From Bdellovibrio sp. GT3 (GTDB taxonomy: Bacteria > Bdellovibrionota > Bdellovibrionia > Bdellovibrionales > Bdellovibrionaceae): a stretch of 64,000 nucleotides of DNA. The notes beneath the pieces are model-generated. The model was not told where the DNA came from. It worked only from the letters and a program-made list of their open reading frames with translations, and did not search any database. The first letter of the stretch is position 1, and every line of letters starts with the position of its first letter. Positions 1 to 64,000 of this stretch are shown one piece after another. The DNA lies in NCBI RefSeq assembly GCF_037996765.1, contig NZ_JBBNAD010000005.1, positions 1,520,001 through 1,584,000 of the forward strand, read 5' to 3'. The position numbers and the translations under genes are program-made.

Positions 1-417
1 GCGAAAAAACTGGCAGAAGACGGCACGCGCATTTTCACCATCGCCTACGGTACTGAAAAAGGTGGCGCAATTCCTGTGCGTGATGGCATGGGGTTCTTAA
101 AGGGTTACAAAAAAGATCGTCAGGGCCAAACGGTTATTACGACAGTCAAAGGTGACGCACTCAGAGCCTTGGCCGAAGCTGGCAAGGGAAGTTTTTATAC
201 CTCCACCGTTGGCGGCGATCAGGTACGACTGTTGATTGAAGACATCGGCAATTTAGAAAAAACACAATTTGATACGACGATGGCGACCCAGTATGAGGAG
301 CGTTTTCAGACGATCCTTCTGATTGGTATTTTGCTTGCCATGGTGGAGCTGTTCATTGGTGAGCGTCGTAAGGGCTTCCGCTTCTGGAAAGGCCGTTTTG
401 AGGTGCCTGCAGAATGA
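1..417 (+). CDS. batB: BatB-like VWA membrane protein, C-terminal part
   Basis: The reading frame is open from base 1, so only the last 138 residues are seen. They cover the second half of a von Willebrand factor A domain, with the RIFTIAYGTEKGG strand and the usual VTTVKGDALRALAEAGKG stretch, then one C-terminal membrane helix (ILLIGILLAMVEL) and a short basic cytoplasmic tail. This order is typical of BatB in the Bacteroides aerotolerance locus, whose role is poorly defined but linked to envelope stress or MoxR-type chaperone systems. The stop overlaps the next start in ATGA, which implies translational coupling with batC. A GTG at 76 is internal, not the start. Confidence 0.85.
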   Translation, partial: AKKLAEDGTRIFTIAYGTEKGGAIPVRDGMGFLKGYKKDRQGQTVITTVKGDALRALAEAGKGSFYTSTVGGDQVRLLIEDIGNLEKTQFDTTMATQYEERFQTILLIGILLAMVELFIGERRKGFRFWKGRFEVPAE

Positions 418-1166
418 AGAAGTTTATTTTAATCTCTTTATTGTTGGGCTTAAGTGGATGTGGTGATCAACCTCATCTGAAAGCGATTTCCGTCAATCGC
501 GAAGGCAACAAGCTTTTGGAAAAGCAGAGTTTTCAAGCCGCCAACGATAAATATATTGAAGCCTTAAGGTACAATCCATTCTTGTCCCGTTTGCACAGCA
601 ACCTAGGGCTGACCTTTGAAGGATTGCAGCAGGCTGATAAAGCCCAGCAGTCCTATGCGGAAGCGGGGCGACTGGCTGATTTAACTCGTGACCAGGATAT
701 GAAATTCGTCGCGCGTTTTAATGAGGCGCAGCTTTTAGGCAAAGCCAAAAAGGTGGATGAAGCGATCGCGCTTTATCAAAAAGCTCTGGAGATCATTCCC
801 TCCAGCAATGAAGCGAAAACCAATATTGAGTTGCTGATTCAACAGCAGCAAGGTGGCGGCGGCGGTCAGGGCGACAAAAAAGAGGATCAAAAGGATCAAA
901 AAGGTGACCAGCAACAGCAGGGTCAGCAAGGTGATCAAAACCAAGAGCAGGATCAAAAAGACCAGGACGGCAAAGACGGCCAGGAACAAAAGGACAAAAA
1001 GTACCAGGATTCTCCGAAGTACAAGCCTCGTCCTTTTGCAGGCAAAGAGCTGTCTGAGGGTGATGTGAAAAAGATCCTGGGAGAGATTAAGCAGCAGGAA
1101 GGAAAAATCCGGTCTGACTATAATCGCAAAGAATCGAAGGAGCAGCCTCGTGACAAAGATTGGTAG
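414..1166 (+). CDS. batC: BatC-like TPR lipoprotein
   Basis: A 250-residue protein with a lipoprotein signal (lipobox LSGC, Cys at residue 16), two to three tetratricopeptide repeats between about residues 27 and 140, and a low-complexity hydrophilic tail rich in Gln, Lys, Asp and Gly (about 145-200). TPR lipoproteins in this position are called BatC or BatE and are thought to scaffold the BatA/BatB proteins at the inner membrane. It sits between batB (4-base overlap) and batD (17-base overlap), so the three genes are almost certainly one transcript. The low-complexity tail also creates long shadow frames, which I left out. Confidence 0.85.
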   Translation: MKKFILISLLLGLSGCGDQPHLKAISVNREGNKLLEKQSFQAANDKYIEALRYNPFLSRLHSNLGLTFEGLQQADKAQQSYAEAGRLADLTRDQDMKFVARFNEAQLLGKAKKVDEAIALYQKALEIIPSSNEAKTNIELLIQQQQGGGGGQGDKKEDQKDQKGDQQQQGQQGDQNQEQDQKDQDGKDGQEQKDKKYQDSPKYKPRPFAGKELSEGDVKKILGEIKQQEGKIRSDYNRKESKEQPRDKDW

Positions 1167-3144
1167 TCTTATCATCTTTCTGAGTTTCATTTTGAATGCA
1201 GCGGTATCTTTTGCTGCTGGCACTACGGTGAACGCGGTGACCGATCGAAATGAAGTGGGCATGGGAGAGACCTTCACCGTGACCGTTTCTGCGGTGACTT
1301 CTGATGATGTGAATATTCAGGACCCGCGTGTTCCGGAGCTGGATGGCTTTGATTTGTTAAATACATCCACTTCCACGGCTGTCGCACAGAAATTGGTGCC
1401 AGGCAAAGGTGGGATGCAGTTTGAAACTCAACGCCGCAAGGACTACAGCTATACTTTAACTCCGCAACGTCAGGGGACTTTAAGTGTTTCCTCCTTTGAA
1501 GTTATTGTCGGTGGCAAGGTTTTCAGAACTCAACCGATCGTGATTAAGGTGGGCAACACGGGCAGTACCATTCAAGGTGGTAATCAACGTCAAATGCCTC
1601 GTCGTCCCCAGATGCCAGGCATGGATGATCCTTTTGATTCCATGGACCGCGCCGAAGAGGAGATGTTCAATCAACTCTTGCAACAACGTCAGCGTCTGAT
1701 GCAGCAAATGCAGCAGCAGCACGGTGGCGGCATGCCGGATGACCAGTTCGGTGGTGGACCGTCATCCAGCACTATCGACAATCCCGCATTTAGAAGTTTA
1801 CCGACAAACCCCAACGATGCTTTTTTCATTGGTGTCGAAGTTGATAAAACAGAAGTGTACGAAGGTGAGCAGGTCACTGTGAACTGGTACATCTACACGC
1901 GCGGCCAAATGGAAACCCTGGATCGCTTAAAGTTCCCGGATCTAAAAGGCTTTTGGAAAGAAATCATTGAAGAAGTGCCAAGCATTCAATTTTATGAAGT
2001 GAATGTCGGCGGGGTGCCGTGGAAGAAGGCGTTGCTGGCCTCCCACGCTTTGTTTCCTATCAAGTCCGGCTCTTCAACGATTGATCCTTACAAAATTAAA
2101 TCCCGGGTGCGCACTTTGAGTCAGTACGGCATGATGAGCAAGCCCTACGAATACACAAAGAGCTCTGCGAACGTGCCAATCAAAGTAAAGCCCTTGCCGG
2201 TTGAAGGACGACCTTCTGATTTTTCAGGCGCGGTGGGACAGTTTGATGTTCACACCTCGGTTGAGGGATCGAGCTTCCCGGTGAATCAGCCGCTTAGTTT
2301 GAAAGTGCGCTTTGAGGGTTCAGGCAATGCAAAGCTGATTGATCTGCCTCCGATGACATTGCCAGCGGGACTTGAGCAGTACGATACAAAATCGGATTCC
2401 AAGTTCTTTAAAAATGGCCGCGCCTACAAGGAATTTGAAGTTCTGCTGATTCCTCGTCAGGAGGGCGACATGGTTTTCCCAGAGTTGAGTGTCAGCATGT
2501 TTGATCCGGCAACGGGCAAGTACTACACCAAGAAGACCGCGCCGATCACTTTGAAAATCGTGAACAATCCCAATGCGCCAGTAGGTTCTTCGCAAAGAAT
2601 GTCTGGTACTCCGGCACCCGCAGCTGCGAAAGTTGTTGAAAACAAACTTCCCGATGTGATCATGGCGTGGCAGCCCTCAGCGCAGGCCAGTGTGTTGGCG
2701 CGTCCGTGGTTGTGGCTGGTGATTTATGCGGGCGTGTTTGTGACCCTCCTGGTAAAGGCGCAACGTGAATTCGGCTGGGGCCGTCGTCGCAGAACTTTGA
2801 AAGAACAAGTCGGCAAACGCTATAAGGTTGTCGATCAGGCGGTGGGTAAAGACGACTATCGTAAAGTCGGCGCCGAGATGACGAATATCTTTTATATGGT
2901 CATGGGACAGGTGGCCGGGGAGTCCGGGGCTTCGCAAAAAATCGAAGACCTGATGGCGCAAATTCCACCAAGTCTGCGCCGCGATCACGGGGATGAGATC
3001 ACCAAGACATTTGAGATCTTCCAGACGATGTCTTTTGCTCCGGATGAAATGCTGGGAAGCTTGAAAGAAAAAGCGACGATGAAGCAAAATATCGAACGCG
3101 GCAAAAAAGTGATCAGCGAATTGATTTCATCAAAAGAAGAATAA
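1150..3144 (+). CDS. batD: BatD-like envelope protein
   Basis: A 664-residue protein starting at a GTG inside the end of batC. It has a signal peptide (about residues 1-23), an N-terminal beta-sandwich segment beginning TTVNAVTDRNEVGMGETF that is typical of BatD, a Gln/Met/Pro-rich linker near residues 140-200, further beta domains, one membrane helix near 519-538 (WLWLVIYAGVFVTLL) and a charged cytoplasmic tail. BatD family proteins are periplasmic with one anchor and work with BatA-C; their biochemistry is unknown. It is the last gene of the operon, followed by a strong terminator. Confidence 0.88.
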   Translation: MTKIGSLIIFLSFILNAAVSFAAGTTVNAVTDRNEVGMGETFTVTVSAVTSDDVNIQDPRVPELDGFDLLNTSTSTAVAQKLVPGKGGMQFETQRRKDYSYTLTPQRQGTLSVSSFEVIVGGKVFRTQPIVIKVGNTGSTIQGGNQRQMPRRPQMPGMDDPFDSMDRAEEEMFNQLLQQRQRLMQQMQQQHGGGMPDDQFGGGPSSSTIDNPAFRSLPTNPNDAFFIGVEVDKTEVYEGEQVTVNWYIYTRGQMETLDRLKFPDLKGFWKEIIEEVPSIQFYEVNVGGVPWKKALLASHALFPIKSGSSTIDPYKIKSRVRTLSQYGMMSKPYEYTKSSANVPIKVKPLPVEGRPSDFSGAVGQFDVHTSVEGSSFPVNQPLSLKVRFEGSGNAKLIDLPPMTLPAGLEQYDTKSDSKFFKNGRAYKEFEVLLIPRQEGDMVFPELSVSMFDPATGKYYTKKTAPITLKIVNNPNAPVGSSQRMSGTPAPAAAKVVENKLPDVIMAWQPSAQASVLARPWLWLVIYAGVFVTLLVKAQREFGWGRRRRTLKEQVGKRYKVVDQAVGKDDYRKVGAEMTNIFYMVMGQVAGESGASQKIEDLMAQIPPSLRRDHGDEITKTFEIFQTMSFAPDEMLGSLKEKATMKQNIERGKKVISELISSKEE

Positions 3145-3145
3145 A

Positions 3146-3178
3146 AAAAGCCGGATGATGAATCCGGCTTTTTTCTTT
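3146..3178. terminator. Bidirectional intrinsic terminator
   Basis: The stem GCCGGAT/ATCCGGC with a 4-base loop is flanked by an A-run on one side and a T-run on the other. It can end transcription of batD on the plus strand and of the giant RCC1-repeat gene on the minus strand, which stops right beside it. Confidence 0.9.
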
Positions 3179-6100
3179 TTAGTAGTTAATGGCCCTGTTA
3201 ACGTATGATGGAGAGAAGTACGTCGTATTTAAAGTAGTGGTCAGCATATCGACGCCAGAATCAGCAAAACCCCATTCACCAGCCACAGATCCACCAGAGC
3301 ACATCAAAACTCCACCCGTAGTCGTCGCGCACATACCTGTGTATGTCGTCTGGACTTTCGAGAAAGTAGTTCCGCTGGCAACAGCGACGGGCGTACTGAA
3401 TGTTAAATGTGATCCGGCTTCGACAAAGGTATACTGATTTGGCACTGTCGCGTAACCCCAGCATTTCATAGTGCCATCTGTTTTAATACCGCAGCCATTC
3501 GAGCTCGACATTGACACAGAAGTATAAGTCGCACCGCCATCAATCACCGTTGGAACATAGACGTAGTTTGTTCCTGTACCGTTTCTTGGGTCACCCCAGC
3601 ATTTTACTGTATCGGTGGCCGTGATCGCGCAAGTTGCTGAAGCACCAATGCTTAGTTTTTTATAGATGGCACCAGAATCCACGGTGAATGGAGTAAGTTG
3701 GGTTGAAGTGCCGCCATTACCGACAGATCCAAAACCATTTGCTCCCCAGCATTTAATTTGGCCGGCCGTGGTGCGCGCGCAGGTGTGATAAGCGCCGCGA
3801 CCGATTTCAGCGTAAGTGACGCCGGTGTCAATGGTTTTAAATGCAGTGACATCGGTAGAAGTGCCATCACCAATTTGCCCACCGGAATTACGACCTGAAC
3901 AGCGAAGCTCGTCGGCTGTGGTGATTGCGCAAATTGTACTGTAAGAAACAGAGACGGCCTTGTACGTCGTACCCGGATCAACATTGGTTGGAATATAAGC
4001 GGTGCCGCCAACAGCGACGGCGGAGCCGAGCTCGCCGTGGTCATTTTTACCCCAGCATTTTAAGTTGCCGGCGTTATCAATAGCACAGTTGTCGTTATCA
4101 TGTTGAGCAGCCAGAGTCGTGTAAGTTGTGGTTGGATCAATCGCGATAGCTGCCGGATAGCGATAGGCGATTCTGGAAGCATTGCCGAATACAGTGGATG
4201 CACCCCAACAGAATAATTTTCCTGATTTAAGTCCACAGGATTGTGATGAATTCGAGCTGACGTTATTCGTGGCAGGAGTCCAGGAATCCCACTGAGCCAA
4301 TTCGTAGTTGGTGTACCATTTATTCCAGCTGCCAATGGATGGAGCGTAACCGGCGCCGGCCAAATTAAGTGATTTTGTGCTGTCATACGTAAAGTTACCC
4401 CAGCACTTCAATGCGCCACCTGCTGCCCCCGCGGTGACACCACAAGCGCGCTGACCTGTTACTGAAATACTGGTATAGGTTGTGCCTGCATCAACATTCA
4501 CTGCAGTTGTACTTTGAGTCAGAGTTCCGTTCGCTAGGAGTGCATTGGCATTGCTACCCCAGCATTGCAGGGCTCCAGAAGATAGTAGGGCGCACGTAGT
4601 GGTTCTGCCGCCGCTAGTGCTTAGGTCGTCGTTCACTGAAACTGACGTGTATGTTGAGCCGGAATTCACAGAGACCGGAGTTGTGCGATTTGTTGTCGTG
4701 CCATCACCAATGGCACCGGTTCCATTATAACCCCAACATCTTAAAAGTCCTGTGGTTGTAACTCCGCACGCGTGACCTGAGCCGATGGAGACATTGGCAA
4801 AATTATACGTGGAATCGACGTCAATCGGTGAAGTGGCATTTGTGGTTGTTCCGTCTCCAAGTTCGTTAACTGCATTGTGTCCCCAGCAGCGAAGTTTGTC
4901 AGACGAAGTAATTGCACAGGAGGATTTGGCCCCTACTGAGACGTATTTATAGTCATTAGCTGCATCGATTTCTGTCGGAATGTTCAAATTTCCCGTGCCG
5001 CCTTGGCCGAGTGCCCCATGCATTCCCTGACCCCAACAGCGAATTTTACTTCCAGTTGTAAGGCCGCAACTGTGGTTCTCGCCGGAGCTGACAAAAGCGT
5101 AAGAAACTCCACTATCAATAAGTTCCGGAGTATTCTTATCGACCCCGGCACCATTGTTACCAACTTGTCCGTTTGCATTGCGGCCCCAGCAATAAAGATC
5201 GCCATTCGTCGCAACAGCACAAGTGTGTTCATTACCGACGCCGACGTCTTTAAAAGATGTGCCCGGGCTAATTATAATGGCTTCAGATCGGAAAGTCGTA
5301 GAAGCATCACCAATTTGTCCGTAGGAATTAAAGCCCCAGCAGCGCAATGAACTGTCACTCATAATGGCACAGCTGTGCTTGCGACCAATAGATGCTTTCG
5401 TAACTGTCAAATTCTTCTCGTCATCGGCAATAAAGAACTGCGCCTGGTAGTTATTTGTAGGGTAGGCCATCTCTGTGCTTACATTTGAAATACTAAAGTT
5501 AAGAACGCGCTCTCCGCTTGTCAGAGCATTGTCCGGGAAATTGATCGTCACATTTGCAGAAGTGGAGCCGGCTGGAATTGTGACAGACCCGTCAATAAGA
5601 TCATGTTGTGAAGGATAACTTGCATCACCAGATACTCGATAGTTTGCGATGACATCGTACACTTTTGTGGCGTCCATTGAAATCGTCACGACTTGTGCGC
5701 CAGATCCTTCCATGACACGATTCATACGCGATGATGAAATTGACAATGTGTTGTAGGAATCCCTGATCCAAGTCGCGCTGGTCGCAGCCGAAGCCAATTG
5801 AAAATTGCCCGAGGCATCGCCGCCCAACACGCACAATGTAACCGGGCCATTAGGGTGCGAGAATACGGTTGTATTGATAGGGGTTGCAACCGCGATTGCT
5901 GTTGTGTAGCTGGAGGTCGCGCATGTTCCAGTGGATATAACGTTGTACTTATATTGAGTAATATTAGTACCGCTCACCGTAACGTTGATAGCGCTGCCAG
6001 TGTATGTGCCTGTCGGTGCACCCGTAAGGACAGCTACTGGAAGTGGAGCATTGATCACGATGGATTTTTGTCCGGCAAGTGACCCGGCAGATCCTGCTGC

Positions 6101-9100
6101 AGGCAGAGTACGGGTTGCAGCATTGAGCAGAGCATCGATCAGTGTGCCGTTAGAAATTGTCGCCGCAGATGTATAATCCAAGTCTGCTGACATATCCCCA
6201 ATGGCAACGGTATAAGTAAAATTCAGGGTCGTCGTACCGGCACCGCTCGCATAAGTCGCATAGCGGGTGGCTCCGCCAACTTCCATTGCGATACGAGGAG
6301 ATCCAGTTACATTGACGTTTTCATTAAATGTAACGCTAACGTTGATAGCGGCGTTCACGCCATAAGTGCCATCCACCGTCGATGAAGCAATGGATTGTGG
6401 GATGGGGCCGACGCTATCTCTGGTCCAAGTGGTTTCGGCCGTTGCTGCTGAATAGTTTCCGTTAGCATCACGTCCAAGGACGCAAACTTTGTAAAGACCT
6501 TGCTCCGTTAAACTGCCTGTGATTTTTGTCGCGATTGCGATGTCAGCGCCTGTATAGGCTGCCGTATTTGTACAAAGTTCTGAGCCGCTCGGTGGCACTA
6601 TAAAATAGCGATAGTGTGTAACACCTGTGCCGCCCACAGTGATATTCAATGTGGCTGCTGTATTTGTGCCGGTTGGAGCACCAGAAATTGTTGCGGTACC
6701 TGGTGCTACTGTGTCTTTATAAAAGTTTCGGGTCGGTGAATGAGTATTTCCATTTAGTGCAGTCAATCTGGCAAAGATCGAAAAAGGTGTGCCGGAAGTG
6801 TCAGCTAGTCCGGAAAGATTTAAATTTGCAGTCCAGGTGCCAGAGTTACAAGTGGTGGAATTCGAGATTCCCTGGTCCACAGCGCCTAAATAAACCATAA
6901 AGTCGACAGTGCGACCGTTCAGGTTACAAGTACCGGAAACCGTGAACGACGAGGCGTTGTTGGAATTGATATATGAAAGATTGGTGGGTGTGGACCATGC
7001 CAGAACAGGATTCGAACCATCATGCGTGATTGAATCCGATACGCAGTTTGATTCATTACCAGCGACGTCGCGGGTTTTGAAATAGGCAGTGTTTAAACTA
7101 TCGGCCGTAGTCAAAGTCCAAATTTGCGCCGTCGTATAGGATTCCCAAGTGCCTCCAGTTAAACATAAGGCATTGTTGGTGATATACATTTCAGTAGCAC
7201 CCGTGGCAGCGATGGTTACCAGATTCGTCAAGTTGCCAGTATACAGATCATCATTTTTGATTACGAAAGTTTGAACAGTAGGGGCGACAGTGTCTTTTGT
7301 ATAACTTTGTGAAGCGGGAGTTGCATCCACTCCAGCTGAGCGGCTGTGATTTGCCGTGAATGAAATGGAAGCGTCACTCAATGATGATACGTCAATGGTT
7401 TTGCTCCAAGCACCGCCGGAGCAGGTCGCGGACTGAGCACTTAAGCCTGTGATCGTCAAATCCACGGCATTGCCATTTTCAGAGCACGCACCAGAAATGG
7501 TAAATGCTGTTGCGTTACCCAGATTGATATAGCTTCCCGACGCCGGAGAGGCAATTGTCACAGTCGGAACAGCTGAAGAGTGATCAATGGAATCTGAATA
7601 GCAAGTCGATTCGTTGCCGGCTAAATCTCTAAATTTTGTATAGACAGTATTAGTGGCGTTCGCCGTCGGAAGAGTCCACGATTTTGAGCCAGCAAAGGTT
7701 TCCCAAACTCCACCGCTCGCGCAGCCTGAAGTGTTGGTGACGTACATCTCACCACCTGAATCTGAAGTGGTCAGTGTTAGGTTTGCAGAAAGGCTTGTGG
7801 TGCCAACGTTACCGTTATTGATTGAGATGGTACCAGTCGGTAAGCCCGTGTCCTTAATGTAAGTCGGCGAAGTGCCGGAGCCACTGTTGCCTGCGACATC
7901 TGATATCGCGGCATCCAGTTGGAAGCTCCCTTGCGCAAGGGACGAAAGATTCAGAATTGCAGAGAAGGCAGAGCCCGAACATGTTGCTGTCGAGGTAAAG
8001 CTGCTTGGGCCAGTGATGGTGATCGAGCGACCGTTCTCAGAGCAAGCACCGCTAATGGTGAAGGCTGCTACGTTGGCGCTATTGACATAGGAACTTGCAA
8101 TTGGGGAAGTGATGGAAACAGTGGGATTGATGTTGTCATGAAGAATGTCGTCGCTTACGCAGGCCGTTTCATTTCCATGGCTTTCTCTGAACTTAACGTA
8201 CACCGTATTGCTGGAATTCGCAGAGGGCAAAGTCCAGGCTTTTGCCGTGGCAAAGGCTTCCCACGCACCACCGGTGGCGCAGGTTGCAGAGTTGGTGACA
8301 TACATTTCAGTTGCGTCTGTGACATTCAAATTAAAAGTCGCTGAAAGGGAGGTCGTCGCAGCGGTACCTGCGTTAAGGGCCACAGAAGTGATAGTCGGAA
8401 CAGTGACGTAGCGAGTGGTGATTACAAATTTAGAGCGAGTGTTAGTGTAAGAGTCAGCATGGGTCGCTGACAACGTGATGGTATTGCCCGTTAAGCCAGT
8501 GACATCCAGAGTTCTGCTAAAGCTACCACCGGAACATGTGGCCGTGGTGTTGATGGAGCCAATGGCAATCGCCACAGAGGCACCATTTTCAGAACAAGTT
8601 CCGCTGACTGTATATGCAGATTGATTTGCCGCTGTTATGCCGACCGCAGATGGAATATCCACTGTGGGAGGGACCGTGTCCTTATCAATGGCGACAGTAT
8701 AAGCTTTCGGTGTGCCTCCGCCAGATGGAGTGACCGTGAATGTAACGTCGCCGGCGTAAATGCCACTGACAGCACTAAGATCAATGCCGCGAGTCCATGT
8801 ACCAGTTGTTGCGCAAGTGAAAGTTAGAATGTTTGCAGCAGAAGGGGCCGACACGGTCACTGAAGCGCCCTGACCACAACGACCAAAGAAAGGAACTGAA
8901 GCAACATTGGCTTCATTAACCAGGCCACCTGCCGCAGTCGTGTTTACTGCAAACGAATCCTGATAAATAACTGGAGAAGAACAAGCCGAAGGAGTGACCT
9001 TGCCGGTGACATCCATTGAATAGACACGGAATGTATATTGTTGGCCTTCATCTTTCAGGAAGGAAGCAGTGTTTTCACCAGTGTCTGCGCCAAGCTGAAT

Positions 9101-9367
9101 GGAGGGGAGGATCGGGTCCTCGCAGCTCGCGCCTTTATAATAGAGCAGTTCCTGTTGTACGATTTTTTCGCTGGTCGGAGCGGCCCATTGAGCTTGCAGG
9201 TCACCGGATGAATTTAGAACTTGTTGGTCCCAGGCCAAGGATGAGGCTGAATTAGATGAAAGCTCTTCCAACGAAAGATCTATGGAGCAACCCACGAGAA
9301 GTACTGGGGCTAAACTCAATGCGAGCTTTAGGATACAGTTATTTAAATACGTTCGGGTATGTTCCAT
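3179..9367 (-). CDS. Giant RCC1-repeat / Ig-like surface lipoprotein
   Basis: A 2062-residue protein with a lipoprotein signal (LLVGC, Cys27). After an FN3-like segment (about 30-130) come repeated Ig-like modules (about 130-1200) in which motifs such as SGACSENG and EMYVTN recur. A Calx-beta-like module follows (about 1210-1320, with VMEGSGAQVV and DNALTSGERVL). From about 1320 to the end there are roughly 14 RCC1-like repeats of the form C-A/G-x-T...L-x-CWG-x-N...G-x-G-D. Most repeats carry two cysteines about 8-10 residues apart, suggesting a disulphide in each blade, so up to two seven-bladed propellers. Function is unknown. The architecture suggests a surface-exposed adhesion or recognition protein. 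It is a single gene with the shared terminator at its 3' end. Confidence 0.88.
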   Translation of the reverse strand: MEHTRTYLNNCILKLALSLAPVLLVGCSIDLSLEELSSNSASSLAWDQQVLNSSGDLQAQWAAPTSEKIVQQELLYYKGASCEDPILPSIQLGADTGENTASFLKDEGQQYTFRVYSMDVTGKVTPSACSSPVIYQDSFAVNTTAAGGLVNEANVASVPFFGRCGQGASVTVSAPSAANILTFTCATTGTWTRGIDLSAVSGIYAGDVTFTVTPSGGGTPKAYTVAIDKDTVPPTVDIPSAVGITAANQSAYTVSGTCSENGASVAIAIGSINTTATCSGGSFSRTLDVTGLTGNTITLSATHADSYTNTRSKFVITTRYVTVPTITSVALNAGTAATTSLSATFNLNVTDATEMYVTNSATCATGGAWEAFATAKAWTLPSANSSNTVYVKFRESHGNETACVSDDILHDNINPTVSITSPIASSYVNSANVAAFTISGACSENGRSITITGPSSFTSTATCSGSAFSAILNLSSLAQGSFQLDAAISDVAGNSGSGTSPTYIKDTGLPTGTISINNGNVGTTSLSANLTLTTSDSGGEMYVTNTSGCASGGVWETFAGSKSWTLPTANATNTVYTKFRDLAGNESTCYSDSIDHSSAVPTVTIASPASGSYINLGNATAFTISGACSENGNAVDLTITGLSAQSATCSGGAWSKTIDVSSLSDASISFTANHSRSAGVDATPASQSYTKDTVAPTVQTFVIKNDDLYTGNLTNLVTIAATGATEMYITNNALCLTGGTWESYTTAQIWTLTTADSLNTAYFKTRDVAGNESNCVSDSITHDGSNPVLAWSTPTNLSYINSNNASSFTVSGTCNLNGRTVDFMVYLGAVDQGISNSTTCNSGTWTANLNLSGLADTSGTPFSIFARLTALNGNTHSPTRNFYKDTVAPGTATISGAPTGTNTAATLNITVGGTGVTHYRYFIVPPSGSELCTNTAAYTGADIAIATKITGSLTEQGLYKVCVLGRDANGNYSAATAETTWTRDSVGPIPQSIASSTVDGTYGVNAAINVSVTFNENVNVTGSPRIAMEVGGATRYATYASGAGTTTLNFTYTVAIGDMSADLDYTSAATISNGTLIDALLNAATRTLPAAGSAGSLAGQKSIVINAPLPVAVLTGAPTGTYTGSAINVTVSGTNITQYKYNVISTGTCATSSYTTAIAVATPINTTVFSHPNGPVTLCVLGGDASGNFQLASAATSATWIRDSYNTLSISSSRMNRVMEGSGAQVVTISMDATKVYDVIANYRVSGDASYPSQHDLIDGSVTIPAGSTSANVTINFPDNALTSGERVLNFSISNVSTEMAYPTNNYQAQFFIADDEKNLTVTKASIGRKHSCAIMSDSSLRCWGFNSYGQIGDASTTFRSEAIIISPGTSFKDVGVGNEHTCAVATNGDLYCWGRNANGQVGNNGAGVDKNTPELIDSGVSYAFVSSGENHSCGLTTGSKIRCWGQGMHGALGQGGTGNLNIPTEIDAANDYKYVSVGAKSSCAITSSDKLRCWGHNAVNELGDGTTTNATSPIDVDSTYNFANVSIGSGHACGVTTTGLLRCWGYNGTGAIGDGTTTNRTTPVSVNSGSTYTSVSVNDDLSTSGGRTTTCALLSSGALQCWGSNANALLANGTLTQSTTAVNVDAGTTYTSISVTGQRACGVTAGAAGGALKCWGNFTYDSTKSLNLAGAGYAPSIGSWNKWYTNYELAQWDSWTPATNNVSSNSSQSCGLKSGKLFCWGASTVFGNASRIAYRYPAAIAIDPTTTYTTLAAQHDNDNCAIDNAGNLKCWGKNDHGELGSAVAVGGTAYIPTNVDPGTTYKAVSVSYSTICAITTADELRCSGRNSGGQIGDGTSTDVTAFKTIDTGVTYAEIGRGAYHTCARTTAGQIKCWGANGFGSVGNGGTSTQLTPFTVDSGAIYKKLSIGASATCAITATDTVKCWGDPRNGTGTNYVYVPTVIDGGATYTSVSMSSSNGCGIKTDGTMKCWGYATVPNQYTFVEAGSHLTFSTPVAVASGTTFSKVQTTYTGMCATTTGGVLMCSGGSVAGEWGFADSGVDMLTTTLNTTYFSPSYVNRAINY

Positions 9368-9514
9368 GAATAACTATTCGGTGTTACCAGAATATTTATT
9401 AGATTTTGATTGGGTTAACTTATTGAAGTCAGGTCAAAGTTTCACAATTGTAACCACGAAGGTGAATAGTGGTGTTTCAAGTTGATACACTGAGCGGAGT
9501 TAATTTGTGTTTAT

Positions 9515-10063
9515 TTATTGTTTCACAAACGGCAGTCTTTCAGTCATCTGATAGCGAGTTTGTGGAGTCTTGCCATCAAGCTCACTGCTGGCTGTGCCCA
9601 TGAACATCAAAAGGGGAGTCTGCGCTTTTATCTGGTAAGTGGAATAAAGAATCTCGCCCTCATCCGGATTTTTGTATTCATCACAAACAAGCCCGGTGAC
9701 CACTTTTGGAGTGCCGGTTTTCCAATCCTCAAAACCACACCAGTTGATCAGGTTTAAGGCTTCGGTGACGCCTTCAGTGAGGCTGGTGTAAGAAGTCTCC
9801 ACGGTGGTCATATCGATAAACCGATCCACGGCCTTCACTTTATAATTCACCTGATAAGTCAAATAAGCCTTCGTGCACTTCTCATCCTCATAGGCTACAT
9901 GGGAATACTTCCAGGCAGCACCTTGAACCGACAAAGTCGAAATCAAAGAATCATCCCCCATCAAGTAGCAGCCCTTCACGTACTCTCCATCAACATTATT
10001 ATGAGCCTGAGGAGCCGCGAACAAAATCTGAGTCAAAAAAAGCGCAAGTCTAACCATCCCCAA
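9515..10063 (-). CDS. Exported protein of unknown function
   Basis: A 182-residue protein with an N-terminal signal peptide (LALFLTQILFAAPQA) and at least four cysteines in the mature part, which suits a periplasmic or secreted protein with disulphides. I recognise no domain. It stands alone between the giant lipoprotein gene and a divergent small exported-protein gene. A dispersed repeat lies directly upstream of its start. Confidence 0.7.
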   Translation of the reverse strand: MGMVRLALFLTQILFAAPQAHNNVDGEYVKGCYLMGDDSLISTLSVQGAAWKYSHVAYEDEKCTKAYLTYQVNYKVKAVDRFIDMTTVETSYTSLTEGVTEALNLINWCGFEDWKTGTPKVVTGLVCDEYKNPDEGEILYSTYQIKAQTPLLMFMGTASSELDGKTPQTRYQMTERLPFVKQ

Positions 10064-10070
10064 ACCCTAA

Positions 10071-10096
10071 CAGGCGCCTGCCAGTTTTTTGATACG
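10071..10096. repeat. Dispersed palindromic repeat (CAGGCGCC type)
   Basis: The reverse complement of this stretch, GTATCAAAAAACTGGCAGGC followed by GCCT, matches the sequence at 43432-43458 with one or two differences and resembles the core of 41717-41740. It lies between divergent genes and is one member of the repeat family discussed in the findings. Confidence 0.65.
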
Positions 10097-10244
10097 CGCC
10101 GCTCCACCATCCCAAAACTGGCCAAAATGTGGCTGCCACTTTTTGGTCGGTTTTCAGTGAGCTTTCGTTTCCGCATTTAAGCCGAGATCGCTTGAATTGG
10201 AATTTAGGGGCAGGTAGGGTCCGCCCATTAAAAAGGAGTCCGAT

Positions 10245-10568
10245 ATGCGTATTTTCGCTATGGTTATGACGATGGTTCTTTCTTCTGCAGCTTTTGCTGG
10301 CACAAACATGTGCGCAACTTACAAATCTGAGCGCATGTTGAATGCGATCAACACCGTGGCCGCTCGTGAAGAGATGAGCTTCGATGAATTGTGTAACTTT
10401 GCGAAACTTTTGGGAGTTGAAGCAATGCCATCGCAAATCGTAAACGTAAAGGGCGAAGCAATTCCTTACACACGCGTGCAATTACACATGTCTGAAACAA
10501 GCTGCCTGTACATGGTTCGTGACGCTGACCAAGTGATCACAGAGGCCCGCTGCTACTCCGCTTGGTAA
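10245..10568 (+). CDS. Small exported cysteine-containing protein
   Basis: A 107-residue protein with a clear ribosome binding site (AAAAAGGAG), a signal peptide ending near AAFAG at residue 19, and four cysteines in the mature protein. No known domain is recognised. Size and signal resemble the exported proteins at 22830, 39958, 43479 and 51711. It has its own strong terminator. Confidence 0.75.
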   Translation: MRIFAMVMTMVLSSAAFAGTNMCATYKSERMLNAINTVAAREEMSFDELCNFAKLLGVEAMPSQIVNVKGEAIPYTRVQLHMSETSCLYMVRDADQVITEARCYSAW

Positions 10569-10589
10569 TAAATTCCAACGCACCGCAGG

Positions 10590-10626
10590 CCCCAAAAGTG
10601 GCAGGCACCTTTGGGGATTTTTTTTG
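10590..10626 (+). terminator. Terminator formed by a dispersed repeat
   Basis: CCCCAAAAGTG and CACCTTTGGGG form a long stem with a GCAGG loop, followed by a run of eight Ts. The stem core (GTGGCAGGCACC) is a variant of the palindromic repeat family, so here a repeat appears to serve as the terminator of the preceding gene. Confidence 0.8.
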
Positions 10627-10715
10627 GTGGGTTCCATAGTTGTTCAATGGTGTTTTTGTAGTCTTGGACTATGAGCTCGCAGATGATTGCGGGTTCTGGT
10701 TGTAAGGATAGGACT

Positions 10716-11279
10716 ATGGAAAGAATATTGAATGCGCTTTTGTTTTCGATCATTTCAATGGCCGCTGCCGCAGCGATAGGTGCTCAAGGGCAGTCGCCGC
10801 AAAAACCTGCAGGGGAGGGGAACGAACTTCTTCGCTGCATTTACACTTCCCAGGCGGATCAGCAAAGTTCCTCACTGGCGACGGTGAAGCTTGGCTTCAA
10901 ATTTCTTCTGCAAAGAAACAACGACAATCACATCGCTGTCGACACCTATACGCTGAATGATTCAAGTCAGCTGGTGAAACAAATAAGCCACGCGGAAGTA
11001 ATCAGTTCCGTCGCCGCAATCAAGTCGACCACCAAAGCCTCCGATCTGGTGTCCGGACTGACTTTGGCAGAGGATTCGCCTTTTGATTTCCAGATTGCAC
11101 TCGATTCAAGTGCTTCAGACAGTAACGGCAGATTTTCTGCTGTCGTCGGCACCGTCACAACGTTCGCCGGAGAAGTGTACTCGAATCTTTCAGTAAATTG
11201 CCGCTTGCCTCCAGCCGCAATCTCGCCGCAAGCGCTATCGCCTTCGCAGTCCCAAACGCAAAGTCTGCCCTTGAATTAG
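10716..11279 (+). CDS. Exported protein of unknown function
   Basis: A 187-residue protein. I chose the ATG at 10716 because it follows AAGGATAGG and begins a standard signal peptide (LLFSIISMAAAAAIGAQG). An upstream ATG at 10671 would add 15 hydrophilic residues before the signal. The mature part has two cysteines and is rich in Ser and Thr, with a Pro/Ser/Gln-rich tail. No domain is recognised. It converges on the sirtuin gene with a gap of 3 bases. Confidence 0.65.
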   Translation: MERILNALLFSIISMAAAAAIGAQGQSPQKPAGEGNELLRCIYTSQADQQSSSLATVKLGFKFLLQRNNDNHIAVDTYTLNDSSQLVKQISHAEVISSVAAIKSTTKASDLVSGLTLAEDSPFDFQIALDSSASDSNGRFSAVVGTVTTFAGEVYSNLSVNCRLPPAAISPQALSPSQSQTQSLPLN

Positions 11280-11282
11280 CAA

Positions 11283-11993
11283 TCAAAGTCCCAGGATTTG
11301 TTGAACGAGCTTCGGCACTTCAACAGAAGCCGCTCCGATTAGATGCTGATCAAACGCGCGGGAGATTTCGGTGTCTTTGACATTGATTTCAATCTTGCGC
11401 GCCTTCCAGGCCAATTGCACAAAACCGGCGGCCGGGTAGACGTTGCCGCTGGTGCCGATCGAGATAAAATAATCCGCCTGCTCCAGGGCAAAATAAATTT
11501 CGTCCATGTGGTGAGGCATCTCGCCGAACCAAACGATATCGGGTCTCAATGCGCCCTTGATCCCACACTGAGGGCAACTCTCATTTACTTCTAAATCTTC
11601 ATTCCAGACGATCACTTCTTCGCAAGACAGGCAGCGAACTTGGTCCAAACGCCCATGCATGTGCAGCAGATTTTGCGAGCCAGCCTTTCGATGCAGATTG
11701 TCGACATTCTGGGTGACCAGCAGGAAGGAGCCCTCCCACTGACGCTCTAACTCTGCCAAAGCGAAATGAGCGGCATTAGGCTGCACATTGGGGTCTTTCA
11801 ATTGAGATCGTCTCGCATTATAGAACCGTTGAACCAACTCTGGGTTTCGATGAAATGCCTCGGGAGTCGCCACGTCTTCGATGCGATGATCCTCCCACAA
11901 ACCGTTTTGATCTCTGAAGGTGCGAATTCCAGACTCCGCGGAAATGCCCGCTCCTGTTAGAATAACGATGTTTTTGAAGAGGTGAGAGTTCAA
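11283..11993 (-). CDS. cobB: NAD-dependent protein deacylase (sirtuin, CobB type)
   Basis: Removes acyl groups from protein lysines using NAD+. Visible family motifs are GAGISAESGI with TFR, TQNVDNLH, the catalytic HMHG region, and two CxxC pairs (CLSC and CPQC) for structural zinc. FYNARRSQL carries the Tyr-x-x-Arg signature of SIRT5/CobB class III sirtuins, which favour succinyl or malonyl lysine. There is no ATG start. I chose the TTG at 11993 (236 residues), which has GAGG seven bases upstream; a TTG at 12020 would add nine residues but has no good ribosome binding site. Confidence 0.9.
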   Translation of the reverse strand: MNSHLFKNIVILTGAGISAESGIRTFRDQNGLWEDHRIEDVATPEAFHRNPELVQRFYNARRSQLKDPNVQPNAAHFALAELERQWEGSFLLVTQNVDNLHRKAGSQNLLHMHGRLDQVRCLSCEEVIVWNEDLEVNESCPQCGIKGALRPDIVWFGEMPHHMDEIYFALEQADYFISIGTSGNVYPAAGFVQLAWKARKIEINVKDTEISRAFDQHLIGAASVEVPKLVQQILGL

Positions 11994-12082
11994 ATTTATG
12001 CCTCGTGACAAGGTGTTCAACTCGTTGAGCTTTCAACTGATTTTCATTAGGATGTGGCGTTCTTTACAGAAAGGCAATTACA

Positions 12083-14344
12083 ATGGCTTCTAAAATCGAA
12101 ACTACACCGGATATGGTGCAGGCCGTTTACAAGAAGACAGCGGAGCGTATCGCTGTTGTTGGTAAACGTTTGAACCGTCCTTTGACTCTTGGAGAGAAAA
12201 TTCTTTTTGGTCACTTGGACGACCCACAAAATCAAGATCTAGTTCGTGGCGAAAGTTTCTTGCTACTAAGACCAGACCGCGTAGCCATGCAAGATGCGAC
12301 AGCACAAATGGCTTTGTTGCAGTTCATGCTTGCAGGTAAAGATGAAGCAGCGGTTCCTTCCACTGTTCACTGTGACCACTTGATCCAGGCTTACAAAGGT
12401 TCTGGCGTGGACATGACAGTTGCCAACCAAACAAACAAAGAAGTTTATGACTTCTTGGCAACAGCTTCTTCCCGTTACAACATCGGCTTCTGGAAACCAG
12501 GCGCTGGGATCATCCATCAAGTAATCTTGGAAAACTATGCATTCCCAGGTGGCTTGATGATCGGTACTGACTCTCACACTCCGAATGCGGGTGGTTTGGG
12601 TATGTGTGCTGTGGGTGTTGGTGGTTCTGACGCTTCTGACGTGATGGTTGGTCTTCCATGGGAAGTTAAAAATCCAAAATTGATCGGTGTACACCTAAAA
12701 GGTAAACTTGGCGGTTGGGCTTCTGCAAAAGACGTGATCTTGAAACTTTGCGGAATGCTGACTGTAAAAGGTGGTACGGATAAAGTTGTTGAGTACTTCG
12801 GTGAAGGTACTTCTTCAATCTCTTGTACTGGTAAAGCGACGATCACGAACATGGGTGCGGAACTTGGCGCAACTTGCTCTGTATTCCCATACGATGACCG
12901 CATGGGTGCTTACCTGAAATCAACTGGTCGTGATGAGTTGGCAAAAGTTGCTGACGCTCATAAAGACCTATTAAGCGCTGACGCTGACGTTATCGCGAAC
13001 CCAGGCAAATACTTCGACGAAGTTTACGAAATCGACTTGTCTGCATTGGAACCACACCTTGTGGGCCCGCATACTCCAGACTTGGCTCGTCCTATCTCTG
13101 CACTTAAAAAAGAAGTGGCTGAGAAAGGTTACACAGTTAAGATTTCTTCTGCGCTTATCGGTTCTTGCACGAACTCTTCTTACGAAGATATCGGCCGTGC
13201 CGCTTTCGTTGCGAAACAAGCGATGGAAGTTGGTTTGAAAATGGAAGCTCCATTCTTGGTGTCTCCAGGTTCAACACAAATCCAAAACACGATCGAGCGT
13301 GATGGCCAAATGGCGACGTTCAATGAAGTGGGCGCGACAGTTCTTGCGAACGCTTGCGGTCCTTGTATCGGTCAATGGAGACGTGACGACATTAAAGCTG
13401 GCGAGAAGAATACAATCGTAACTTCTTTCAACCGTAACTTCCGCGCACGTAACGATGCGAACCCAGAGACTTTGGCGTTCATCGCTTCTCCTGAAATCGT
13501 AATGGCGTTGGGTCTTGCGGGTCGTTTGGATTTCAATCCTGCGACTGACGAATTGGTTGGTCCAAAAGGCACAATCAAATTGCAAGCTCCAGTGGCTCCA
13601 GAGTTGCCTGCTAAAGGCTTCATCGCTGACACTGAAGGTTACCAAAAACCAGCAGGTGCAACAGCTCAAGTGGCTGTGAATCCTTCTTCAGACCGTTTGC
13701 AACTTCTTTCTCCGTTCACTAAGTGGGATGGTAATGACTTCGTTGACAACTTGGTTCTTGCGAAAGCAAAAGGCAAATGTACAACGGATCATATCTCTCC
13801 GGGTGGTAAATGGTTGAACTACCGTGGTCACTTGGACAACATCTCTAACAATATGTTGTTGGGTGCGGATAACGCATTCACAGGTGAAATCGGTAAAGGT
13901 AAAAACCAACTGACTGGCGAAACTGGTATCGAGTACGCGCAAATCGCACGTAACTACCAAAAAGCTGGTAAAGGCTGGATCATCGTGGGTGACGAAAACT
14001 ACGGTGAAGGTTCTTCCCGTGAGCACGCAGCGATGTGCCCAAGACATCTTGGCGCTTCTGCAGTAATCACGAAGTCTTTCGCTCGTATCCACGAAACGAA
14101 CTTGAAAAAACAAGGTGTGTTGGCTTTGACTTTCGTAAATCCAAAAGACTACGACAAGATCCAAGAAGCAGACAAAGTTTCCCTGGTAGATCTTAAAGAT
14201 CTGGCTCCAGGCAAGAACGTGAAAATGATCCTGAAGCACGCTGATGGCTCTACAGAGACTATCGAAGCGAAGCACACATACAACGCAGAACAATTGAAAT
14301 GGTTCCGCGCTGGCTCTGCGCTTAACTTGATCCGCGGTCTTTAG
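12083..14344 (+). CDS. acn: Aconitate hydratase (mitochondrial-type)
   Basis: Interconverts citrate and isocitrate in the TCA cycle using a 4Fe-4S cluster. The 753-residue length and the motifs [32 protein letters not shown] and [11 protein letters not shown] give the three cluster cysteines (one in GSCTNS, two in CGPC). The C-terminal swivel domain shows [16 protein letters not shown]. It resembles the mitochondrial/eukaryote-type branch more than AcnB. The codon choice is very uniform (GGT, CGT, AAC, GCT), as in strongly expressed genes. It is a single gene with its own terminator. Confidence 0.96.
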
Positions 14345-14385
14345 TCGATACTCCGGCGCTGCCGGAGTTCTTAAATGCTAAAAAG

Positions 14386-14423
14386 AAAAACCCACAGTTT
14401 GAAAGAACTGTGGGTTTTTTATT
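14386..14423 (+). terminator. Intrinsic terminator after aconitase
   Basis: CCCACAGTT and AACTGTGGG form a perfect 9-bp stem with a GAAAG loop, with A-run and T-run flanks. A smaller hairpin without a T-run (ACTCCGGC/GCCGGAGT) lies at 14350-14368. Confidence 0.92.
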
Positions 14424-14448
14424 TTCGACGTAGAAGGTAAGTCCGTAC

Positions 14449-15132
14449 CTAGATTTTTTTGATGACGATATCTTTCGGCAGGCGGAAGCGTTCGCCCCAG
14501 AGGCCTTCGGGATCGCGGCGGCCGACGGAGATGATCATCACCACACGGGCGCGACAGCTTAAACGCAAAATCTTTTTCACGCGTCTCTCATCGAAGCCTT
14601 CCATCGGGCAGGTGTCAAATCCTTGAGCTGAGATTGCCAGCATGAAGTTTTCAGCGGCAAGTGCCGTGGATTTAACGGCGACCTCTTCGATATCCCGCGA
14701 AGACCAGGGCTTGCGCGGCATTGGTTTGAAGATTCCCATGATGTTGAACATCAGCCACTTCACCGGAGCCAAAATTCTCCAGGAATACACAAAAGGCATC
14801 AGCTTCGTGTAATAGGTCTTCACCGCCGCCGGAGCATTGGGGCCTAGATGTTCCAGGTTTGCCAGCTGAGCGATCTTCCACGTTGTGGGATCTGCCACAA
14901 AGGCCACCAACTCCTGGGCAGTGCGAGCCGCTCCCTGATTCATACAGGCAAGGGCCGTTTCTTTCTTGGGACCTTCATTGTGAATCCAGTAAATCCGCCA
15001 GGTCTGCATATTCGAGGAGTTTGGCGCCAGCAGGGCGGCATCCAGGGCTTTATTCATCACCTCGGACGGGACAGCTTCCGGGGTGTACTTGCGAATACTT
15101 CTACGGGCATTGATAGCATCAAAAAATTCCAT
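14449..15132 (-). CDS. Nitroreductase family protein
   Basis: A 227-residue FMN-dependent oxidoreductase of the nitroreductase fold. The N-terminal signature is INARRSIRKYTPEAVP, followed by LLAPNSSNMQTWRIYWI, which contacts FMN. The C-terminal part ends VVMIISVGRRDPEGLWGER, the usual last strand. The substrate cannot be told from the sequence. It is a single gene. A short palindrome (AGGTA/TACCT at 14435-14450) overlapping its stop, with a downstream A/T flank, may be a repeat fragment. Confidence 0.85.
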   Translation of the reverse strand: MEFFDAINARRSIRKYTPEAVPSEVMNKALDAALLAPNSSNMQTWRIYWIHNEGPKKETALACMNQGAARTAQELVAFVADPTTWKIAQLANLEHLGPNAPAAVKTYYTKLMPFVYSWRILAPVKWLMFNIMGIFKPMPRKPWSSRDIEEVAVKSTALAAENFMLAISAQGFDTCPMEGFDERRVKKILRLSCRARVVMIISVGRRDPEGLWGERFRLPKDIVIKKI

Positions 15133-15282
15133 AGCTTTATTAGAGGCCTGAGTATTGTCAGAGGCAATATGTTTGGAGCAGTTTGTGTCACTGAACTCAG
15201 GTTTTAGGCAGTCGATCCACGTGGTTTCAATAAGTTAACCTGCCTAATGAGTGGCCCTTAATTTGCTCTTTAGGCTGCGATT

Positions 15283-16467
15283 ATGAAAAACACAGTACGT
15301 TTTCTCATTTATATTACATTGATGCTGGTCCCGGCTTTCTATGCTTTTGCAGAGGAGCAGATCCCGTCACAGGAAACTGTTGAAACGGAACTGGTCGAAA
15401 AAACTTTGGAACCTGCCAAGGTAATCGACAAGGATCACACCGTCATTAAGCTCTCCGATACAAAAGTATTCACCTTGGATGCTTATCCCGATGTTGAGGT
15501 GATGAAGGAAGCCCTGGGTTTGAATGTTCCAGAGAAGGTGCGTGCTCAGGTCCTTGCTCGTGGTGGCAAGATCGAAGACGTGAATCCCTTGGAGGCTTAT
15601 GAAAAGCTCTCCGATGAAAATAAACAAAAATTCCGTGAAATGCGTCTGCATTATTTGACCAATGCCGCCCAAGTTCTGAACTCCACAAAGTTCGCTCTGG
15701 GTGCTGGAAGCCTTGTGGGCAATGGCTTTAGCTTTATCAAAGTTAAAACCAAGCAGGCTTTTGGAAAAGAGACTCCGCAAACGGAAAAATTGCATCGTAC
15801 ATTCGCTCAGCGCAGTGATCAGGCTATTTTGTCTGTATTAAAAGGCATGGATTACAAGCTGTGGTCACAGGCTCCGTTATTGATTGATTCCAATGAGATT
15901 GGTCTGAGTGCCTCCGTCGGTATCGTTGCTGAAACAGGAGTTATGAAAAGGGGCGCAGGCGGAGCTGAGGAAATGGGCCTGAGCCTTGCCTATAACAAGA
16001 CCAAGAAAGCCTTTGTATTTGAGATTTTCCATAACACCGAGAGATTTGATAACACCAAAGCCGCGATTTCTGTGATTGGTGTAGTTGCAAAAACCGGAAT
16101 GACAATGGGACATCGTGAAGGGGCTGAGACTTTAAAAGGTCATTCCTTTTATCCTCCGGCGATTCCTGGTTTTAGTATGAATTCCCCGGAATATTTCGCA
16201 GCAGGTTTCAGCAGCAGTCTGGGTTTGCCGCCGCCACCACTTGCCGATCTTTTGACGTTCACGAATAAGTTTGAGCGCCACTCCCTGATTCGCGTGACCG
16301 TGTCACCTGTCGTAAAGGGCTTTGTTCGAATTCAGTTTGGCGATGTGAAGGGTTCATTTAAAACAGTCGTTTATCGTTTCGCTGATATGTTTAAATCGAT
16401 TGCTTATAAACTTCATTTGCTAAGACGCCCGGGACTGTGTTCTGCTGTTTTTGTAACCGCAGCATAA
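15283..16467 (+). CDS. Exported protein of unknown function
   Basis: A 394-residue protein with a signal peptide (LIYITLMLVPAFYAFA). It has a charged region (about 24-125), then a Gly- and Val-rich segment with alternating hydrophobicity that could be beta-structured (about 205-350), and a basic C-terminus. I do not recognise a family. It is the first gene of a plus-strand run continuing with the DUF454 gene 12 bases downstream. Confidence 0.7.
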   Translation: MKNTVRFLIYITLMLVPAFYAFAEEQIPSQETVETELVEKTLEPAKVIDKDHTVIKLSDTKVFTLDAYPDVEVMKEALGLNVPEKVRAQVLARGGKIEDVNPLEAYEKLSDENKQKFREMRLHYLTNAAQVLNSTKFALGAGSLVGNGFSFIKVKTKQAFGKETPQTEKLHRTFAQRSDQAILSVLKGMDYKLWSQAPLLIDSNEIGLSASVGIVAETGVMKRGAGGAEEMGLSLAYNKTKKAFVFEIFHNTERFDNTKAAISVIGVVAKTGMTMGHREGAETLKGHSFYPPAIPGFSMNSPEYFAAGFSSSLGLPPPPLADLLTFTNKFERHSLIRVTVSPVVKGFVRIQFGDVKGSFKTVVYRFADMFKSIAYKLHLLRRPGLCSAVFVTAA

Positions 16468-16479
16468 AGGAAGTCCCTC

Positions 16480-16860
16480 GTGCCCGAAGTCATCAAAAAC
16501 CCAGCTCTTAGAACGGCCGTTTACTTGCTGGGTGTGGTGTCTTTGATTTTGGGAATTATCGGCGCCTTCCTGCCAATTCTTCCCACAACTCCTTTTGTAA
16601 TTTTATCCGCGTTTTGTTTTGTCAGAAGCTCGCCCAAAGCGCACGGCTGGCTGTACAGCCAACCCTTGTTTGGAAAAGCACTTAGTGACTGGGATCAGCA
16701 CAGAGCGATTTCAAGACGCGCCAAGATTCTGGCTGTTTCGATGATGGCTTTGTCGGCGTTAATCATGTGGTCACGCGTGAACAATGTTATTCTCAACACA
16801 GTCATCTCCCTAATTCTATTCAGTGTCGCTGTATTCATAGTTTCCAGAAAAGAGATTTGA
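16480..16860 (+). CDS. DUF454 (YbaN-like) inner membrane protein
   Basis: A 126-residue membrane protein starting at GTG. It has the family signature GIIGAFLPILPTTPFVILSA followed by FCFVRSSPKAHGWL and a double helix at the C-terminus, with three to four membrane helices in all. The family is widespread and of unknown function. It lies between two genes with spacing of 12 and 1 bases, so it is probably cotranscribed. Confidence 0.9.
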   Translation: MPEVIKNPALRTAVYLLGVVSLILGIIGAFLPILPTTPFVILSAFCFVRSSPKAHGWLYSQPLFGKALSDWDQHRAISRRAKILAVSMMALSALIMWSRVNNVILNTVISLILFSVAVFIVSRKEI

Positions 16861-16861
16861 A

Positions 16862-17131
16862 ATGAGTCTTGAGATTTTTTTTAAGCAACTCATTCAAAAG
16901 ACCGAAGCCTCCGAGGAAATCACCAACGCCGGAACGGACGAAGAAGGGTTCTACAAGCCCACACGCACGATTCTACTGCGACATTTGCAACTTTTAAAAG
17001 ACCTGCATAAAAAGCCGCTGGCAAAACCAATGCTGCGCCAGTCTTGGGAATATGTCGTCGAACATTTACCGGCAGAGTGGCTTGTTCCAACTGACAAAGC
17101 CGATCAGGAAGAGTTAAAAAAAATGCTTTGA
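16862..17131 (+). CDS. Small cytoplasmic protein of unknown function
   Basis: An 89-residue protein without signal or membrane segment, mostly helical and charged. The start lies one base after the stop of the DUF454 gene, which supports expression as a coupled gene. No family is recognised. Confidence 0.65.
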   Translation: MSLEIFFKQLIQKTEASEEITNAGTDEEGFYKPTRTILLRHLQLLKDLHKKPLAKPMLRQSWEYVVEHLPAEWLVPTDKADQEELKKML

Positions 17132-17148
17132 TCAGCTAAGATCTCAGC

Positions 17149-18177
17149 ATGTGTTTCAAATTTTCCTTCTTACTGCCGTTATCACTCTGGTTACTATTTG
17201 AATCGGCTTCTGCTCAGCCGACAACGGGTCCTGCCGCGGTGACTGGGAAGACTGTCACATTCATTGCCTCTAATTTGCGTAATGGAGGTGTGAAAACCGT
17301 CAGTGATTCATTTGTTGAAGCAGCAGAAAAATTAAAATGGCGCGTGCAGGTGATTGACTGCGCCGGCAAGAAGAACAGTGTTGTTCAAGCCATGGAAAAT
17401 GTCGTGAAGGGTGGGGTTGACGGCATTATTTTGGGAGGATTCGACGGCGCTGACCATCGGGAACTTATTAGAAGAGCACAAAAGCAGGGAATAAGAATTG
17501 TCGGCTGGCATGCGGCTGCAAAGCCAGGACCCAATCAGTATATGTTCACCAATATCACCACCGACCCCGAGACCGTAGCGCGATCAGCCGTGGAGCAGAT
17601 AGCTCACGATGGAGGAAAAAAGGGCGGTATCATTCTTTTGACGGACCGGGACTATTCGATGGCGACCGCGAAAACTCTGGCCCTGAAACATGCCATCGAA
17701 AAAATACCTCATTTTAAATTGCTGCTTATCGAGGACCTACCTCTTTCAAAATCGGATCAAAAAATTCCGAATCTGGTAAAAGCCTGGAATCAAAGATTCG
17801 GCAGTTCGTGGACTCATACCGTAGGGATCAATGATCTTTACTTTGATCATATGGCGCGTGCATTGCGAGCTGTGGACCGCGAAGATGTGGTGGGAATTGC
17901 CGCAGGGGATGGGGCTCCGGAAGCCATCCAAAGAGTCACGGAGCAGGAGTTTCCGCAGTTGGTGACAGTGGCCGAGCCCTTACGCACTCAAGGTTGGCAA
18001 CTGGGGGACGAGATGAATCGGGCTTTTGCAGGCCAGCCCCCCAGCAACTATCAAACAGAACTTATTGTCGTGAGTAAAAGAAACTTGGATGGTTTGAAGC
18101 CCGATAATATCGAAGCCAATATTCCTTATCGCAAAGCCTACTTAAAAATCTGGTTTCCCAAGGGCAGTGTTAAGTAA
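17149..18177 (+). CDS. Periplasmic binding protein, ribose/LacI type
   Basis: A 342-residue protein with a signal peptide (about 1-23) and the two-lobed fold of sugar-type periplasmic binding proteins (Peripla_BP_4): a TVTFIASNLRNGGVKTVSD strand-helix start, VVKGGVDGIILGG, GIRIVGWHAA and DGAPEAIQRV in the second lobe. No permease or ATPase is nearby, so it may feed a distant transporter or act as a sensor. The start is 17 bases after the previous gene, so it may belong to the same transcript. The ligand is unknown. Confidence 0.8.
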   Translation: MCFKFSFLLPLSLWLLFESASAQPTTGPAAVTGKTVTFIASNLRNGGVKTVSDSFVEAAEKLKWRVQVIDCAGKKNSVVQAMENVVKGGVDGIILGGFDGADHRELIRRAQKQGIRIVGWHAAAKPGPNQYMFTNITTDPETVARSAVEQIAHDGGKKGGIILLTDRDYSMATAKTLALKHAIEKIPHFKLLLIEDLPLSKSDQKIPNLVKAWNQRFGSSWTHTVGINDLYFDHMARALRAVDREDVVGIAAGDGAPEAIQRVTEQEFPQLVTVAEPLRTQGWQLGDEMNRAFAGQPPSNYQTELIVVSKRNLDGLKPDNIEANIPYRKAYLKIWFPKGSVK

Positions 18178-18257
18178 TTGGACACGGCCTGAAATTACTA
18201 CCCAAACAAACTCCTTAGCAGGCCAACATCTGTGCGGTGAAGTATAACAGAGCTGCA

Positions 18258-19298
18258 ATGAAAGCACTTCTGATCACCACCATTATCACTCTTTCCTTTG
18301 GGACTTCTGCTCAGGCTCAGGAAGAATCCTTCGTCACAGTTTCTGCTGTGGGCGATGTTATGATGGGGACTGATTATCCGACGGACAAGCTTCCTGCTGA
18401 TCAGGGGCGAAAACTTTTTCGATATGCTGAAAGCTACATCAAAACCGGTGACGTGCGCTTTGCAAATTTTGAAGGAACTTTGTTTGACGGAGTCAAAGGA
18501 GCCGGAGCCAAAAGCGAAGGCAGCAACCGCCATTTATTCCGCACGCCCACAGAGTTTGCGCGCACCTTTGCAGATGCCGGCTTTAACGTTGTCAGTTTGG
18601 CAAACAATCACGCGAATGATTTCGGTTCGGAAGGGCTGTACTCCACTCAGCAAACTTTGCGTTCCTATCAAATTCAGTCATCAACCAAACGTGGTGCTGA
18701 GGTTGCTTCCTTCAATGTGCGTGGTTTGCGAGTGGCGGTGATCGCCACGGATTATTACCCAGGAGCGCGTAGCATTTCGTCTCCCGAGAAAACCTATCAA
18801 GAAATTCGCGAACTAAAAAAACGCTTCGACATTGTGATTGTTTCCGCGCACGCCGGGGCCGAGGGCTCTGATGCTTTAAGAACCCTGAATCAGACGGAAT
18901 ACTACATGGGAGAAAACCGCGGAAACTCGGTGGCTTTTGCCAGGGCAGCCATTGATGCTGGTGCGAGCTTGATTCTGATGCATGGACCGCATGTGCCTCG
19001 GGGGCTGGAAGTTTATAAAGGTCATCTGGTCGTTTACAGTCTTGGAAATTTCGCCACCGAGCGTGGGATCAGCGTGCAGGGGACAGCAGGCCTTGCCCCA
19101 TTATTGCTGGTTAAACTTGATTCCAAGGGCCGCTTTCAAAAAGGCTCCATCACGTCCTTTGTGCAAAACCGCGAAAAGGGTGTAATCTACGATAGAACCC
19201 AGGCCGCTTATAAGCTGATGCAAAACCTGTCTTATAGTGATTTTAGCGCTTCAGCCCCGTTGTTTGACCCCTCCACAAGTATGATATCTCCGCGCTAA
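18258..19298 (+). CDS. CapA-type (poly-gamma-glutamate synthesis family) metallophosphatase
   Basis: A 346-residue exported protein of the CapA/PgsA calcineurin-like family. Motifs are VGDVMMGTDYP at the N-terminus, RFANFEGTLF, NVVSLANNHANDFG, SAHAGAEG and LILMHGPHVPRGLEVY with VYSLGNF, all typical metal-binding elements. I chose the ATG at 18258 because it begins a clean signal peptide (LLITTIITLSFGTSAQA); a GTG at 18237 would add seven residues. There are no capsule synthesis genes nearby, so the substrate is unclear; it could be a periplasmic phosphoesterase. Confidence 0.85.
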   Translation: MKALLITTIITLSFGTSAQAQEESFVTVSAVGDVMMGTDYPTDKLPADQGRKLFRYAESYIKTGDVRFANFEGTLFDGVKGAGAKSEGSNRHLFRTPTEFARTFADAGFNVVSLANNHANDFGSEGLYSTQQTLRSYQIQSSTKRGAEVASFNVRGLRVAVIATDYYPGARSISSPEKTYQEIRELKKRFDIVIVSAHAGAEGSDALRTLNQTEYYMGENRGNSVAFARAAIDAGASLILMHGPHVPRGLEVYKGHLVVYSLGNFATERGISVQGTAGLAPLLLVKLDSKGRFQKGSITSFVQNREKGVIYDRTQAAYKLMQNLSYSDFSASAPLFDPSTSMISPR

Positions 19299-19397
19299 AT
19301 TGCGGTTATTGCGCCTAGGTAACGAAGCGTGAAATAACTATATTCCCCACCTGTGGTATTTAAATTCCGGCCGCATAAGTTTACAATCCGCGTCAAT

Positions 19398-20129
19398 ATG
19401 CGTTGGATTCCCTTACTACTTTTGATCGCTGTGCTTTCCGCCTGCAATTCCGAAAAACCGGAAACGCGCGAGGATAAATTGAATCAAGGTTTTGATTACC
19501 TTGATCAGCACAACTACGACCAGGCGATTTCGTATTTTCAAAAATTACTGAAGCAGGATCCGCATCCCCAAGTACGTATGGCCCTGGCATCGGCTTACGC
19601 TTCCCGCGCAGGCGTGCGTATCGAAAACATTTATAATTTTGTCGTCGTAAAACACCAGCCACAAATGCGCATGCAACTTTCCAATTTAAACTTTTCGGCG
19701 CAAACCAATGAAGTGATTCATGGGCTTGAGGATTTCATCGCCCAGTGGGAGCAGGTGCCTTCGGTGTCGGCGACAGGCCGTCGCGATTTGGAAAAAGCCG
19801 TGGGTGTACTGGCCGAGACCGACAACGCCGGAGCGCGATTGTACAGCGCAGTTCTTAGAGTCGTTGCCTTGAAAGCCAATGTGGCTGATGGAATTTTGTC
19901 GTGGGACCTGCAAACGCAAAACAAAAACAAAAAGCTTTGCATCCAGGATGTGCGTCCTTGGTGGGAGTGGACTGAAAAAGTCATTGGTTCCCTGGATATC
20001 CTAGGGGCGGATTTGGCCAAGGCCTTTCCACAAAAGAAAACTGAACTTGAGGGCTATCTGGCGCAACTGGCGCAGGTAAAAACACAGATGGCTCTGGTTA
20101 AAATTCCAGTGGGGGAGCAATGCTTCTAA
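19398..20129 (+). CDS. TPR-containing lipoprotein
   Basis: A 243-residue lipoprotein (lipobox LSAC) with a tetratricopeptide motif near residues 25-60 (GFDYLDQHNYDQAISYFQK). I chose the ATG at 19398 because the longer GTG frame from 19353 places basic residues ahead of a good lipoprotein signal. Its end overlaps the start of the following outer-membrane protein gene by 10 bases, and that gene overlaps a third, so the three probably form a unit. Function is unknown, perhaps outer membrane assembly or scaffolding. Confidence 0.75.
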   Translation: MRWIPLLLLIAVLSACNSEKPETREDKLNQGFDYLDQHNYDQAISYFQKLLKQDPHPQVRMALASAYASRAGVRIENIYNFVVVKHQPQMRMQLSNLNFSAQTNEVIHGLEDFIAQWEQVPSVSATGRRDLEKAVGVLAETDNAGARLYSAVLRVVALKANVADGILSWDLQTQNKNKKLCIQDVRPWWEWTEKVIGSLDILGADLAKAFPQKKTELEGYLAQLAQVKTQMALVKIPVGEQCF

Positions 20130-21133
20130 AAGTATTCGCTTTCCTATTGCTAAGTTCCTCGATAGCTCAGGCAGGATCACTGCCGGGATATCTGCGTGAT
20201 GGCAGCAGTCGCTTTTTGTATCGCTCCTTTGGATCCGCTTGTTATTCCATGGACAGTATCGAGCAAGGTCTTCCTTGTAATCCGGCCTTTGTTGCCAAGA
20301 ATGAAAAGCGTCGCTTCGGCAGTGATTTATTTCTTGGTACCAACATGGACTACCTGAGCGATATTGATGATCTGGTGAATGGCCGTGCAACTCCTGAACA
20401 AGTGGGCCGCATATTTTCCCGCCGGGATGCCTCCCAGGCTGAAGGGTCACTGCAGGCCTCGTTTCAAGCAAACACCTGGGGCGTTTCGATCGAGCCTTAT
20501 CGTGTCGTCTTCTACACGGATATTCACAATTCTGCTTTGCCGGCGATCAACTTTGTTGCGGCTGAAGAGCAAAATATCAAGCTGCAACTTTCCTCTTACG
20601 TCAGAGAAAACTTTTATGCCGGTGTTCAACTGCGCTACTCCCACGTGCGTTTCGTGGGCGACTACCTCATGCTGACCGAAGCCTTTGCCGGGGACTCGGC
20701 TGAAATCTTTCGCGCGCGCACACAGAATTTGTTTTTCATCGAGCCAGGCGTTGTCTATGCCTGGGATGATGAATCGTGGCAGCCGCAGATTTCCGCGATG
20801 CTTTCGCAGTGGGGTTTTTCAGATGAAAAATCTGATCAGTACCCGGTAAAACCTCAAGGCATGGTGGGCGCGTCTATTAAGCCTCCGGTGGGCTTGGGCG
20901 TGTTCGAGGTCGGCACTCAGTTCGCACTTAATAGCGATACTGAACATTGGCAGGAAGCTTTCAGAGCGGCCATGGCCTATCAAATAGGAATTCTGCAACT
21001 TGCTGTCAGCGGTGGTCAAAGGGATCACTCCGCAGGATTTAATCTGGTTTATCAAAACATCACCAGTGGTCTTTCCTACTGGGGTGAAGACCAGGATAAC
21101 GGCGTTTATATCTCTTTCGGAGTTAAGCTATGA
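20120..21133 (+). CDS. Probable outer-membrane beta-barrel protein
   Basis: A 337-residue protein with a signal peptide ending near IAQAG and many alternating hydrophobic strands with aromatic girdles through the mature part, ending in GVYISFGVKL. This pattern suggests an outer-membrane barrel. No named family is recognised. It overlaps both neighbours (10 bases upstream, 4 bases downstream), which implies coupled translation with the TPR lipoprotein and the small membrane protein. Confidence 0.65.
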   Translation: MLLKVFAFLLLSSSIAQAGSLPGYLRDGSSRFLYRSFGSACYSMDSIEQGLPCNPAFVAKNEKRRFGSDLFLGTNMDYLSDIDDLVNGRATPEQVGRIFSRRDASQAEGSLQASFQANTWGVSIEPYRVVFYTDIHNSALPAINFVAAEEQNIKLQLSSYVRENFYAGVQLRYSHVRFVGDYLMLTEAFAGDSAEIFRARTQNLFFIEPGVVYAWDDESWQPQISAMLSQWGFSDEKSDQYPVKPQGMVGASIKPPVGLGVFEVGTQFALNSDTEHWQEAFRAAMAYQIGILQLAVSGGQRDHSAGFNLVYQNITSGLSYWGEDQDNGVYISFGVKL

Positions 21134-21696
21134 AGTCGTTATTCATTGCTTTCATAACGATGCTGCTTTTGTCCGTGCATGCCCACGCATTCATGAATAG
21201 CGACAACGGTTACGAGGGACTTCCTGAGTGGTCGAATTTCCGGGAGTTCGTGAAGCTGCAGCAGGAAGAGGACGAGCGCATGGGGATCAGTTATATGATC
21301 TCTGGTGGTATTGCTGCCGTCGGTGGGGTTGTGGGGTACGATCTTTCCAACGATCCACTCAGCCGCAGTGTTTATGCGCTGACTTCGACGGTGGGGATTG
21401 CTGCCATCGGTTTGGGTGCGAGCTACTATTGGACCGGAAACGAATACGACAGTTTTTATTTTGCTTTGGAAAATTCCAGTATTTCCCTTCAGGAAAAAAA
21501 CCGTATTCTGCAAAGGTTTCTGGAGCGTGAACGTGATAAGCGCGAATCGCGCCGCTGGATTCGTGTGGTGACCCACTCTTTGATTGCGGCGGCCAATTTC
21601 TACAGTGCTTCGCGGGAGACGAACGGGGATGTAAAGCCCGTGTTTGTGTTCCTGGGAACGGTGAACACGGTACTGGCGGTTAGCTACGCATTCTAA
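21130..21696 (+). CDS. Exported or membrane protein of unknown function
   Basis: A 188-residue protein with an N-terminal signal sequence (LFIAFITMLLLSVHAHA), hydrophobic segments near 55-70 and 85-105, and another pair near the C-terminus. It starts in an ATGA overlap with the outer-membrane gene and is the third gene of the set. Its stop overlaps the convergent LpxR gene by 4 bases. No family is recognised. Confidence 0.65.
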   Translation: MKSLFIAFITMLLLSVHAHAFMNSDNGYEGLPEWSNFREFVKLQQEEDERMGISYMISGGIAAVGGVVGYDLSNDPLSRSVYALTSTVGIAAIGLGASYYWTGNEYDSFYFALENSSISLQEKNRILQRFLERERDKRESRRWIRVVTHSLIAAANFYSASRETNGDVKPVFVFLGTVNTVLAVSYAF

Positions 21697-22646
21697 AATA
21701 TGCGTTGATAGCTAAGTGACAGATTTCCGCGGGCATCGGGTGTGGATTGAGTCTTAAAGCGTTTGGTGCTCATCTCGTAACTGTAACCCAACTCAACATC
21801 CCAACAGCGAATCACAAAGCCCGCGCTGCCTGCAGTGACCAGAGGGCGTTTCTCGACAGAGGCGCTGTTGCCATCGGAGTTACCATCCAGGAAAATGTCG
21901 CGAATAACGATTTTTTCGTAGAGTCTGAATACCGTAAAGATTGAAAAATCACCTTCGTAGGCATTGATCGTGCGGTAGCCCATATCATCTGGGATATTGT
22001 AACCCCAGCGCAAAATACCACCGACCTCAAGGTGAGTGTCGACATTCCCCAGGGATCCACCATAGAAGTAAATAAAGTCGGAATCAGCAGCGCCCTCGTA
22101 ACGATACGGCATCACGGACTGCTTCATTTTAACATTGAGACCCAGTTCATTGTGCAGTTGATAGTCCCAGCCTTGAGCCTGATCCACGCCAATTACACGA
22201 TGCCAGAGGTTCTGAGTTTCCTCTCCCAAAGCGGCAGGCCCCACAACACCTAAATCTATTGAATAGACATTAAGTAGATTCCCTTCACGTGTGCCCATGG
22301 ATGTCGTTAAAAACAACCAGCCCGCATACGGTTGGTCATCGGGATCAGGGATCGGAGCTTCTGTATCTTCGGGAGTATAGATGAACTGCGAAAGAGCAAA
22401 GCTTGAATACAATTTAGTGGACGGTGAGAAGTTGTCTTCAAAGCCCTTGGTAAAACCGAACAACCCACTTTGTATAATACCAACAGATAAATTGCTGGTG
22501 AGATGGCGATCTGTGTGCTCGGGACCCGTGAAATAGTCGTTCCCAATATCTAAAACAATCTGTCTTCCGCCTTCGTCAGCATGTGCTGAAAATTTAAGCA
22601 GTATAAATAAAGATAAAATCAATATCGAAAGTTTTCTTGGAGTCAC
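21693..22646 (-). CDS. lpxR: LpxR-type lipid A deacylase (DUF2219)
   Basis: An outer-membrane barrel enzyme family that removes the 3'-acyloxyacyl chain of lipid A. The 317-residue protein has a signal peptide, then GNDYFTGPEHTDRHLTSNLS, which holds the Asn-Asp and Thr residues expected at the active site, DDQPYAGWLFLTTS, and NLWHRVIGVDQAQGWDYQL with the expected catalytic His. The C-terminus ends in an aromatic residue, as in barrel proteins. The GTG start at 22646 has GAGG 9 bases upstream. In a predator it could act on its own or on prey lipid A; the sequence does not say which. Confidence 0.85.
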   Translation of the reverse strand: MTPRKLSILILSLFILLKFSAHADEGGRQIVLDIGNDYFTGPEHTDRHLTSNLSVGIIQSGLFGFTKGFEDNFSPSTKLYSSFALSQFIYTPEDTEAPIPDPDDQPYAGWLFLTTSMGTREGNLLNVYSIDLGVVGPAALGEETQNLWHRVIGVDQAQGWDYQLHNELGLNVKMKQSVMPYRYEGAADSDFIYFYGGSLGNVDTHLEVGGILRWGYNIPDDMGYRTINAYEGDFSIFTVFRLYEKIVIRDIFLDGNSDGNSASVEKRPLVTAGSAGFVIRCWDVELGYSYEMSTKRFKTQSTPDARGNLSLSYQRIF

Positions 22647-22756
22647 AAGTCCTCGTATCTATTGGTAACTTTACATTACATAGGACACTTTTGCTGTAAT
22701 GTTAAATGGAAAGATTTCATAAATCAGGTGAAATTTACGCGGCAGGTAAAATCGAA

Positions 22757-22785
22757 TTGTCTTTGTGCGTAATCGAGAGCATTAA
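22757..22785 (+). promoter_or_regulatory. Possible sigma-70 promoter
   Basis: TTGTCT and CATTAA are separated by 17 bases, about 45 bases before the start codon at 22830. The match is modest; it is listed because the downstream gene looks strongly expressed and has a very good ribosome binding site (CAGGAG). Confidence 0.3.
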
Positions 22786-22829
22786 GACCGCACAACAAAA
22801 AACATCATTCCAAACTACAGGAGAAAAGA

Positions 22830-23318
22830 ATGAAAAACATGATCCTTGCTATCGCCGCTCTTATCGTTGGTCAAACTGCTAACGCAGCTATCTCTGCTAA
22901 CTCTTCTTGGGAACAAATCTTCGCTGCTAAAGGTCCATACCAAATCGTAGCTCCAGCTGTATACATGGGCCGCGCTATTGATTACACTTTCGTATGTGTT
23001 GATGGTAACGAACTACGCACTCAAAAACCAGTAGACATCGTTGTTACTAAACAACCAACTAACCAAAACGGTCGCACAGAGTTCGAAGTTGTTGGTTCTG
23101 AAATCCTTTCTACTCCAATCAACTACACTCAAACTGAATCTTTCTGCGATTCTTCTAAAGGTGACAAAACTGTTTGCCGTGACGTTACTTACACTGGCAC
23201 TTACCCATTGACTGTTAACGTAAAAGTTTACTCTCAAGTTGGTAACGAAGCTCCAGCTCGTTTGCTTTTCACTAAAGCATACACAGTTCCAGCTTGCGAA
23301 TCTGCATCTGTTAACTAA
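22830..23318 (+). CDS. Probably abundant small exported protein
   Basis: A 162-residue exported protein with a signal peptide ending at NANAA and five cysteines in the mature part. Codon choice is extremely biased (GCT, ACT, GGT, AAC, CGT/CGC), more so than most neighbours, which in this kind of genome marks high expression. The ribosome binding site is strong and there is a strong terminator, so it is a single-gene unit. No domain is recognised. Confidence 0.78.
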   Translation: MKNMILAIAALIVGQTANAAISANSSWEQIFAAKGPYQIVAPAVYMGRAIDYTFVCVDGNELRTQKPVDIVVTKQPTNQNGRTEFEVVGSEILSTPINYTQTESFCDSSKGDKTVCRDVTYTGTYPLTVNVKVYSQVGNEAPARLLFTKAYTVPACESASVN

Positions 23319-23343
23319 TTAATTAGTTAAATTGAACAAGCTT

Positions 23344-23379
23344 AAAAAGCCCGCTCTCGAGCGGGCTTTTTTTTTGCCT
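23344..23379 (+). terminator. Intrinsic terminator
   Basis: AGCCCGCTC and GAGCGGGCT form a perfect stem with almost no loop beyond the central bases, followed by a run of nine Ts. Confidence 0.92.
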
Positions 23380-23440
23380 AAAAGGTGCCAGGTCCTACTT
23401 CTTGGCACACTGCTTACGTAAATAGGACCTGGCACCTTTT
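23380..23440. repeat. Perfect 18-bp inverted repeat (GGTGCCAGGTCC family)
   Basis: AAAAGGTGCCAGGTCCTA at 23380-23397 is repeated inverted and without mismatch at 23423-23440, with a 25-base spacer. The right arm touches the stop of the binding protein gene. Single or shortened arms occur at 37445 and 40411. Confidence 0.85.
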
Positions 23441-25109
23441 AGAAGTGCCAGTTTTCGATTTGCAGGTATTCGCTGTTATTGTGACCGGTCATCTCGTAGC
23501 CTTTTAGGCCCTTGGGGATGATCGAGGTGTTTGAACGGTAGTAGCTTGGCAATTGCGGAAGTTCTTCGGTGTAGGCCGCTAGGACTTTACGCATGAATTC
23601 GATGCGCTTGGCGGAATTGAATTCTTCAGTTGCTTGCACCAACAGTTTGTCTACTTCTTTGTTTCTCCAACCCGAACGATTGTGGCCGGACCAGCCGTTG
23701 CCTTGTGATGGCACCATGGTGGAGCTCATCGTACCCAGTGGCACCATGTTCGGGGATTCCACCCAAGTCAAAGCGGCCATTTCAAACTTTCTTTGGCGTA
23801 GAATTTCGCCGAAGAAGATTCTTGCTGGGAAGCTTTTTAGAACTACTTCCAAACCCAATTGTTTCCACTGATTTTGTAAGTAAACCGCAATCATCTCGTT
23901 CATCTTGTTGTCGGCCACATTGGTCATCGTGAGCGACATCTTTTTGCCGTCTTTGTAGCGATAACCATCCTTTTCCATTTTCCATCCCGCTTCATCCAGC
24001 AGGCGTTGTGCTTTGATGCGACTGTAAGGGTAGAGTTTTATGATTTTTGGATCTTCGGTGTACCACTCGTCAAACGGAGTCGAGAAATGCAGTGCCGGGG
24101 GCTGCTTACTGTCGAAAAAGGACTTGGCCATCTCGCTTCGATTGAAAGAGCAGTTTAAGGCCTGACGGACTTTCAGATCTTGCAGGATGGAGTTGTCCAG
24201 ATTCAGTTCAATATGGGCATACATGGAGCCGGCCACGTATCTGACTTCATAAGGAAGATTCTGGGATTTTACTTTTTTATCGAAGGCCAAAGTCTGATCA
24301 AAGCTCATACCGGACGAGGAGGTCATGTCGACATTGCCGCTCATCAGATTGGCTTCCATGGAAGTGGAGTTCAGAATGAATTTAAAGATCACTTTCTTAA
24401 AGTAAGGCTTTTTGCCGTAGAACTTTTCATTCGGAACCAAAACGATGTGACTGCCTTGCTTCAATTCGCTGACACGGTAGGGACCGTTGTACAGGCCGGG
24501 CTCAGTGATTTTGGATGAGTAGAGGGAGTTGCGTTCGTAGGTCAGCACCTTGCCTTTGTATTTTTCAAAGACTGGCATCTCCAAATGTGCGGGGATCAAG
24601 CGCGGCATTGAAACATAAAAGTTGTATTGGGCCTTATCAAATACGACCGTACATTTTTTTGGATTGGCTTTATCGATGACGATGTCTTTGACGTTGTCAT
24701 AGTCATCGCGATTGGGCGTTGCCACCAAGTCATCACTGCCGATTTTCCAGCCGGCTTCGAGGTCACGACAGGTGACGGGTTTGCCGTCGCCCCATTGAGC
24801 GGATTCGATAAACTCAATGTCTGCTTTTAAGTGGGTACCGGTTTTAGCCGTGAAGATCTGAGCCTTCTTGTTTTCAATCGTCGGGATTTCCTTGATCAGC
24901 ACAGCCTTGGGTTTTCCTTGCGGAGTGATCATGACCAGTGGGCGCATGATCGCATCCTGAACCAGGCCTCCCGCAGCCATGGTGTTTACAATCGGATGGA
25001 TGGTGTCGAATTCGGCATTCACGGCAATGCGCAGTTCGTCTTTGGGATTGGCCAGTGCCACTGGCGATAGCAGAAGTGCGATGGATGTGATGACCCATGA
25101 ATGTAGCAT
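23439..25109 (-). CDS. Peptide-type ABC transporter substrate-binding protein (SBP_bac_5)
   Basis: A 556-residue exported protein of the OppA/DppA class. I chose the ATG at 25109, which begins the signal peptide (WVITSIALLLSPVALA); a longer frame to 25316 overlaps the upstream gene and adds 69 basic residues. Typical segments are DTIHPIVNTMAAGGLV, LEAGWKIGSDD, GLYNGPYRVSELKQG, KVRQALNCSFNRSEM and AQRLLDEAGWK. The start follows the stop of the DUF1905 gene by 2 bases, so the two are coupled. No permease is nearby. The ligand is probably a peptide, by family only. Confidence 0.88.
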   Translation of the reverse strand: MLHSWVITSIALLLSPVALANPKDELRIAVNAEFDTIHPIVNTMAAGGLVQDAIMRPLVMITPQGKPKAVLIKEIPTIENKKAQIFTAKTGTHLKADIEFIESAQWGDGKPVTCRDLEAGWKIGSDDLVATPNRDDYDNVKDIVIDKANPKKCTVVFDKAQYNFYVSMPRLIPAHLEMPVFEKYKGKVLTYERNSLYSSKITEPGLYNGPYRVSELKQGSHIVLVPNEKFYGKKPYFKKVIFKFILNSTSMEANLMSGNVDMTSSSGMSFDQTLAFDKKVKSQNLPYEVRYVAGSMYAHIELNLDNSILQDLKVRQALNCSFNRSEMAKSFFDSKQPPALHFSTPFDEWYTEDPKIIKLYPYSRIKAQRLLDEAGWKMEKDGYRYKDGKKMSLTMTNVADNKMNEMIAVYLQNQWKQLGLEVVLKSFPARIFFGEILRQRKFEMAALTWVESPNMVPLGTMSSTMVPSQGNGWSGHNRSGWRNKEVDKLLVQATEEFNSAKRIEFMRKVLAAYTEELPQLPSYYRSNTSIIPKGLKGYEMTGHNNSEYLQIENWHF

Positions 25110-25111
25110 TA

Positions 25112-25615
25112 TTAAATTCCGTTCTTCCAGGTTCGAGCCATGAATCGCGCGGTCTTTCCGGATAACACTTCCAGTGCTTTTTCCAGGTTGCGATCTTTGG
25201 CTTCTGTTGATTTTAATTGGCTGAAATATCTTAATACTTCTTTTTGTCGGCTGGGCGGGAGATTTTTCCAATTCGTTTTTGCTGTCGGATTTTTTCCCAG
25301 AGCTTTGGAGAACCATGGAGGCATCCGATGTTGAGGTCCGTTTTTATATTCCGAATTGAAATGAATTTCGACTGTGACTGTGTCTCCTACGGTGGTGTTG
25401 GAGGCTTTGCGGACGGCACCGTGTAAATACAAATAGAAGCTGCCATCGCCGACCGGCATCATGTTGATGGGCCAAGAGCCTTTAGGCTGACCATTGATTG
25501 TAATTAAGACCGGCAAAGGCTTTCGCCAGCCGGGTTTTAGTTTTGTGGCGCGAGCCGCACTTACCAAAATATAGGGATTACCGATGCGAATCTCAATGGT
25601 TGCCTGAAACTTCAT
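25112..25615 (-). CDS. DUF1905 / YdeI-like protein
   Basis: A 167-residue cytoplasmic protein. The first 100 residues resemble DUF1905 (KFQATIEIR start, VLITINGQPKGSWP, GDTVTVEIH) and the last 60 resemble the YdeI or OmdA-type helical tail (LPPSRQKEVLRYFSQLKSTE). Members are sometimes called bacteriocin-protection proteins, but the mechanism is unknown. It is the first gene of a two-gene unit with the binding protein. Confidence 0.75.
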   Translation of the reverse strand: MKFQATIEIRIGNPYILVSAARATKLKPGWRKPLPVLITINGQPKGSWPINMMPVGDGSFYLYLHGAVRKASNTTVGDTVTVEIHFNSEYKNGPQHRMPPWFSKALGKNPTAKTNWKNLPPSRQKEVLRYFSQLKSTEAKDRNLEKALEVLSGKTARFMARTWKNGI

Positions 25616-25653
25616 CGTCTCAGCATAGGTTGAAAACCGTTTTAGGTAAATTC

Positions 25654-25733
25654 AAAAAAATTGCCCCCCGCACTGGAGAGATACGGGGGGCGTACCGCAA
25701 GGGAACTCGCACTGGAGAGAGCAGCAAGTTCCC
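25654..25733 (-). ncRNA. Two-hairpin 3' region with identical loops, ending in a terminator
   Basis: Read on the minus strand: a hairpin GGGAACT/AGTTCCC (25701-25733), then GCCCCCCG/CGGGGGGC (25663-25691) followed by a T-run, an intrinsic terminator. Both loops carry the same 13 bases (TCTCTCCAGTGCG on the minus strand, at 25669-25681 and 25708-25720). It could be the 3' end of the small peptide mRNA or a separate small RNA. Confidence 0.6.
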
Positions 25734-25741
25734 AGTTGAAC

Positions 25742-25831
25742 CTAATAAATCATGATTAAGAAGATCAATGCCAAGCCCAGAATTGCGACTAGCTGGACGA
25801 GTGCGTAGGGGGATGGTTTAAACGTTTGCAT
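25742..25831 (-). CDS. 29-residue membrane peptide
   Basis: ATG CAA ACG TTT ... TAT TAG encodes a peptide that starts MQTFKPSPYALVQ and continues as one hydrophobic helix (LVAILGLALIFLIMIY). AGGAGG lies nine bases before this ATG, and a perfect TATAAT lies at 25864-25869 with the right spacing for a transcript start near 25857. A terminator hairpin follows. The complete expression unit is the main support, since the peptide is too short for homology. Single-helix peptides often modulate larger membrane complexes, but no target is visible. Confidence 0.6.
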   Translation of the reverse strand: MQTFKPSPYALVQLVAILGLALIFLIMIY

Positions 25832-25863
25832 GTCATACTTCCTCCTGTCTTCCTTACAGTTAA

Positions 25864-25869
25864 ATTATA
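25864..25869 (-). promoter_or_regulatory. Probable -10 box of the small peptide gene
   Basis: TATAAT on the minus strand, 32 bases before the peptide ATG. No good -35 hexamer is seen at 16-18 bases, so the promoter may be activator-dependent. Confidence 0.45.
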
Positions 25870-25954
25870 GTTACAAAGGAGAATTTTCCTGATGATGGCG
25901 GTCATCTTTGCTACCGATTATTCGGATTTGGCTGCGATGAAGATCCAGAAAATA

Positions 25955-25987
25955 AAAAACCCACCCGCGATTAGTCGGGTGGGTTTT
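25955..25987 (-). terminator. Terminator of the OmpA-type gene
   Basis: ACCCACCCG and CGGGTGGGT form the stem with a 6-7 base loop. On the minus strand it is followed by TTTTTTATTTT. Confidence 0.9.
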
Positions 25988-26013
25988 GAGTTAAGCTAAA
26001 ATTTATTTAGACT

Positions 26014-26670
26014 TTAGTTGATGCTGGCTTGCTTCGGAACTTTAGAAGCATCCACAGTCACTTCAATTTCAACACGACGGTTTTTAGAGCGTGCTGCAGC
26101 TGTTTTAGCTGAATCGATTGGATCTGCTGCACCCATGCCTACAGATGAAATTGTCTCTGCAGGTACGCCACCCAGGATCAATTGCGCGCGAACTGCTTCA
26201 GCGCGGTCTTTGGAAAGTGGGTTGTTTTTCATCGCTGTGCCGGTGTCATCCGTGTAACCGCGGATTGTAAGTACGTTTTCAGGGTACTTTTTCATGATTT
26301 GCGCTAGCTGTGCAATGTTAGATTGCGCTGCTGGTTTCAAGTTAGATTTGCCAGTGTCGAACAGAATGTCTGATTTCAATTTAGTGATCAAACCTTGTTC
26401 TGTTCTTTTAGTCTCAGCAATGGCAGCAAGCTCTTTCGCTTGTTTATCCATGCGGTGACCGATACCACCACCGATACCTGCTCCAAGAGCTGCACCGATA
26501 AGTGCGCCTTCATTGCGGCGACCTGTTTGGTGACCGATAACAGCACCAGCAACAGCACCAATAGCCGCGCCGATACCAGCACCTTTAGCAGCATTTGGAT
26601 TTTCTTGTGTAGTTGCACAGCCAGTTGCGATCATCGCTACAGCTGTTCCGATTAGAACTAGACGTTTCAT
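26014..26670 (-). CDS. OmpA-family lipoprotein with glycine zipper
   Basis: A 218-residue protein. The ATG at 26670 follows AAGGAG and begins a lipoprotein signal (MIATGC). Residues 25-70 form a glycine-zipper membrane segment (GAGIGAAIGAVAGAVIG, then GALIGAALGAGIGGGIG). Residues 100-205 are an OmpA C-terminal peptidoglycan-binding domain with ILFDTGKSNLKP, LTIRGYTDDTG, NPLSKDRAEAVRAQL and SKNRRVEIEV. It should tie the outer membrane to the cell wall. It is a single gene with strong codon bias and its own terminator. Confidence 0.92.
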   Translation of the reverse strand: MKRLVLIGTAVAMIATGCATTQENPNAAKGAGIGAAIGAVAGAVIGHQTGRRNEGALIGAALGAGIGGGIGHRMDKQAKELAAIAETKRTEQGLITKLKSDILFDTGKSNLKPAAQSNIAQLAQIMKKYPENVLTIRGYTDDTGTAMKNNPLSKDRAEAVRAQLILGGVPAETISSVGMGAADPIDSAKTAAARSKNRRVEIEVTVDASKVPKQASIN

Positions 26671-26798
26671 AAATAGGACTCCTTCATTTATTTGTGAACA
26701 GACAAAGTTTGCCAAGGTGCAGGATATTCGTCAATCCCTCTGGAGCTCATATATGTTTTGTTTTATTCTGAGAGGCATCAAAGCGAAGGAGCGTTATT

Positions 26799-27515
26799 AT
26801 GAGAAAGCTATTAGGTATCTTACTTTTGTCTGTCACACTCTGGGGCGTTATGGCTCAAGGAGCAGATCGTATGATCGTAGTCAGCGGAACTTCTGAAAAA
26901 GGCTTGGATCCAAACATGGTTAGTATGACTGTGGAGATCTGGAGCAAGGCGCAAACTGCGAAGCAAGCGCAAACTCTGGCAGCGAATCAGTTTAAAGACG
27001 TCAAAAAAGTTTTCGATGAATACAAAATCAAAAAAGAAGATATTCAAACAGACAACTACGCTCTGAACCCAGAATACGTCTATGACCAAAAAAACCGCGC
27101 CAATAAAATGGTCGGCTTCCGTGTCGTGCAGACTTTGCTTGTGACATTGCGTAAGGTGGATGATGCCGGTAAATTCCTGGATGCCTTGGTTACGGAAAAA
27201 GCAACGACCGATGCGGGTGTGAATGTGAATTCCATCAATTGGGATTCTGATAAACGCGATCAAATGGAAACAGCGGCATTGGCGGATGCGGTTCGCGCAG
27301 CCAAAGTAAAAGCAGAGGAAATTGCGAAAGCGGCTGGAGTGAAGATCAAAGGTGTATCCCGTATCAGTCATGGATCCCAGTCTCATCAGCCACCAATGCC
27401 GGTGATGCGTAATTTTGGGATGAAGGCGGCGATGGCAGACTCTGCTCCGACAGAGCTAAGTGCTGGTCAAATCAAAGTGCGCGTTGAAGTGACTGCGGAA
27501 TACGAAATCAACTAG
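26799..27515 (+). CDS. SIMPL (DUF541) periplasmic protein
   Basis: A 238-residue exported protein with a signal peptide (LGILLLSVTLWGVMAQGA) and the SIMPL/DUF541 pattern: ISVSG-like start IVVSGTSEKGLDPN, KKEDIQTDNYALNPEYVYD, GFRVVQTLLVTLR and ALADAVRAAKVKAEEIAKAAG, ending in VRVEVTAEYEI. Bacterial members are linked to oxidative stress tolerance (YggE) but no reaction is known. The stop overlaps the convergent gene by 4 bases. Confidence 0.88.
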   Translation: MRKLLGILLLSVTLWGVMAQGADRMIVVSGTSEKGLDPNMVSMTVEIWSKAQTAKQAQTLAANQFKDVKKVFDEYKIKKEDIQTDNYALNPEYVYDQKNRANKMVGFRVVQTLLVTLRKVDDAGKFLDALVTEKATTDAGVNVNSINWDSDKRDQMETAALADAVRAAKVKAEEIAKAAGVKIKGVSRISHGSQSHQPPMPVMRNFGMKAAMADSAPTELSAGQIKVRVEVTAEYEIN

Positions 27516-27916
27516 TACTTGCGGGGTTTCAGATAGAAGCCCATAAGTTCACTGGTACTGACGAAGGATCCGTCTTTAAAAGTACAGCGATCCAGGCGGT
27601 GCCAGTCTTTTCCCACCTTGAATTCCACGATCTGTGGTTTTCCATCAAGTTCCCGGCAAATGTTAAAGCCGGGATTGCTGGTTGGGTTCATAACTTTCTT
27701 TTTATCAATCAGCTTATTTGCATTAAAAGCACTTTTGCACTCCAGTGTCTTGCAGGCAGGGGAGGTCAAAATGTTTCGATCTTCGTTATAGCAATACGTT
27801 GTTGCCACTTCAGTGGTTTTGCCATTGGTTGTTTCGCGCAGGAAACCTTTTTCACAAACCAGTGGAGTTTGGGCAAATGTGGTTAAGGTTAGCAGCGTTA
27901 ATAAACTACTTAACAT
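27512..27916 (-). CDS. Small exported cysteine-rich protein
   Basis: A 134-residue protein with a short signal peptide (LLTLLTLTTFAQT) and seven cysteines in the mature part, which suggests several disulphides. It starts inside the end of the papain-like protease gene (11-base overlap), so the two are cotranscribed. By position it could be a partner or inhibitor of the protease, but no motif shows this. Confidence 0.7.
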   Translation of the reverse strand: MLSSLLTLLTLTTFAQTPLVCEKGFLRETTNGKTTEVATTYCYNEDRNILTSPACKTLECKSAFNANKLIDKKKVMNPTSNPGFNICRELDGKPQIVEFKVGKDWHRLDRCTFKDGSFVSTSELMGFYLKPRKY

Positions 27917-29243
27917 AGCTCAACCCCCAGGTGCGTGACATGAGATCCGGTTTCGGCATCCATATCATGCCTTTTTTGCATTCAAGAGTGCTGTCATAGC
28001 CAGAGCAGCCGGCACCGTAAGAATTGCGCAGCAGGTATTCACATTGGCCCGTTGAATCATTGAAACGACGTCCAACGACTGATAACGCATGAGACGCGGA
28101 GTTTTCGTAGGTCGTTGCCGGAGAACGACGATCACTCAACCCATTGGCGTCAATCGAGACACCGACAGGATTCTTGTTGCTAAGCTGTTCATCCAGGGCC
28201 TGCGCATAGTCCAATTCCGGACTGTTGCGAGCGAGTTTGTCGTATATCTTTTTATAGTAACCCTGTTTGGTGATAGTGACGACTTCGTATTGTGCAGGAA
28301 TTCGCTGCTTACAGGACTTCTCGCGAAGGTTGTTGATGAAGTCTCTTTTGGAGGATGACTTTACAACTTCCTGAAGATCCGAAAGAGTTGCGCCAGGAAA
28401 AAGTTTTTTTGTTTCTGCATAAAGACTGTCGCATTCCTGGCGTTTGGCGGCAATGGTAGCCCGGCCCCAGGAATCCAGACTGCGTAAAGAGTCCGCGAAA
28501 GTTCCGCCACTATTGTCTTCGCTGGACAGGTCCTTTTCCAGACAGAGTCCTTTTCTTTGCATGCTTTGCAGTGAATGACTGAACCAGCCGCCGTTGAAAT
28601 CCGCGGCCGTGGATCCCTTGACTCCTCTTTCAATACTGTCGAGCCAGTTGTCCTGATCCTGGAGTGCGATGTCAGCGGCAGAAATATTTTTCTTCATTTT
28701 ATATGAAAGTAAATCAGCAGCGGTAAAGGCATAACACCAACCCACGGAATCCTGGTTGCGGATTGGCGGCATCTCTTTACTCATATCCACGGGTGAACAC
28801 GATTTCTTTTCGTTCGCAGCCGCGGCAAGTCCTTGTGCTTTTTTCTGGGAAAGATAAGCTTCGTAATCGGTGTTGCCGGTTTTCTTTGCGTAGTTGATAA
28901 AGTCTTTTTCGTGCTCTTTTATTTCGCCGTACTGGGATGCCTTTTCCAGGTTGGTTTTGATTTTGCTGAATTCTTTTTCACGGGATTGTTTGGCCATGGA
29001 ATCCAAAAAACCGTCGTCCACATTTAAAACGTCCTTGGTTGTTTTGCCGCATTTCTTGATTTGGGCTTTTAACAAGGAGATGGAAAACGTCGAGTCCGTC
29101 TTGTCGTAGCTGTCTTTAAGGATGCTGAAAAATTCCTGAGCGCTGGAATCCGCGCAAGGGTCCTCGCCAAACGGGCTTGCGCCGGTTTGGGCTATGGCCC
29201 CTAAAGAGCCCAGAAAAATGAGGACGAAGAACACTAAATTCAT
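27906..29243 (-). CDS. Exported papain-like (C1 family) cysteine protease
   Basis: A 445-residue exported protein. After a signal peptide (about 1-19) comes a 125-residue helical prodomain-like region. The catalytic domain starts at MPPIRNQDSVGWCYAFTAAD, with Gln164 and Cys170 as oxyanion and nucleophile. NSASHALSVVGRR near residue 383 has the catalytic His, and LLRNSYGAGC near 406 the Asn. All papain landmarks are present, so it is probably active. Export by a predator suggests digestion of prey protein or processing of its own envelope proteins. The overlapping gene downstream encodes a small cysteine-rich exported protein. Confidence 0.85.
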   Translation of the reverse strand: MNLVFFVLIFLGSLGAIAQTGASPFGEDPCADSSAQEFFSILKDSYDKTDSTFSISLLKAQIKKCGKTTKDVLNVDDGFLDSMAKQSREKEFSKIKTNLEKASQYGEIKEHEKDFINYAKKTGNTDYEAYLSQKKAQGLAAAANEKKSCSPVDMSKEMPPIRNQDSVGWCYAFTAADLLSYKMKKNISAADIALQDQDNWLDSIERGVKGSTAADFNGGWFSHSLQSMQRKGLCLEKDLSSEDNSGGTFADSLRSLDSWGRATIAAKRQECDSLYAETKKLFPGATLSDLQEVVKSSSKRDFINNLREKSCKQRIPAQYEVVTITKQGYYKKIYDKLARNSPELDYAQALDEQLSNKNPVGVSIDANGLSDRRSPATTYENSASHALSVVGRRFNDSTGQCEYLLRNSYGAGCSGYDSTLECKKGMIWMPKPDLMSRTWGLSYVK

Positions 29244-29358
29244 GGAATCATTATCGGTTCCTTAGAGCCAACAGGTGAGGGGTACGTCCAAGAAATTAAC
29301 AAATTTGAATGCCATGGAAGCACCACGTGAGAGGATTTCTGTAGTCAAAACCTTAGGG

Positions 29359-29391
29359 CTCCTTTAATTTCATTTAACACGACTAAAGGAG
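29359..29391 (+). promoter_or_regulatory. Hairpin that covers the terC ribosome binding site
   Basis: CTCCTTTA at 29359-29366 is perfectly complementary to TAAAGGAG at 29384-29391, which contains the ribosome binding site 10 bases before the terC ATG at 29402. Folding would block translation initiation, so an upstream or ligand-driven rearrangement may control the gene. Confidence 0.5.
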
Positions 29392-29401
29392 TGCTTTTCA
29401 A

Positions 29402-30166
29402 ATGATCGAAATGCTATCGAATCCACAAATCTGGATCGCGTTTTTCACACTATTCGCCTTGGAACTTGTTCTGGGGATCGACAACGTTATTTTCATCTCC
29501 ATCTTGGCCGGCAAGCTTCCAAAAGAGCAGCAGGACAAAGCCCGCGTGACGGGTCTGGCTTTGGCCGTTATCACGCGCGTGATCTTATTGTTCTCGCTCA
29601 GCTGGATCATCGGTTTGACGGAACCATTATTTGCAGTGTTCGGTCAGGAAATTTCGGGTCGTGATTTGATCCTGCTTCTGGGCGGTCTGTTCTTGATCGT
29701 GAAAAGTACCATGGAGATCAATCACAAGCTTGAAGGTGTTGAAGGCAGTCAATCCAGCCACGTCGCACACTCTTTCAGTGCCGTGATTTTCCAGATTCTA
29801 TTGTTGGACGTGGTGTTCTCTTTGGACTCCGTGATTACAGCGGTAGGTATGGTTAGTGAGATCAGCGTGATGGTCGCAGCGGTGGTAGTTTCAGCAATCG
29901 TGATGATCGTTTCTGCAAAATCCATCAGCAACTTCGTGGATTCCCATCCATCACTTAAGATCCTGGCTTTGAGCTTCCTGTTGATGATCGGGTTCACGTT
30001 GATCGTTGAGGCTTTGGAAGTGCACATTCCAAAAGGTTACGTCTACTTTGCGATGGCGTTCTCGGTGGGTGTTGAGATGCTGAACATCAAGATGCGTAAA
30101 CAAAAGCCGAAACAGCCGGTTAAATTGCGTGAACGTTTTACTGATGAAGAAGCAGTAAAAAAATAA
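29402..30166 (+). CDS. TerC family membrane protein
   Basis: A 254-residue inner membrane protein with about seven helices. The two family motifs are ELVLGIDNVIFISIL near residue 20 and LDVVFSLDSVITAVGM near 140; their acidic residues in the membrane are proposed to handle metal ions. TerC proteins of this class are linked to manganese export or to metal loading of exported proteins. It has a strong terminator and a leader hairpin that hides its ribosome binding site. Confidence 0.93.
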   Translation: MIEMLSNPQIWIAFFTLFALELVLGIDNVIFISILAGKLPKEQQDKARVTGLALAVITRVILLFSLSWIIGLTEPLFAVFGQEISGRDLILLLGGLFLIVKSTMEINHKLEGVEGSQSSHVAHSFSAVIFQILLLDVVFSLDSVITAVGMVSEISVMVAAVVVSAIVMIVSAKSISNFVDSHPSLKILALSFLLMIGFTLIVEALEVHIPKGYVYFAMAFSVGVEMLNIKMRKQKPKQPVKLRERFTDEEAVKK

Positions 30167-30185
30167 GAGTCTTAATATTCAAACT

Positions 30186-30219
30186 AAAAAGGCCTCCTTA
30201 GGGAGGCCTTTTTTTTTGC
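30186..30219 (+). terminator. Intrinsic terminator after terC
   Basis: AAGGCCTCC and GGAGGCCTT with a TTAG loop and long T-run. The A-run on the other side also lets it serve the minus-strand gene ending at 30228. Confidence 0.92.
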
Positions 30220-30227
30220 TTAAAGAC

Positions 30228-30770
30228 TTACTTCGCTTGTACCGGGAACAAATAAGTCGTCGTCATCGCAGACTTCTCAGTGATCGAATGGATTTCATAG
30301 ATCTCGATCGCTGTCGCAGTTTTTGCCAAACCTTTTTGCTGAAGATATTCTTCAACACGTGGATATACTTTCAAAGGTCCGATGCCCGGGGAGCCTGTGA
30401 ACACCGCCACCACGTAATGGCTTGCTGGAATTTCGCCTTCTTTCATGTTTTCTGGAACATCGGTCGGCATGGCTTCGATCAGGCAACCTACTCTTGAGCG
30501 CAGGCGCGCTTCTTCAACCTGGCGAGGATCATCCAGGTATTCACCGAAAGTGCGTTGGCAAACAGTGCCTTTGCTGGCCATGAATTTTTCAACTTTTTCG
30601 ATCACCTTGTTCACTTTGTGGTAAGGGCCGACATGTTCAATGTAGAGGGTTTTAAACGGACCTTGCTGAGCCTCGGAAATTTCCACACCTTTAAACGCCC
30701 CTAGGTAAGTGGCAAGGTAACCGCCGAAAGAGGCAACCATCACGATAACAAAAACTATAATATATCTCAT
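30228..30770 (-). CDS. Membrane-anchored GyrI-like domain protein
   Basis: A 180-residue protein with an N-terminal membrane anchor (IIVFVIVMVASFGGYLATYLG) and a GyrI-like small-molecule binding domain: TLYIEHVGPYHKV, GCLIEAMPTDVP, ASHYVVAVFTGSPG and AIEIYEIHS. Such domains usually bind hydrophobic ligands or toxins. It is the last gene of the nadC-birA-thioredoxin transcript, 4 bases after the thioredoxin stop. Confidence 0.82.
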   Translation of the reverse strand: MRYIIVFVIVMVASFGGYLATYLGAFKGVEISEAQQGPFKTLYIEHVGPYHKVNKVIEKVEKFMASKGTVCQRTFGEYLDDPRQVEEARLRSRVGCLIEAMPTDVPENMKEGEIPASHYVVAVFTGSPGIGPLKVYPRVEEYLQQKGLAKTATAIEIYEIHSITEKSAMTTTYLFPVQAK

Positions 30771-30774
30771 TGTC

Positions 30775-31323
30775 TTACTTCCATTTGATTGAGCAGCCCA
30801 TGGAGGCTGTCTGTTCTTCAGATACTTTTTGATTTTTTAAAAGAGTTTGCACGGCATTGTACAATTCACGCTCGGTGACCTTGCTGGCATCCTTCCAGGA
30901 ATTATCCAAGCGGCCACGGTAGGAAAGTTTCAAATCGCCATCGTAGACGAAGAAATCCGGTGTGCAAACCGCACCGAACGCTTTGGCCACTTCCTGTGTT
31001 TCATCCACCAGGTAAGTGAAAGAATAGTTTTTTTCTTTCCAGCGTTTTGCCAGGGCCTCAAAGGAATCTTCAGGATGATCCTTCGGATCGTTCGAGCAAA
31101 TGCCCACAACATGAACGCCATCTTTTTTTAAGTCAGTTCCAAGCTGGATCAAACGCTCTTCAACCGCCTGCACATACGGGCAGTGGGCGCAAATAAACAT
31201 AACCACCAAAGGCTTCCCATTGGAAAAGTCCTTCAGGGAATATGTTTTCCCATCCACCGCCGGAAGTTTAAATTCTGGTGTCGAATTTCCTAAATCAGGA
31301 AAAGGAGTAAAAGTCGTCGCCAT
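30775..31323 (-). CDS. Thioredoxin/AhpC-type protein
   Basis: A 182-residue cytoplasmic protein of the AhpC/TSA redoxin group. The active site is CAHC at residues 45-48, followed by PYVQAVEERL, VGICSNDPKDHPEDS, a cis-proline region VCTPDFFVYD and YRGRLDNSW. This subgroup resembles thiol-oxidoreductases with an inserted helix. It starts in a TAATG overlap with birA, so the two are translated together. Confidence 0.9.
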   Translation of the reverse strand: MATTFTPFPDLGNSTPEFKLPAVDGKTYSLKDFSNGKPLVVMFICAHCPYVQAVEERLIQLGTDLKKDGVHVVGICSNDPKDHPEDSFEALAKRWKEKNYSFTYLVDETQEVAKAFGAVCTPDFFVYDGDLKLSYRGRLDNSWKDASKVTERELYNAVQTLLKNQKVSEEQTASMGCSIKWK

Positions 31324-32090
31324 TACAGTTCGCTCCAGTTGATCTTTTTAGCGCCCATGTACAAAGAACCATCCGCTTCCATCGCCGTGTACTTTTCTTT
31401 CAACAATGGGTGAAGATTCAAAGCGTGCAACAAGGACAGTTGATCCGTCGGACTTAGTGGCTGATCACAGTGTGAAGCCGCATCGGAGAGTTCAAATACC
31501 AAGCGGTCCAAAAACGCTGTGTAGTCCTCACCCAATAGGGGCGCGCCCTCGGGCAGGGATTGCAAAATACTTGTCGATGTTTCCACATTTGCCGGTGATG
31601 ACGTCACATTGACACCCAGACCGATGATGAAGCGGGCTTCATCACTTTGCGCGACAGTTTCCAGCAGAATGCCTGCCACTTTTTTGTCGCCGATGTAGAT
31701 GTCATTCGGTGCTTTTAGATTCCATTTCAAAAAGGGCCAAGTTGTAGAGCACGCGCGATACACCGCCAAGCCCACCAGGCACGAAGCCGTTGGTTGTGGC
31801 ATCATCGGCAAAAGGTATGACCAGGAGCTTAGTAGTGAAGAACCCGCTGTGGAATCAGTCCACGTGTTTTTACCACGGCCACGGCCAGCTGTTTGATGAT
31901 CTGTTACGAACAGGCACAAAGCCTCTTCCAGTAAATCCTCCTCGAACGCCAATTCTTTGGCAGTGAGGTTGGTGCTTTCCTGCTGAGCTTTGTATTCCAC
32001 GTGCAGGTGATTGTTGCGCGCCCATTTGGCCGTCACATCACCGATGCGGATTTCGCTCATGGGATTTTCGTTCACAGTTTTTCCAGCCAC
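31323..32090 (-). CDS. birA: Biotin--[acetyl-CoA-carboxylase] ligase
   Basis: Attaches biotin to the carboxyl carrier protein via biotinyl-AMP. The 255-residue length and the lack of an N-terminal winged helix make it a group I, non-repressor enzyme. The biotin-binding loop is GRGRGKNTW, and the central region has KWNLKAPNDIYIGDKKVAGI. I chose the GTG at 32090, which overlaps the nadC stop in TAGTG and follows GGGAGG; a GTG at 32102 would add four residues. Confidence 0.93.
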   Translation of the reverse strand: MAGKTVNENPMSEIRIGDVTAKWARNNHLHVEYKAQQESTNLTAKELAFEEDLLEEALCLFVTDHQTAGRGRGKNTWTDSTAGSSLLSSWSYLLPMMPQPTASCLVGLAVYRACSTTWPFLKWNLKAPNDIYIGDKKVAGILLETVAQSDEARFIIGLGVNVTSSPANVETSTSILQSLPEGAPLLGEDYTAFLDRLVFELSDAASHCDQPLSPTDQLSLLHALNLHPLLKEKYTAMEADGSLYMGAKKINWSEL

Positions 32091-32914
32091 TATTCCTCCC
32101 ACGCGAAGATAAGGCTTACGTCAGCAACCGGTGCTGAGTGTGTCAAAGCTCCGACGGAGATATAAGTCACGCCAGTTTCAGCGACCGAACGCACGCGCGC
32201 CAGATTCATATTGCCGCTGGCTTCAGTTTTCACACCTTCAGGGATCAATGCCAAAGCTTGTGTCAGCATGTCGTTATCCATGTTGTCCAAAAGCAGGTGA
32301 GTGACGTTCAGACCAACGGCCTCTTTCACTTCAGCCAAAGTGCGGGTTTCCACTTCCATCGGCAGATTGCTGTGCTCACGCACGCGGTTTACTGCATTGG
32401 TGATGCCACCCATGACGGAAATATGGTTGTCCTTGATCAGGATTGCTGAACTTAGATTCATACGATGATTCACACCACCACCATGGGCGACGGCTTTTTT
32501 CTCAAGCTCGCGGTAACCCGGAGTTGTTTTGCGAGTATCGAGGATTTTGGTTTTCGTATGTTTCACCTGATTTACAAAACGGCGAGTGACTGTCGCGATA
32601 CCGGACAAGTGACCCAGGAAGTTCAAAGCCACGCGTTCAGCTTTCAGAATTTGTACAAGATCGCCTTCGATCGTGCAGATGATCTGACCATTCAGAATTT
32701 CGTCGCCTTCCTCAAAATGCCATTTCACGCGGCAGTTCGGTTCCAGCATTTGCATGGTTTGTTCAAAAGGTGCAGCACCAGAAAGAACGATGTCTTCCTT
32801 GGCCTTCAGGCGTGCGCGGCCGGATTTTGGAGTTAATGCGAGTGACTCAGTTGTGACATCGCCTTGGGGCATGTCTTCTTTGATGGCAGCACGGATCAGA
32901 TCAATAAGTGTCAT
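32090..32914 (-). CDS. nadC: Nicotinate-nucleotide pyrophosphorylase (carboxylating)
   Basis: Makes nicotinate mononucleotide from quinolinate and PRPP in NAD synthesis. The 274-residue sequence shows LDTRKTTPGYRELEKKAVAHGGG, NHRMNLSSAILIKDNH, VEVETRTLAEVKEA-type and LLLDNMDNDML motifs, and EASGNMNLARV with ISVGALTHS at the end. It is the first gene of the run nadC-birA-thioredoxin-GyrI-like. nadA and nadB are not in the window. Its ribosome binding site lies in a hairpin (32919-32949). Confidence 0.96.
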   Translation of the reverse strand: MTLIDLIRAAIKEDMPQGDVTTESLALTPKSGRARLKAKEDIVLSGAAPFEQTMQMLEPNCRVKWHFEEGDEILNGQIICTIEGDLVQILKAERVALNFLGHLSGIATVTRRFVNQVKHTKTKILDTRKTTPGYRELEKKAVAHGGGVNHRMNLSSAILIKDNHISVMGGITNAVNRVREHSNLPMEVETRTLAEVKEAVGLNVTHLLLDNMDNDMLTQALALIPEGVKTEASGNMNLARVRSVAETGVTYISVGALTHSAPVADVSLIFAWEE

Positions 32915-32918
32915 AAGA

Positions 32919-32949
32919 CCTCACATATAGGGCGTACCTTGATGTGAGG
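32919..32949 (-). promoter_or_regulatory. Hairpin that covers the nadC ribosome binding site
   Basis: On the minus strand CCTCACAT and ATGTGAGG form a perfect 8-bp stem. The second arm includes the GAGG ribosome binding site 5 bases before the nadC ATG. The loop (AAGGTACGCC core) resembles the dispersed repeat at 43375, so the structure may have come from a repeat. Confidence 0.45.
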
Positions 32950-32966
32950 CCAAAGAGAAAAAGGTA

Positions 32967-34106
32967 CTAGATAGATTTCTCGGTTTCGCGCATGAGTTTG
33001 TTCAACTCTTCGCGAACGATGCGCTCCGCGATCTCAGGAAGGAGTTTCCAGCAAACGGATTCAATCACTTCGCGAGCTTCCTCACGAACAATCTTTTCCA
33101 TCATTTCGCTGGACAAGTCCATCTTGGATTGGGTTTTGGGCTGAGCATTAGTGGCAGCGGGTTTTGCCCCTGCAGCACTTGGTTGCGCTTTGCCAGTGGA
33201 AGGCCCTTTATTCAGGGTTTCCATCATTTGATCCTTGACGGATTTTTCAACTTTACCCAGGAAGGAATCCTCTGGCGGTTTCGCTGGAGGCGCTTTAGCT
33301 GCTGCTGGAGCCGGTTTTTGTACTAAATCCGGGCCATTCTCATCAAAGCTGATTTCCTCAAAGTTCCCTGAAACTTCAATGTGGGCATTTGATAAATCCT
33401 CGTCTTGAGGAATTACAAATTTAGACGCAAAGTCGTCAGGTTCATTCTGTGGGATATTTAATTTAAATTTTGTTAAATCCTGGTGAGCCCAGCCGCCCTC
33501 GTCCATTTCGTCCTGACCGCGTGGTGTGGTCAAAGGAACCGATGCGAATTCTTCGCCCGGGACATCAAGGCTCATCGCTTCGTCTTCGCTGATTTCAGGG
33601 ATTGCATCCAGGGTGTTGTACTCTGGATCAGCGGCAGAGATGCCGGCGTCCATTTGAGTTTCGCCACCTTCAGAAGGCATTTCCTCGAATTCAGGCATTT
33701 CAGGGAATGTTAAATACTGGCTGACAGGATTTTCCGCCGTTTTTTTTACCAACTTGTTCACCAAACCACGCAAGTGTTCTGCATCGAATGGTTTTTCCAA
33801 GCGGTCATCGGCTCTGGAATCAGTGACCTTGTTTTCGTCGATTTCCATGAAACCACTCCACATAAGTACAACCGGAATATTTGTGGTTTCAGAATCGTTT
33901 TTAAGTTCCAGGCTGACATCGTAGCCGTTTCTTTTTGTCAAAAGTACGTCTGCAAAAACAATGTCTGGCTTAAAGCTTTTAGCGACAGGTAAAACATCAA
34001 GACCCACTGGGACCGCTTTCACCTCAACGGCGAAGTCGGACAATGCCAGTTGCATTACCTTTTTGATTGTGGAACTCTCATCTGCAAGTAAGACGCGTAA
34101 AGCCAT
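32967..34106 (-). CDS. CheY-like response regulator with long C-terminal extension
   Basis: A 379-residue protein. Residues 1-125 form a receiver domain (RVLLADESSTIKKVMQLALS, phosphoacceptor in IVFADVLL, Thr/Ser-type VVLMWSG, and LEKPFDAEHLRGLV with the conserved Lys). A long acidic and then Pro/Ala-rich linker follows (about 130-325), ending in an amphipathic helix domain rich in Glu (about 330-379). The order resembles RomR or other polarity regulators, but I cannot assign it. No kinase is nearby. The ATG at 34106 is preferred to a TTG at 34112. Confidence 0.85.
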   Translation of the reverse strand: MALRVLLADESSTIKKVMQLALSDFAVEVKAVPVGLDVLPVAKSFKPDIVFADVLLTKRNGYDVSLELKNDSETTNIPVVLMWSGFMEIDENKVTDSRADDRLEKPFDAEHLRGLVNKLVKKTAENPVSQYLTFPEMPEFEEMPSEGGETQMDAGISAADPEYNTLDAIPEISEDEAMSLDVPGEEFASVPLTTPRGQDEMDEGGWAHQDLTKFKLNIPQNEPDDFASKFVIPQDEDLSNAHIEVSGNFEEISFDENGPDLVQKPAPAAAKAPPAKPPEDSFLGKVEKSVKDQMMETLNKGPSTGKAQPSAAGAKPAATNAQPKTQSKMDLSSEMMEKIVREEAREVIESVCWKLLPEIAERIVREELNKLMRETEKSI

Positions 34107-34154
34107 AAGCAAAGTTAAATAGGATTTTGGACCTGAGTCAAGGAAACTCTAAGA

Positions 34155-35234
34155 ATGAACAGAATTGATCGATATACCTCTTGGCTTTTCTTTGGCTACT
34201 TCCTGGGTGGCCTTTTGATATTCCTGACTTTGTTCACGGCCGTCGACGCGATGTCGACGATTTCCCAATACAAAGACGTCAGCACGGCGACCTTTTTTAG
34301 TTATTACCTTTACTCTTTCCCTGACATTATTTCGAAATTGCTTCCGGTTGCTTGTTTGTTGGGCACGATTTTGACCCTGACAAACCTGAACAAGAATAAC
34401 GAACTCGTTGCGTTATTTTCTGCCGGAATGAGTTTGTTGCGTATTTCGACCCCAATCCTGCTGTGGGTGATTCTGATCTCCGCCGGCGGTTATTTGATGA
34501 CGGACCGCCTGGTGCCTCGGGCGAACACGCAGAAGAATTATATTCTCTATTATGAACTGAAAAAAGAACCGCATCGTTTTTCGACGGTGAAAACCAACAA
34601 GATCTGGTATCGCACCAAAGACTCCATTTTCAATATCAAAACCCTGAGTGCCAAGGGCGACCGCGCACAAGGGCTGACGATGTATTTCTTTAGTGATGAC
34701 TGGGATCTGGTGCAGATGATCACGGCGCACGATGTGGTTATCAACGGTTCCCAATGGCTCTTGGAAAAAGGAACAGTGACCTTGTTTACCAAGGACTCCA
34801 GCTTTCCTTTGACCACGGATTTCAAAGACAAAAGCATCGTGATGGCAGAGGACTCCAAGGATTTGCAAAGTGCGGGGCAAACCGCCGAAATGATGTCCCA
34901 AGGGGAGCTTAAGCACTTCATCAAAAAGAACAAGGATGCGGGGTTGGATACGGTTGCCTATGAAGTGGGCTACCTGTCTAAAATGAGCTTCGCCTTCGCG
35001 GGCCTGGTCATGAGCTTGTTGGGCCTGCCTTTTAGCGTGGGGAGAGCTCGTTCCGGGGGCACCATGTTGAACCTGGGTATCTGTCTGGGCTTGGTTTTCG
35101 CCTATTACGTATTCTATTCGTCAGGGATTACCCTGGGGAATCAGGGGGCAGTACCTCCGGTGGTGGCAGCTTGGGCTCCGAATATCTTAATGGGCGCTTT
35201 GGCCTTGGTCCTTCTCAAAAGGCTGAAACGCTGA
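34155..35234 (+). CDS. lptG: LptF/LptG-family permease (lipopolysaccharide export)
   Basis: A 359-residue inner membrane protein with six helices in the YjgP/YjgQ layout: three N-terminal helices (FFGYFLGGLLIFLTLFTAVD, LLPVACLLGTILTLTNL with NKNNELVALFSAGMS, and LLWVILISAGGYLM), a periplasmic beta-jellyroll (about 125-265) and three C-terminal helices. With LptB and its partner it moves LPS from the inner membrane. It precedes def, fmt and rpe with a short gap. LptG is more likely than LptF by comparison of the N-terminal region, but this is not certain. Confidence 0.88.
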   Translation: MNRIDRYTSWLFFGYFLGGLLIFLTLFTAVDAMSTISQYKDVSTATFFSYYLYSFPDIISKLLPVACLLGTILTLTNLNKNNELVALFSAGMSLLRISTPILLWVILISAGGYLMTDRLVPRANTQKNYILYYELKKEPHRFSTVKTNKIWYRTKDSIFNIKTLSAKGDRAQGLTMYFFSDDWDLVQMITAHDVVINGSQWLLEKGTVTLFTKDSSFPLTTDFKDKSIVMAEDSKDLQSAGQTAEMMSQGELKHFIKKNKDAGLDTVAYEVGYLSKMSFAFAGLVMSLLGLPFSVGRARSGGTMLNLGICLGLVFAYYVFYSSGITLGNQGAVPPVVAAWAPNILMGALALVLLKRLKR

Positions 35235-35242
35235 TATAATGG

Positions 35243-35260
35243 GGGCCACTTTGGAGGCCC
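35243..35260 (+). promoter_or_regulatory. Short hairpin overlapping the def ribosome binding site
   Basis: GGGCC and GGCCC pair across ACTTTGGA, and the GGAGG ribosome binding site of def lies partly in the stem. A TATAAT sequence ends just before it at 35240. The stem is short, so regulation is only possible. Confidence 0.3.
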
Positions 35261-35261
35261 T

Positions 35262-35876
35262 ATGATCATGAAAATCCTCACTTTCCCAGACCCGAGACTT
35301 CGCGAGGTTGCTGACCCTGTGAAGCCTTCCGAGTTCGGTACGCCGGAGCTGAAACAGCTTCAAGAGGACATGATTGAGACCATGTACGATGCCCACGGTA
35401 TCGGATTGGCAGCGCCTCAAGTCGGCGAACTTCGCCGCATGATCGTGATCGACACTCGCCCTAAAGACGACAAAGGTCGCCGCTACAAAGATGAAGAGAT
35501 GACTGATCTTGAAAAACAAGTGGTGCAACCACTGGTTTTGATCAATCCCGAGATCGTTAAAGGTGAAGGCAAAACGACTTTTGACGAAGGTTGCTTGTCA
35601 GTGCCAGGTTACTACGAAACTGTTGAGCGCTATGACTACATCGAAATGCGCGCTTATGATGTGAACGGCAAAGAGTTCGTCGTGAAAACTGACGGTCTAC
35701 TGGCAATTTGCATGCAGCACGAGTTGGATCATTTGGAAGGTACTTTGTTTATCGACCACTTGAGTTTCGTAAAATCCAACAAGATTAAAAAACAAATTCA
35801 AAAACACGGCTATCCTACACGTGAACAAATGGAAAAGGCCCGCAGCAAAGAACTAGAAGGCGAAGAGCGTGAGTAA
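35262..35876 (+). CDS. def: Peptide deformylase
   Basis: Removes the formyl group from the N-terminal methionine of new proteins. All three motifs are intact: GIGLAAPQVG, EGCLSVPG and QHELDHLEG, giving Cys and two His as metal ligands and the catalytic Glu. The 204-residue length includes an extra insert (KDDKGRRYKDEEMTDLEKQ) after the first motif and a longer basic C-terminal helix. It overlaps fmt by 8 bases, the common def-fmt pairing. Confidence 0.97.
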   Translation: MIMKILTFPDPRLREVADPVKPSEFGTPELKQLQEDMIETMYDAHGIGLAAPQVGELRRMIVIDTRPKDDKGRRYKDEEMTDLEKQVVQPLVLINPEIVKGEGKTTFDEGCLSVPGYYETVERYDYIEMRAYDVNGKEFVVKTDGLLAICMQHELDHLEGTLFIDHLSFVKSNKIKKQIQKHGYPTREQMEKARSKELEGEERE

Positions 35877-36813
35877 AGTCCGCGTCTGCTTTCTGGGAAC
35901 TCCAGAATTTGCTGTAACATCTTTGAAAGCTCTTCTAGCAGATAACCATTTTGAAGTCGTCGGAGTTGTGACTCAGCCGGATCGTCCGGCGGGTCGAAAA
36001 ATGCAACTCACGCCCAGTCCGGTGAAAGTGCTCGCACTTGAACACGGTTTGAAAGTTATCACTCCTGAATCCCTTAAAAAAGATCCTGAAGCCGTCGCTG
36101 AAATTCGCTCCTGGGGAGCCGAAGTTGGCGTGGTTGTGGCCTTCGGGCAAATCCTTACGCAAGACTTTATGGATTCCTTCAAGTTTGGCTGCGTGAATGT
36201 GCACGGTTCGATTTTACCTCGTTGGCGTGGGGCAGCCCCGATTCAGCGTGCGATTGAAGCGGGTGATGAAGAATCCGGTGTGGCTTTGCAAAAGATGGTC
36301 AAAAAATTGGATGCGGGGGATATCATTGGTATTCGCCGTGTGAAGATCACTCCCGAAATGCATGCTTTGCAGTTGCACGATGTGCTGGCTGATTTGGGTG
36401 CTGATTTGTTGCGAGTGGAGTTGATGGATTACGTGCGCGGAAATCTGGCGCCGACTCCGCAGGATGAATCTTTGGTGACGATCGCTCCTAAAATTGACAA
36501 GGCCGAGTCACAGGTTGATTGGACCAAGTCTGCAAAATCCATTGATGGAAAAGTGCGCGGCTTTGTTTATGGCCCGGGTACTTACACTTTGCTTGATGGT
36601 AAAAAATTGAAATTGCATGTGGTGCGTCCTTTGCCAGCTTCTGGTGCGGCAGTGCCAGGCACCGTGACTGCGGTGGATGCGGATTCCATCACTGTCGCAA
36701 CGGGTGATGGACTTTTGAAATTGCTTGAAGTTCAGCCGGAATCCCGCAATCGTATGAAGGTGTCTGACTTCTTAAAAGGACATGCACTTAAACCCGGAGA
36801 TAAAATTGGCTAA
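35869..36813 (+). CDS. fmt: Methionyl-tRNA formyltransferase
   Basis: Formylates initiator Met-tRNA using 10-formyltetrahydrofolate. The 314-residue protein shows RVCFLGTPEFAVTSLKALL, VGVVTQPDRPAGRKM, VNVHGSILPRWRGAAPIQ with the family SLLP-type signature, and a C-terminal OB-like domain. The GTG start at 35869 overlaps the end of def by 8 bases, and the end overlaps rpe by 8 bases, so the three are coupled. Confidence 0.97.
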   Translation: MSKVRVCFLGTPEFAVTSLKALLADNHFEVVGVVTQPDRPAGRKMQLTPSPVKVLALEHGLKVITPESLKKDPEAVAEIRSWGAEVGVVVAFGQILTQDFMDSFKFGCVNVHGSILPRWRGAAPIQRAIEAGDEESGVALQKMVKKLDAGDIIGIRRVKITPEMHALQLHDVLADLGADLLRVELMDYVRGNLAPTPQDESLVTIAPKIDKAESQVDWTKSAKSIDGKVRGFVYGPGTYTLLDGKKLKLHVVRPLPASGAAVPGTVTAVDADSITVATGDGLLKLLEVQPESRNRMKVSDFLKGHALKPGDKIG

Positions 36814-37441
36814 AATGGTTGCTCCCTCTATTCTGTCCGCTGACTTTGCTAATCTTGAAAAAGAAGTCAAAGCCATTGCGGCAGCGGGAGCTGACTGGGC
36901 CCATGTGGATGTGATGGACGGGCACTTCGTGCCGAATCTGACCATCGGTATTCCTGTTGTTAAAGCACTTAAAAAAGTTTCTCCGATTCCGCTGGATGTT
37001 CACTTGATGATCACTGAGCCGGAAAAATATATCGCAGACTTCATCAAAGCCGGTGCTGACTATTTGACGATCCATGTGGAAGCGACTCGCGATCCCGCGT
37101 CGGTGCTTCGTCAAATCACGGCGTTGGGTGCAAAAGCGGGGATCACTCTTCGTCCTGGCACTCCGGTGGAATCTGTTCTGCCGTTATTGAATTTGTGTGA
37201 TTTGGTTTTGGTGATGACCGTCGAGCCGGGGTTTGGCGGACAATCCTTCATGCACGATCAAATCGCGAAGATCTCCAAACTGCGCCACGAAATCGACCAG
37301 CAGGGTCTTAACTGTCTGATCGAAGTCGACGGCGGCATCACTGACGTCACAGCCAAGCTTTGTCACGAAGCCGACGTGTTTGTGGCAGGCAGCTACGTCT
37401 TCGGCAAAGACTACGCCCAAGCAATCGCTTCCCTTAAGTAA
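36806..37441 (+). CDS. rpe: Ribulose-phosphate 3-epimerase
   Basis: Interconverts ribulose 5-phosphate and xylulose 5-phosphate in the pentose phosphate pathway. Family motifs are VAPSILSADFANLEKEV, WAHVDVMDGHFVPNLTIG, VHLMI, VMTVEPGFGGQSF and EVDGGI. I chose the TTG at 36806 (211 residues) because GGAG lies seven bases upstream; the ATG at 36815 would also work, while the longer frame from 36782 adds fmt-encoded residues. It overlaps fmt by 8 bases. Confidence 0.95.
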   Translation: MAKMVAPSILSADFANLEKEVKAIAAAGADWAHVDVMDGHFVPNLTIGIPVVKALKKVSPIPLDVHLMITEPEKYIADFIKAGADYLTIHVEATRDPASVLRQITALGAKAGITLRPGTPVESVLPLLNLCDLVLVMTVEPGFGGQSFMHDQIAKISKLRHEIDQQGLNCLIEVDGGITDVTAKLCHEADVFVAGSYVFGKDYAQAIASLK

Positions 37442-37444
37442 ATC

Positions 37445-37461
37445 AAAAGGTGCCAGGTCCT
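37445..37461. repeat. Single arm of the GGTGCCAGGTCC repeat
   Basis: AAAAGGTGCCAGGTCCT is identical to the first 17 bases of the inverted repeat at 23380. Only one arm is found, directly after the rpe stop. Confidence 0.75.
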
Positions 37462-37567
37462 GAGTCAAGATGTCATACGTCGCTGGACTGTCTGGTTTAT
37501 GGCGGTTATGTCCTTAGCGATTAAGATCGTAGTTACTCTTCTCCAATGTTTGTAATAAGCTCTCCTT

Positions 37568-38311
37568 ATGAAGCTGGTTCCTCTTGTCGGTTCATTGGTT
37601 TTTTCCAGTATGGCGGCGATGGCAAACACTGGAGCACTGAATACTGTCGTACCCGACGGTATGGCTGCACCATTGTTGAATGAACAAAAATCCGGAGAAG
37701 TCGAGGGCATCATTGCCGACTACAACAGGGCCCTTTTTAGAATACTTAAGAGGGACGGGAATGTGTCAGTAATGACTCGCTATCGACTTCAAGAATATCT
37801 GCTAAATGGAAAAGTGGATTACATTTGTTACGCATCCAAAGTTTGGGTCGAGGATACGGAAAAATTTATTTGGACAAAGCCTTTATTCACTAAACGTGAA
37901 GTTCTTCTTGGGCCAACTCCGATGCCAAAAGATCCTAAAAAACTTAAGGGCAAAACTATTGGAACCATACTTGGCTATGTCTACCCCAAACTGGATCCGC
38001 TATTTCAGTCGAAATGGCTTCAGCGTGAGGATGCCTCGAGCGAGTTTTCGAATCTCAATAAGTTAAGATACGGACGAGTCAAATATGTAGTAACCGACGA
38101 AATTTTTATAGAGTACTACAACTTTCTAAACAAAGACCAATCCCTCGATGAGGGTCGACAAAGAATACCTCTGCAAAAGTACGATGTCTCTTGCTTAATA
38201 AGTCGCAAGAGCTCACTGACAGTTCAGGAATTGAATCGGGCCATTAGCAAATTAAAATCCAGCGGCGAGCTAAAGAAGATATTTAAAAAATACGGTGTCG
38301 ATCTCCATTAA
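37568..38311 (+). CDS. Periplasmic solute-binding protein, family 3 type
   Basis: A 247-residue exported protein with a signal peptide (LVGSLVFSSMAAMA) and features of SBP_bac_3: EGIIADYNRALFRIL, YLLNGKVDYICY, KLKGKTIGTILG and a C-terminal AISKLKSSGELKKIFKKYG helix, typical of amino acid binding proteins. There is no transporter next to it. This family has many standalone members in such genomes. The ligand is unknown. Confidence 0.8.
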   Translation: MKLVPLVGSLVFSSMAAMANTGALNTVVPDGMAAPLLNEQKSGEVEGIIADYNRALFRILKRDGNVSVMTRYRLQEYLLNGKVDYICYASKVWVEDTEKFIWTKPLFTKREVLLGPTPMPKDPKKLKGKTIGTILGYVYPKLDPLFQSKWLQREDASSEFSNLNKLRYGRVKYVVTDEIFIEYYNFLNKDQSLDEGRQRIPLQKYDVSCLISRKSSLTVQELNRAISKLKSSGELKKIFKKYGVDLH

Positions 38312-38340
38312 TAACTGGAGGTAACAGTTCCCTTTTTGTA

Positions 38341-38371
38341 CTGCGATGCGGAACCGCTGCGGTTCCGCGAT
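38341..38371. repeat. Palindromic repeat (GCGGAACCGC type)
   Basis: GCGGAACCGC and GCGGTTCCGC pair across a T or CTG at 38348-38368, embedded in TGCGATGCGGAACCG, which also occurs at 40435. Related copies are found at 40435-40464 and 43402-43428. Confidence 0.75.
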
Positions 38372-38385
38372 GTGTTGGTGTCAGC

Positions 38386-39141
38386 TTAATTACGAATTAC
38401 ACAGTTTACGGGGAAAGTCTGTCCCATGACGAAGAAGAAGCCCTGCATTTGGTTTTCGAAACCACTGGGTGTCAGGGATACGAGGAATGCGCCACGCTCT
38501 GAGGTCAGGTTCAGACTCATGCTGCGATTGGCTAGCAAACGACTGACTTCGGTCTTCTTAATGGCGATTTCATTTTGATCAGCGTATTGAATCACTCCCT
38601 GCGCAGTTCTCAGGTGAGTAGAGAAGCTCACCTTCAAGGATATTTGCTCTTCCGGTAAATTACGGCCGATGAAGATTTCTCCCCAGCCATAACCTTTATC
38701 TGACTTGCACAGCACGCTGCTGATCGCGAATGAGCGAATTTGCAACAGTCTTGTGGAAACCGAATAGGTCGAGTCATTGATTCCCATAACTCCCAGGTAT
38801 TCATGAAGTACCAGCAAAGAGCGGAGCTCCAAGTTCATTTGGGACCAGGCTTTGCGATTGAAGATGATGCGCTTTTGACTTGGATAGTTGATGGCGTCTT
38901 TAGGCACGCCGTCCAGGATCAATTGTTCATCTGTGGATTGAATTTTTGTGGAAGCAATGGCTGCTTCCAAGGAGTCCACGTCAAAGTCTTTATGTTCTGA
39001 ATAAAGAATCTTGTAGTAAACCTGACGAGCCAGCTCGACAAACTCCAAAGAAACATGATCGCCACCGTTGCCAACGACACGTGGTCCCGCCTGAGCCGCA
39101 AGTGATAGAAGAATTAGACATGCTGACAGAAGAAGTCTCAT
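38386..39141 (-). CDS. Exported protein with GNGGD motif
   Basis: A 251-residue exported protein with a signal peptide ending at AAQAG and a mature start RVVGNGGDHVSLEFVELAR. A LVLHEYLGVMGINDSTYSVS segment near residue 115 resembles half of a metalloprotease helix (His-Glu) but lacks a full HExxH. It starts in a 4-base overlap with the TIGR02147 regulator gene, so the two are coupled. Proteins of this type next to TIGR02147 genes recur in Bdellovibrio-like genomes, from memory; the function is unknown. Confidence 0.75.
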   Translation of the reverse strand: MRLLLSACLILLSLAAQAGPRVVGNGGDHVSLEFVELARQVYYKILYSEHKDFDVDSLEAAIASTKIQSTDEQLILDGVPKDAINYPSQKRIIFNRKAWSQMNLELRSLLVLHEYLGVMGINDSTYSVSTRLLQIRSFAISSVLCKSDKGYGWGEIFIGRNLPEEQISLKVSFSTHLRTAQGVIQYADQNEIAIKKTEVSRLLANRSMSLNLTSERGAFLVSLTPSGFENQMQGFFFVMGQTFPVNCVIRN

Positions 39142-39953
39142 ACGCTATTCCCTTTTTTATCCATGCGGAAGAACTGCATCGACATTTGATAAATCGAATC
39201 TTTGTTGTCGGTTTCCTGATAGAATTCTTTGGAAAAATAATTTTGAAACTCACGAATGGCCTTTTTTGCCTCGGCCATGCGATCGGTATTGAAGGCTAAT
39301 GTCGTGCTCATAAATTCACGCTGATCGACTATTTGCTCGTGTAAGGCGCGTTGGCCCAGTTGCAGTATCTGTTCGTGAAACTGGCGGATAGCGATACTTG
39401 GAATATCCATGTCGGATTCTGACTGGGCGGAGACGGCCTGCATTTTACCGTTTTCAATCTTTAAGTGTCCGTGTGAGACCAGCTCATCCAAAGCGCGGCT
39501 GACCGTGGATTTGGGCAGGCGCAGTCTTTGCGCGATATCCAGTTCATGATGTTTAAAGTCGGGGAGTTCTGTAAGCTCCAAGATCGCCAGATGGTACCAG
39601 CAGCCAGCGCGTGCAAACTCCTGGGCTTTTACTTTGCGTATTTTTTTAGGCTGAATTTGTTTTAATTCAGACAAAGCACGCGCGCGCTCCGCACCTGAAC
39701 GTGCATGAGCTGCGCGAGAACTGAGTTTGAAAAGTTCAGCGTCCTGGCGGCTGAGCGACAGGATTGTAACGATTTTTTCAGCAGTGGCTTCGGACAGGCC
39801 CTTTTTTCCAGCCAGGAATTCAGAAAGCCACGAGTGGCCCACGTCAAGATCCCGAGCGAAAGATCGCAGCGAGTAATGCGGATTGACCTGCATTCTTTTT
39901 GCGAGCTCCTGCTTCAGATATTCATGATGGAAAAAGGTTTCTGTCTTACTCAA
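39138..39953 (-). CDS. TIGR02147 family regulator-like protein
   Basis: A 271-residue cytoplasmic protein. Residues 20-75 look like a helix-turn-helix of XRE type (YSLRSFARDLDVGHSWLSEF, then SEATAEKIVTIL). Residues 110-185 look like a winged helix (LDIAQRLRLPKSTVSRALDE). The C-terminal 80 residues are the DUF4423-like helical part (SIYQMSMQFFRM end). TIGR02147 is abundant in Bdellovibrio and Fibrobacter and is probably transcriptional. It overlaps the exported GNGGD protein gene by 4 bases. Confidence 0.88.
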   Translation of the reverse strand: MSKTETFFHHEYLKQELAKRMQVNPHYSLRSFARDLDVGHSWLSEFLAGKKGLSEATAEKIVTILSLSRQDAELFKLSSRAAHARSGAERARALSELKQIQPKKIRKVKAQEFARAGCWYHLAILELTELPDFKHHELDIAQRLRLPKSTVSRALDELVSHGHLKIENGKMQAVSAQSESDMDIPSIAIRQFHEQILQLGQRALHEQIVDQREFMSTTLAFNTDRMAEAKKAIREFQNYFSKEFYQETDNKDSIYQMSMQFFRMDKKGNSV

Positions 39954-39957
39954 GGTC

Positions 39958-40263
39958 TTAGTCCCAAAGTTTTTTGTAGCCTACGATTTCGCAAACAGGA
40001 GTGCTGTCAGCGTCCCAGGCAATAGCGCGAACTTCGTAGCCATTATCCATAGCTTCAACTGTGAATACTTCTGCAACAACGGAAGGGTCAGCAGAGTTAA
40101 TGGCAGAAGCCTTCGTGATACGAAGAGCTTGTTTGAACTCTGGGGTTGCATCTTGAGTCAAATATTTAACAAGGTTCAATGCCTTTGCGCCGCAAAGTGC
40201 CTGGCCTGCGTTAGCGGACATAGAGAAAGTCATAGCGATTAAAACGAAGAATACGGATTTCAT
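39958..40263 (-). CDS. Small exported protein
   Basis: A 101-residue protein with a strong ribosome binding site (AGGAGC), a signal peptide ending at ANAGQ and two cysteines. It lies directly upstream of the TIGR02147 regulator (4 bases between stop and start), so all three may be one transcript. No family is recognised. Its leader contains competing hairpins. Confidence 0.75.
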   Translation of the reverse strand: MKSVFFVLIAMTFSMSANAGQALCGAKALNLVKYLTQDATPEFKQALRITKASAINSADPSVVAEVFTVEAMDNGYEVRAIAWDADSTPVCEIVGYKKLWD

Positions 40264-40335
40264 ATTTAGCTCCTGGTTAGTGTGTTTTTTCTGAACTCAG
40301 GTGTAGCATTCAGTATCATGAAATCGCGATACTTC

Positions 40336-40376
40336 AGAGATCATTGTGGTCGCTGATCTCTAAACTCAGAGACCAC
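40336..40376. promoter_or_regulatory. Competing inverted repeats in a leader region
   Basis: AGAGATCA (40336-40343) pairs perfectly with TGATCTCT (40354-40361). The loop sequence GTGGTC (40346-40351) is complementary to GACCAC (40371-40376), and TCTCT (40357-40361) to AGAGA (40368-40372). The pairings exclude one another or form a pseudoknot. The first pair could instead be a protein operator. Confidence 0.45.
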
Positions 40377-40410
40377 CTGTAAAAACTCCACAACCGTCCA
40401 TGTTTTAGAC

Positions 40411-40464
40411 GGTGCCAGGTCCTACTTCTTATTGCGATGCGGAACCGATGTCGGTTCTGCGATG
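40411..40464. repeat. Composite dispersed repeat
   Basis: GGTGCCAGGTCCTACTTCTT (as at 23383) runs straight into TGCGATGCGGAACCGA with a TCGGTTCTGC arm (as at 38341). Two repeat types are joined here, a few bases upstream of the Nudix gene stop. Confidence 0.75.
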
Positions 40465-40492
40465 AGTTGTATGGGTTTGGTGAGTTGCGATT

Positions 40493-41002
40493 TTAAAGCG
40501 GCAAATCCCGCGGCGGAATCTTTCCGTCTTCAAGGTAAACCATAACATAGTTTTCAGTCACCGCTTTCAGTGCACTTTGCACGCGTCGGGAAACCGAAGG
40601 AACCAACATCGAATACGCGATGTTCATGTCGACGAATTTAAAATCTTTGGTGTTCTTTAAAGATACCGAAATGTTTTGCGCTTGTGATTCATTCAAATCC
40701 ACGGCGCCAAACAAGAAACTTAAATACTCGCCCTTGATATCTTTGTTGGGGATGTAGTCGATCGCCAAGACGTGGGTCGGGGTGATGATGATACCGAGGT
40801 TTTCCTTCACTTCGCGAATGAGTCCTTCCATCGGCGACTCTTCGGCTTCAACTGTGCCTCCCGGCAAAATCCATCCTGCGGAGTATGAAGGTTGCACCAG
40901 CAGAGCCTGGTTTTTATAGAACACCAGTGCGCCGGTGCTAATGCGTTTGCCAGGGAGTGATTCATAATATTCTTTGTCGTCTCTAAAGGCGGGTCTAGCC
41001 AT
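40493..41002 (-). CDS. Nudix hydrolase family protein
   Basis: A 169-residue protein with the Nudix fold. The box reads GGTVEAEESPMEGLIREVKE then NLGI, so it matches G-x5-E-x7-R-E-U-x-E-E-x-G-U except that the second Glu of the EE pair is Asn. This residue normally helps bind metal, so activity may be altered or lost. Substrate unknown; other Nudix enzymes hydrolyse nucleoside diphosphates linked to another group. A single gene. Confidence 0.85.
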   Translation of the reverse strand: MARPAFRDDKEYYESLPGKRISTGALVFYKNQALLVQPSYSAGWILPGGTVEAEESPMEGLIREVKENLGIIITPTHVLAIDYIPNKDIKGEYLSFLFGAVDLNESQAQNISVSLKNTKDFKFVDMNIAYSMLVPSVSRRVQSALKAVTENYVMVYLEDGKIPPRDLPL

Positions 41003-41086
41003 CGGGTCTCCTTGACCTTGTACTCAGGTGATTCCAGAATTGTAGAGCAAGTGTTTAGAATTTTGGTGTTACAAAAAGGAGAAGTT

Positions 41087-41632
41087 ATGAAAAAAATGTG
41101 GCTAGTATTAGCACTGATGGTTGGATTCTCAGTAAATGCAAAAGCGGATATTTTGATTGAGCCGTACTTGGGTTACGAGATGGGTTCGCATACAGATTAT
41201 AGCCCGACAGGTAAGACTGAGTTAGTAAACATGGGCGCGCGCCTAGCTTACAAAACTCCGGTTATGTTGTGGGTGGGTTTGGATTACAACTTGGGTGTAA
41301 GTGGTAAATATAAACCAGATGGCGCGTCTAACTATGATGCAAAACGCAACACTCTTTATGCAGTAGCAGGTATTGACCTTCCAATCTTGCTAAGAGGTTG
41401 GGTTGGTTATGGCGTGATGAGTGAAATCAAACTCGATGGTACTGGCAATCCAAAAATCGAAGGTAAGCCAGTGAAAATCGGTGTTGGCACAACACTTCTT
41501 CCATTCATCTCTTTGAATCTTGAGTACACAATGGAAAACATCGACAAAATTAAAACAGATTCTGGCGATGTTGCGGATAAAGGTAAAATGGACTCATGGA
41601 TGCTTTCTGTGTCCCTGCCTCTTCAATTCTAA
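41087..41632 (+). CDS. Outer-membrane beta-barrel protein
   Basis: A 181-residue protein. The ATG at 41087 follows AAAAAGGAGAAG and begins a signal peptide (LVLALMVGFSVNAKA). The mature part begins DILIEPYLGYEMG and contains alternating hydrophobic strands ending in VSLPLQF, a classical outer-membrane C-terminal signature with terminal Phe. It is probably an eight-stranded barrel like OmpW or OmpX-type porins. Codon bias suggests strong expression. It is followed by a strong terminator. Confidence 0.85.
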   Translation: MKKMWLVLALMVGFSVNAKADILIEPYLGYEMGSHTDYSPTGKTELVNMGARLAYKTPVMLWVGLDYNLGVSGKYKPDGASNYDAKRNTLYAVAGIDLPILLRGWVGYGVMSEIKLDGTGNPKIEGKPVKIGVGTTLLPFISLNLEYTMENIDKIKTDSGDVADKGKMDSWMLSVSLPLQF

Positions 41633-41657
41633 TTTCGATTTTCAAATATCGATTTTC

Positions 41658-41686
41658 TAAAAAGCCGGCCCAGCGCCGGCTTTTTT
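41658..41686 (+). terminator. Intrinsic terminator after the beta-barrel gene
   Basis: AAAGCCGGC and GCCGGCTTT form the stem with a short loop and a T-run. Confidence 0.9.
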
Positions 41687-41703
41687 CATTTCACCCCACA
41701 AAA

Positions 41704-41756
41704 AACGCACCGCATCCCCAAAAACCGGCTGGCGCCTTTTGGATGCGCGGTGCGTC
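41704..41756. repeat. Long imperfect inverted repeat with CCGGCTGGCGCC core
   Basis: ACGCACCGCATCC at the left pairs with GGATGCGCGGTGCGT at the right, while the interior AAAAACCGGCTGGCGCCTT is close to the sequences at 10071 and 43437. It fills the space between the barrel terminator and the hutH leader. Confidence 0.7.
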
Positions 41757-41840
41757 TTTGTGGGTCGGCCGTGCCTTTTTCGGGGGTGTTGGGCTAGGAT
41801 CGGGACCTTGTTTTTACGAATGAAATTAGGAGCTCCCGCC

Positions 41841-43376
41841 ATGCAATTGACTGGTGAAAATATCACGATCGAAAATCTCTATAAAGCCGCACACACACCT
41901 TCCATGAAAGTGGAGTTGGCGGATTCTGCTCGCGCGGAAATGAAAAAGTCCCGCGACTACATCGAGGGTCGTATTTCCAGCGGTGAAGTGATGTACGGTG
42001 TGAACACCGGGTTCGGTGCTTTCTCTTCCGTTAGAATTTCTGATTCCGAAATCGAGCAACTGCAAAGAAACCTGATCCGCTCTCATTGTATGGGCATCGG
42101 TGCTCCATTCACGAAAACTGAAACTCGCGCGATGATGATTTTGCGTGCGAATGCTTTGGCGAAAGGCCACAGCGGTATTCGTCCGACAGTGGTTGATAAA
42201 ATTCTGGAATTCCTGAACAACGACATCATTCCTGTGGTTCCATCCCAAGGTTCTGTGGGTGCTTCGGGTGACTTGGCTCCGTTGTCTCATTTGGCTCTGA
42301 CAGTTATTGGTGAAGGCGAAGCGTGGGGTAACGATGGCAAGCCCGTTCACGTGACTGAGTTATTGAAACAAAAGGGCATAGCCCCGCTGGAGCTGAAAGC
42401 GAAAGAGGGCCTTTCCATGATCAATGGTTGTCAGGTGATGACATCCATCGGTTTGCTTTCTTTGTGGGAAGCGCGTCGCTTGTTGTGGATCGCGGACCTT
42501 GCCGGAGCGATGACTCTGGAAGGTATGAGAGGTTCCAGAAAACCATTCGATCCATTGATTCAAGCAAGCCGCCCGCATGCGGGTGAGGGTAAAACCGGTC
42601 GCAACTTGATTAAAATCATGGGCGCAACCAGCCCGATCGGTGAGTCCCACGAAATACAAGACAACCGCGTTCAGGATGCGTACTCCCTTCGTTGTATGCC
42701 AGCAGTTCACGGAGCTGCCAAAGACGGCGTTCGTTACGCTGTTAAAGTTTTGGAAACTGAAGCGAATTCTTCCACGGACAATCCGTTGGTATTTGCCGAT
42801 GCAAATAAAGTTCTTTCCTGCGGTAACTTCCACGGTATGCCTGTTGCGCACGCAATGGATTTCGCAGGTATCGTGATTTCCTCTCAGGCAAGCATTTCTG
42901 AGTGCCGTATTTCCAAATTGATCTCGACACAAATGAGTGAGCTTCCACCATTCCTGACACCAAACGGTGGTTTGAACTCCGGTCACATGATCGTGCAAGT
43001 GGCAGCGGCATCACTGGTGAGTGAGAACAAAGTTTTGGCACATCCAGCGTCCGTTGATTCCATTCCGACTTCGGCTGAAAAAGAAGACCACGTTTCCATG
43101 GGAACTATTGCAGCAAGAAAATTTGCACAAATCCTAAGAAACGCAGAGCATGTGATTGCGATGGAACTTCTTTCCGGCACTCAAGCAATCGACCTGTTGG
43201 CTCCACTAAAGCCAGCGGCAGCGGTGAAAGCCGTGCATGAGCACATCAGAAAAACAGTTCCGTTCGCAAAAGAAGACCGCATTTTCCACAAAGACGTCGA
43301 GGCTATCAAAGCCATGATGGTGTCCGGCGAGTTGATGGCGGTAGTAGAAAAAACGGTCGGCGAACTCGAGTGGTAA
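41841..43376 (+). CDS. hutH: Histidine ammonia-lyase
   Basis: Converts histidine to urocanate and ammonia, the first step of histidine degradation. The 511-residue length and the MIO cofactor motif GSVGASGDLAPLSH (Ala-Ser-Gly) are diagnostic. Other landmarks are YGVNTGFGAFSSVRI, IQDNRVQDAYSLRCMPAVHG and SSTDNPLVF. The ATG at 41841 follows TTAGGAG, and the 34 residues of the longer frame from 41739 read through a repeat and are not real. hutU lies 1.1 kb downstream. Confidence 0.97.
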   Translation: MQLTGENITIENLYKAAHTPSMKVELADSARAEMKKSRDYIEGRISSGEVMYGVNTGFGAFSSVRISDSEIEQLQRNLIRSHCMGIGAPFTKTETRAMMILRANALAKGHSGIRPTVVDKILEFLNNDIIPVVPSQGSVGASGDLAPLSHLALTVIGEGEAWGNDGKPVHVTELLKQKGIAPLELKAKEGLSMINGCQVMTSIGLLSLWEARRLLWIADLAGAMTLEGMRGSRKPFDPLIQASRPHAGEGKTGRNLIKIMGATSPIGESHEIQDNRVQDAYSLRCMPAVHGAAKDGVRYAVKVLETEANSSTDNPLVFADANKVLSCGNFHGMPVAHAMDFAGIVISSQASISECRISKLISTQMSELPPFLTPNGGLNSGHMIVQVAAASLVSENKVLAHPASVDSIPTSAEKEDHVSMGTIAARKFAQILRNAEHVIAMELLSGTQAIDLLAPLKPAAAVKAVHEHIRKTVPFAKEDRIFHKDVEAIKAMMVSGELMAVVEKTVGELEW

Positions 43377-43458
43377 AAGGTACGCCGTACCTTTTGGAAA
43401 TGCAGTGCGGAACCGCCGCGGTTCTGCACCGTGTATCAAAAAACCGGCAGGCGCCTTT
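43375..43458. repeat. Composite repeat with three palindromic elements
   Basis: In order: AAAAGGTAC/GTACCTTTT (43375-43395), GTGCGGAACCGC/GCGGTTCTGCAC (43404-43430), and TATCAAAAAACCGGCAGGCG with CCT (43433-43457), the last matching the inverse of 10071-10096. It begins at the hutH stop codon. Confidence 0.8.
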
Positions 43459-43478
43459 GGGAATGTAGAGGAGTTAAG

Positions 43479-43826
43479 ATGAAAGCATTGATTGGTTTTG
43501 TATTGATGAGTTTCTTGGTGGTTCCGGCGTTTTCAAAGACGATTTGGGTGACGGGGACAGGGAGTGCTTCGGGTTCTTGCAAGGGCGGAGATAGTTTCTG
43601 CGTTCGCAATATCGAAGATCGTGCGGAAAGAGCTGCCGAAAGTAACGCTCGTTCCACTTGCTATATCAAACAGGGCACGACTTATGGAATACCTTCTTGC
43701 TCAACACGTTGTTCGCCAGGGTATATCGCTCCGGGGAATACGGCTTGGGTTAGTTGTAACTCCAACTGTCGCTTGAACTGCGATGTTAAAGATCTCTACG
43801 ACGCAGTCGAAGAATACGAAAATTAG
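43479..43826 (+). CDS. Small exported cysteine-rich protein
   Basis: A 115-residue protein. The ATG at 43479 follows GGAG and starts a signal peptide (LIGFVLMSFLVVPAFS). The mature protein has at least eight cysteines, several in the last third (CSTRCSPGY, CNSNCRLNC), suggesting a disulphide-stabilised fold. No family is recognised. A longer frame from 43431 passes through a repeat and is rejected. It converges on the DTW gene with a 4-base overlap. Confidence 0.75.
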   Translation: MKALIGFVLMSFLVVPAFSKTIWVTGTGSASGSCKGGDSFCVRNIEDRAERAAESNARSTCYIKQGTTYGIPSCSTRCSPGYIAPGNTAWVSCNSNCRLNCDVKDLYDAVEEYEN

Positions 43827-44428
43827 ATTTTAATACTGCGACCCTCCAGGGTCGCTTTTAGTTTTGCCTCATACAAATCCATCAAGGCTTTGCGTGCTTC
43901 AGCTCCTTCGGTAATTCCGAACGCTTCCGCAATCGCTTGCAAAGTCGCCATGCCCTCAGCTGTTGTTTCTGCGCGCATGTGATGCAAAGACTTGTTGGCT
44001 TCCTTAATCATCACTCGTGGCACCTCGGCCAATTCATGGTGACGGTAGTGGACTTTACTGGCCTGGCGCCAGTTTCCATCGGGAACAATCAATTGAATCG
44101 GGCGAGGATCCGCCGCGACAAATTCAGCATTCAATTCCAAGGCATTTTCAGATGGATAAAACAAAACCGTGCGGTATTCAGGCACCAGAAGATCACTAAG
44201 ATCGACTGCATCGCCCTCGACTCCGCGGATGCGCATTTCGCTATTCGTAAGGGCGGTCACGGCCAAGCGACCCGTGTTGGTCGTGCGCTTCAGTTCCTTG
44301 GCGTGAACCACCAGGCAGAGGCGGGTTTTCAGAGTTAATTTTGGAATGGACGCGCAAATGCAGCGGCTTTTATTTAAAAAGCACACAGGACAAGGGTCTT
44401 TCGTCTTTCTTTTGCGTTCCAGAGTCAT
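43823..44428 (-). CDS. DTW-domain protein (probable tRNA-uridine aminocarboxypropyltransferase)
   Basis: A 201-residue protein of the DTW/TapT family, which adds an acp group to a uridine of tRNA using S-adenosylmethionine. It has the N-terminal zinc-type cysteines (CPVCFLNKSRCIC), VVHAKELKRTTNTGRLA and a PDGNWRQASKV motif where the family has D-x-T-W; here Thr is Asn. The ATG at 44428 is taken; a GTG at 44452 would add eight residues. It lies between hutH and hutU, divergent from hutU. Confidence 0.85.
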   Translation of the reverse strand: MTLERKRKTKDPCPVCFLNKSRCICASIPKLTLKTRLCLVVHAKELKRTTNTGRLAVTALTNSEMRIRGVEGDAVDLSDLLVPEYRTVLFYPSENALELNAEFVAADPRPIQLIVPDGNWRQASKVHYRHHELAEVPRVMIKEANKSLHHMRAETTAEGMATLQAIAEAFGITEGAEARKALMDLYEAKLKATLEGRSIKI

Positions 44429-44515
44429 GGGCGCACTATTGATGCATCGCACTCCATTGTCAATGCCTATGGCCTTTGCTAGGTTCTAGCTCTTGTAAAT
44501 TCAAAAGGAGAGCAC

Positions 44516-46162
44516 ATGTCTCGCGTCGTAAAAGCCCCAACTGGCAACAAGATGGTTTGTAAAGGCTGGCTGCAAGAAGCCGCCTACCGCATGATTCAAA
44601 ACAATTTGGATCCTTCAATTGCTGAGCATCCAGAGAATCTGGTTGTGTATGGTGGTATCGGTAAAGCTGCTCGTAACTGGGAATGCTTCGATAAAATTTT
44701 GGAAGCCTTGAAAGAACTTGAAAACGACGAGACCTTGCTAGTTCAATCCGGCAAACCAATCGGTATCCTAAAAACTCACGAAGATGCACCTCGCGTGCTG
44801 TTGGCGAACTCCAACCTTGTACCTAAGTGGTCCACTTGGGAAGTCTTCAACGAACTGGATAAAAAAGGTTTGATGATGTACGGCCAGATGACGGCGGGTT
44901 CTTGGATTTACATCGGAACTCAAGGCATCATCCAAGGTACTTATGAATCATTCGTTGAAGCTGGTCGTCAGTATTTCAATGGCGATCTTACAGGTCGCGT
45001 GATTCTGACTGCGGGCTTGGGCGGTATGGGTGGAGCACAGCCTTTAGCAGGTGTGTTCGCGGGAGCATGTGTGCTAGCCGTTGAAATCGATCCAACTCGT
45101 ATTCAAAAGCGTCTTGAAACAAAATACATCGACGAAGTTGCAACAGACATCGACGATGCAATCGCTCGTATCAAAAAATACACAGCAGCGGGCGAGGCGA
45201 AATCCGTGGCCCTTCAAGGCAACATGGCGACCGTTATTCATCAACTGATGGACAAAGGCTTCACGCCGGATCTTTTGACGGATCAAACTTCTGCCCATGA
45301 TCCATTGGTGGGTTATATCCCTGAAGGCTACACAGTAGAAACTGCAAAAACTTTCCGCGAAAAAGATCAAACGGCGTATTTGAAAGCCGCTTATGATTCC
45401 ATGGCAAAACACGTGCGTGGAATGCTGGCAATGAAGGACAAGGGAGCTGTGACTTTCGATTACGGCAACAACTTGCGCGCCCGTGCTCAAGAAGCGGGTG
45501 TTGAAAATGCATTCGATTACCCAGGTTTCGTTCCGGCGTTCATCCGTCCACTATTCTGTAAAGGTTCCGGTCCATTCCGTTGGGTGGCACTGTCTGGTGA
45601 TCCGGCTGATATCAAAGTGACTGACGATGCGATGAGAAAACTATTCCCGCACAAGAAAGATCTTTTGCGTTGGTTGGATATGGCTGAAGAGCGAATCGCT
45701 TTCCAAGGCTTGCCAGCACGTATTTGCTGGCTTGAGTACGGCGAGCGTGCGAAGGCAGGTGCTATGCTGAATCAACTGGTGAAAGAAGGAAAAGTGAAAG
45801 CACCGATCGTGATCGGTCGTGACCACTTGGATTGCGGATCTGTGGCTTCTCCAAATCGCGAAACAGAAGCGATGAAGGATGGCTCTGATGCAGTCAGTGA
45901 CTGGGCGCTTTTGAATGCGATGGTAAACACAGCTTGCGGAGCTACATGGGTCAGTCTTCACCATGGTGGTGGTGTGGGTATGGGTTACAGCCAGCACGCA
46001 GGACAAGTGATCGTTGCGGACGGTACTGAAAAAGCAGCGAAACGTCTTGAAAGAGTGTTAACTGCCGATCCAGCAATGGGTGTATTTAGACATTTGGACG
46101 CAGGCTATGAGCTTGCAAAACAAGTGGCGCAAGAGCGCGGTGTGAACAGCTGCTGGTTATAG
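44516..46162 (+). CDS. hutU: Urocanate hydratase
   Basis: Converts urocanate to imidazolone propionate with NAD+ as cofactor, the second step of histidine degradation. The 548-residue sequence contains [15 protein letters not shown], the NAD-binding [32 protein letters not shown] and [16 protein letters not shown] with the active-site Cys. The ribosome binding site is AAAAGGAGAG. hutI and hutG are not in the window, and hutH is separated by two unrelated genes. Confidence 0.97.
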
Positions 46163-46171
46163 TTACTTTAC

Positions 46172-46206
46172 TGGCCGAAGTTTAAAAAACTTCGGCCTTT
46201 TTTCTC
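46172..46206 (+). terminator. Intrinsic terminator after hutU
   Basis: GGCCGAAGTTT and AACTTCGGCC form a long stem with a T-run. hutU is therefore likely separate from the transporter genes. Confidence 0.92.
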
Positions 46207-46336
46207 ATATTCGTATTGTCTCCGCTTGATAATTTCTCTCTCATATTCAGTCTGCTTAATCTCAGTTAATTCATGTTTGCATTCTTTTGCCATCGGGCAG
46301 ACCATAAAGTGTTGGTCCTAACCATGGAGGTCAGAA

Positions 46337-47323
46337 ATGCTATCTCACAAATGGATTCTCAGCGTTGTTCTATCATTAGCACCTTTAAGTTTCGTGCAAG
46401 CACAGCCAAAAAAAGCCCCAGATCTAGTTCGAGTCGGAAATTTGAAATTCGCCCATTATGGTGCGATCAGTTACCTTCCGGAATTCTGCGGAAAGTATAA
46501 TTTGAAAGTCACTGAAAGAGTTTTCGCCAAGGGCATCGACATCATGCCGGCAATTATAGCAGGAGAAATTGACGTGGCCGCCAGTGCTGCCGATGCTGCT
46601 ATCGCAGGAAGATCAGGCGGAGTGCCTATCTATGCAGTTGCAGGTTTCGCTGAAGGTGGAGCGCGCATCGTGGTTCGTCCCGAGCTCAATATTAAGTCGA
46701 TCAAGGATTTCAAAGGCAAAAAAGTTGGCGTGGCCCGCGGTGGGGCGCAGGAGTTGTTGCTTCTTGCAGAGCTTGCGAAAAACAATCTGACCTGGTCGGA
46801 TAAAAAAGGCAAAGACGTGCAAATCGTCTATATGGCCTTCGCCGATTTGAACCAGGCCCTGCAGGCAAAACAAATCGACGCCATGGCACAGAGTGAACCG
46901 CAATCATCCCAAGCCATCAACAAGGGTTGGGGCGTGGAGCTGATGAAGCCTTACGACACACCAATGGGTATGCCGATTCGTACACTTGTGATGACCGAGA
47001 AAATGTATAACGAGAAAAAAGATGTCGCCGAAAGATTCATGAAGTGCTTCGTGGAAGCCACAAAACTTTTCATGGATAAACCCGAGATCGCAGAAAAATT
47101 CGTGGTAGAGAAAGTCTTCAAAGGGCAAATCACTCCACAGGATTTTAAAGATGCTATCGGGAACTCTCCGTATGCTTATCACTTAACAGTTGAGCACATT
47201 CAAATCACCACGGACTTTATGCATAAGTACGGGGTCGGTCGCATGGAGAAAGTTCCAAAAGCGGCAGACTGGGTGAAAATCGATCTCTTGGACGATGCCA
47301 AGAAATCCTTGGGTGTAAAATAG
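46337..47323 (+). CDS. NitT/TauT-type ABC transporter substrate-binding protein
   Basis: A 328-residue exported protein with a signal peptide (ILSVVLSLAPLSFVQAQ) and the SsuA/TauA/NrtA fold: NLKFAHYGAISYLPEF, GIDIMPAIIAGEIDVAA, KSIKDFKGKKVGVARGG, and a second lobe with VYMAFADLNQALQAKQIDAMA. The ATG follows GGAGG. It leads a three-gene ABC transporter. The ligand could be an amine, sulphonate, pyrimidine precursor or aromatic acid; the adjacent hutU hints at histidine or urocanate, but this is inference. Confidence 0.9.
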   Translation: MLSHKWILSVVLSLAPLSFVQAQPKKAPDLVRVGNLKFAHYGAISYLPEFCGKYNLKVTERVFAKGIDIMPAIIAGEIDVAASAADAAIAGRSGGVPIYAVAGFAEGGARIVVRPELNIKSIKDFKGKKVGVARGGAQELLLLAELAKNNLTWSDKKGKDVQIVYMAFADLNQALQAKQIDAMAQSEPQSSQAINKGWGVELMKPYDTPMGMPIRTLVMTEKMYNEKKDVAERFMKCFVEATKLFMDKPEIAEKFVVEKVFKGQITPQDFKDAIGNSPYAYHLTVEHIQITTDFMHKYGVGRMEKVPKAADWVKIDLLDDAKKSLGVK

Positions 47324-47335
47324 CGGGGAGACTGA

Positions 47336-48163
47336 ATGGCTAAGGCAAAGGTTGATTTTAGCACACGTATAAAAGGAATTTGGGTGCCACTACTGATGGT
47401 CGCCGTGTGGGAAGCCGTGGTCCGTTTGGGCTGGGTGAATCCACAGGTGTTGCCAGCGCCGTCCGCGGTGATCACACGTTGGTATCAATACCTTATGCCG
47501 ATGGAGGCCTATGATCCCGCAGGCGAAATGTCGAAACTTGAATGGATTTTTTCCGGCGAGTTGCTTCATGACCTGTGGGCCAGTTTTTACCGTGTGCTGA
47601 TTGGCTGTTTGATCGGCGGCGTTTTGGCGCTACCGTTAGGGCTGGTCATGGGTGCCAGTCAAAAAGTTTACGACTATATGAATCCACTAGTGCAGGTACT
47701 TCGTCCCATCCCACCGATTGCTTACATTCCATTGGCGATCTTGTGGTTTGGCTTGGGTAATCCCCCGGCCGTGTTCCTGATCGCCTTGGGAGCCTTCTTC
47801 CCGGTGTTGATGAACACTATCGTGGGCGTGCGTGCGGTGGATTCTATTTATATCCGTGCTGCCCGCAATATGGGGGCTGGATCATTTCTGATGTTCAGAA
47901 AAATCATCGTTCCGGCAGCGATGCCATACATTTTGAGTGGCGTGCGCATCGGTATCGGGACAGGTTTCATCTGTATGATCGTGGCAGAGATGATCGCGGT
48001 GAACAGTGGACTGGGTTACCGTATTCTGGAAGCGCGTGAGTACTTCTGGTCGGATAAGATTATTGCCGGGATGTTTTCGATCGGTCTTTTGGGACTTGCG
48101 ATTGATACGGTCGTGGATAAATTAAACAACCACTTGCTGCGCTGGCATCGAGGTCTTGAATAA
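47336..48163 (+). CDS. NitT/TauT-type ABC transporter permease
   Basis: A 275-residue inner membrane permease (SsuC/TauC family) with six or so helices. It shows VLIGCLIGGVLALPLGLVMG, LRPIPPIAYIPLAILWFGLG, the coupling EAA-type loop (AARNMGAGSFLMFRKIIVPA with PYILSGVRIGIG) and MIVAEMIAVNSGLGYRI. The start is 12 bases after the binding protein gene, and the stop shares a base with the ATPase start. Confidence 0.93.
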   Translation: MAKAKVDFSTRIKGIWVPLLMVAVWEAVVRLGWVNPQVLPAPSAVITRWYQYLMPMEAYDPAGEMSKLEWIFSGELLHDLWASFYRVLIGCLIGGVLALPLGLVMGASQKVYDYMNPLVQVLRPIPPIAYIPLAILWFGLGNPPAVFLIALGAFFPVLMNTIVGVRAVDSIYIRAARNMGAGSFLMFRKIIVPAAMPYILSGVRIGIGTGFICMIVAEMIAVNSGLGYRILEAREYFWSDKIIAGMFSIGLLGLAIDTVVDKLNNHLLRWHRGLE

Positions 48164-48975
48164 TGGCTGAAACACTAACTCAAATCAAAGTTCAGAACGT
48201 TGACAAGATTTTTCACGGCGGTGACGAGGGTAAAGACGTTATCGCACTTAAAGACATTAACCTGGAAATCCCACGCGGGCAGTTCCTGTGTTTGCTGGGA
48301 CCATCGGGTTGTGGCAAGAGCACTCTGTTGAATGCTATCGCAGGATTTTCAATGCCCACGAATGGGCAGGTGTTGGTTGAAGAAAAGAAAATCTTTGAAC
48401 CGGGACCTGATCGCGGCATGGTTTTTCAGGAGTACGCGCTTTTTCCCTGGATGTCGGTCGAAGACAACATCACCTTCGGATTAAGAATCAAGAAAAATGT
48501 CCCTGAAGAGCAAATTCAAAAAACACTGAACAGCCTGCTTGAGAAATTAAAACTCACAGAGTTCCGCAAACGTTTTCCAAAAGATCTATCAGGCGGCATG
48601 CGCCAACGTGTGGCTATCGCTCGCGTATTGGCGTTAGATCCACCGATTATGCTGATGGATGAACCGTTCGGAGCCTTGGATGCCCTGACTCGCAGAAGCT
48701 TGCAAGACGAATTGATCAAACTGTGGCAAGAGACTAAAAAGACCGTGGTGTTTGTAACTCACAGTATGGAAGAAGCCATTTACCTTGCCGATAGAATTGT
48801 TGTGATGACATATCGACCGGGGACAGTGAAAAAAGATCTGATCGTGGATCTACCTCGTCCAAGAAATCCAGCCGCTAACGATTTCAATGCCCTTAAGCGC
48901 GAAATCAGCGACATGGTCATGGCCGAACAAAACCGCTTCCAAGACGCGCAACTGCGCGGTTCAACAGGCGACTAA
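48163..48975 (+). CDS. NitT/TauT-type ABC transporter ATPase
   Basis: A 270-residue ATPase. Walker A is GPSGCGKST, the Q-loop is VFQEYALFPWMSVEDN, the signature is LSGGMRQRVAIARV, Walker B is PIMLMDEPFGALDALT and the H-loop is VVFVTHSMEEAIYLAD. It completes the transporter (binding protein, permease, ATPase) in one plus-strand operon that ends in a terminator. Confidence 0.96.
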   Translation: MAETLTQIKVQNVDKIFHGGDEGKDVIALKDINLEIPRGQFLCLLGPSGCGKSTLLNAIAGFSMPTNGQVLVEEKKIFEPGPDRGMVFQEYALFPWMSVEDNITFGLRIKKNVPEEQIQKTLNSLLEKLKLTEFRKRFPKDLSGGMRQRVAIARVLALDPPIMLMDEPFGALDALTRRSLQDELIKLWQETKKTVVFVTHSMEEAIYLADRIVVMTYRPGTVKKDLIVDLPRPRNPAANDFNALKREISDMVMAEQNRFQDAQLRGSTGD

Positions 48976-49007
48976 AAAAAAAAGGGAGCTACCAAGCTCC
49001 CTTTTTC
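48974..49007. terminator. Bidirectional terminator
   Basis: AAAAGGGAGCT and AGCTCCCTTTT form a stem with an ACCA loop and A/T flanks. It ends the ABC transporter operon and the convergent minus-strand gene. Confidence 0.92.
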
Positions 49008-49008
49008 A

Positions 49009-49704
49009 TTACTGTCCACACTGACAATCTTTATACAAGCAAGATAAGACCTTGCCATGATTGTTAAACTGAAACTGGAAAATCGTGTTGTCATGCATTT
49101 CCAAAGAAGCCGTGGAGTCGTCTTTTAACAGCAACTCCATTTTCTTCTCAGCACGAGCCACTTTCCCGGTTGCCAATAGTTTCTCAACTGTATCGCCTTT
49201 GCTTAGAGGGATCTCCTCAGGCAGTTCTTGTGCATCCAGTTTATAGAACTTCACAATCTTTTTGTCTTTGGAGTTGGTGTTGTCGTCGCCGATCACATGA
49301 ATGCGGCGTTTGGCACCGTCTGGCAGAACCAGGTGATAGTTCTCGACCAAAACATTTTCAGACTTAATCCCCAGGCTTTTACGAAGGTACTCGATCAAAG
49401 CTTCTGGAGTTCCCACCGCTTGGGCTGCGATTTCAGGCGCACACGCACGCAAGGATTCATTGAAAGTGTCTTTGCCAGAGTCCGCCACGACAGCCGCTGT
49501 TCCGGCTTCGCCGTGCAATGTGCTGTCAATGTGAGTGGCTGTGGCCATGGCGCCTGGTGAAGGCTGCTGATCAGTCACAGCTCCGTGCAGGATGTCCTGC
49601 TTAAGCGGGAATAGAATATGCAAAAAGTAATAATCGGCGGCGCCACCTAGAGTGAACAAAACGACAGCCGCGATAAGCCAGTTTTTTAATTTAATATCGT
49701 TCAT
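49009..49704 (-). CDS. Membrane-anchored protein of unknown function
   Basis: A 231-residue protein with one N-terminal membrane helix (WLIAAVVLFTLGGAADYYFL) and a long periplasmic part. The C-terminus has a cysteine cluster (SCLYKDCQCGQ). No domain is recognised. It starts 6 bases after the end of the cysteine-peptidase-like gene, so the two genes are in one transcript and possibly one function. Confidence 0.7.
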   Translation of the reverse strand: MNDIKLKNWLIAAVVLFTLGGAADYYFLHILFPLKQDILHGAVTDQQPSPGAMATATHIDSTLHGEAGTAAVVADSGKDTFNESLRACAPEIAAQAVGTPEALIEYLRKSLGIKSENVLVENYHLVLPDGAKRRIHVIGDDNTNSKDKKIVKFYKLDAQELPEEIPLSKGDTVEKLLATGKVARAEKKMELLLKDDSTASLEMHDNTIFQFQFNNHGKVLSCLYKDCQCGQ

Positions 49705-49710
49705 AGTCCT

Positions 49711-51018
49711 TTAATCCTGTTTCAGATTCGGAACCCAAACATCCCATGATTGACAGCTTCTTGCACGCTGCGAAGGTCCACGGAGCTGGCCCCAACGGTA
49801 TTGGGCTTCGTCCATAGGGTTGTTTGAGATGAGTCCCGCAAATAGGCGGCGTTTGAACTCGGCCAGATCAATATATTGTCCTGACAGGTATTCGGTGGTG
49901 CACACTGAAGTGCCATCAACCCCGGTTGCCGCCATTTTACGCGTTTCGCTGGCCATGGTTTCTTCGATGAACGGGAAGATCTTATTCAAACGGACACGCA
50001 TGTCCAAACTTAACTCTGCCGCATTATTGGCAAGCACCAAATCACGATACGTTTTTCGCAAAGTCACGTAGTCGTCAAAAATACGCTGATCGCGCGAAGG
50101 CGTCGAATAGGTGTCATAGTCTGCATACTTCATGCATTTTTTTGTCGAGCGCAAGGCATTCAAGCCATCATTCACCGCGCTCACTCGGCCTTGAACACCT
50201 TGGCATGTCACTTTCATCAAGCGCGCCATCAACTGTTCATCAGTTTCACGACGAAGTGCCAAACGTCCTTGCGAATACTTCACCCAACGTTTCAATGGAA
50301 CTTTGTATTGCTCTTCGCTGTAGCCAGGAACTTTCCACGCGGGTTGGCCGATGTATTGTGCCGGTTTCCAGTAGCGGAATCCTGCATTGCCAGCCGGCGT
50401 TTGATCGCCCTCGAAAACCCATTCAGGATTTGGCCAGGATTGACGTTCCTGCAACGTCGCACTTGAAGTTGCTCCAATGGTGGAGTTGTAAACCAGATGA
50501 GGCACGCCAATCGGTAACATTTCTTTGATTGTCCAGGAGTGATGATTCACCGCTGTTGTCAGAATCAAAGAACCCGCACGTACAGTGTTGCGTGAGATCG
50601 CGATCGGATACGTGTCGTTCGGAAGCGACTTGGTGCTGGTCATGTTATAGATGTACACCAAAAAGTTTTTGATTCGGGCTTGTTCGTTCTGACGATCCCA
50701 ACGCGCCATTTTGTTGGAGATCGTGCGACCTGATGCCGTTGGATCCTGAATGACGAACGGTAATTTATTTTCATACGCGAAAATAAGTCGCATGGAATAA
50801 ACAGTGTCAGCACAATCGGTGCGCAGTCCGTAGTAGGGATTGCTTTGCCCATTTGGTAAGCGTTTGCGGGCAAAGAAGTCTACTTGCCAGTTATTTTCAA
50901 CCCACTCAGAAAAGCGATCTTCCCAAGTTGGAGACCACTCATTGACCTCTGTCCACACCGCAGCGCGAGCAAAATTAAAGGAAACGAGCACACTAAGAAG
51001 CAAAATCAGGCGTTGCAT
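49711..51018 (-). CDS. Exported protein, possible NlpC/P60-like cysteine peptidase
   Basis: A 435-residue exported protein. The ATG at 51018 follows GGAGAG and begins the signal peptide (LILLLSVLVSFNFARA). Residues 60-100 read YYGLRTDCADTVYSMRLIF, with a D-C-A-D arrangement like the nucleophile of NlpC/P60 or transglutaminase folds, and a NHHSWTI segment near 165 could give the catalytic His. Overall similarity to named families is low, so peptidoglycan hydrolase is only a suggestion. It is the first of a two-gene unit. Confidence 0.65.
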   Translation of the reverse strand: MQRLILLLSVLVSFNFARAAVWTEVNEWSPTWEDRFSEWVENNWQVDFFARKRLPNGQSNPYYGLRTDCADTVYSMRLIFAYENKLPFVIQDPTASGRTISNKMARWDRQNEQARIKNFLVYIYNMTSTKSLPNDTYPIAISRNTVRAGSLILTTAVNHHSWTIKEMLPIGVPHLVYNSTIGATSSATLQERQSWPNPEWVFEGDQTPAGNAGFRYWKPAQYIGQPAWKVPGYSEEQYKVPLKRWVKYSQGRLALRRETDEQLMARLMKVTCQGVQGRVSAVNDGLNALRSTKKCMKYADYDTYSTPSRDQRIFDDYVTLRKTYRDLVLANNAAELSLDMRVRLNKIFPFIEETMASETRKMAATGVDGTSVCTTEYLSGQYIDLAEFKRRLFAGLISNNPMDEAQYRWGQLRGPSQRARSCQSWDVWVPNLKQD

Positions 51019-51204
51019 AAACTCTCCGTACATTACCGTACGAAAACGTATATTGCGTGTTTTTAAGATTCAAACAAAATGCCCCGCGGCCAAAGTTTGC
51101 TTTGTGTCATAAAGCTCGGGCAAGTGCGTATTGAATTTTAAATCGCGAATTATAAAATGATGTTACAGGTCGAATCCTTAAGGGCTCGGCGTTCTGGAGG
51201 CGTT

Positions 51205-51633
51205 ATGAAAAGCATGAAGTGGGTTGTGGGTCTAGTGTTCCTGGCGGGGGCGGCTCAAGCAGCCACTCGAGAGGTTCCAGTGTACAGCGGCCGCAGTTTA
51301 CGTGCACAAGTAGATACCTATGCGGAGCTTTTGCAGAAAGAAATGCACATGGCAAAGAACAACAAGGAACGTTTTCGCGCCATTCGCCGTGTCACTGACG
51401 AAATTAAAGTCGTTCGTGAAAATAATATGCCCCAGTCCCAGGCCGATGAAGCCTACATGGACTTAATGATGGCCGTTTTCGAGTCGGTTCCTTCAGAGAA
51501 AAATTTCAAAAAAGGTGACTGTTCTCGCTATGAAAACGATATCTTAAATCAATACGAGCCCACGGCGGATATAGAGCCGGTAGAGCCCGCTGTGAAGCCG
51601 GCTTGGGTGGCCCTCACAACACTCTGTAGATAA
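51205..51633 (+). CDS. Small exported protein
   Basis: A 142-residue protein. The ATG at 51205 follows CTGGAGG and gives a signal peptide (VVGLVFLAGAAQAA). The mature protein is helical and charged with two cysteines near the C-terminus. A longer frame from 51157 lacks a good start signal. No family is recognised. Confidence 0.7.
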   Translation: MKSMKWVVGLVFLAGAAQAATREVPVYSGRSLRAQVDTYAELLQKEMHMAKNNKERFRAIRRVTDEIKVVRENNMPQSQADEAYMDLMMAVFESVPSEKNFKKGDCSRYENDILNQYEPTADIEPVEPAVKPAWVALTTLCR

Positions 51634-51710
51634 TGCCCTTGTGATTTTCGCTCAAATACCTTATCTCCTTGGGGGAGCTTAGTTATCTAAACCTTACAAG
51701 GGGATTCAGA

Positions 51711-52157
51711 GTGAAAAAGTACGTAGTGATGATCGCATTGATGGTGTCTTCTTCCGCTTTCGCGCAAACCAGCACACCTGAATTCGTTGATAAATTGGTG
51801 GACACGATCAACTCTCAGTTGATCGTGATTAATAAAGAGCGTGCTCAAAAGGGTAAAAAACTTTACTGCTCTCAGTTGAACGAAGATCAAGTATTCCTAA
51901 TCGCAAAATACTTCCGCAGCAAAGATAAGAAGGCTTGGTTAACTCTTGATTCGGTTTCTGCTGACCGCTTTGTGGATCTTGCGGGTTTCAATCTTTCTTG
52001 TTACCCAAAACCATGCCCGAACTACGATGACCTTGTGAATGGCATCTGCAACATGAAGTCCTACAAAATGGATCGTGATCTTTTGGATTCCGCTCTTGAG
52101 AAAATCAAAGGTGGTAAGTTTACGATCAATGAAACTATGGCGGACATCGCACGCTAA
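51711..52157 (+). CDS. Small exported protein, likely well expressed
   Basis: A 148-residue exported protein starting at GTG (51711), which follows AAGGGG, with a signal peptide (VVMIALMVSSSAFAQ). Four cysteines occur in the mature part (LYCSQL, LSCYPKPCPNY, GICNM). Codon use is biased like the abundant protein at 22830. It is a single gene with its own terminator. No family is recognised. Confidence 0.75.
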   Translation: MKKYVVMIALMVSSSAFAQTSTPEFVDKLVDTINSQLIVINKERAQKGKKLYCSQLNEDQVFLIAKYFRSKDKKAWLTLDSVSADRFVDLAGFNLSCYPKPCPNYDDLVNGICNMKSYKMDRDLLDSALEKIKGGKFTINETMADIAR

Positions 52158-52196
52158 AAGGTACGGACTGACTTTATCCATAAAAATTAGTTTAAG

Positions 52197-52227
52197 AAAA
52201 AGGCTCCTCTTGGGAGCCTTTTTTTAT
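52197..52227 (+). terminator. Intrinsic terminator
   Basis: AAAAAGGCTCC and GGAGCCTTTTT pair across TCTTG and are followed by Ts. Confidence 0.9.
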
Positions 52228-52400
52228 GTGCTCCGTGCCTGCCGCTTAAAAGTCCACTGCACCATCGTGCAGACTCTTACCTGAAATATAAGTCTTTAGG
52301 ACCTATTTATTTAACGCCTTTAATCCAAGCACTGTGTTTTCCCTACGGGTCTTGTTCTGCCGCTGGGGCGGTGAAACCATCAAGGCAACGGAGGTACACC

Positions 52401-52784
52401 ATGGATTTTGGAGCAATTCTTACCACGCTTCTTTCTGGGTTGGCCGGCGGTAATATCGCCGGATCTTTATTGAAGAAATTGAACCTCGGACCTGCAGGGA
52501 ATTCCATAGCCGGAATTGTCGGAGGCTTTCTGGGGGGACCAGCAATCACGGGTATGGTGAATCCCATGACTCAAGGGGGAGCGATATTCAGTAATATCGC
52601 CGGCTCCGGTATCGGGGGAGCGGTTGTTATGATACTGGCAGGTCTTGTGAAAAACTGGTGGGACAAACGCCAGGCACAGACGAAGTCATCGACCTTTAGA
52701 AAAGACCAGGACATCTCTCAGTCCTATACGAAAACGCCTCCTCCTCCTAAATCAAGAGATTATCAAGAGGGGCCACGTCCTTAA
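52401..52784 (+). CDS. Glycine-rich membrane-associated protein
   Basis: A 127-residue protein. The ATG at 52401 follows CGGAGG. It has glycine-rich hydrophobic segments (SGLAGGNIAGSLL, SIAGIVGGFLGGPAITGM, GSGIGGAVVMILAGLV) that look like glycine-zipper membrane helices, then a basic Lys/Pro/Ser-rich tail. No family is certain. A terminator follows. Confidence 0.7.
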   Translation: MDFGAILTTLLSGLAGGNIAGSLLKKLNLGPAGNSIAGIVGGFLGGPAITGMVNPMTQGGAIFSNIAGSGIGGAVVMILAGLVKNWWDKRQAQTKSSTFRKDQDISQSYTKTPPPPKSRDYQEGPRP

Positions 52785-52816
52785 AAAAAGAAAGGGAGCC
52801 ATATGGGCTCCCTTTA
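52785..52816 (+). terminator. Intrinsic terminator
   Basis: AAAGGGAGCC and GGCTCCCTTT pair across ATATG, followed by a short T-stretch. Confidence 0.8.
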
Positions 52817-52841
52817 TCTTCGGCGGAATTGGTTGGTTAAA

Positions 52842-53114
52842 CTAGTAACCAAGAATGTCGACGTAAGTGATACCTTTGGCAACGCTCGAGGAAACTTTCG
52901 CGCGTTGTCCTTTGATCACGATACGACCATCAAGAAATAGTTGCTTGAAAGTCGTGCGAGTGATGTTGAACAGGTTCAGATTTTCTTTTTGATTGCGAAG
53001 AGCATTCAACAAAACCACATCCAGGCGCTTCGCGGAACGGTGAAGTTCGATTGTCACGCGGAATGATTTTGGGGGTTGTGGTGGAACGTGATTAACGCCT
53101 GCGTATTCTTCCAT
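52842..53114 (-). CDS. Small S4-like RNA-binding protein
   Basis: A 90-residue protein. From residue 27 it follows the S4 domain pattern: SAKRLDVVLLNALRNQ, NITRTTFKQLFLDGRIVIKG, then SSSVAKGITYVDILGY. S4 domains bind structured RNA in ribosomal proteins, pseudouridine synthases and heat-shock Hsp15. This is a short freestanding copy without an enzyme, so it may be an RNA-binding adaptor, and it lacks some basic residues usual in the domain. Confidence 0.65.
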   Translation of the reverse strand: MEEYAGVNHVPPQPPKSFRVTIELHRSAKRLDVVLLNALRNQKENLNLFNITRTTFKQLFLDGRIVIKGQRAKVSSSVAKGITYVDILGY

Positions 53115-53225
53115 GGGCTCTCCAGATTGAAATAAGGCTGGAAGATGCCATATCTGATGGTGATTTGTCCACGAACTTGGCCAAAGGCCCCTCCTTGGGG
53201 GAGAGACCTTGGAAAAAGGTAAAAT

Positions 53226-53660
53226 CTAGCGATAAATTCGGCGGTCAGAGCAAACGAAGGCCAGCTTCGCGCCTTTTTTCAGAGACAAAGCTTTCTCAAG
53301 TTTTGGGGAGATGCCGACAAGCTTAACGATTCTAACTTCGCTCACAGACTCCTCGGACCAGTTTTCTTCTTCGTGAATCTCATTCTTTTCAATGGTGGTT
53401 TTTGAAATGGTTTTAAATACCAGTTCGCTATTTACTCCATAGGCTTCACTGTAGGCTTGACCAGCAAAAGTGGTGAATCTTTCTTCGATCTCCAACCCTT
53501 CGGCTTCCACTGTATAAGGCATCGTGGGAACTCCCATGTGGTTCAAGCGGATTTCATTGCCGTTGGCTTGGATGGCCACACAGCTGCTATCCATGCTGAT
53601 GCCAGCCATTGCTGTGGAAGTTGCCAAAAGAACTGTAAGGGTAGCGATAACGTTTCTCAT
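53226..53660 (-). CDS. Small exported protein
   Basis: A 144-residue exported protein with a signal peptide (ATLTVLLATSTAMAG) and a ribosome binding site (AAAGGAG). The mature part has two cysteines and beta-type patterns. A GC-rich hairpin without a clear T-run lies downstream at 53179-53212. No family is recognised. Confidence 0.7.
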   Translation of the reverse strand: MRNVIATLTVLLATSTAMAGISMDSSCVAIQANGNEIRLNHMGVPTMPYTVEAEGLEIEERFTTFAGQAYSEAYGVNSELVFKTISKTTIEKNEIHEEENWSEESVSEVRIVKLVGISPKLEKALSLKKGAKLAFVCSDRRIYR

Positions 53661-53792
53661 AAAATCTCCTTTAAAAGTTTTCTGTGTATGTCTTCGTTGG
53701 AGAGGGTTTTATGATAAATAACGCAGCGTGTAAATTAGAAGGTTTCGAAGGTTTTGATCTAACCTTTAGAAGGAAAAGGTGCGGGGATCGTT

Positions 53793-54644
53793 TTAATTGA
53801 ATCTGGTGATATATTGGCAGCGCTGGCAAAGGTTTTCAACCAGCTTATTGTTTTTAAAGCCCTTTAAAATACTCATGGAACGTTCGGAATTCAGGATTTC
53901 CAGAACCGTGAGGTCCTTAACATTACCCAAAGGGATCTTACCCTCTTTATCCAAACAGCAGGGAACCACGGTGCCGTCTGCCAGCACGCCAAAGTGGCTG
54001 GAAAGGCCATAGCAGGTGCCCTTGGTACCAAGGATAGGTAAGTCCACCGAAGGCCATGTGAACTCGGTATCAAAGTGCAAATACAGACGATTATGAATGC
54101 GCACGCTTTTGTTTCGGCGCACGTCGATGGCTTCGTTAAAGTTAAACCCAAACTCCGTGCACACGCGATCCAGCATGGATCTGTTGTGAGCACCCGTGCC
54201 CAACGGGGCATCCAGATTCCACAGGCGATAGTTGAGATATAAATCAGGACGCTCTTCCAAAGCGCGACGGGTGTAGCGGAAGATTTTGTTTAAATAGATC
54301 GTCGGATCCTTGTCGCCGTAGTTATCATGAAAGCTGTGCAGAGAGAAATTCACCTGACGCAGGATCGGGTTCAACAGCAGTTCTTCGCGGACTTCATTCA
54401 TCAACACGCCATTGGTAACCAGGAATACCGGCACTTGGTGGTTAGCGCAGATTTCGATGAATTGAGCAAGCTTCGGATGCACCAACGGATCGCCCATCAA
54501 ATGCAGGGTCACCTGATCGGTCAGGGGAGCCACTTGGGAGACCACGCTCTCGAAGGTCTCCAGGGTCATCATCTTCTTCTCACGCTCCACAGGCGGACAA
54601 AAGCTACACTGCAGATTGCAGACGTTGCTGATCTCGATATTCAC
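53793..54644 (-). CDS. Radical SAM protein with SPASM-like C-terminus
   Basis: A 283-residue enzyme with the 4Fe-4S motif CNLQCSFC at residues 8-15 and a LMGDPLVHPK motif that binds SAM, plus SLHSFHDNYGD in the barrel. The C-terminal third contains cysteines typical of a SPASM auxiliary cluster (GTKGTCYGLSSHFGVLADG, VVPCCLDKEG and LCQRCQY). Members modify peptides or small molecules; no substrate peptide is visible nearby. The GTG start at 54644 puts the motif very near the N-terminus; codons upstream (to 54690) are also coding-like, so the true start may be a rarer codon. Confidence 0.85.
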   Translation of the reverse strand: MNIEISNVCNLQCSFCPPVEREKKMMTLETFESVVSQVAPLTDQVTLHLMGDPLVHPKLAQFIEICANHQVPVFLVTNGVLMNEVREELLLNPILRQVNFSLHSFHDNYGDKDPTIYLNKIFRYTRRALEERPDLYLNYRLWNLDAPLGTGAHNRSMLDRVCTEFGFNFNEAIDVRRNKSVRIHNRLYLHFDTEFTWPSVDLPILGTKGTCYGLSSHFGVLADGTVVPCCLDKEGKIPLGNVKDLTVLEILNSERSMSILKGFKNNKLVENLCQRCQYITRFN

Positions 54645-54794
54645 TTTATGAAAGCGTTTGGTGGGTTTGATAGATTCGGCCCTTTTTTAAGTTGGAAAAC
54701 CAATACCTGCTGAGGCCTTTTTTATCAACCCGCAAAGGGCATCCCCCGGCACGGGACCTGCATTTTAGGAAAACTTATAAATTAGGAGAGTTAT

Positions 54795-56174
54795 ATGCGT
54801 TTTGGAGCAGCCTTGGGCCTAAAATTGGTGACCTTGTCTATGGTCTTTACAGCACCTTCCTATGCACATACCGAAACTCAGTATCCGAAGATCGAAGAGA
54901 CCAATAAAATCGCGCACTCGCTTATGACGGTTTTAGGGCAGTGTCCAAACCGCTTGTGGCCGGATCTTAAGCTGCAAAGTATGGATATCCTGTTGATCAA
55001 TAAAGAGATGACCCGCCAGATTCTGGTGTCTCCTAAGAGTCAGACTATTTCGACAATACCGAATGAAGAACTGCCGCCTCACGTTTTTCAAACTTCCTAT
55101 TCGCGCATTCCTTATCAGGGGCGTGAGATTCTGTATGTGGACAGCCAATTTGGTGTTTTTAAGCCCGGTCTTCCCAGCAAAGCCCTTGAGTTGGCCATTC
55201 ATGAAGGTTTTCACATGGTCGATCAAAGATCGTGGGCTGAAGAAAAAGCTCGAGTGCGTGGGACTTGGGTTCCATTGTTGGTTCAGCCGCGCATTGCTCG
55301 TGCGATGTTGTACAAAAATTTAGTATTGGTTGCAAAATCAAAAGGGGATGTTCAGGTTCATCTACAGAATGCTCGTTATTGGTATGACGAATGGCTGAAA
55401 GCTGACCCTACAGAAAAAGCCATGTCAACCGATCAACGGGAAGGAACAGCTCGCTATGTTGAAGCTGTCGCTGAAGTCCTGAAAGCACGGGGATGTAGTG
55501 CAACCGAAGAGGAAATCTCGAAGGATATTATTAATTCGAGCCTGTTGAATGGTCACCATGCCGTTGGCTTCAGAGAACTTGATACTGAAGGTTACTTTGT
55601 TGGCGGCGTTGCGAGTTTCATTCTTCGCAGCCAGTATTCTGCGGTAGACTGGCAAAGTCGCGTTGCTAAAGGCGAAACTCCAGTCGAAATTCTTTTAAAA
55701 GACATCGCGCCATTGGCGGAGACTGCTGATTCCTCGTTGGTTGCCGGAATCAATAAAGAGCTGAAAAAATTAAATGATAGAATCAGTGAAGATCTTGCGC
55801 CAACCCGCAATTTGTTGAAGCAGGAAGATGTTGTATTTGTTTCTGTGCCAGCAGCGGCGCTGAAGACAAGCTTTTCACCCAAGGGTTTTTACCTGGGCCG
55901 TGATGAAGGGCTTCGTTACACTCCGCTGGCTAAAGAGTTAAAGTTTCAATTTCAAAATCAACAGAACAGTTTGTTGGCAGACCCCAATTCCGTCTTTATT
56001 CGCTTTCAAGCCGGCGTGCCTTGTGAGTTGGGTTGGACTTTCGCTTTGAAGTCTGCAGATGTTATTGCTCGGGCAGGTGTGTTTGAAATTAAATCTGAAC
56101 TTTTCAGTGGAAGAGTCGAGGGAGTTGTGATGAAAGACACTTCGAATCGCCCTTGGATTTGTGTGCAGCCGTAA
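54795..56174 (+). CDS. Exported HExxH putative zinc protease
   Basis: A 459-residue exported protein with a signal peptide (LKLVTLSMVFTAPSYA). The segment ALELAIHEGFHMVDQ near residue 130 contains HEGFH, a match to the HExxH zinc motif, and EGTARYVEAVAEVL about 80 residues later could supply the third ligand Glu, as in gluzincins. I know no named family for it. The ribosome binding site is AGGAGAG. It converges on the kinase-like gene, 20 bases away. Confidence 0.65.
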   Translation: MRFGAALGLKLVTLSMVFTAPSYAHTETQYPKIEETNKIAHSLMTVLGQCPNRLWPDLKLQSMDILLINKEMTRQILVSPKSQTISTIPNEELPPHVFQTSYSRIPYQGREILYVDSQFGVFKPGLPSKALELAIHEGFHMVDQRSWAEEKARVRGTWVPLLVQPRIARAMLYKNLVLVAKSKGDVQVHLQNARYWYDEWLKADPTEKAMSTDQREGTARYVEAVAEVLKARGCSATEEEISKDIINSSLLNGHHAVGFRELDTEGYFVGGVASFILRSQYSAVDWQSRVAKGETPVEILLKDIAPLAETADSSLVAGINKELKKLNDRISEDLAPTRNLLKQEDVVFVSVPAAALKTSFSPKGFYLGRDEGLRYTPLAKELKFQFQNQQNSLLADPNSVFIRFQAGVPCELGWTFALKSADVIARAGVFEIKSELFSGRVEGVVMKDTSNRPWICVQP

Positions 56175-56194
56175 AACCGGCTACACGGGCGTAT

Positions 56195-58402
56195 CTAGTC
56201 GTAGGCTTCCATTGTTTTCAGCAATGGTGAGTTGTCGCCGGCAGGGTAGAGGCGGTCCTTGCCGATGCGTTTTTCCGCATCTTCAATATCTCTTAGTAGA
56301 ATCATCTGTCTTTTTTGCAGGGCTTCGATTTGTTTGTCAGTCAGATTGTCGCCCACGACTTTACGCCATTCTTCCGCCGTTGTTTGGCGCAGTTTTTCAA
56401 CGACCTTTTGATGCGGCATGAAGGCATTGATATTCATCTGCAGCTCTGAAGCGTCATCTTTCAAGTCTTTTAATTCCTGCTTAAGCGCGGCCTCCCGGCC
56501 TTTGCCCTGGGAAAGTTTGGCGGTGATCTCGGCCTGTTTTTTTAAGTTTTTTTCCAGTCGATCCACGCGATTGTTGAAATGCGCGAGGGGTTCCGTGGAT
56601 TTTCCGTTGTCAAAAGCAAGGCCGTGATCGATCGCCACAACTTTGCCATCTGATTTTTGCAGATAGTTTCGTCCGTGACGGTCGCCATTGGCGATAAGAT
56701 AGTCTAAGAAACCCAGTTCTGCAGGGTCGCCCTCGTAGTCTTCACTGTTTTTGAGTTTTTTAAGATCTTTCACGCGGTATTGGACGGCTCCTTCTCTGCC
56801 ATTCATTTCTTTTTTAACTGTGACAGGCACCGATTTTAAACCAAGGTACTTATCAACTTGATAGGCCGCCACTTCATTGTTTGCGGTATTTGAAACCCAC
56901 GAGTTGTCGGTCGCTTTCCAGACACCTTCCATGCCGTTATCGTACTTAACATACTGGGCTCCGAAGGTCCCTTCGCCCACGGTTTTTCTGGAGATAATGG
57001 TACCTTCAGATAATTGCTTCTCCAAGGCAGACATGTTGCTGGAAGTTTGAACTGAAGCCTTGCTGGCCTTGCCGGAAGCCGGCGTCGTTGTCGAGACCGA
57101 TTTCCAATTATTGTCAGCGGCATCAAGTAAAGCATTGCGCTTTTCGGTGGCGACCATGGTTTTAATATGCGTAGACAGTTCGTTCACCAAGCTTTGTGGC
57201 ATCGCGCCTAGTGCCAGAAGCGAAGCCGACAGCAGACAGTTGTCCTTTTCGACTTGCTCGGCTGTTGGCGCACTCACGCAGGCGTTGGCTGCCTTCAGTG
57301 TAGAGAGCTTTTCACTGAAGCAGGCTTGATGAGTCACTGCCGCCATACTTGCGAAGTCAGCACCGAGTGCGGCTGACTTTAATATCTTCATTCCGTTCAG
57401 CGAAACCATTCCTGTGGTCCGTGCCAACGTGGAGGTTTCAACTGCACGAGCGGTGGCGGCGCCCACTTTTCCTAGTACGGCAGCGCCTCCGCCCATCAAG
57501 AGTGAACCCACCATCACGCTGTTATTCAGGTTGTCGGCACCCTCGCCATAGCGGGCATTTGCATGACATGCCACTTCAGAGAACGCGGGATTGGATTTTA
57601 GAATTGCCGCACTTAACGCTGGATCGGCAAGGAGTTCGTTGCGGGCCGCACGGTCCAAGCCTTCGGCGCCTTTTTCTTTTAAAGCGCTCTTAAGCAGATC
57701 GCGATTTGAATCAAGAATCTGCTGGGTTGAGGAGTAAGCATTTTTCAATTCACTTTGCAGTTGTGAAACCGGTTTTTCATCCTTGCTGCTGGCATAGTCC
57801 TCAATGACTTTCTTCAGGCTTGGTGAACCGGATAAGGGAATCGCGCTTAAGATAGCCTGATAGGACTGACGGTAGCCGATCCATTCTTTGCAGGCTTGGT
57901 AGCTGGCACCCTTAGTGGTGCCTTTGGGGTATTGACCTTCCAAGGCTTCAAAACTTTGTGGGCACACGGGAGTGGAAAGTGTTGGATCGCTGACGATCTT
58001 TTTTCCAAGCTCCTGGGCTTTTTGTCTGGCGAATCTTGCCATCGTAAGTTTTGATTTTAAGTCACTGGCTGCAAAATTCTTGTCGAGGTCTTTGACTGCA
58101 GATTTTGCAAAGTCACTTGCACACTGCAGTTCGCGCCCTTGTTGCTCGGCCAGTAGCACGAAGTAGTGGTCTTCCTGGCTTTCAGAAATGTTTTGGCTGA
58201 TTTTACCAAGTTCTTGCGAGGATTTTTTTAGGGTATTATTTGCGGGCTCGCAGGCGGGGTCCACAGGTTTTGTGGAAACTGGTTCGCACTTTTTGCCAGT
58301 CAGTTTGTAGGCCTGTTCAGAAAGGGCTTCCAAAGGACCCGCTTGCACGGGTCCTGAAAAGATTGAAATCAGGCAAAATAAGAATGAAAAAGAGTTCCGC
58401 AT
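56195..58402 (-). CDS. Exported protein with an atypical kinase-like domain
   Basis: A 735-residue protein with a signal peptide (FLFCLISIFSGPVQAG), a cysteine-containing helical N-terminal half (about 25-290), a hydrophobic segment (about 290-315), and at about 465-600 a module with GEGTFGAQYV (a P-loop-like glycine-rich turn), GVWK (candidate ATP lysine), NEVAAYQVDKYLG (helix Glu), LIANGDRHGRNYL (catalytic Asp and Asn) and VVAIDHGLAF (metal Asp). These five elements in this order match the PI3/4-kinase or Fam20-like atypical kinase fold. A coiled-coil tail (about 605-700) follows. Substrate unknown. Confidence 0.8.
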   Translation of the reverse strand: MRNSFSFLFCLISIFSGPVQAGPLEALSEQAYKLTGKKCEPVSTKPVDPACEPANNTLKKSSQELGKISQNISESQEDHYFVLLAEQQGRELQCASDFAKSAVKDLDKNFAASDLKSKLTMARFARQKAQELGKKIVSDPTLSTPVCPQSFEALEGQYPKGTTKGASYQACKEWIGYRQSYQAILSAIPLSGSPSLKKVIEDYASSKDEKPVSQLQSELKNAYSSTQQILDSNRDLLKSALKEKGAEGLDRAARNELLADPALSAAILKSNPAFSEVACHANARYGEGADNLNNSVMVGSLLMGGGAAVLGKVGAATARAVETSTLARTTGMVSLNGMKILKSAALGADFASMAAVTHQACFSEKLSTLKAANACVSAPTAEQVEKDNCLLSASLLALGAMPQSLVNELSTHIKTMVATEKRNALLDAADNNWKSVSTTTPASGKASKASVQTSSNMSALEKQLSEGTIISRKTVGEGTFGAQYVKYDNGMEGVWKATDNSWVSNTANNEVAAYQVDKYLGLKSVPVTVKKEMNGREGAVQYRVKDLKKLKNSEDYEGDPAELGFLDYLIANGDRHGRNYLQKSDGKVVAIDHGLAFDNGKSTEPLAHFNNRVDRLEKNLKKQAEITAKLSQGKGREAALKQELKDLKDDASELQMNINAFMPHQKVVEKLRQTTAEEWRKVVGDNLTDKQIEALQKRQMILLRDIEDAEKRIGKDRLYPAGDNSPLLKTMEAYD

Positions 58403-58454
58403 TCAAGGAAACTCTTCGGAAATATTCATTGGTTAGATGAGCTAAGATGGTGTC

Positions 58455-60209
58455 TTATTTTGAATCATGTGAGTTGTGATAGCTGATATTTCCCTCGGGT
58501 TTGTCCGGATTTCTCGAGTAAATGCTTTTGCCTTCTTTGATGGTTTCCAGAACCTTGATGTTAATCAGTTGTGCCGGTGGGATCGTTAAGGGGTTCTCGG
58601 AAAGGATCGCGAAATCCGCCAGTTTCCCCACCTCCAACGATCCTTTCGAGCCTTCCTCAAAATGTTGGTAAGCTGACCAGAGGGTCTGGGACTTCAATGC
58701 GGTCAATGGATCCACTCGCTGCTCGGGACCCAGGACATAGTCACTACGGGTTGTGCGATTGACTGTGGATGCCAGGACGCGAATGGAATCTGGAAAAACC
58801 ACAGGGGCATCATGATGGGAGGTAAACTTCATATTTTCTGCCAGCACCCAACCTGTCGGTGAAATATTTTCGGCACGCTCTGGCCCCAACACCGAGGTGC
58901 GATGCCAGTCACCCCAGTAAAAGGTGTGCATCGGAAATAGGGACGGAAATATTTTAAGCTTTTTTAGATCAGCAATCTGATCCTTGCGTAAAGTTTGTCC
59001 ATGAATTAGTACCGGTCTGACATCGACACCGGGATATTTTTTTTCGGAGATTCTTATGGCAGTGATCAATTGATCAATCGCGCGATCACCATTCGCATGA
59101 GTGATGATCTGCCAATGGTTTCGTAGGGATTGTTCAAGTACTTCGAGCACCTTGGCGTCAGGAACCACTTCGTAACCTGAGTAGTTTTTAGGAAGGCCTT
59201 CGGGAACTTTATAATACGGCTTAGTGAGCCATGCCGTTTTTGCCTGTGGCGATCCATCCAAAGTCAGTTTGACACCGCCGATACGAAAGCGATTTTGATA
59301 CTTTGGTTTTTGTGTGGTGTCGTGAAAGTACGGGGCCTTCATCAGCTCCTCTGTTCCTGGAGTGAGAACGTCAGGATAAGAGACGATATCCACATCAAGT
59401 CTTTTGGATTTGGCTGCTGCGATGTTGGCGGCAATCTGTTCGGGAGAGCTTCGTCCGTCTTGAACGGTGGTGTAGCCATAACTTTTATATATTTTTATTC
59501 CGGCTTCCAGCATTTCTATTTTCTGGGACTCGGTCATCTTGGGAAAAAGTTTTACCAAGCTTAAAAAGAAAGCGTTTTCTTCCAGGACGCCATTGGGTTC
59601 AGAATTGGATTGGCGACGAATAACGCCTCCTGGGGGATTCGCAGAATTTTTATTCACGCCAGCCATTGCCAAGGCCTTGCTGTTTGCTACACCAAAGTGT
59701 CCTGACTGATGCATGATCACAATCGGTACTTCAGTTGAAACTTTGTCCAGATCCTGGCGTGTCGGGTGGCGCTGTTCTTTTAGCTGGGCATCGTCATAGC
59801 CCATACCCAATACCATCCCGTACTTTTTCGGGGTGGGGGAGGCTTTGATGTATTCAGTCAGAGCTGCCTGTAAATCAGGAATGGAAGTGATGGGGCCATC
59901 CGGAGGGGAAAGTAGATTTGCGCTGATCGCCTGTTGTCCCACCATGGATACGTGAGAGTGGGCATCAATAAAGCCGGGCAGCAGAGTTTTCCCTTTAAGG
60001 TCAATCAGGCGGGTGGCTGCCGATTTGGTTTTTAAAAGATCTTTCCTGGCACCCACCGCGGTGATCTTTCCATCACTGATGGCAATGGCTTCGGCCTGGG
60101 GAAGTTTGTCGTTCATAGTAAGAATCGGACCGCCGTACCAAATGGCATCCGGTGCTTTGGCGTTTGCTTGAAATCCCAGGATCAGAGTAATTGCTGCAAT
60201 CAATCTCAT
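58455..60209 (-). CDS. Exported amidohydrolase (YtcJ-like)
   Basis: A 584-residue enzyme of the amidohydrolase superfamily, YtcJ type. It has a signal peptide (LIAAITLILGFQANA), AIWYGGPILTMNDKLP, LLPGFIDAHSHV with the HxH metal ligands, THANGDRAIDQLITAI, VRPVLIHGQT and TSHHDAPVVFPDSIRVLA. The ATG at 60209 follows GAGG and is chosen over a GTG at 60218. Homologues hydrolyse cyclic amides or related compounds; the substrate is not known. It is a single gene. Confidence 0.9.
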   Translation of the reverse strand: MRLIAAITLILGFQANAKAPDAIWYGGPILTMNDKLPQAEAIAISDGKITAVGARKDLLKTKSAATRLIDLKGKTLLPGFIDAHSHVSMVGQQAISANLLSPPDGPITSIPDLQAALTEYIKASPTPKKYGMVLGMGYDDAQLKEQRHPTRQDLDKVSTEVPIVIMHQSGHFGVANSKALAMAGVNKNSANPPGGVIRRQSNSEPNGVLEENAFFLSLVKLFPKMTESQKIEMLEAGIKIYKSYGYTTVQDGRSSPEQIAANIAAAKSKRLDVDIVSYPDVLTPGTEELMKAPYFHDTTQKPKYQNRFRIGGVKLTLDGSPQAKTAWLTKPYYKVPEGLPKNYSGYEVVPDAKVLEVLEQSLRNHWQIITHANGDRAIDQLITAIRISEKKYPGVDVRPVLIHGQTLRKDQIADLKKLKIFPSLFPMHTFYWGDWHRTSVLGPERAENISPTGWVLAENMKFTSHHDAPVVFPDSIRVLASTVNRTTRSDYVLGPEQRVDPLTALKSQTLWSAYQHFEEGSKGSLEVGKLADFAILSENPLTIPPAQLINIKVLETIKEGKSIYSRNPDKPEGNISYHNSHDSK

Positions 60210-60298
60210 GGTTACCACCTCAGCTTATTCCCTCAAAGGCGGTACGGTTTGTAATCAGATTTAGTGATGTAGTTTTGCAAAAGTTGTTATAAGGGTGG

Positions 60299-60333
60299 CA
60301 AAAAAAAAGCCCCCGAAAAATTCCGAGGGCTGG
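60299..60333 (-). terminator. Intrinsic terminator
   Basis: On the minus strand GCCCTCG and CGGGGGC form a stem with one G-U pair across an A/T-rich loop, followed by a long T-run. It ends the gene at 60359-61150. Confidence 0.85.
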
Positions 60334-60358
60334 ATTGAACTCATGTTGTTGAGTGAAA

Positions 60359-61150
60359 CTATTGAACAGCTGGTCGAGAGTTGCCTTTGTTGCTGTTGCT
60401 ATTAGTATTATTTTGCGTCGGAGCACTGTCTTCGGATTCCGTATCGGCGCGGAATTCTTTGCAGTAGCGGTCGTTAAAATCCACCATGACGTCCTTCATG
60501 TTGCCCAAAAGATCGGAAGCGTTTTCCACTGAAGTTTGCAAATCCAGGATTGTTTCCTTTTTGATTACACCACCTGATCGGTAAAGAAGGGTTGCGGTCA
60601 GTTGTTGGGATGTTTCGGCGCCCGTGTTTTTTGCGTCATAGGCCTTTACCTTTGCCAGGATTTCTTCTGGAGAAAGACCGTCAGCAATTCCTTTGTCGAA
60701 GATGGCCATTTTTTCTTTTGTGGGATCTTTGGATTTAGAAACGCCACCTTTTCGAGTCGTCTCTTTCGATGCAATGGAGTATTTGATTATACATTTTTGA
60801 GGAAACTCTTCCGCTGAAACTGTGTTGTTAACGGCTTGAAAGGTTTTCTTTTTCAAAGTTTCAGCATCCATTCTTCCGACAGGAGGTTGCGCTTTCTTTG
60901 TGCCAGACTTCTTTATCTTAATGGATGGTTTTTTTTGAAGTGCAGAATCGATAACATCTGCAGCAATTTCTTCTGAGGCAGCATCGGGTTGAATAACTTC
61001 GCCGTCGCAGATCGCGACACCGTTATTGATTAAAAGGCTTGCGCCGTCTTTACAGGTATATTTTTTTCCATTAATAACGGCTACGTTTTCTGCGGATGCG
61101 ATTGAAAACGCCAGCGTTGAAGCTGCAATTAATGCGATCTTTAGTTTCAT
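60359..61150 (-). CDS. Exported protein of unknown function
   Basis: A 263-residue exported protein with a signal peptide (IALIAASTLAFSIASA), a short region of cysteines (INGKKYTCKDGASLLI, VAICDGE), a basic linker (about 70-95) and a low-complexity Asn/Ser tail. The ribosome binding site is AGAGGGGC. No family is recognised. It has its own terminator. Confidence 0.7.
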   Translation of the reverse strand: MKLKIALIAASTLAFSIASAENVAVINGKKYTCKDGASLLINNGVAICDGEVIQPDAASEEIAADVIDSALQKKPSIKIKKSGTKKAQPPVGRMDAETLKKKTFQAVNNTVSAEEFPQKCIIKYSIASKETTRKGGVSKSKDPTKEKMAIFDKGIADGLSPEEILAKVKAYDAKNTGAETSQQLTATLLYRSGGVIKKETILDLQTSVENASDLLGNMKDVMVDFNDRYCKEFRADTESEDSAPTQNNTNSNSNKGNSRPAVQ

Positions 61151-61250
61151 AAAGCCCCTCTTTTAACCAATGTTAACAATAAGGGGGGCGGGCTTAAAGT
61201 TTGTCGAATGGAACTGGACTTATTTGGTTGTTTTAGCGGTATCTTAAAGT

Positions 61251-61281
61251 AAAAAAAAAGCCCCCGGGGTCTCCGAGGGCT
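61251..61281 (-). terminator. Intrinsic terminator after lpdA
   Basis: GCCCTCGG and CCGGGGGC (minus strand) pair across AGACC and are followed by nine Ts. Confidence 0.9.
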
Positions 61282-61310
61282 TCGTATGGATTTCAAATTT
61301 TTGAAAGCGA

Positions 61311-62720
61311 TTACATCTGACGAGCGCGCTTTTCAACCGCAAGGGCCGCTTCCCGCACGACCTCAGACAAGGTCGGGTGGGCGTGGAAAGATCTAGCCAG
61401 ATCTTCGCTGCTGCCGCCGAACTCCATACAAACGATCACTTCGTGGATTAGCTCAGAAACACTTGGACCCACCATGTGGGCGCCCAGGATTTTGTCTGTT
61501 TTCTTATCCGCGATGATTTTCACGAAACCTTCCGTGAAGCCTTTCGCGCGAGCACGACCATTGGCCATGAACGGGAATTTACCCACGTTGATTTCGATGC
61601 CTTTTTCTTTGCATTGCTCTTCAGTTAAACCCACTGTCGCCACTTCGGGGTGAGTGTAGATCACGCCCGGAACTGTGTTGTAGTTTACGTGACCTGCGCC
61701 ACCAGCCAGCATTTCTGCAACTGCCACGCCTTCTTCTTCCGCTTTGTGCGCAAGCATTGGTCCTGCAATTACGTCACCGATGGCATAAATGCCAGGAACC
61801 GTTGTTTGGTAGTGGCCATCCACTGTGATGCGACCTTGTGGATCTTTTTGGATACCAACGTCTTCAAGCCCCAAGCCTGTTGTGAATGGTTTGCGACCTG
61901 TCGCCACAAGTACGACTTCAGCTTTCGCCGTAGTCGCTTTACCATCCGTCAAAGATTCATAAGTCACTTCAACACCGTCACCAACAACGTTGGAGCCGGT
62001 CACTTTGGTAGAAAGAAGGAACTTCATGCCTTCTTTTTCCAAGTTGCGCTTAAGCACTGTCATACAATCTTGATCAGTCGGTCCACCCAGACGGTTGGTG
62101 TACTCGATCACTGTCACTTCAGCACCCAGGCGTTGCCATACTGAACCAAGTTCAAGGCCGATCACACCGCCACCAACTACGATCATTGTTTTTGGCACTT
62201 TAGGAATGATCAAGGCACCAGTATTGGAAACGATTCTTTTTTCGTCGTATTTCAAGAATGGCAATTCAACCGGCACGGAGCCGGAAGCGATCAGGATTGC
62301 TTTTGTCGTCAACACTTGTGTGTTGCCGTCGTCGCCTTTGACTTCGACTTTGCCTGCGCCCAGGATTTTGCCGAAACCGTTGAAGCCTGTGATTTTGTTT
62401 TTCTTGAAAAGGAAGCTGATGCCATCTGTGTTGGCTTTAACGACTTTGTCTTTACGACCCAGCATCGTTTCAAGATCCAGCTCCACCTTTGGAACTTTGA
62501 TACCGTGAGCAGCGAAATCATGTTGAGCTGCCTGGTAGTGTTCAGAGCTTTCAAGAAGAGCTTTGGAAGGGATGCAACCTACATTCAAGCAAGTGCCGCC
62601 ATAAGTTTTGTCTTTTTCAACAACCGCAGTTTTAAGACCCAGTTGTGCCGCACGAATTGCGCCCACATATCCGCCGGGACCAGAACCGATAACAATAAGA
62701 TCAAATTGATTGTCTGCCAT
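61311..62720 (-). CDS. lpdA: Dihydrolipoyl dehydrogenase
   Basis: The E3 subunit that reoxidises dihydrolipoamide in pyruvate and 2-oxoglutarate dehydrogenases. The 469-residue protein starts at the ATG at 62720 (AAAGGAATTT upstream); the longer frame from 62813 is not supported. FAD binding GSGPGGYVGAIRAAQLG, active-site disulphide GGTCLNVGCIPSKALL, NAD-binding VVGGGVIGLELGSVW and the dimer-interface HAHPTLSEVV with catalytic His are all intact. No E1 or E2 gene is in the window, so it is expressed on its own. Confidence 0.97.
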   Translation of the reverse strand: MADNQFDLIVIGSGPGGYVGAIRAAQLGLKTAVVEKDKTYGGTCLNVGCIPSKALLESSEHYQAAQHDFAAHGIKVPKVELDLETMLGRKDKVVKANTDGISFLFKKNKITGFNGFGKILGAGKVEVKGDDGNTQVLTTKAILIASGSVPVELPFLKYDEKRIVSNTGALIIPKVPKTMIVVGGGVIGLELGSVWQRLGAEVTVIEYTNRLGGPTDQDCMTVLKRNLEKEGMKFLLSTKVTGSNVVGDGVEVTYESLTDGKATTAKAEVVLVATGRKPFTTGLGLEDVGIQKDPQGRITVDGHYQTTVPGIYAIGDVIAGPMLAHKAEEEGVAVAEMLAGGAGHVNYNTVPGVIYTHPEVATVGLTEEQCKEKGIEINVGKFPFMANGRARAKGFTEGFVKIIADKKTDKILGAHMVGPSVSELIHEVIVCMEFGGSSEDLARSFHAHPTLSEVVREAALAVEKRARQM

Positions 62721-62750
62721 AAATGTAAATTCCTTTGATGAACACAGAAA

Positions 62751-62778
62751 CGGACCTATTTTACTCAAAATAAGTCCG
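62751..62778. promoter_or_regulatory. Inverted repeat in the lpdA leader
   Basis: CGGACCTATTTT and AAAATAAGTCCG are inverted with one mismatch and a 4-base spacer. It lies 30 bases upstream of the lpdA start, so it would be in the leader RNA or act as an operator. Confidence 0.4.
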
Positions 62779-62820
62779 TTCCATATATACGCTATATTAG
62801 CACTGATGGTCACTTAGAAT

Positions 62821-62838
62821 TCATGACACGCGTCATGA
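62821..62838. promoter_or_regulatory. Perfect 7+4+7 palindrome upstream of lpdA
   Basis: TCATGAC-ACGC-GTCATGA is a perfect inverted repeat with two equal 7-bp arms and a 4-base spacer, lying 100 bases before the lpdA start and just upstream of AT-rich promoter-like sequence. The symmetry fits a dimeric regulator operator. Confidence 0.5.
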
Positions 62839-62845
62839 TGTAGTG

Positions 62846-62886
62846 TGAAAAAACAACCAAATTACAGCTACTTAGGTGGTTGTTTG
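62846..62886 (-). terminator. Probable terminator of the SDR gene
   Basis: AACAACCA and TGGTTGTT pair across a long loop, followed on the minus strand by a run of seven Ts. The stem is AT-rich, so the terminator is weaker than others here. Confidence 0.55.
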
Positions 62887-62897
62887 GGCTTTGGGGC

Positions 62898-63683
62898 TTA
62901 TACCATAGTCTTAAGCAATCCACCGTCGACTCGCATCGCGGAGCCGGTGATGGCAGAGGCCTCATCAGATGCCAGGAAAGCCACCGCATTGCCGATCTCT
63001 TCCGTGCGGATAAACCTTTGAATGATTGAAGTCGGGCGTGCTGTTTTAAAGAATCCCTCTTCCACCTGTTTTTCGGTCAGTCCATCTTTTTCAGCGAGTT
63101 GTTTCAGGAAGGTCCCAACTCCTTCGGATTTTGTGGGGCCGACCAAAACAGAGTTCACAGTGACATTCGTGCGCGTGGCCACTTCAGCCATGCCGCGGGC
63201 TAAGGCGACCTGTGCGGTTTTTGAAACTCCGTAGTGAATCATCTCGGTGGGGATTTGCATCGCAGATTCGCTGGAAATGAAAATCACGCGGCCGTTATTC
63301 TTTTTGAGCATGCGCGGGAAGTAGTGGCGGGATAGTCTTGCTCCCGACATAAAATTCCCATTCCACATTTTTTCCCAGTCCGCATCCGTGATGTCGGCGA
63401 ATTCTTTGGGTTCAAAGATGCCAAAATTATTTACCAGTACATCCACTTCAGGAAACTTTTCAATTAATTTAGAGGTGCCAGCGGTGGTGGTAAGATCTGC
63501 TGCCACACCGTGAAGGGAGACTTTGTTTGCGCCGGTTTTGATCAGTTCGTTGATGGCATTATTGACACGTTCTTCGGAGCGTCCATTGATGATCACATCG
63601 AAACCTTTTTTGGAAAGGCATTGTGCAATTGCGAATCCGATTCCTGCCGTGGAGCCAGTGACTAAGGCTAATTTGTTGCTCAT
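62898..63683 (-). CDS. Short-chain dehydrogenase/reductase
   Basis: A 261-residue classical SDR. The NAD(P)-binding turn is TGSTAGIGFAIA, then LVNNFGIFEP, catalytic Ser in FISSESAMQIP, and YGVSK with catalytic Tyr and Lys. The C-terminus has ASAITGSAMRVDGGL. The substrate is unknown. It starts 7 bases after the DoxX-like gene, which suggests one transcript. Confidence 0.93.
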   Translation of the reverse strand: MSNKLALVTGSTAGIGFAIAQCLSKKGFDVIINGRSEERVNNAINELIKTGANKVSLHGVAADLTTTAGTSKLIEKFPEVDVLVNNFGIFEPKEFADITDADWEKMWNGNFMSGARLSRHYFPRMLKKNNGRVIFISSESAMQIPTEMIHYGVSKTAQVALARGMAEVATRTNVTVNSVLVGPTKSEGVGTFLKQLAEKDGLTEKQVEEGFFKTARPTSIIQRFIRTEEIGNAVAFLASDEASAITGSAMRVDGGLLKTMV

Positions 63684-63690
63684 GCTGCAC

Positions 63691-64000
63691 CTATCTTTTT
63701 CTGACGATCACGTCGATGGAGTAGTGGTTGTAGTTCAGGAAAAACAAAACCACGGTGTAAAGCAGAATGTAAATCATTTGGATTCCCACCATGTCCCAGT
63801 TTTGAATCAGGCAGCTTCCCGCCATGAGCATGATCATAAGGGCAAGTCCCGCAATCAGCGTCGGAAAAGTGAACAGACCCAGAATTAACAATAAGCCAAT
63901 GGCTGCCTCTAAGGGTGGAATGGCATAGGCAAAAGCCACAACCGACCATTGTGGCAGGGGAGCATCCTTAAATGTGTCCGTGATCCAAGTGATGAATTTG
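63691..64000 (-). CDS. DoxX-like membrane protein, partial
   Basis: The frame is open to the end of the window, so the N-terminus is missing. The visible 102 residues contain three or more helices, including the DoxX-type IPPLEAAIGLLLILGLF and MIYILLYTVVLFFLN. DoxX proteins are small membrane proteins sometimes tied to oxidoreductases; the SDR gene follows by 7 bases. The GTG at 63939 is internal, as the frame continues upstream to the edge. Confidence 0.75.
   Translation of the reverse strand, partial: KFITWITDTFKDAPLPQWSVVAFAYAIPPLEAAIGLLLILGLFTFPTLIAGLALMIMLMAGSCLIQNWDMVGIQMIYILLYTVVLFFLNYNHYSIDVIVRKR

Follow-up and report, generated by a model that had tools for sequence, protein, structure and literature searches.

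The question raised by this locus is which role a long lipoprotein ending in RCC1 repeats would have in Bdellovibrio, and how its uneven similarity to its relatives is to be understood. In the window, i.e., the whole analyzed stretch of 64,000 nucleotides from Bdellovibrio sp. GT3, the complete gene lies on the minus strand at positions 3179–9367 (ATG at 9367, stop codon at 3179–3181) and encodes a lipoprotein of 2062 aa with an Ig-like stalk and a 14-blade RCC1 head; full-length relatives with 61–74% identity were found in four other genomes. Judging from the sequence and the models, it is rather probable that the product is a lipid-anchored surface protein of the outer membrane, which serves recognition or adhesion in the attack phase and carries a swappable head. 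The sequence contains a signal peptide (residues 1–26, 9290–9367, minus strand) and a lipobox cysteine at residue 27 (9287–9289, minus strand; LVGC at residues 24–27), which confirmed the lipoprotein claimed in the original prediction, and a regular expression found the lipobox in all four orthologues as well. Serine at position +2 is what the sorting rule of E. coli, which was taken from that species and not from Bdellovibrio, would predict for an outer-membrane lipoprotein. The protein contains 52 cysteines, namely, C11 in the signal peptide, the lipidated C27, 28 in the blades and 22 others, the latter being assigned to 11 within-domain pairs of the stalk.

The head consists of propeller 1 (blades 1–7, residues 1318–1660, 4388–5416), delimited by Pfam, the cysteine pattern, the model and the fold match, a linker joining the two propellers that was modelled partly with low confidence (residues 1661–1706, 4250–4387), and propeller 2 (blades 8–14, residues 1707–2026, 3290–4249), delimited by the cysteine pattern and the model, all on the minus strand. 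The Pfam scan returned the RCC1-like domain PF25390 (236.6 bits, cut-off 150), RCC1_2 (PF13540; 200.7 bits, cut-off 22, 11 stretches) and PF00415 (102.7 bits), and an RCC1 match at E ≤ 0.01 was present in 17 of 17 aligned heads. About 14 RCC1-like blades had been predicted, most of them with two cysteines at fixed spacing; 14 were counted from the sequence and the cysteine pattern, and the pair was found in every blade, whereas the spacing was C-x9-C in 12 blades, x12 in blade 7 and x8 in blade 8. The motif CWG was present in 12 blades; the remaining two have CSG. All 28 blade cysteines occupied invariant columns in the alignment of 17 sequences (window protein included), where column identity averaged 55%, which excludes chance as the origin of the pattern. 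The AlphaFold2 model of the head (pLDDT 81.5, pTM 0.70) matched UVR8 with Z = 50.8 and rmsd = 1.8 over 353 aligned residues; the UVR8/RCC1/RPGR/HERC group as a whole gave Z = 39–51, BLIP-II 26.3 and ACR4 25.1. A single 14-bladed ring was rejected because of this match to seven-bladed UVR8 and because relatives with seven blades exist. Among 42 family ORFs, which are chosen loci rather than every family member, a regular expression that can overlook atypical blades or score an unrelated pair gave exactly 14 blades in 24 and exactly seven in five, which argues for reading 14 as 7 + 7; nine ORFs had 12–13 blades, and one each had 15, 10, 9 and 3, the last being cut by a contig end. In the model, the paired cysteines face each other across the hairpin of strands 3 and 4 in 14 of 14 blades, so that a disulphide in each blade is plausible, and the oxidative folding genes of the genome include one frame that combines VKOR and DsbA-like domains, as well as a further DsbA-like protein. 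The two seven-bladed propellers of the original prediction, with the cysteine pair of each blade placed for a hairpin disulphide, are thus borne out by sequence or model. The C-terminal strand (residues 2049–2055, 3203–3223, minus strand), modelled with low confidence and of uncertain reading, may pack on propeller 1, which would make propeller 2 an insertion ahead of the strand that closes propeller 1. In the alignment, the rows of UVR8, RCC2, Kti13 and one of ACR4 reached 858–862, whereas those of RPGR, HERC and RCC1, trimmed or untrimmed, ended at 446–451, so the closing-strand reading is weak.

The stalk (residues 28–1204, 5756–9286, minus strand) was modelled as nearly all beta (pLDDT 81.3), with about 12 beta-sandwich (Fn3/Ig-like) domains, 11 of which have an assigned cysteine pair; 18 stalk cysteines were invariant among 14 sequences. 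The Pfam scan of the window protein called no Ig-like domain, and among the 14 stalk sequences Big_3_3 was found in seven and Big_13 in five. The Calx-beta-like domain (residues 1205–1317, 5417–5755, minus strand) shows strands in the model and scored 13.6 bits with PF03160, below the cut-off of 27; in the head sequences, Calx-beta reached E ≤ 0.01 in five of 17 (best E = 2.1 × 10−5). Of the Ig-like and Calx-beta stalk originally proposed, the beta-sandwich part stood on the model and on the relatives, while the Calx-beta part is weak by sequence. If extended, the stalk would measure about 40–50 nm from the usual length of Ig domains, and relatives of 2834–2847 aa with longer stalks exist.

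UVR8, RCC1, RPGR and HERC, intracellular eukaryotic proteins, share the fold and the Pfam RCC1-like domain but lack a signal peptide and a stalk. Being a bacterial lipoprotein, the window protein was not classed with RCC1 proper, the exchange factor that acts on Ran in the nucleus. BLIP-II, a beta-lactamase inhibitor of Streptomyces, is likewise a bacterial RCC1-fold propeller, secreted and with picomolar protein binding according to the entry titles; it differs in being a single small propeller of 269–273 residues without stalk or lipid anchor. The stalk repeats resemble Ca_tandemer (NCBIfam NF033510; 38 bits, E = 1.6 × 10−9, curated cut-off 50), and the ice-binding adhesin 4p99 was among the fold matches, which recalls the Ca2+-stabilised tandem-repeat adhesins; these are large secreted proteins and not RCC1-headed lipoproteins. 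The first Foldseek match of the stalk was the neck of the grappling-hook protein GhpA (PDB 9flp; E = 2 × 10−29) of Aureispira, another predatory bacterium, but GhpA was dropped as a true relative on account of a TM-score of 0.19–0.23 and no sequence match to the stalk profile; the likeness is at most that of a common chain of Ig-like domains. The cysteine-paired propeller is paralleled in the CRINKLY4/ACR4 plant receptor kinases (PDB 7a0j, 7a0k), whose extracellular, RCC1-like seven-bladed domain carries C(X~10)CWG in each repeat, with one disulphide thought to form in each; according to the same source, the RCC1 and BLIP-II structures used as modelling templates lack such pairs (PMC4617170). 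These receptors have one propeller, a TNFR-like domain, a membrane helix and a kinase, whereas the window protein has two propellers, an Ig-like stalk and a lipid anchor, ends after the head and yielded no kinase in the Pfam scan; by analogy, it may work like a CR4 receptor but is not one. Among predator surface proteins, the MAT fibres of Bdellovibrio bacteriovorus have a constant base and exchangeable tips, described as "tip swapping" (PMC10769870). They differ in being trimeric, beta-helical and phage-fibre-like, and the word "lipoprotein" is absent from the main text of that paper; no S74 family was found in the Pfam scan of the window protein, S74 being confined to one subgroup of MAT fibres.

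RCC1 blades had been predicted to be rare in lipoproteins, which did not hold for this genus: the lipobox was detected by regular expression in 36 of the 39 RCC1 ORFs examined from it (and in three of three from another family, G034), and this genome alone encodes six intact RCC1 lipoproteins. RCC1_2 matches were found in 22 of 24 genus genomes and in neither G014 nor G016, so that not every member of the genus depends on this family. In G016, a lipoprotein matching this stalk ends in an FGE-sulfatase-like domain instead, which by sequence would count as modularity at large.

Upstream of the gene, CCGAATA at −14 from the ATG (9375–9381, minus strand) represents the attack-phase −10 box CCGATA, of FliA-like type, in a variant form; this form and the lack of a clear −35 box count against attack-phase use. 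The published attack-phase consensus, TTAAG-N16-CCGATA, was reported for 92 of 140 promoters (PMC3627812). The orthologues in G011, G021 and G022 carry TTAAAG...CCGATAA upstream, and G010 has neither box. An element like the attack-phase −10 box was found upstream of 25 of 38 family genes, and CCGA upstream of 38 of 38 versus six of 43 other window ORFs; the 38 genes (the 42 ORFs minus L043, L044 and L112–L114, plus the window gene) include many orthologues and are not independent, and the 43 controls were hand-picked with mechanical starts, some perhaps wrong. As the start, the closest ATG lying 14 or more codons ahead of the lipobox was used, and no such ATG existed in G011 1121, G021 1116 and G022 1121. 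Genome-wide, the strict pattern TAAAN{14,16}CCGATAA showed no enrichment (8 sites versus 7 in the reversed control), while CCGATAARTAN{0,14}ATG gave seven matches at six sites versus none in the control, one site preceding an RCC1 paralogue.

The site is marked by the convergent neighbour BatD (1150–3144, plus strand; PF13584, 110 bits), which is conserved in all 24 genomes of the genus, and on the other side by an upstream neighbour of 182 aa without a Pfam match (9515–10063, minus strand). A terminator-like hairpin usable on both strands (3143–3175) lies between the gene and batD. The gene was present at the batD site in five of 24 genus genomes, and no match to it was detected between batD and aconitase and/or SIR2 in the 15 other genus genomes with a readable site (16 were taken, of which G016, showing batD alone, was not counted; G003, G008 and G013 were left out). 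In G015, a weak RCC1 match was observed beyond aconitase.

In sister species with 89–94% identical flanking DNA, residues 1–700 had 87–93% aa identity and residues 1000–2062 only 44–60%. Between G011 and G022, identity was 98% aa and 92% nt for BatD, 94% nt for aconitase and 93% aa for residues 1–350, versus 44% aa for residues 1660–2062, while the head of G022 matched that of G021 (93/85% aa); the SIR2 and aconitase rows of G010 were left out as spurious, its contig ending before both genes. The best trees conflicted, residues 28–700 joining G011 with G022 and the head joining G021 with G022. All head trees without the latter grouping were at least 633 lnL units worse; for residues 28–700, the alternatives fell behind by only 22–25 lnL units (AU p = 0.016 and 0.001), which is a point against the preferred reading. 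A second case was the pair G001/G018, with dS of 0.16–0.27 in the head versus 0.95–1.02 in the stalk. Comparison thus showed that the C-terminal half including the head had evidently been exchanged at this locus between close species, with the N-terminal part of the stalk and the two neighbouring genes left in place. Exchange was not restricted to the head, since it was also seen within the stalk (residues 700–900). Nor are heads always the most variable part, since the head was more conserved than the stalk in G000/G011, G010/G011, G021/G022 and G001/G018. Positive selection on the head was not found, finite dN/dS values of 0.03–0.18 indicating purifying selection. The two head types varied at many blade positions, e.g., −6, −3, 13, 18 and 28 from the first cysteine, and in the per-position comparison over the blades, made on sequence positions rather than coordinates, no single face stood out.

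Escape from a surface-binding agent would likewise lead to head exchange at a fixed locus, and the absence of the gene from the site in 15 genomes is in line with this; a surface lipoprotein with heads diversified by phages, bacteriocins or the predator's own self/non-self recognition, and not by prey, is nevertheless unlikely, since the attack-phase-like element found across the family more simply points to prey finding, although it is compatible with both. Improbable, too, is a role in the bdelloplast, in the periplasm or at the predator–prey interface, with a tight protein-binding or inhibitory propeller like BLIP-II, the stalk as a spacer and possible departure with membrane vesicles: the fold matches include the RCC1-fold inhibitor BLIP-II, the proteins listed for outer-membrane vesicles of Myxococcus include one with RCC1 (PMC4158809), and a vesicle is left behind in prey by Bdellovibrio (PMC10769870), but about 13 stalk domains, and all the more the relatives with longer stalks, would be hard to fit extended into the periplasm. 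A neutral mosaic, in which repetitive genes often recombine and the exchange of heads is without functional significance, would suit the exchanged stalk residues and the uniformly low dN/dS but is very improbable, as a second repetitive RCC1 lipoprotein kept 93–100% aa identity in every 100-column block in the same sister pair, and in several species one stalk continues to be combined with two head types of about 50% identity.

According to the preferred reading of a surface recognition or adhesion lipoprotein, the stalk would hold the head outside the outer membrane, a partner of prey-variable structure (glycan or protein) would be bound by the faces of the propellers, head exchange would change the partner, and a FliA-like promoter situated near the start codon would drive expression in the attack phase; less securely, the C-terminal strand might close propeller 1 after the inserted propeller 2. 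The role towards prey guessed in the original prediction gains indirect support from the exchange of heads and from the attack-phase-like promoter element. Prey recognition by Bdellovibrio has been called obscure (PMC10769870), and invasive mutants are said to be rare because of redundancy in adhesion (PMC11003981). A remark that RCC1 repeats occur in sequences annotated as RTX toxin (PMC5941755) was the only mention of such repeats in Bdellovibrio proteins found in the open-licence papers searched. As a tentative wider proposal, the family could form a second prey-recognition repertoire beside the MAT fibres, with lipid-anchored Ig-like stalks, disulphide-stapled double RCC1 propellers (sometimes other heads) exchanged between species at fixed sites like phage tail-fibre tips, attack-phase FliA-type promoters almost on the start codon and a topological link between the two propellers through a last strand closing the first. 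The analysis provides a defined candidate family whose heads are modular, with head variants that occur naturally on one stalk in sister species and with a promoter-like element common to the family, so that head-swap and multi-deletion tests become direct.

The RCC1 lipoprotein ORF (9367–3179, minus strand; 2062 residues by ORF reading) has an N-terminal signal peptide that terminates in LVGC (Cys at residue 27) and is separated from the convergent BatD protein gene (1150–3144) by a terminator-like hairpin (3143–3175) working in both directions. Upstream lie a 182-aa gene (9515–10063), for which the Pfam search gave no match, and then a Sir2-family (SIR2) gene and an aconitase gene. Full-length orthologues (61–74% identity) were found in 4 of the 38 other genomes searched, all at the same site, between batD and a row formed by the 182-aa gene, SIR2 and aconitase (the contig of the G010 orthologue covers near neighbours only). 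BatD was present in 24 of 24 genus genomes, and the 182-aa gene was present near the site in many of them. The stretch beyond batD was fetched from 16 other genus genomes, and in none of the 15 readable ones, that is, those where aconitase and/or SIR2 was found, was the window gene located between batD and aconitase/SIR2. Some genomes without the gene at this site have related stalk-plus-head genes elsewhere.

The RCC1 pattern fitted 14 blades, in agreement with the original prediction of about 14. The two cysteines predicted for most blades were present in every blade, but their spacing was not fixed throughout (x9 in 12 blades, x12 in blade 7 and x8 in blade 8). None of the 28 blade cysteines varied across 17 aligned sequences, among them the window protein and a paralogue from the same genome (G000) at 37% identity. 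In the AlphaFold2 head model built on this alignment (mean pLDDT 81.5, pTM 0.70), the two cysteines of each of the 14 blades faced each other across a single hairpin, one on each of two successive strands; their summed positions equalled the hairpin centre in blade 8 and were one less in the other 13 blades. The propeller fold expected for residues 1320–2062 was borne out by the structural matches, the best of which was UVR8 (Z = 50.8, rmsd 1.8, about 353 residues aligned within model residues 117–860), followed by RPGR (43.5), HERC2 (42.5; 319 residues aligned within 119–450, propeller 1 alone), RCC1 (41.2), BLIP-II (26.3) and ACR4 (25.1). Foldseek again retrieved UVR8, RPGR, HERC and RCC1, and sequence search of solved structures matched UVR8, HERC, RPGR, RCC1 and ACR4. 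UVR8 thus aligns over more residues than propeller 1 alone provides for HERC2, which suggests that a C-terminal strand (residues 2049–2055, pLDDT about 50–68) might pack against the first propeller, the second being inserted ahead of that strand; this model-based placement is tentative because the matches other than UVR8-like ones end near model residue 450. Judged by eye, 9 of 11 C-termini inspected finish in a similar proline-led strand.

The stalk (residues 28–1204) contained 22 further cysteines, putatively assigned from the sequence to 11 within-domain pairs, and the 18 located between residues 164 and 962 were invariant in 14 sequences. Its model was nearly all beta (pLDDT 81.3), and the low pTM (0.34) is expected for a flexible chain. 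Among 14 stalks, Pfam identified Big_3_3 in seven and Big_13 in five; no Pfam domain was found in the stalk of the window protein itself, the Pfam Calx-beta match was weak, and Ca_tandemer (NCBIfam) scored under its cut-off. G000 encodes VKOR and DsbA-like domains in a single 402-aa frame (contig C4, 1122956–1124080) and a second DsbA-like protein, and a search for DsbB in this genome gave no match; thus, disulphides could be formed via the VKOR route.

Comparison of orthologues G011 and G022 revealed close flanks (aa/nt identity: BatD 98/92%, 182-aa gene 92/89%, SIR2 97/93%, aconitase 99/94%) and a close N-terminal part (residues 1–350, 93% aa, 85% nt; 350–700, 87% aa, 79% nt), whereas amino acid identity fell to 50% (800–900), 60% (1000–1200), 57% (1200–1320), 57% (1320–1660) and 44% (1660–2062), with 49–60% nt identity in these segments; residues 900–1000 were 75% identical. 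The two head parts of G022 were 93 and 85% identical to those of G021, although the G021/G022 flanks were less alike than those of G011/G022 (BatD 88%, 182-aa gene 70%), and those of G011 were 86 and 72% identical to G000. For residues 28–700, the best topology was (G000,G010)(G011,G022)G021, alternatives being 22–25 lnL units worse (AU 0.016 and 0.001); for the head, it was (G000,G011)(G021,G022)G010, and each tree without the G021 + G022 grouping was at least 633 lnL units worse. Residues 700–900 favoured a third history (G010 + G022 and G011 + G021). G011 and G022 diverged even in their terminator hairpins, while the 150 bases upstream of the gene were nearly identical. As a control, another RCC1 lipoprotein (1121 aa) of this pair was 93–100% identical (aa) in every 100-column block. 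At a second locus (G001 vs. G018), low head dS (0.16 and 0.27) against high stalk dS (0.95–1.02) fits recent head transfer. The head, together with a variable portion of the stalk, is therefore transferred independently. An arms-race interpretation is disfavoured by low dN/dS (0.03–0.18 where finite) and by the head being the more conserved part in some pairs.

G000 (3.58 Mb in 6 contigs) contained six intact RCC1 genes including the window gene, each encoding a lipobox, plus one at a contig break. The ends of contigs C5 (L043:1–734) and C1 (L044:13–745) overlap by 734 bases (99.5% identity) inside another RCC1 gene, with seven Cys blades on one side and the lipobox on the other, so that the assembly seems to break inside a further family member. 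The survey covered 42 RCC1 ORFs besides the window gene (39 from the genus and 3 from G034, which belongs to another family). Cys-paired blades numbered exactly 14 in 24 ORFs and exactly 7 in 5; another 9 ORFs had 12 or 13, and single ORFs had 15, 10, 9 and 3. A regex search detected a lipobox in 39 of the 42. Relatives of 2834–2847 aa (L049, L050, L052 and L053 in G006, G002, G015 and G023, respectively) keep 14 blades and carry about 770 extra residues ahead of the head, with stalk segments partly repeated and stalk length variable. Across the class, 87 of 118 genomes had an RCC1_2 match; within the genus the count was 22 of 24, and among control genomes it was 0 of 14. The genus genomes without a match at E ≤ 0.001, G014 and G016, are worth comparing for prey range or life style. 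G016 encodes a lipoprotein (L038:1–2835; 945-aa frame, truncated at the end of the locus) whose stalk is 25–26% identical to that of the window protein and whose last part is an FGE-sulfatase match (28 bits, cut-off 23.3) in place of RCC1; this type of stalk can thus carry another head. Two ORFs of a Caldilineaceae bacterium also have 14 Cys-paired blades each, and a Halobacteriovorax and an actinomycete have 7 each; therefore, the stapled blade is no Bdellovibrio invention.

In B. bacteriovorus, TTAAG-N16-CCGATA was reported in 92 of 140 attack-phase promoters and interpreted as FliA sites; the genes listed there with such promoters include cell-surface anchors (PMC3627812). Of 38 RCC1 lipoprotein genes, 25 had CCGATA or CCGAATA within the 80 bases upstream of the start, against 1 on the antisense strand and a mean of 1.2 (maximum 6) in shuffled sequences; in 14 of these 25 the element lay at −13 or −14. 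CCGA preceded all 38, against 4 in antisense and a mean of 10.3 (maximum 20) in shuffles. Among 43 other window ORFs, the two patterns were found in 1 and 6, respectively. In the window gene, CCGAATA lies at −14 without a clear −35; orthologues G011, G021 and G022 have TTAAAG and CCGATAA, and G010 has CCGA only. With a −10 box at −14, transcripts would begin near the ATG, and the mRNA may thus be nearly leaderless. GGAACGT or a near variant was seen by eye about 20–35 bases past the CCGATA element in many family genes (e.g., L041, L042 and L072), inside the coding start or just before it. Locus L119:1–1503 (G000, C4, near 111581–111598) encodes a Kelch-repeat lipoprotein (LTGC; Kelch_4, 170 bits) and has the CCGATAAGTA element, as in the RCC1 family, directly before its start; the promoter-like element is thus shared by another type of propeller lipoprotein.

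By fold, the window protein is a member of the RCC1-like propellers. Its paired cysteines resemble the C(X~10)CWG pairs in the ectodomain of CRINKLY4 receptors (PMC4617170), although those are receptor kinases and the window protein is not. Its way of working may resemble that of the MAT fibres of the same genus, for which tip swapping was described by their authors (PMC10769870), but the construction differs. RCC1 repeats in annotated RTX-toxin sequences are remarked on in PMC5941755; no paper on Bdellovibrio RCC1 lipoproteins was found in the open-licence literature searched.

Taken together, the lipid anchor, the long stalk, the attack-phase-like promoter element and an exchangeable head whose fold binds proteins elsewhere make recognition or adhesion by the free-swimming predator the favoured role. 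The anchor and the stalk, probably disulphide-braced, would hold a surface-exposed head, which would bind a partner; head exchange would then change that partner, and the protein may take part in predation. Adhesive redundancy is stated to make invasive mutants rare (PMC11003981), and six RCC1 lipoprotein genes in one genome would fit such redundancy.

Follow-up and report, generated by a model that had tools for sequence, protein, structure and literature searches.

A Bdellovibrionota protein family combining an exported-type N-terminal module with a Fam20/PI4K2-like kinase domain

The window analysed here, a stretch of 64,000 nucleotides from Bdellovibrio sp. GT3, carries on its minus strand an open reading frame (ORF) that starts with ATG at 58402, stops at 56195 and encodes 735 amino acids, in agreement with the coordinates and strand given in the initial annotation. 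Its features, each with the evidence on which it was placed, are as follows.

56195..58402, minus strand: entire ORF of 735 aa, an exported-type N-terminal module followed by a Fam20/PI4K2-like kinase (five full-length orthologues)
58340..58402, minus strand: signal peptide-like segment, residues 1-21 (MRNSFSFLFCLISIFSGPVQA), ending V-Q-A (sequence; similar hydrophobic N-termini in orthologues)
57188..58339, minus strand: N-terminal module, residues 22-405, helical throughout by prediction, with nine Cys (alignments; low-confidence model)
57461..57517, minus strand: hydrophobic Gly/Ala-rich segment 1, residues 296-314 (VMVGSLLMGGGAAVLGKVG) (peak at about the same place in nearly all relatives)
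57182..57238, minus strand: hydrophobic segment 2, residues 389-407 (CLLSASLLALGAMPQSLVN), its first residue being the invariant C389 (recurs in most relatives)
57038..57187, minus strand: variable linker, residues 406-455 (alignments; high dN between orthologues)
56588..57037, minus strand: kinase core, residues 456-605 (PF00454, Fam20 and PI4K2 profile matches, dN/dS)
56960..56977, minus strand: glycine-rich turn G476-E-G-T-F-G481 (G478 and G481 invariant in orthologues)
56915..56917, minus strand: K496, putative ATP-binding Lys (K in 37/40 and R in 3/40 family members)
56873..56875, minus strand: E510, putative helix-C Glu (37/40 family members)
56666..56683, minus strand: catalytic loop D574-R-H-G-R-N579 (D574 in 38/40, N579 in 38/40)
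56621..56629, minus strand: D592-H-G594, putative metal-binding motif at the DFG position (Asp in 34/37 aligned members)
56420..56587, minus strand: helical insertion with many charged residues, 606-661, initially described as a coiled coil (alignment; predicted helices; length variable in the family)
56198..56419, minus strand: C-terminal block, residues 662-735, conserved across the kinase family as VVEKL..T..W....L...QI....R (alignments; the final part of the kinase profile aligns to this block)

Both the N-terminal and the kinase module occur in single copy in this 3.58 Mb genome. Upstream of the ORF, 52 bp away and on the same strand, lies a gene for an exported-looking Amidohydro_3 protein (58455-60218, minus strand; 5e-111); an operon with this amidohydrolase was ruled out, as the neighbour is not conserved at orthologous loci. 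On the other side a convergent gene (54795-56174, plus strand) encodes an exported-looking protein of 459 aa with an HEGFH motif, which has no Pfam family and is present in only 3 of the 24 genomes of the genus.

The C-terminal kinase domain

The initial annotation had read the C-terminal half as an atypical kinase of the Fam20/PI4K2 type, and the profile searches bear this reading out. Residues 561-604 match the Pfam model PF00454 (PI3_PI4_kinase) with an E-value of 3.2e-9 and 37.5 bits, above the curated cut-off of 27.1 bits; the Fam20C (0.0039) and HipA_2 (0.014) models match the protein weakly and under their cut-offs. When a family profile built from 14 relatives was compared with solved structures, the best match was the C. 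elegans Fam20 protein H03A11.1 (3.8e-11, covering both lobes), followed by FAM20A and FAM20B (~1e-9) and PI4K2A/B (3.3e-9), with type III PI4K, PI3K and ATM/SMG1 ranking far below. Membership of this kinase family is well supported at the sequence level, and a Ser/Thr protein kinase is the most likely identity of the domain. Structure prediction from shallow alignments (the window, L121 and L122 sequences only) gave poor models: the AlphaFold model of the kinase-bearing protein reached a pLDDT of 55.6, and in a Foldseek search with it the top PDB matches were all Fam20, at an E-value of 8e-4 and a TM of only ~0.3.

All elements of the proposed catalytic layout are present in the order described before, namely G476-x-G478-x-x-G481, K496, E510, D574-R575-H576-x-x-N579 and D592-H593-G594. 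Except for G476, none of these positions varies between the window protein and its five full-length orthologues (34-61% identity), and among 40 family proteins the Lys, the Glu, both Asp and the Asn are retained at the frequencies listed above. The Lys and the two Asp, whose lack of conservation in homologues had been named beforehand as grounds for abandoning the kinase reading, are thus conserved in six orthologues and in most of the 40 relatives. A chance motif was ruled out by the Pfam score and the residue conservation. Between the close orthologues L026 and L027, dN/dS is 0.06 for the kinase core and 0.12 for the N-terminal module. Two relatives, L030:5856-7679 and L043:5470-6513, have lost the catalytic Asp as well as the metal-binding Asp; both are probably pseudokinases, and catalysis would therefore not be universal in the family.

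The region beyond the core had been described as a coiled-coil tail. This holds for residues ~606-661, which are charged, helical and of variable length, but not for residues ~662-735, which align across the kinase family; judged by these alignments, much of the tail is part of the kinase domain.

The N-terminal module and its C-terminal partners

What the initial annotation had missed is that the N-terminal half is, by sequence comparison with its relatives, a swappable module in its own right (N-module; residues 1-405 including the signal peptide, with a mature part of ~385 aa). Searches with five N-modules gave no Pfam family above cut-off, MafB-N/DUF1020 included, and no convincing match to the N-module was obtained in PDB, NCBIfam, PHROGs or PADLOC; viral relatives were not found either. 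A distant relationship of the N-module itself to kinases was ruled out by the lack of profile similarity. The low-confidence model of the N-module is all-helical. Positions invariant among eleven members include C39, C51, C94, C279, C361 and C389, and all nine Cys of the mature window protein fall within the N-module, with none in the kinase. This confinement of the Cys, together with the signal-peptide-like N-terminus, supports the export proposed earlier; the signal was judged by eye and by a home-made heuristic that scored 16/40 kinase-family proteins versus 110/448 other ORFs, a modest enrichment from a weakly discriminating test. The hydrophobic stretch reported for the N-terminal half is real but not single: there are two, at ~296-314 and ~389-407, and most N-module members have a pair of such Gly/Ala-rich segments in roughly corresponding positions.

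The linker at residues 406-455 marks the junction beyond which aligned relatives differ in their C-terminal domain. Besides the kinase, found behind the N-module in the window protein, its five orthologues and L104 of another family, the partners are an ADP-ribosyltransferase exoenzyme domain (ADPrib_exo_Tox) in L076 (3.1e-24), a RamC_N domain in L033 (5.1e-20), mutually related HExxH metallopeptidase-like domains, read from the sequence, in L032, L039, L042 and L132 (the L032 C-terminus also gives a weak Tox-MPTase4 match), and C-termini with weak DUF5636 matches in a pair from L140; many further N-module proteins carry unnamed C-terminal domains. The N-modules of L032 and L033, paralogues encoded in a single genome, have 74.5% identity, and their C-termini show no significant similarity to each other, and the tandem N-module genes at L140:3398-8327 have 93% identity in the N-module versus 38% in the C-terminus. 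L080 and L133 have 37% of the N-module in common and are dissimilar in the rest, the L133 tail being short. A tree of 32 N-modules requires no fewer than two gains of the kinase and three of the metallopeptidase. Trees forcing one clade were rejected for the metallopeptidase (p 0.0004) and for the kinase (p 0.016), the latter being moderate evidence only, given several long branches and the fragmentary nature of L104. Conversely, many relatives, L029, L031, L034 and L036 among them, carry the kinase behind different N-termini that likewise look exported. The modularity of the family, with C-terminal domains exchanged behind a conserved N-module, is well supported by these comparisons.

A number of further arrangements were observed. 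L138:4503-9437 encodes an exported-looking protein of 1644 aa in which three copies of the kinase, some perhaps pseudokinases, precede an HExxH domain resembling the one at the C-terminus of L032, and in L134:5461-9810 and L135:2768-6238 repeats of ~80 aa (e.g. YLLSEKQFNALPDRTVLYSIDG) precede a C-terminal kinase. The C-terminus that follows the N-module in L131:4436-6691 looks kinase-like by eye (VAIKAV ... RVIDAG), and profile and PDB searches gave no support for it as a kinase. At ~3190 in L104, a fragmented assembly, the gene combining N-module and kinase is apparently frameshifted. Between N-module and effector, L033, L075, L079, L081 and L087 contain a block of ~75 aa (LGR.LS..E..A...AH..G...YT..QL..KA.IL..AG) that is pretoxin-like and has no Pfam family. 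Finally, one and the same 85-aa gene (MQKGFNSDIVVKG...) lies directly behind two different N-module genes, in L086 and L088.

Distribution and possible roles

By profile search, the N-module is present in 25/141 genomes of the order and 30/369 of the phylum. The full-length kinase protein occurs in 6/24 genomes of the genus, a patchy distribution from which we conclude that the gene is dispensable for predation as such; a scan of genome contigs with a strict pattern recovered only two orthologues. Four orthologues have a locus in common that differs from that of the window, and no flanking genes are common to the window locus and the orthologous loci. Neither beside the kinase orthologues nor downstream of the other N-module genes did we find a conserved small gene or immunity partner; what lies downstream of the kinase orthologues differs from locus to locus, e.g. 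thrS or a convergent gene. Carriage as phage or plasmid cargo was rejected, there being no phage match and a single actinobacterial plasmid match that covers the kinase segment only.

We favour, with somewhat more confidence than doubt, the interpretation that the 735-aa protein is an exported modular effector of a Bdellovibrionota family, probably prey-directed, with a Fam20/PI4K2-like kinase as its payload. The mechanism is inferred throughout, from the path of secretion and the targeting of prey to catalysis and its substrate. In it, the N-module would take the protein out of the predator via Sec, with an outer-membrane release step thereafter, and would probably aid docking on, or insertion into, the target membrane through its hydrophobic segments. 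The C-terminal domain would be the payload, with the kinase active where ATP exists, either inside prey or in the contents that leak from it. Kinases and ADP-ribosyltransferases require ATP or NAD, both of which are scarce extracellularly. This need speaks for delivery to a site where nucleotides are present, and it might also spare the predator an immunity protein. Delivery into prey is strengthened further because the N-module also carries other effector-type enzymes (ADP-ribosyltransferase, metallopeptidase-like and RamC_N). Weighing against the effector interpretation are the secretion systems named for B. bacteriovorus in a recent paper, which are type I, type II, Tat and Sec and no others (PMC12622784), together with the patchy distribution, the poor structure models, the modest enrichment of signal peptides, the lack of a conserved immunity gene and the pseudokinase relatives. 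More tentatively, and leaning slightly against it as a general account, we envisage an immunity-free polymorphic effector system in which the N-module would insert into the prey envelope and pass interchangeable enzymes (kinase, ADP-ribosyltransferase, RamC-type and metallopeptidase) into the prey cytosol, some of them being activated by nucleotide cofactors.

Alternatively, the exported kinase could act within the predator's periplasm, at its cell surface or in the bdelloplast space. Its substrates there would be proteins, lipids or sugars outside the cytoplasm, phosphorylated with ATP leaked from dying prey, much as Fam20 kinases work in the secretory pathway. The nearest solved relatives are indeed secretory-pathway kinases, the Cys pattern is of the disulfide type, and many kinase relatives lack the N-module and consist of just a signal-like segment and the kinase. 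However, the N-module is common to an ADP-ribosyltransferase and a RamC_N domain, which are normally active near nucleotides and cytosolic proteins, and two conserved hydrophobic segments would be superfluous for a soluble periplasmic enzyme. On balance, we consider such a role unlikely, though by no means negligible. Quite improbable, in our view, is a classical polymorphic toxin directed against kin or competing bacteria and encoded in toxin and immunity pairs. The conserved N-terminus with a polymorphic C-terminus would fit such a toxin, as would the tandem duplicates with diverged C-termini and the short pretoxin-like block common to several members, but no conserved small gene lies downstream, where the kinase orthologues have dissimilar genes; moreover, in a periplasm devoid of ATP the kinase would not be active, and self-protection may therefore be unneeded.

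The remaining alternative denies the domain its catalytic role: it would be a non-catalytic scaffold, or perform other chemistry (SelO- or SidJ-like), in a protein that is structural or regulatory. Fam20A exemplifies a Fam20 fold that acts as a pseudokinase partner, and the loss of catalytic residues in L030 and L043 points the same way. Yet all six orthologues retain the catalytic residues unchanged and the kinase core is under strong purifying selection, so that we regard a scaffold as very improbable. Should the interpretation as a prey-directed effector prove true, the common N-module would offer a handle for listing prey-directed effectors genome by genome and for asking whether predator proteins cross the inner membrane of the prey. 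Predatory bacteria would then join the known holders of Fam20-like exported kinases, and the case would point to self-protection through a missing cofactor rather than immunity proteins.

Comparison with known kinases and polymorphic effectors

With Fam20A/B/C and C. elegans H03A11.1, the window kinase shares the character of an exported-type atypical kinase in which a D-R-H motif is followed by D-H-G. Unlike these proteins, it is shorter, has a charged helical insertion, is bacterial and is fused to a helical, delivery-type module. Type II phosphatidylinositol 4-kinases resemble it in the catalytic segment, which scores above the PF00454 cut-off, and in the PI4K2A/B profile match, but the window protein appears to be exported, and Gram-negative prey would not be expected to contain phosphoinositides. 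Residues 562-599 also match TIGR03843/SCO1664, an actinobacterial PI3/4-kinase-like family (2.2e-10); membership of TIGR03843 was ruled out, the score being 40.3 bits against a cut-off of 172.4. HipA and HipA_2 kinases belong to the same superfamily, to which the weak match mentioned above corresponds; unlike HipA, the window kinase is of the exported type. A HipA toxin-antitoxin system was ruled out, as HipA_2 falls below cut-off and no HipB is adjacent, the neighbours being the amidohydrolase and the convergent exported protein.

Polymorphic toxins with lineage-specific N-domains include MafB-N of Neisseria, Microscilla-N, and APD1/APD2 of Amoebophilus, as described in one survey (PMC3482391). 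The family described here resembles them in having a signal peptide, a lineage-specific conserved N-domain and polymorphic C-terminal effector domains, and it resembles the APD1/2 effectors in lacking the classical logic of toxin cassette and immunity. Unlike in those systems, its N-module has no Pfam family above cut-off and no lipobox, and its host lineage is predatory. The kinase toxin named in the available survey text is lantibiotic-synthetase-like rather than Fam20/PI4K2-like, and that text yielded no mention of Bdellovibrio (PMC3482391). Measured against the features of such systems, the family has a conserved N-terminal trafficking-type domain with differing C-terminal domains; it lacks an adjacent immunity gene, at the orthologues as well as at other N-module genes, and its evidence for secretion is the signal-peptide-like N-terminus only. 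The secreted factors of Bdellovibrio in one recent study were mostly proteases, lipases and other hydrolases (PMC11003981), and we found no description of such an effector family in Bdellovibrio in the open-access papers searched. What is known from other lineages is the polymorphic-effector layout; what is new here is a candidate lineage-specific effector module with a Fam20/PI4K2-like kinase as its putative payload.
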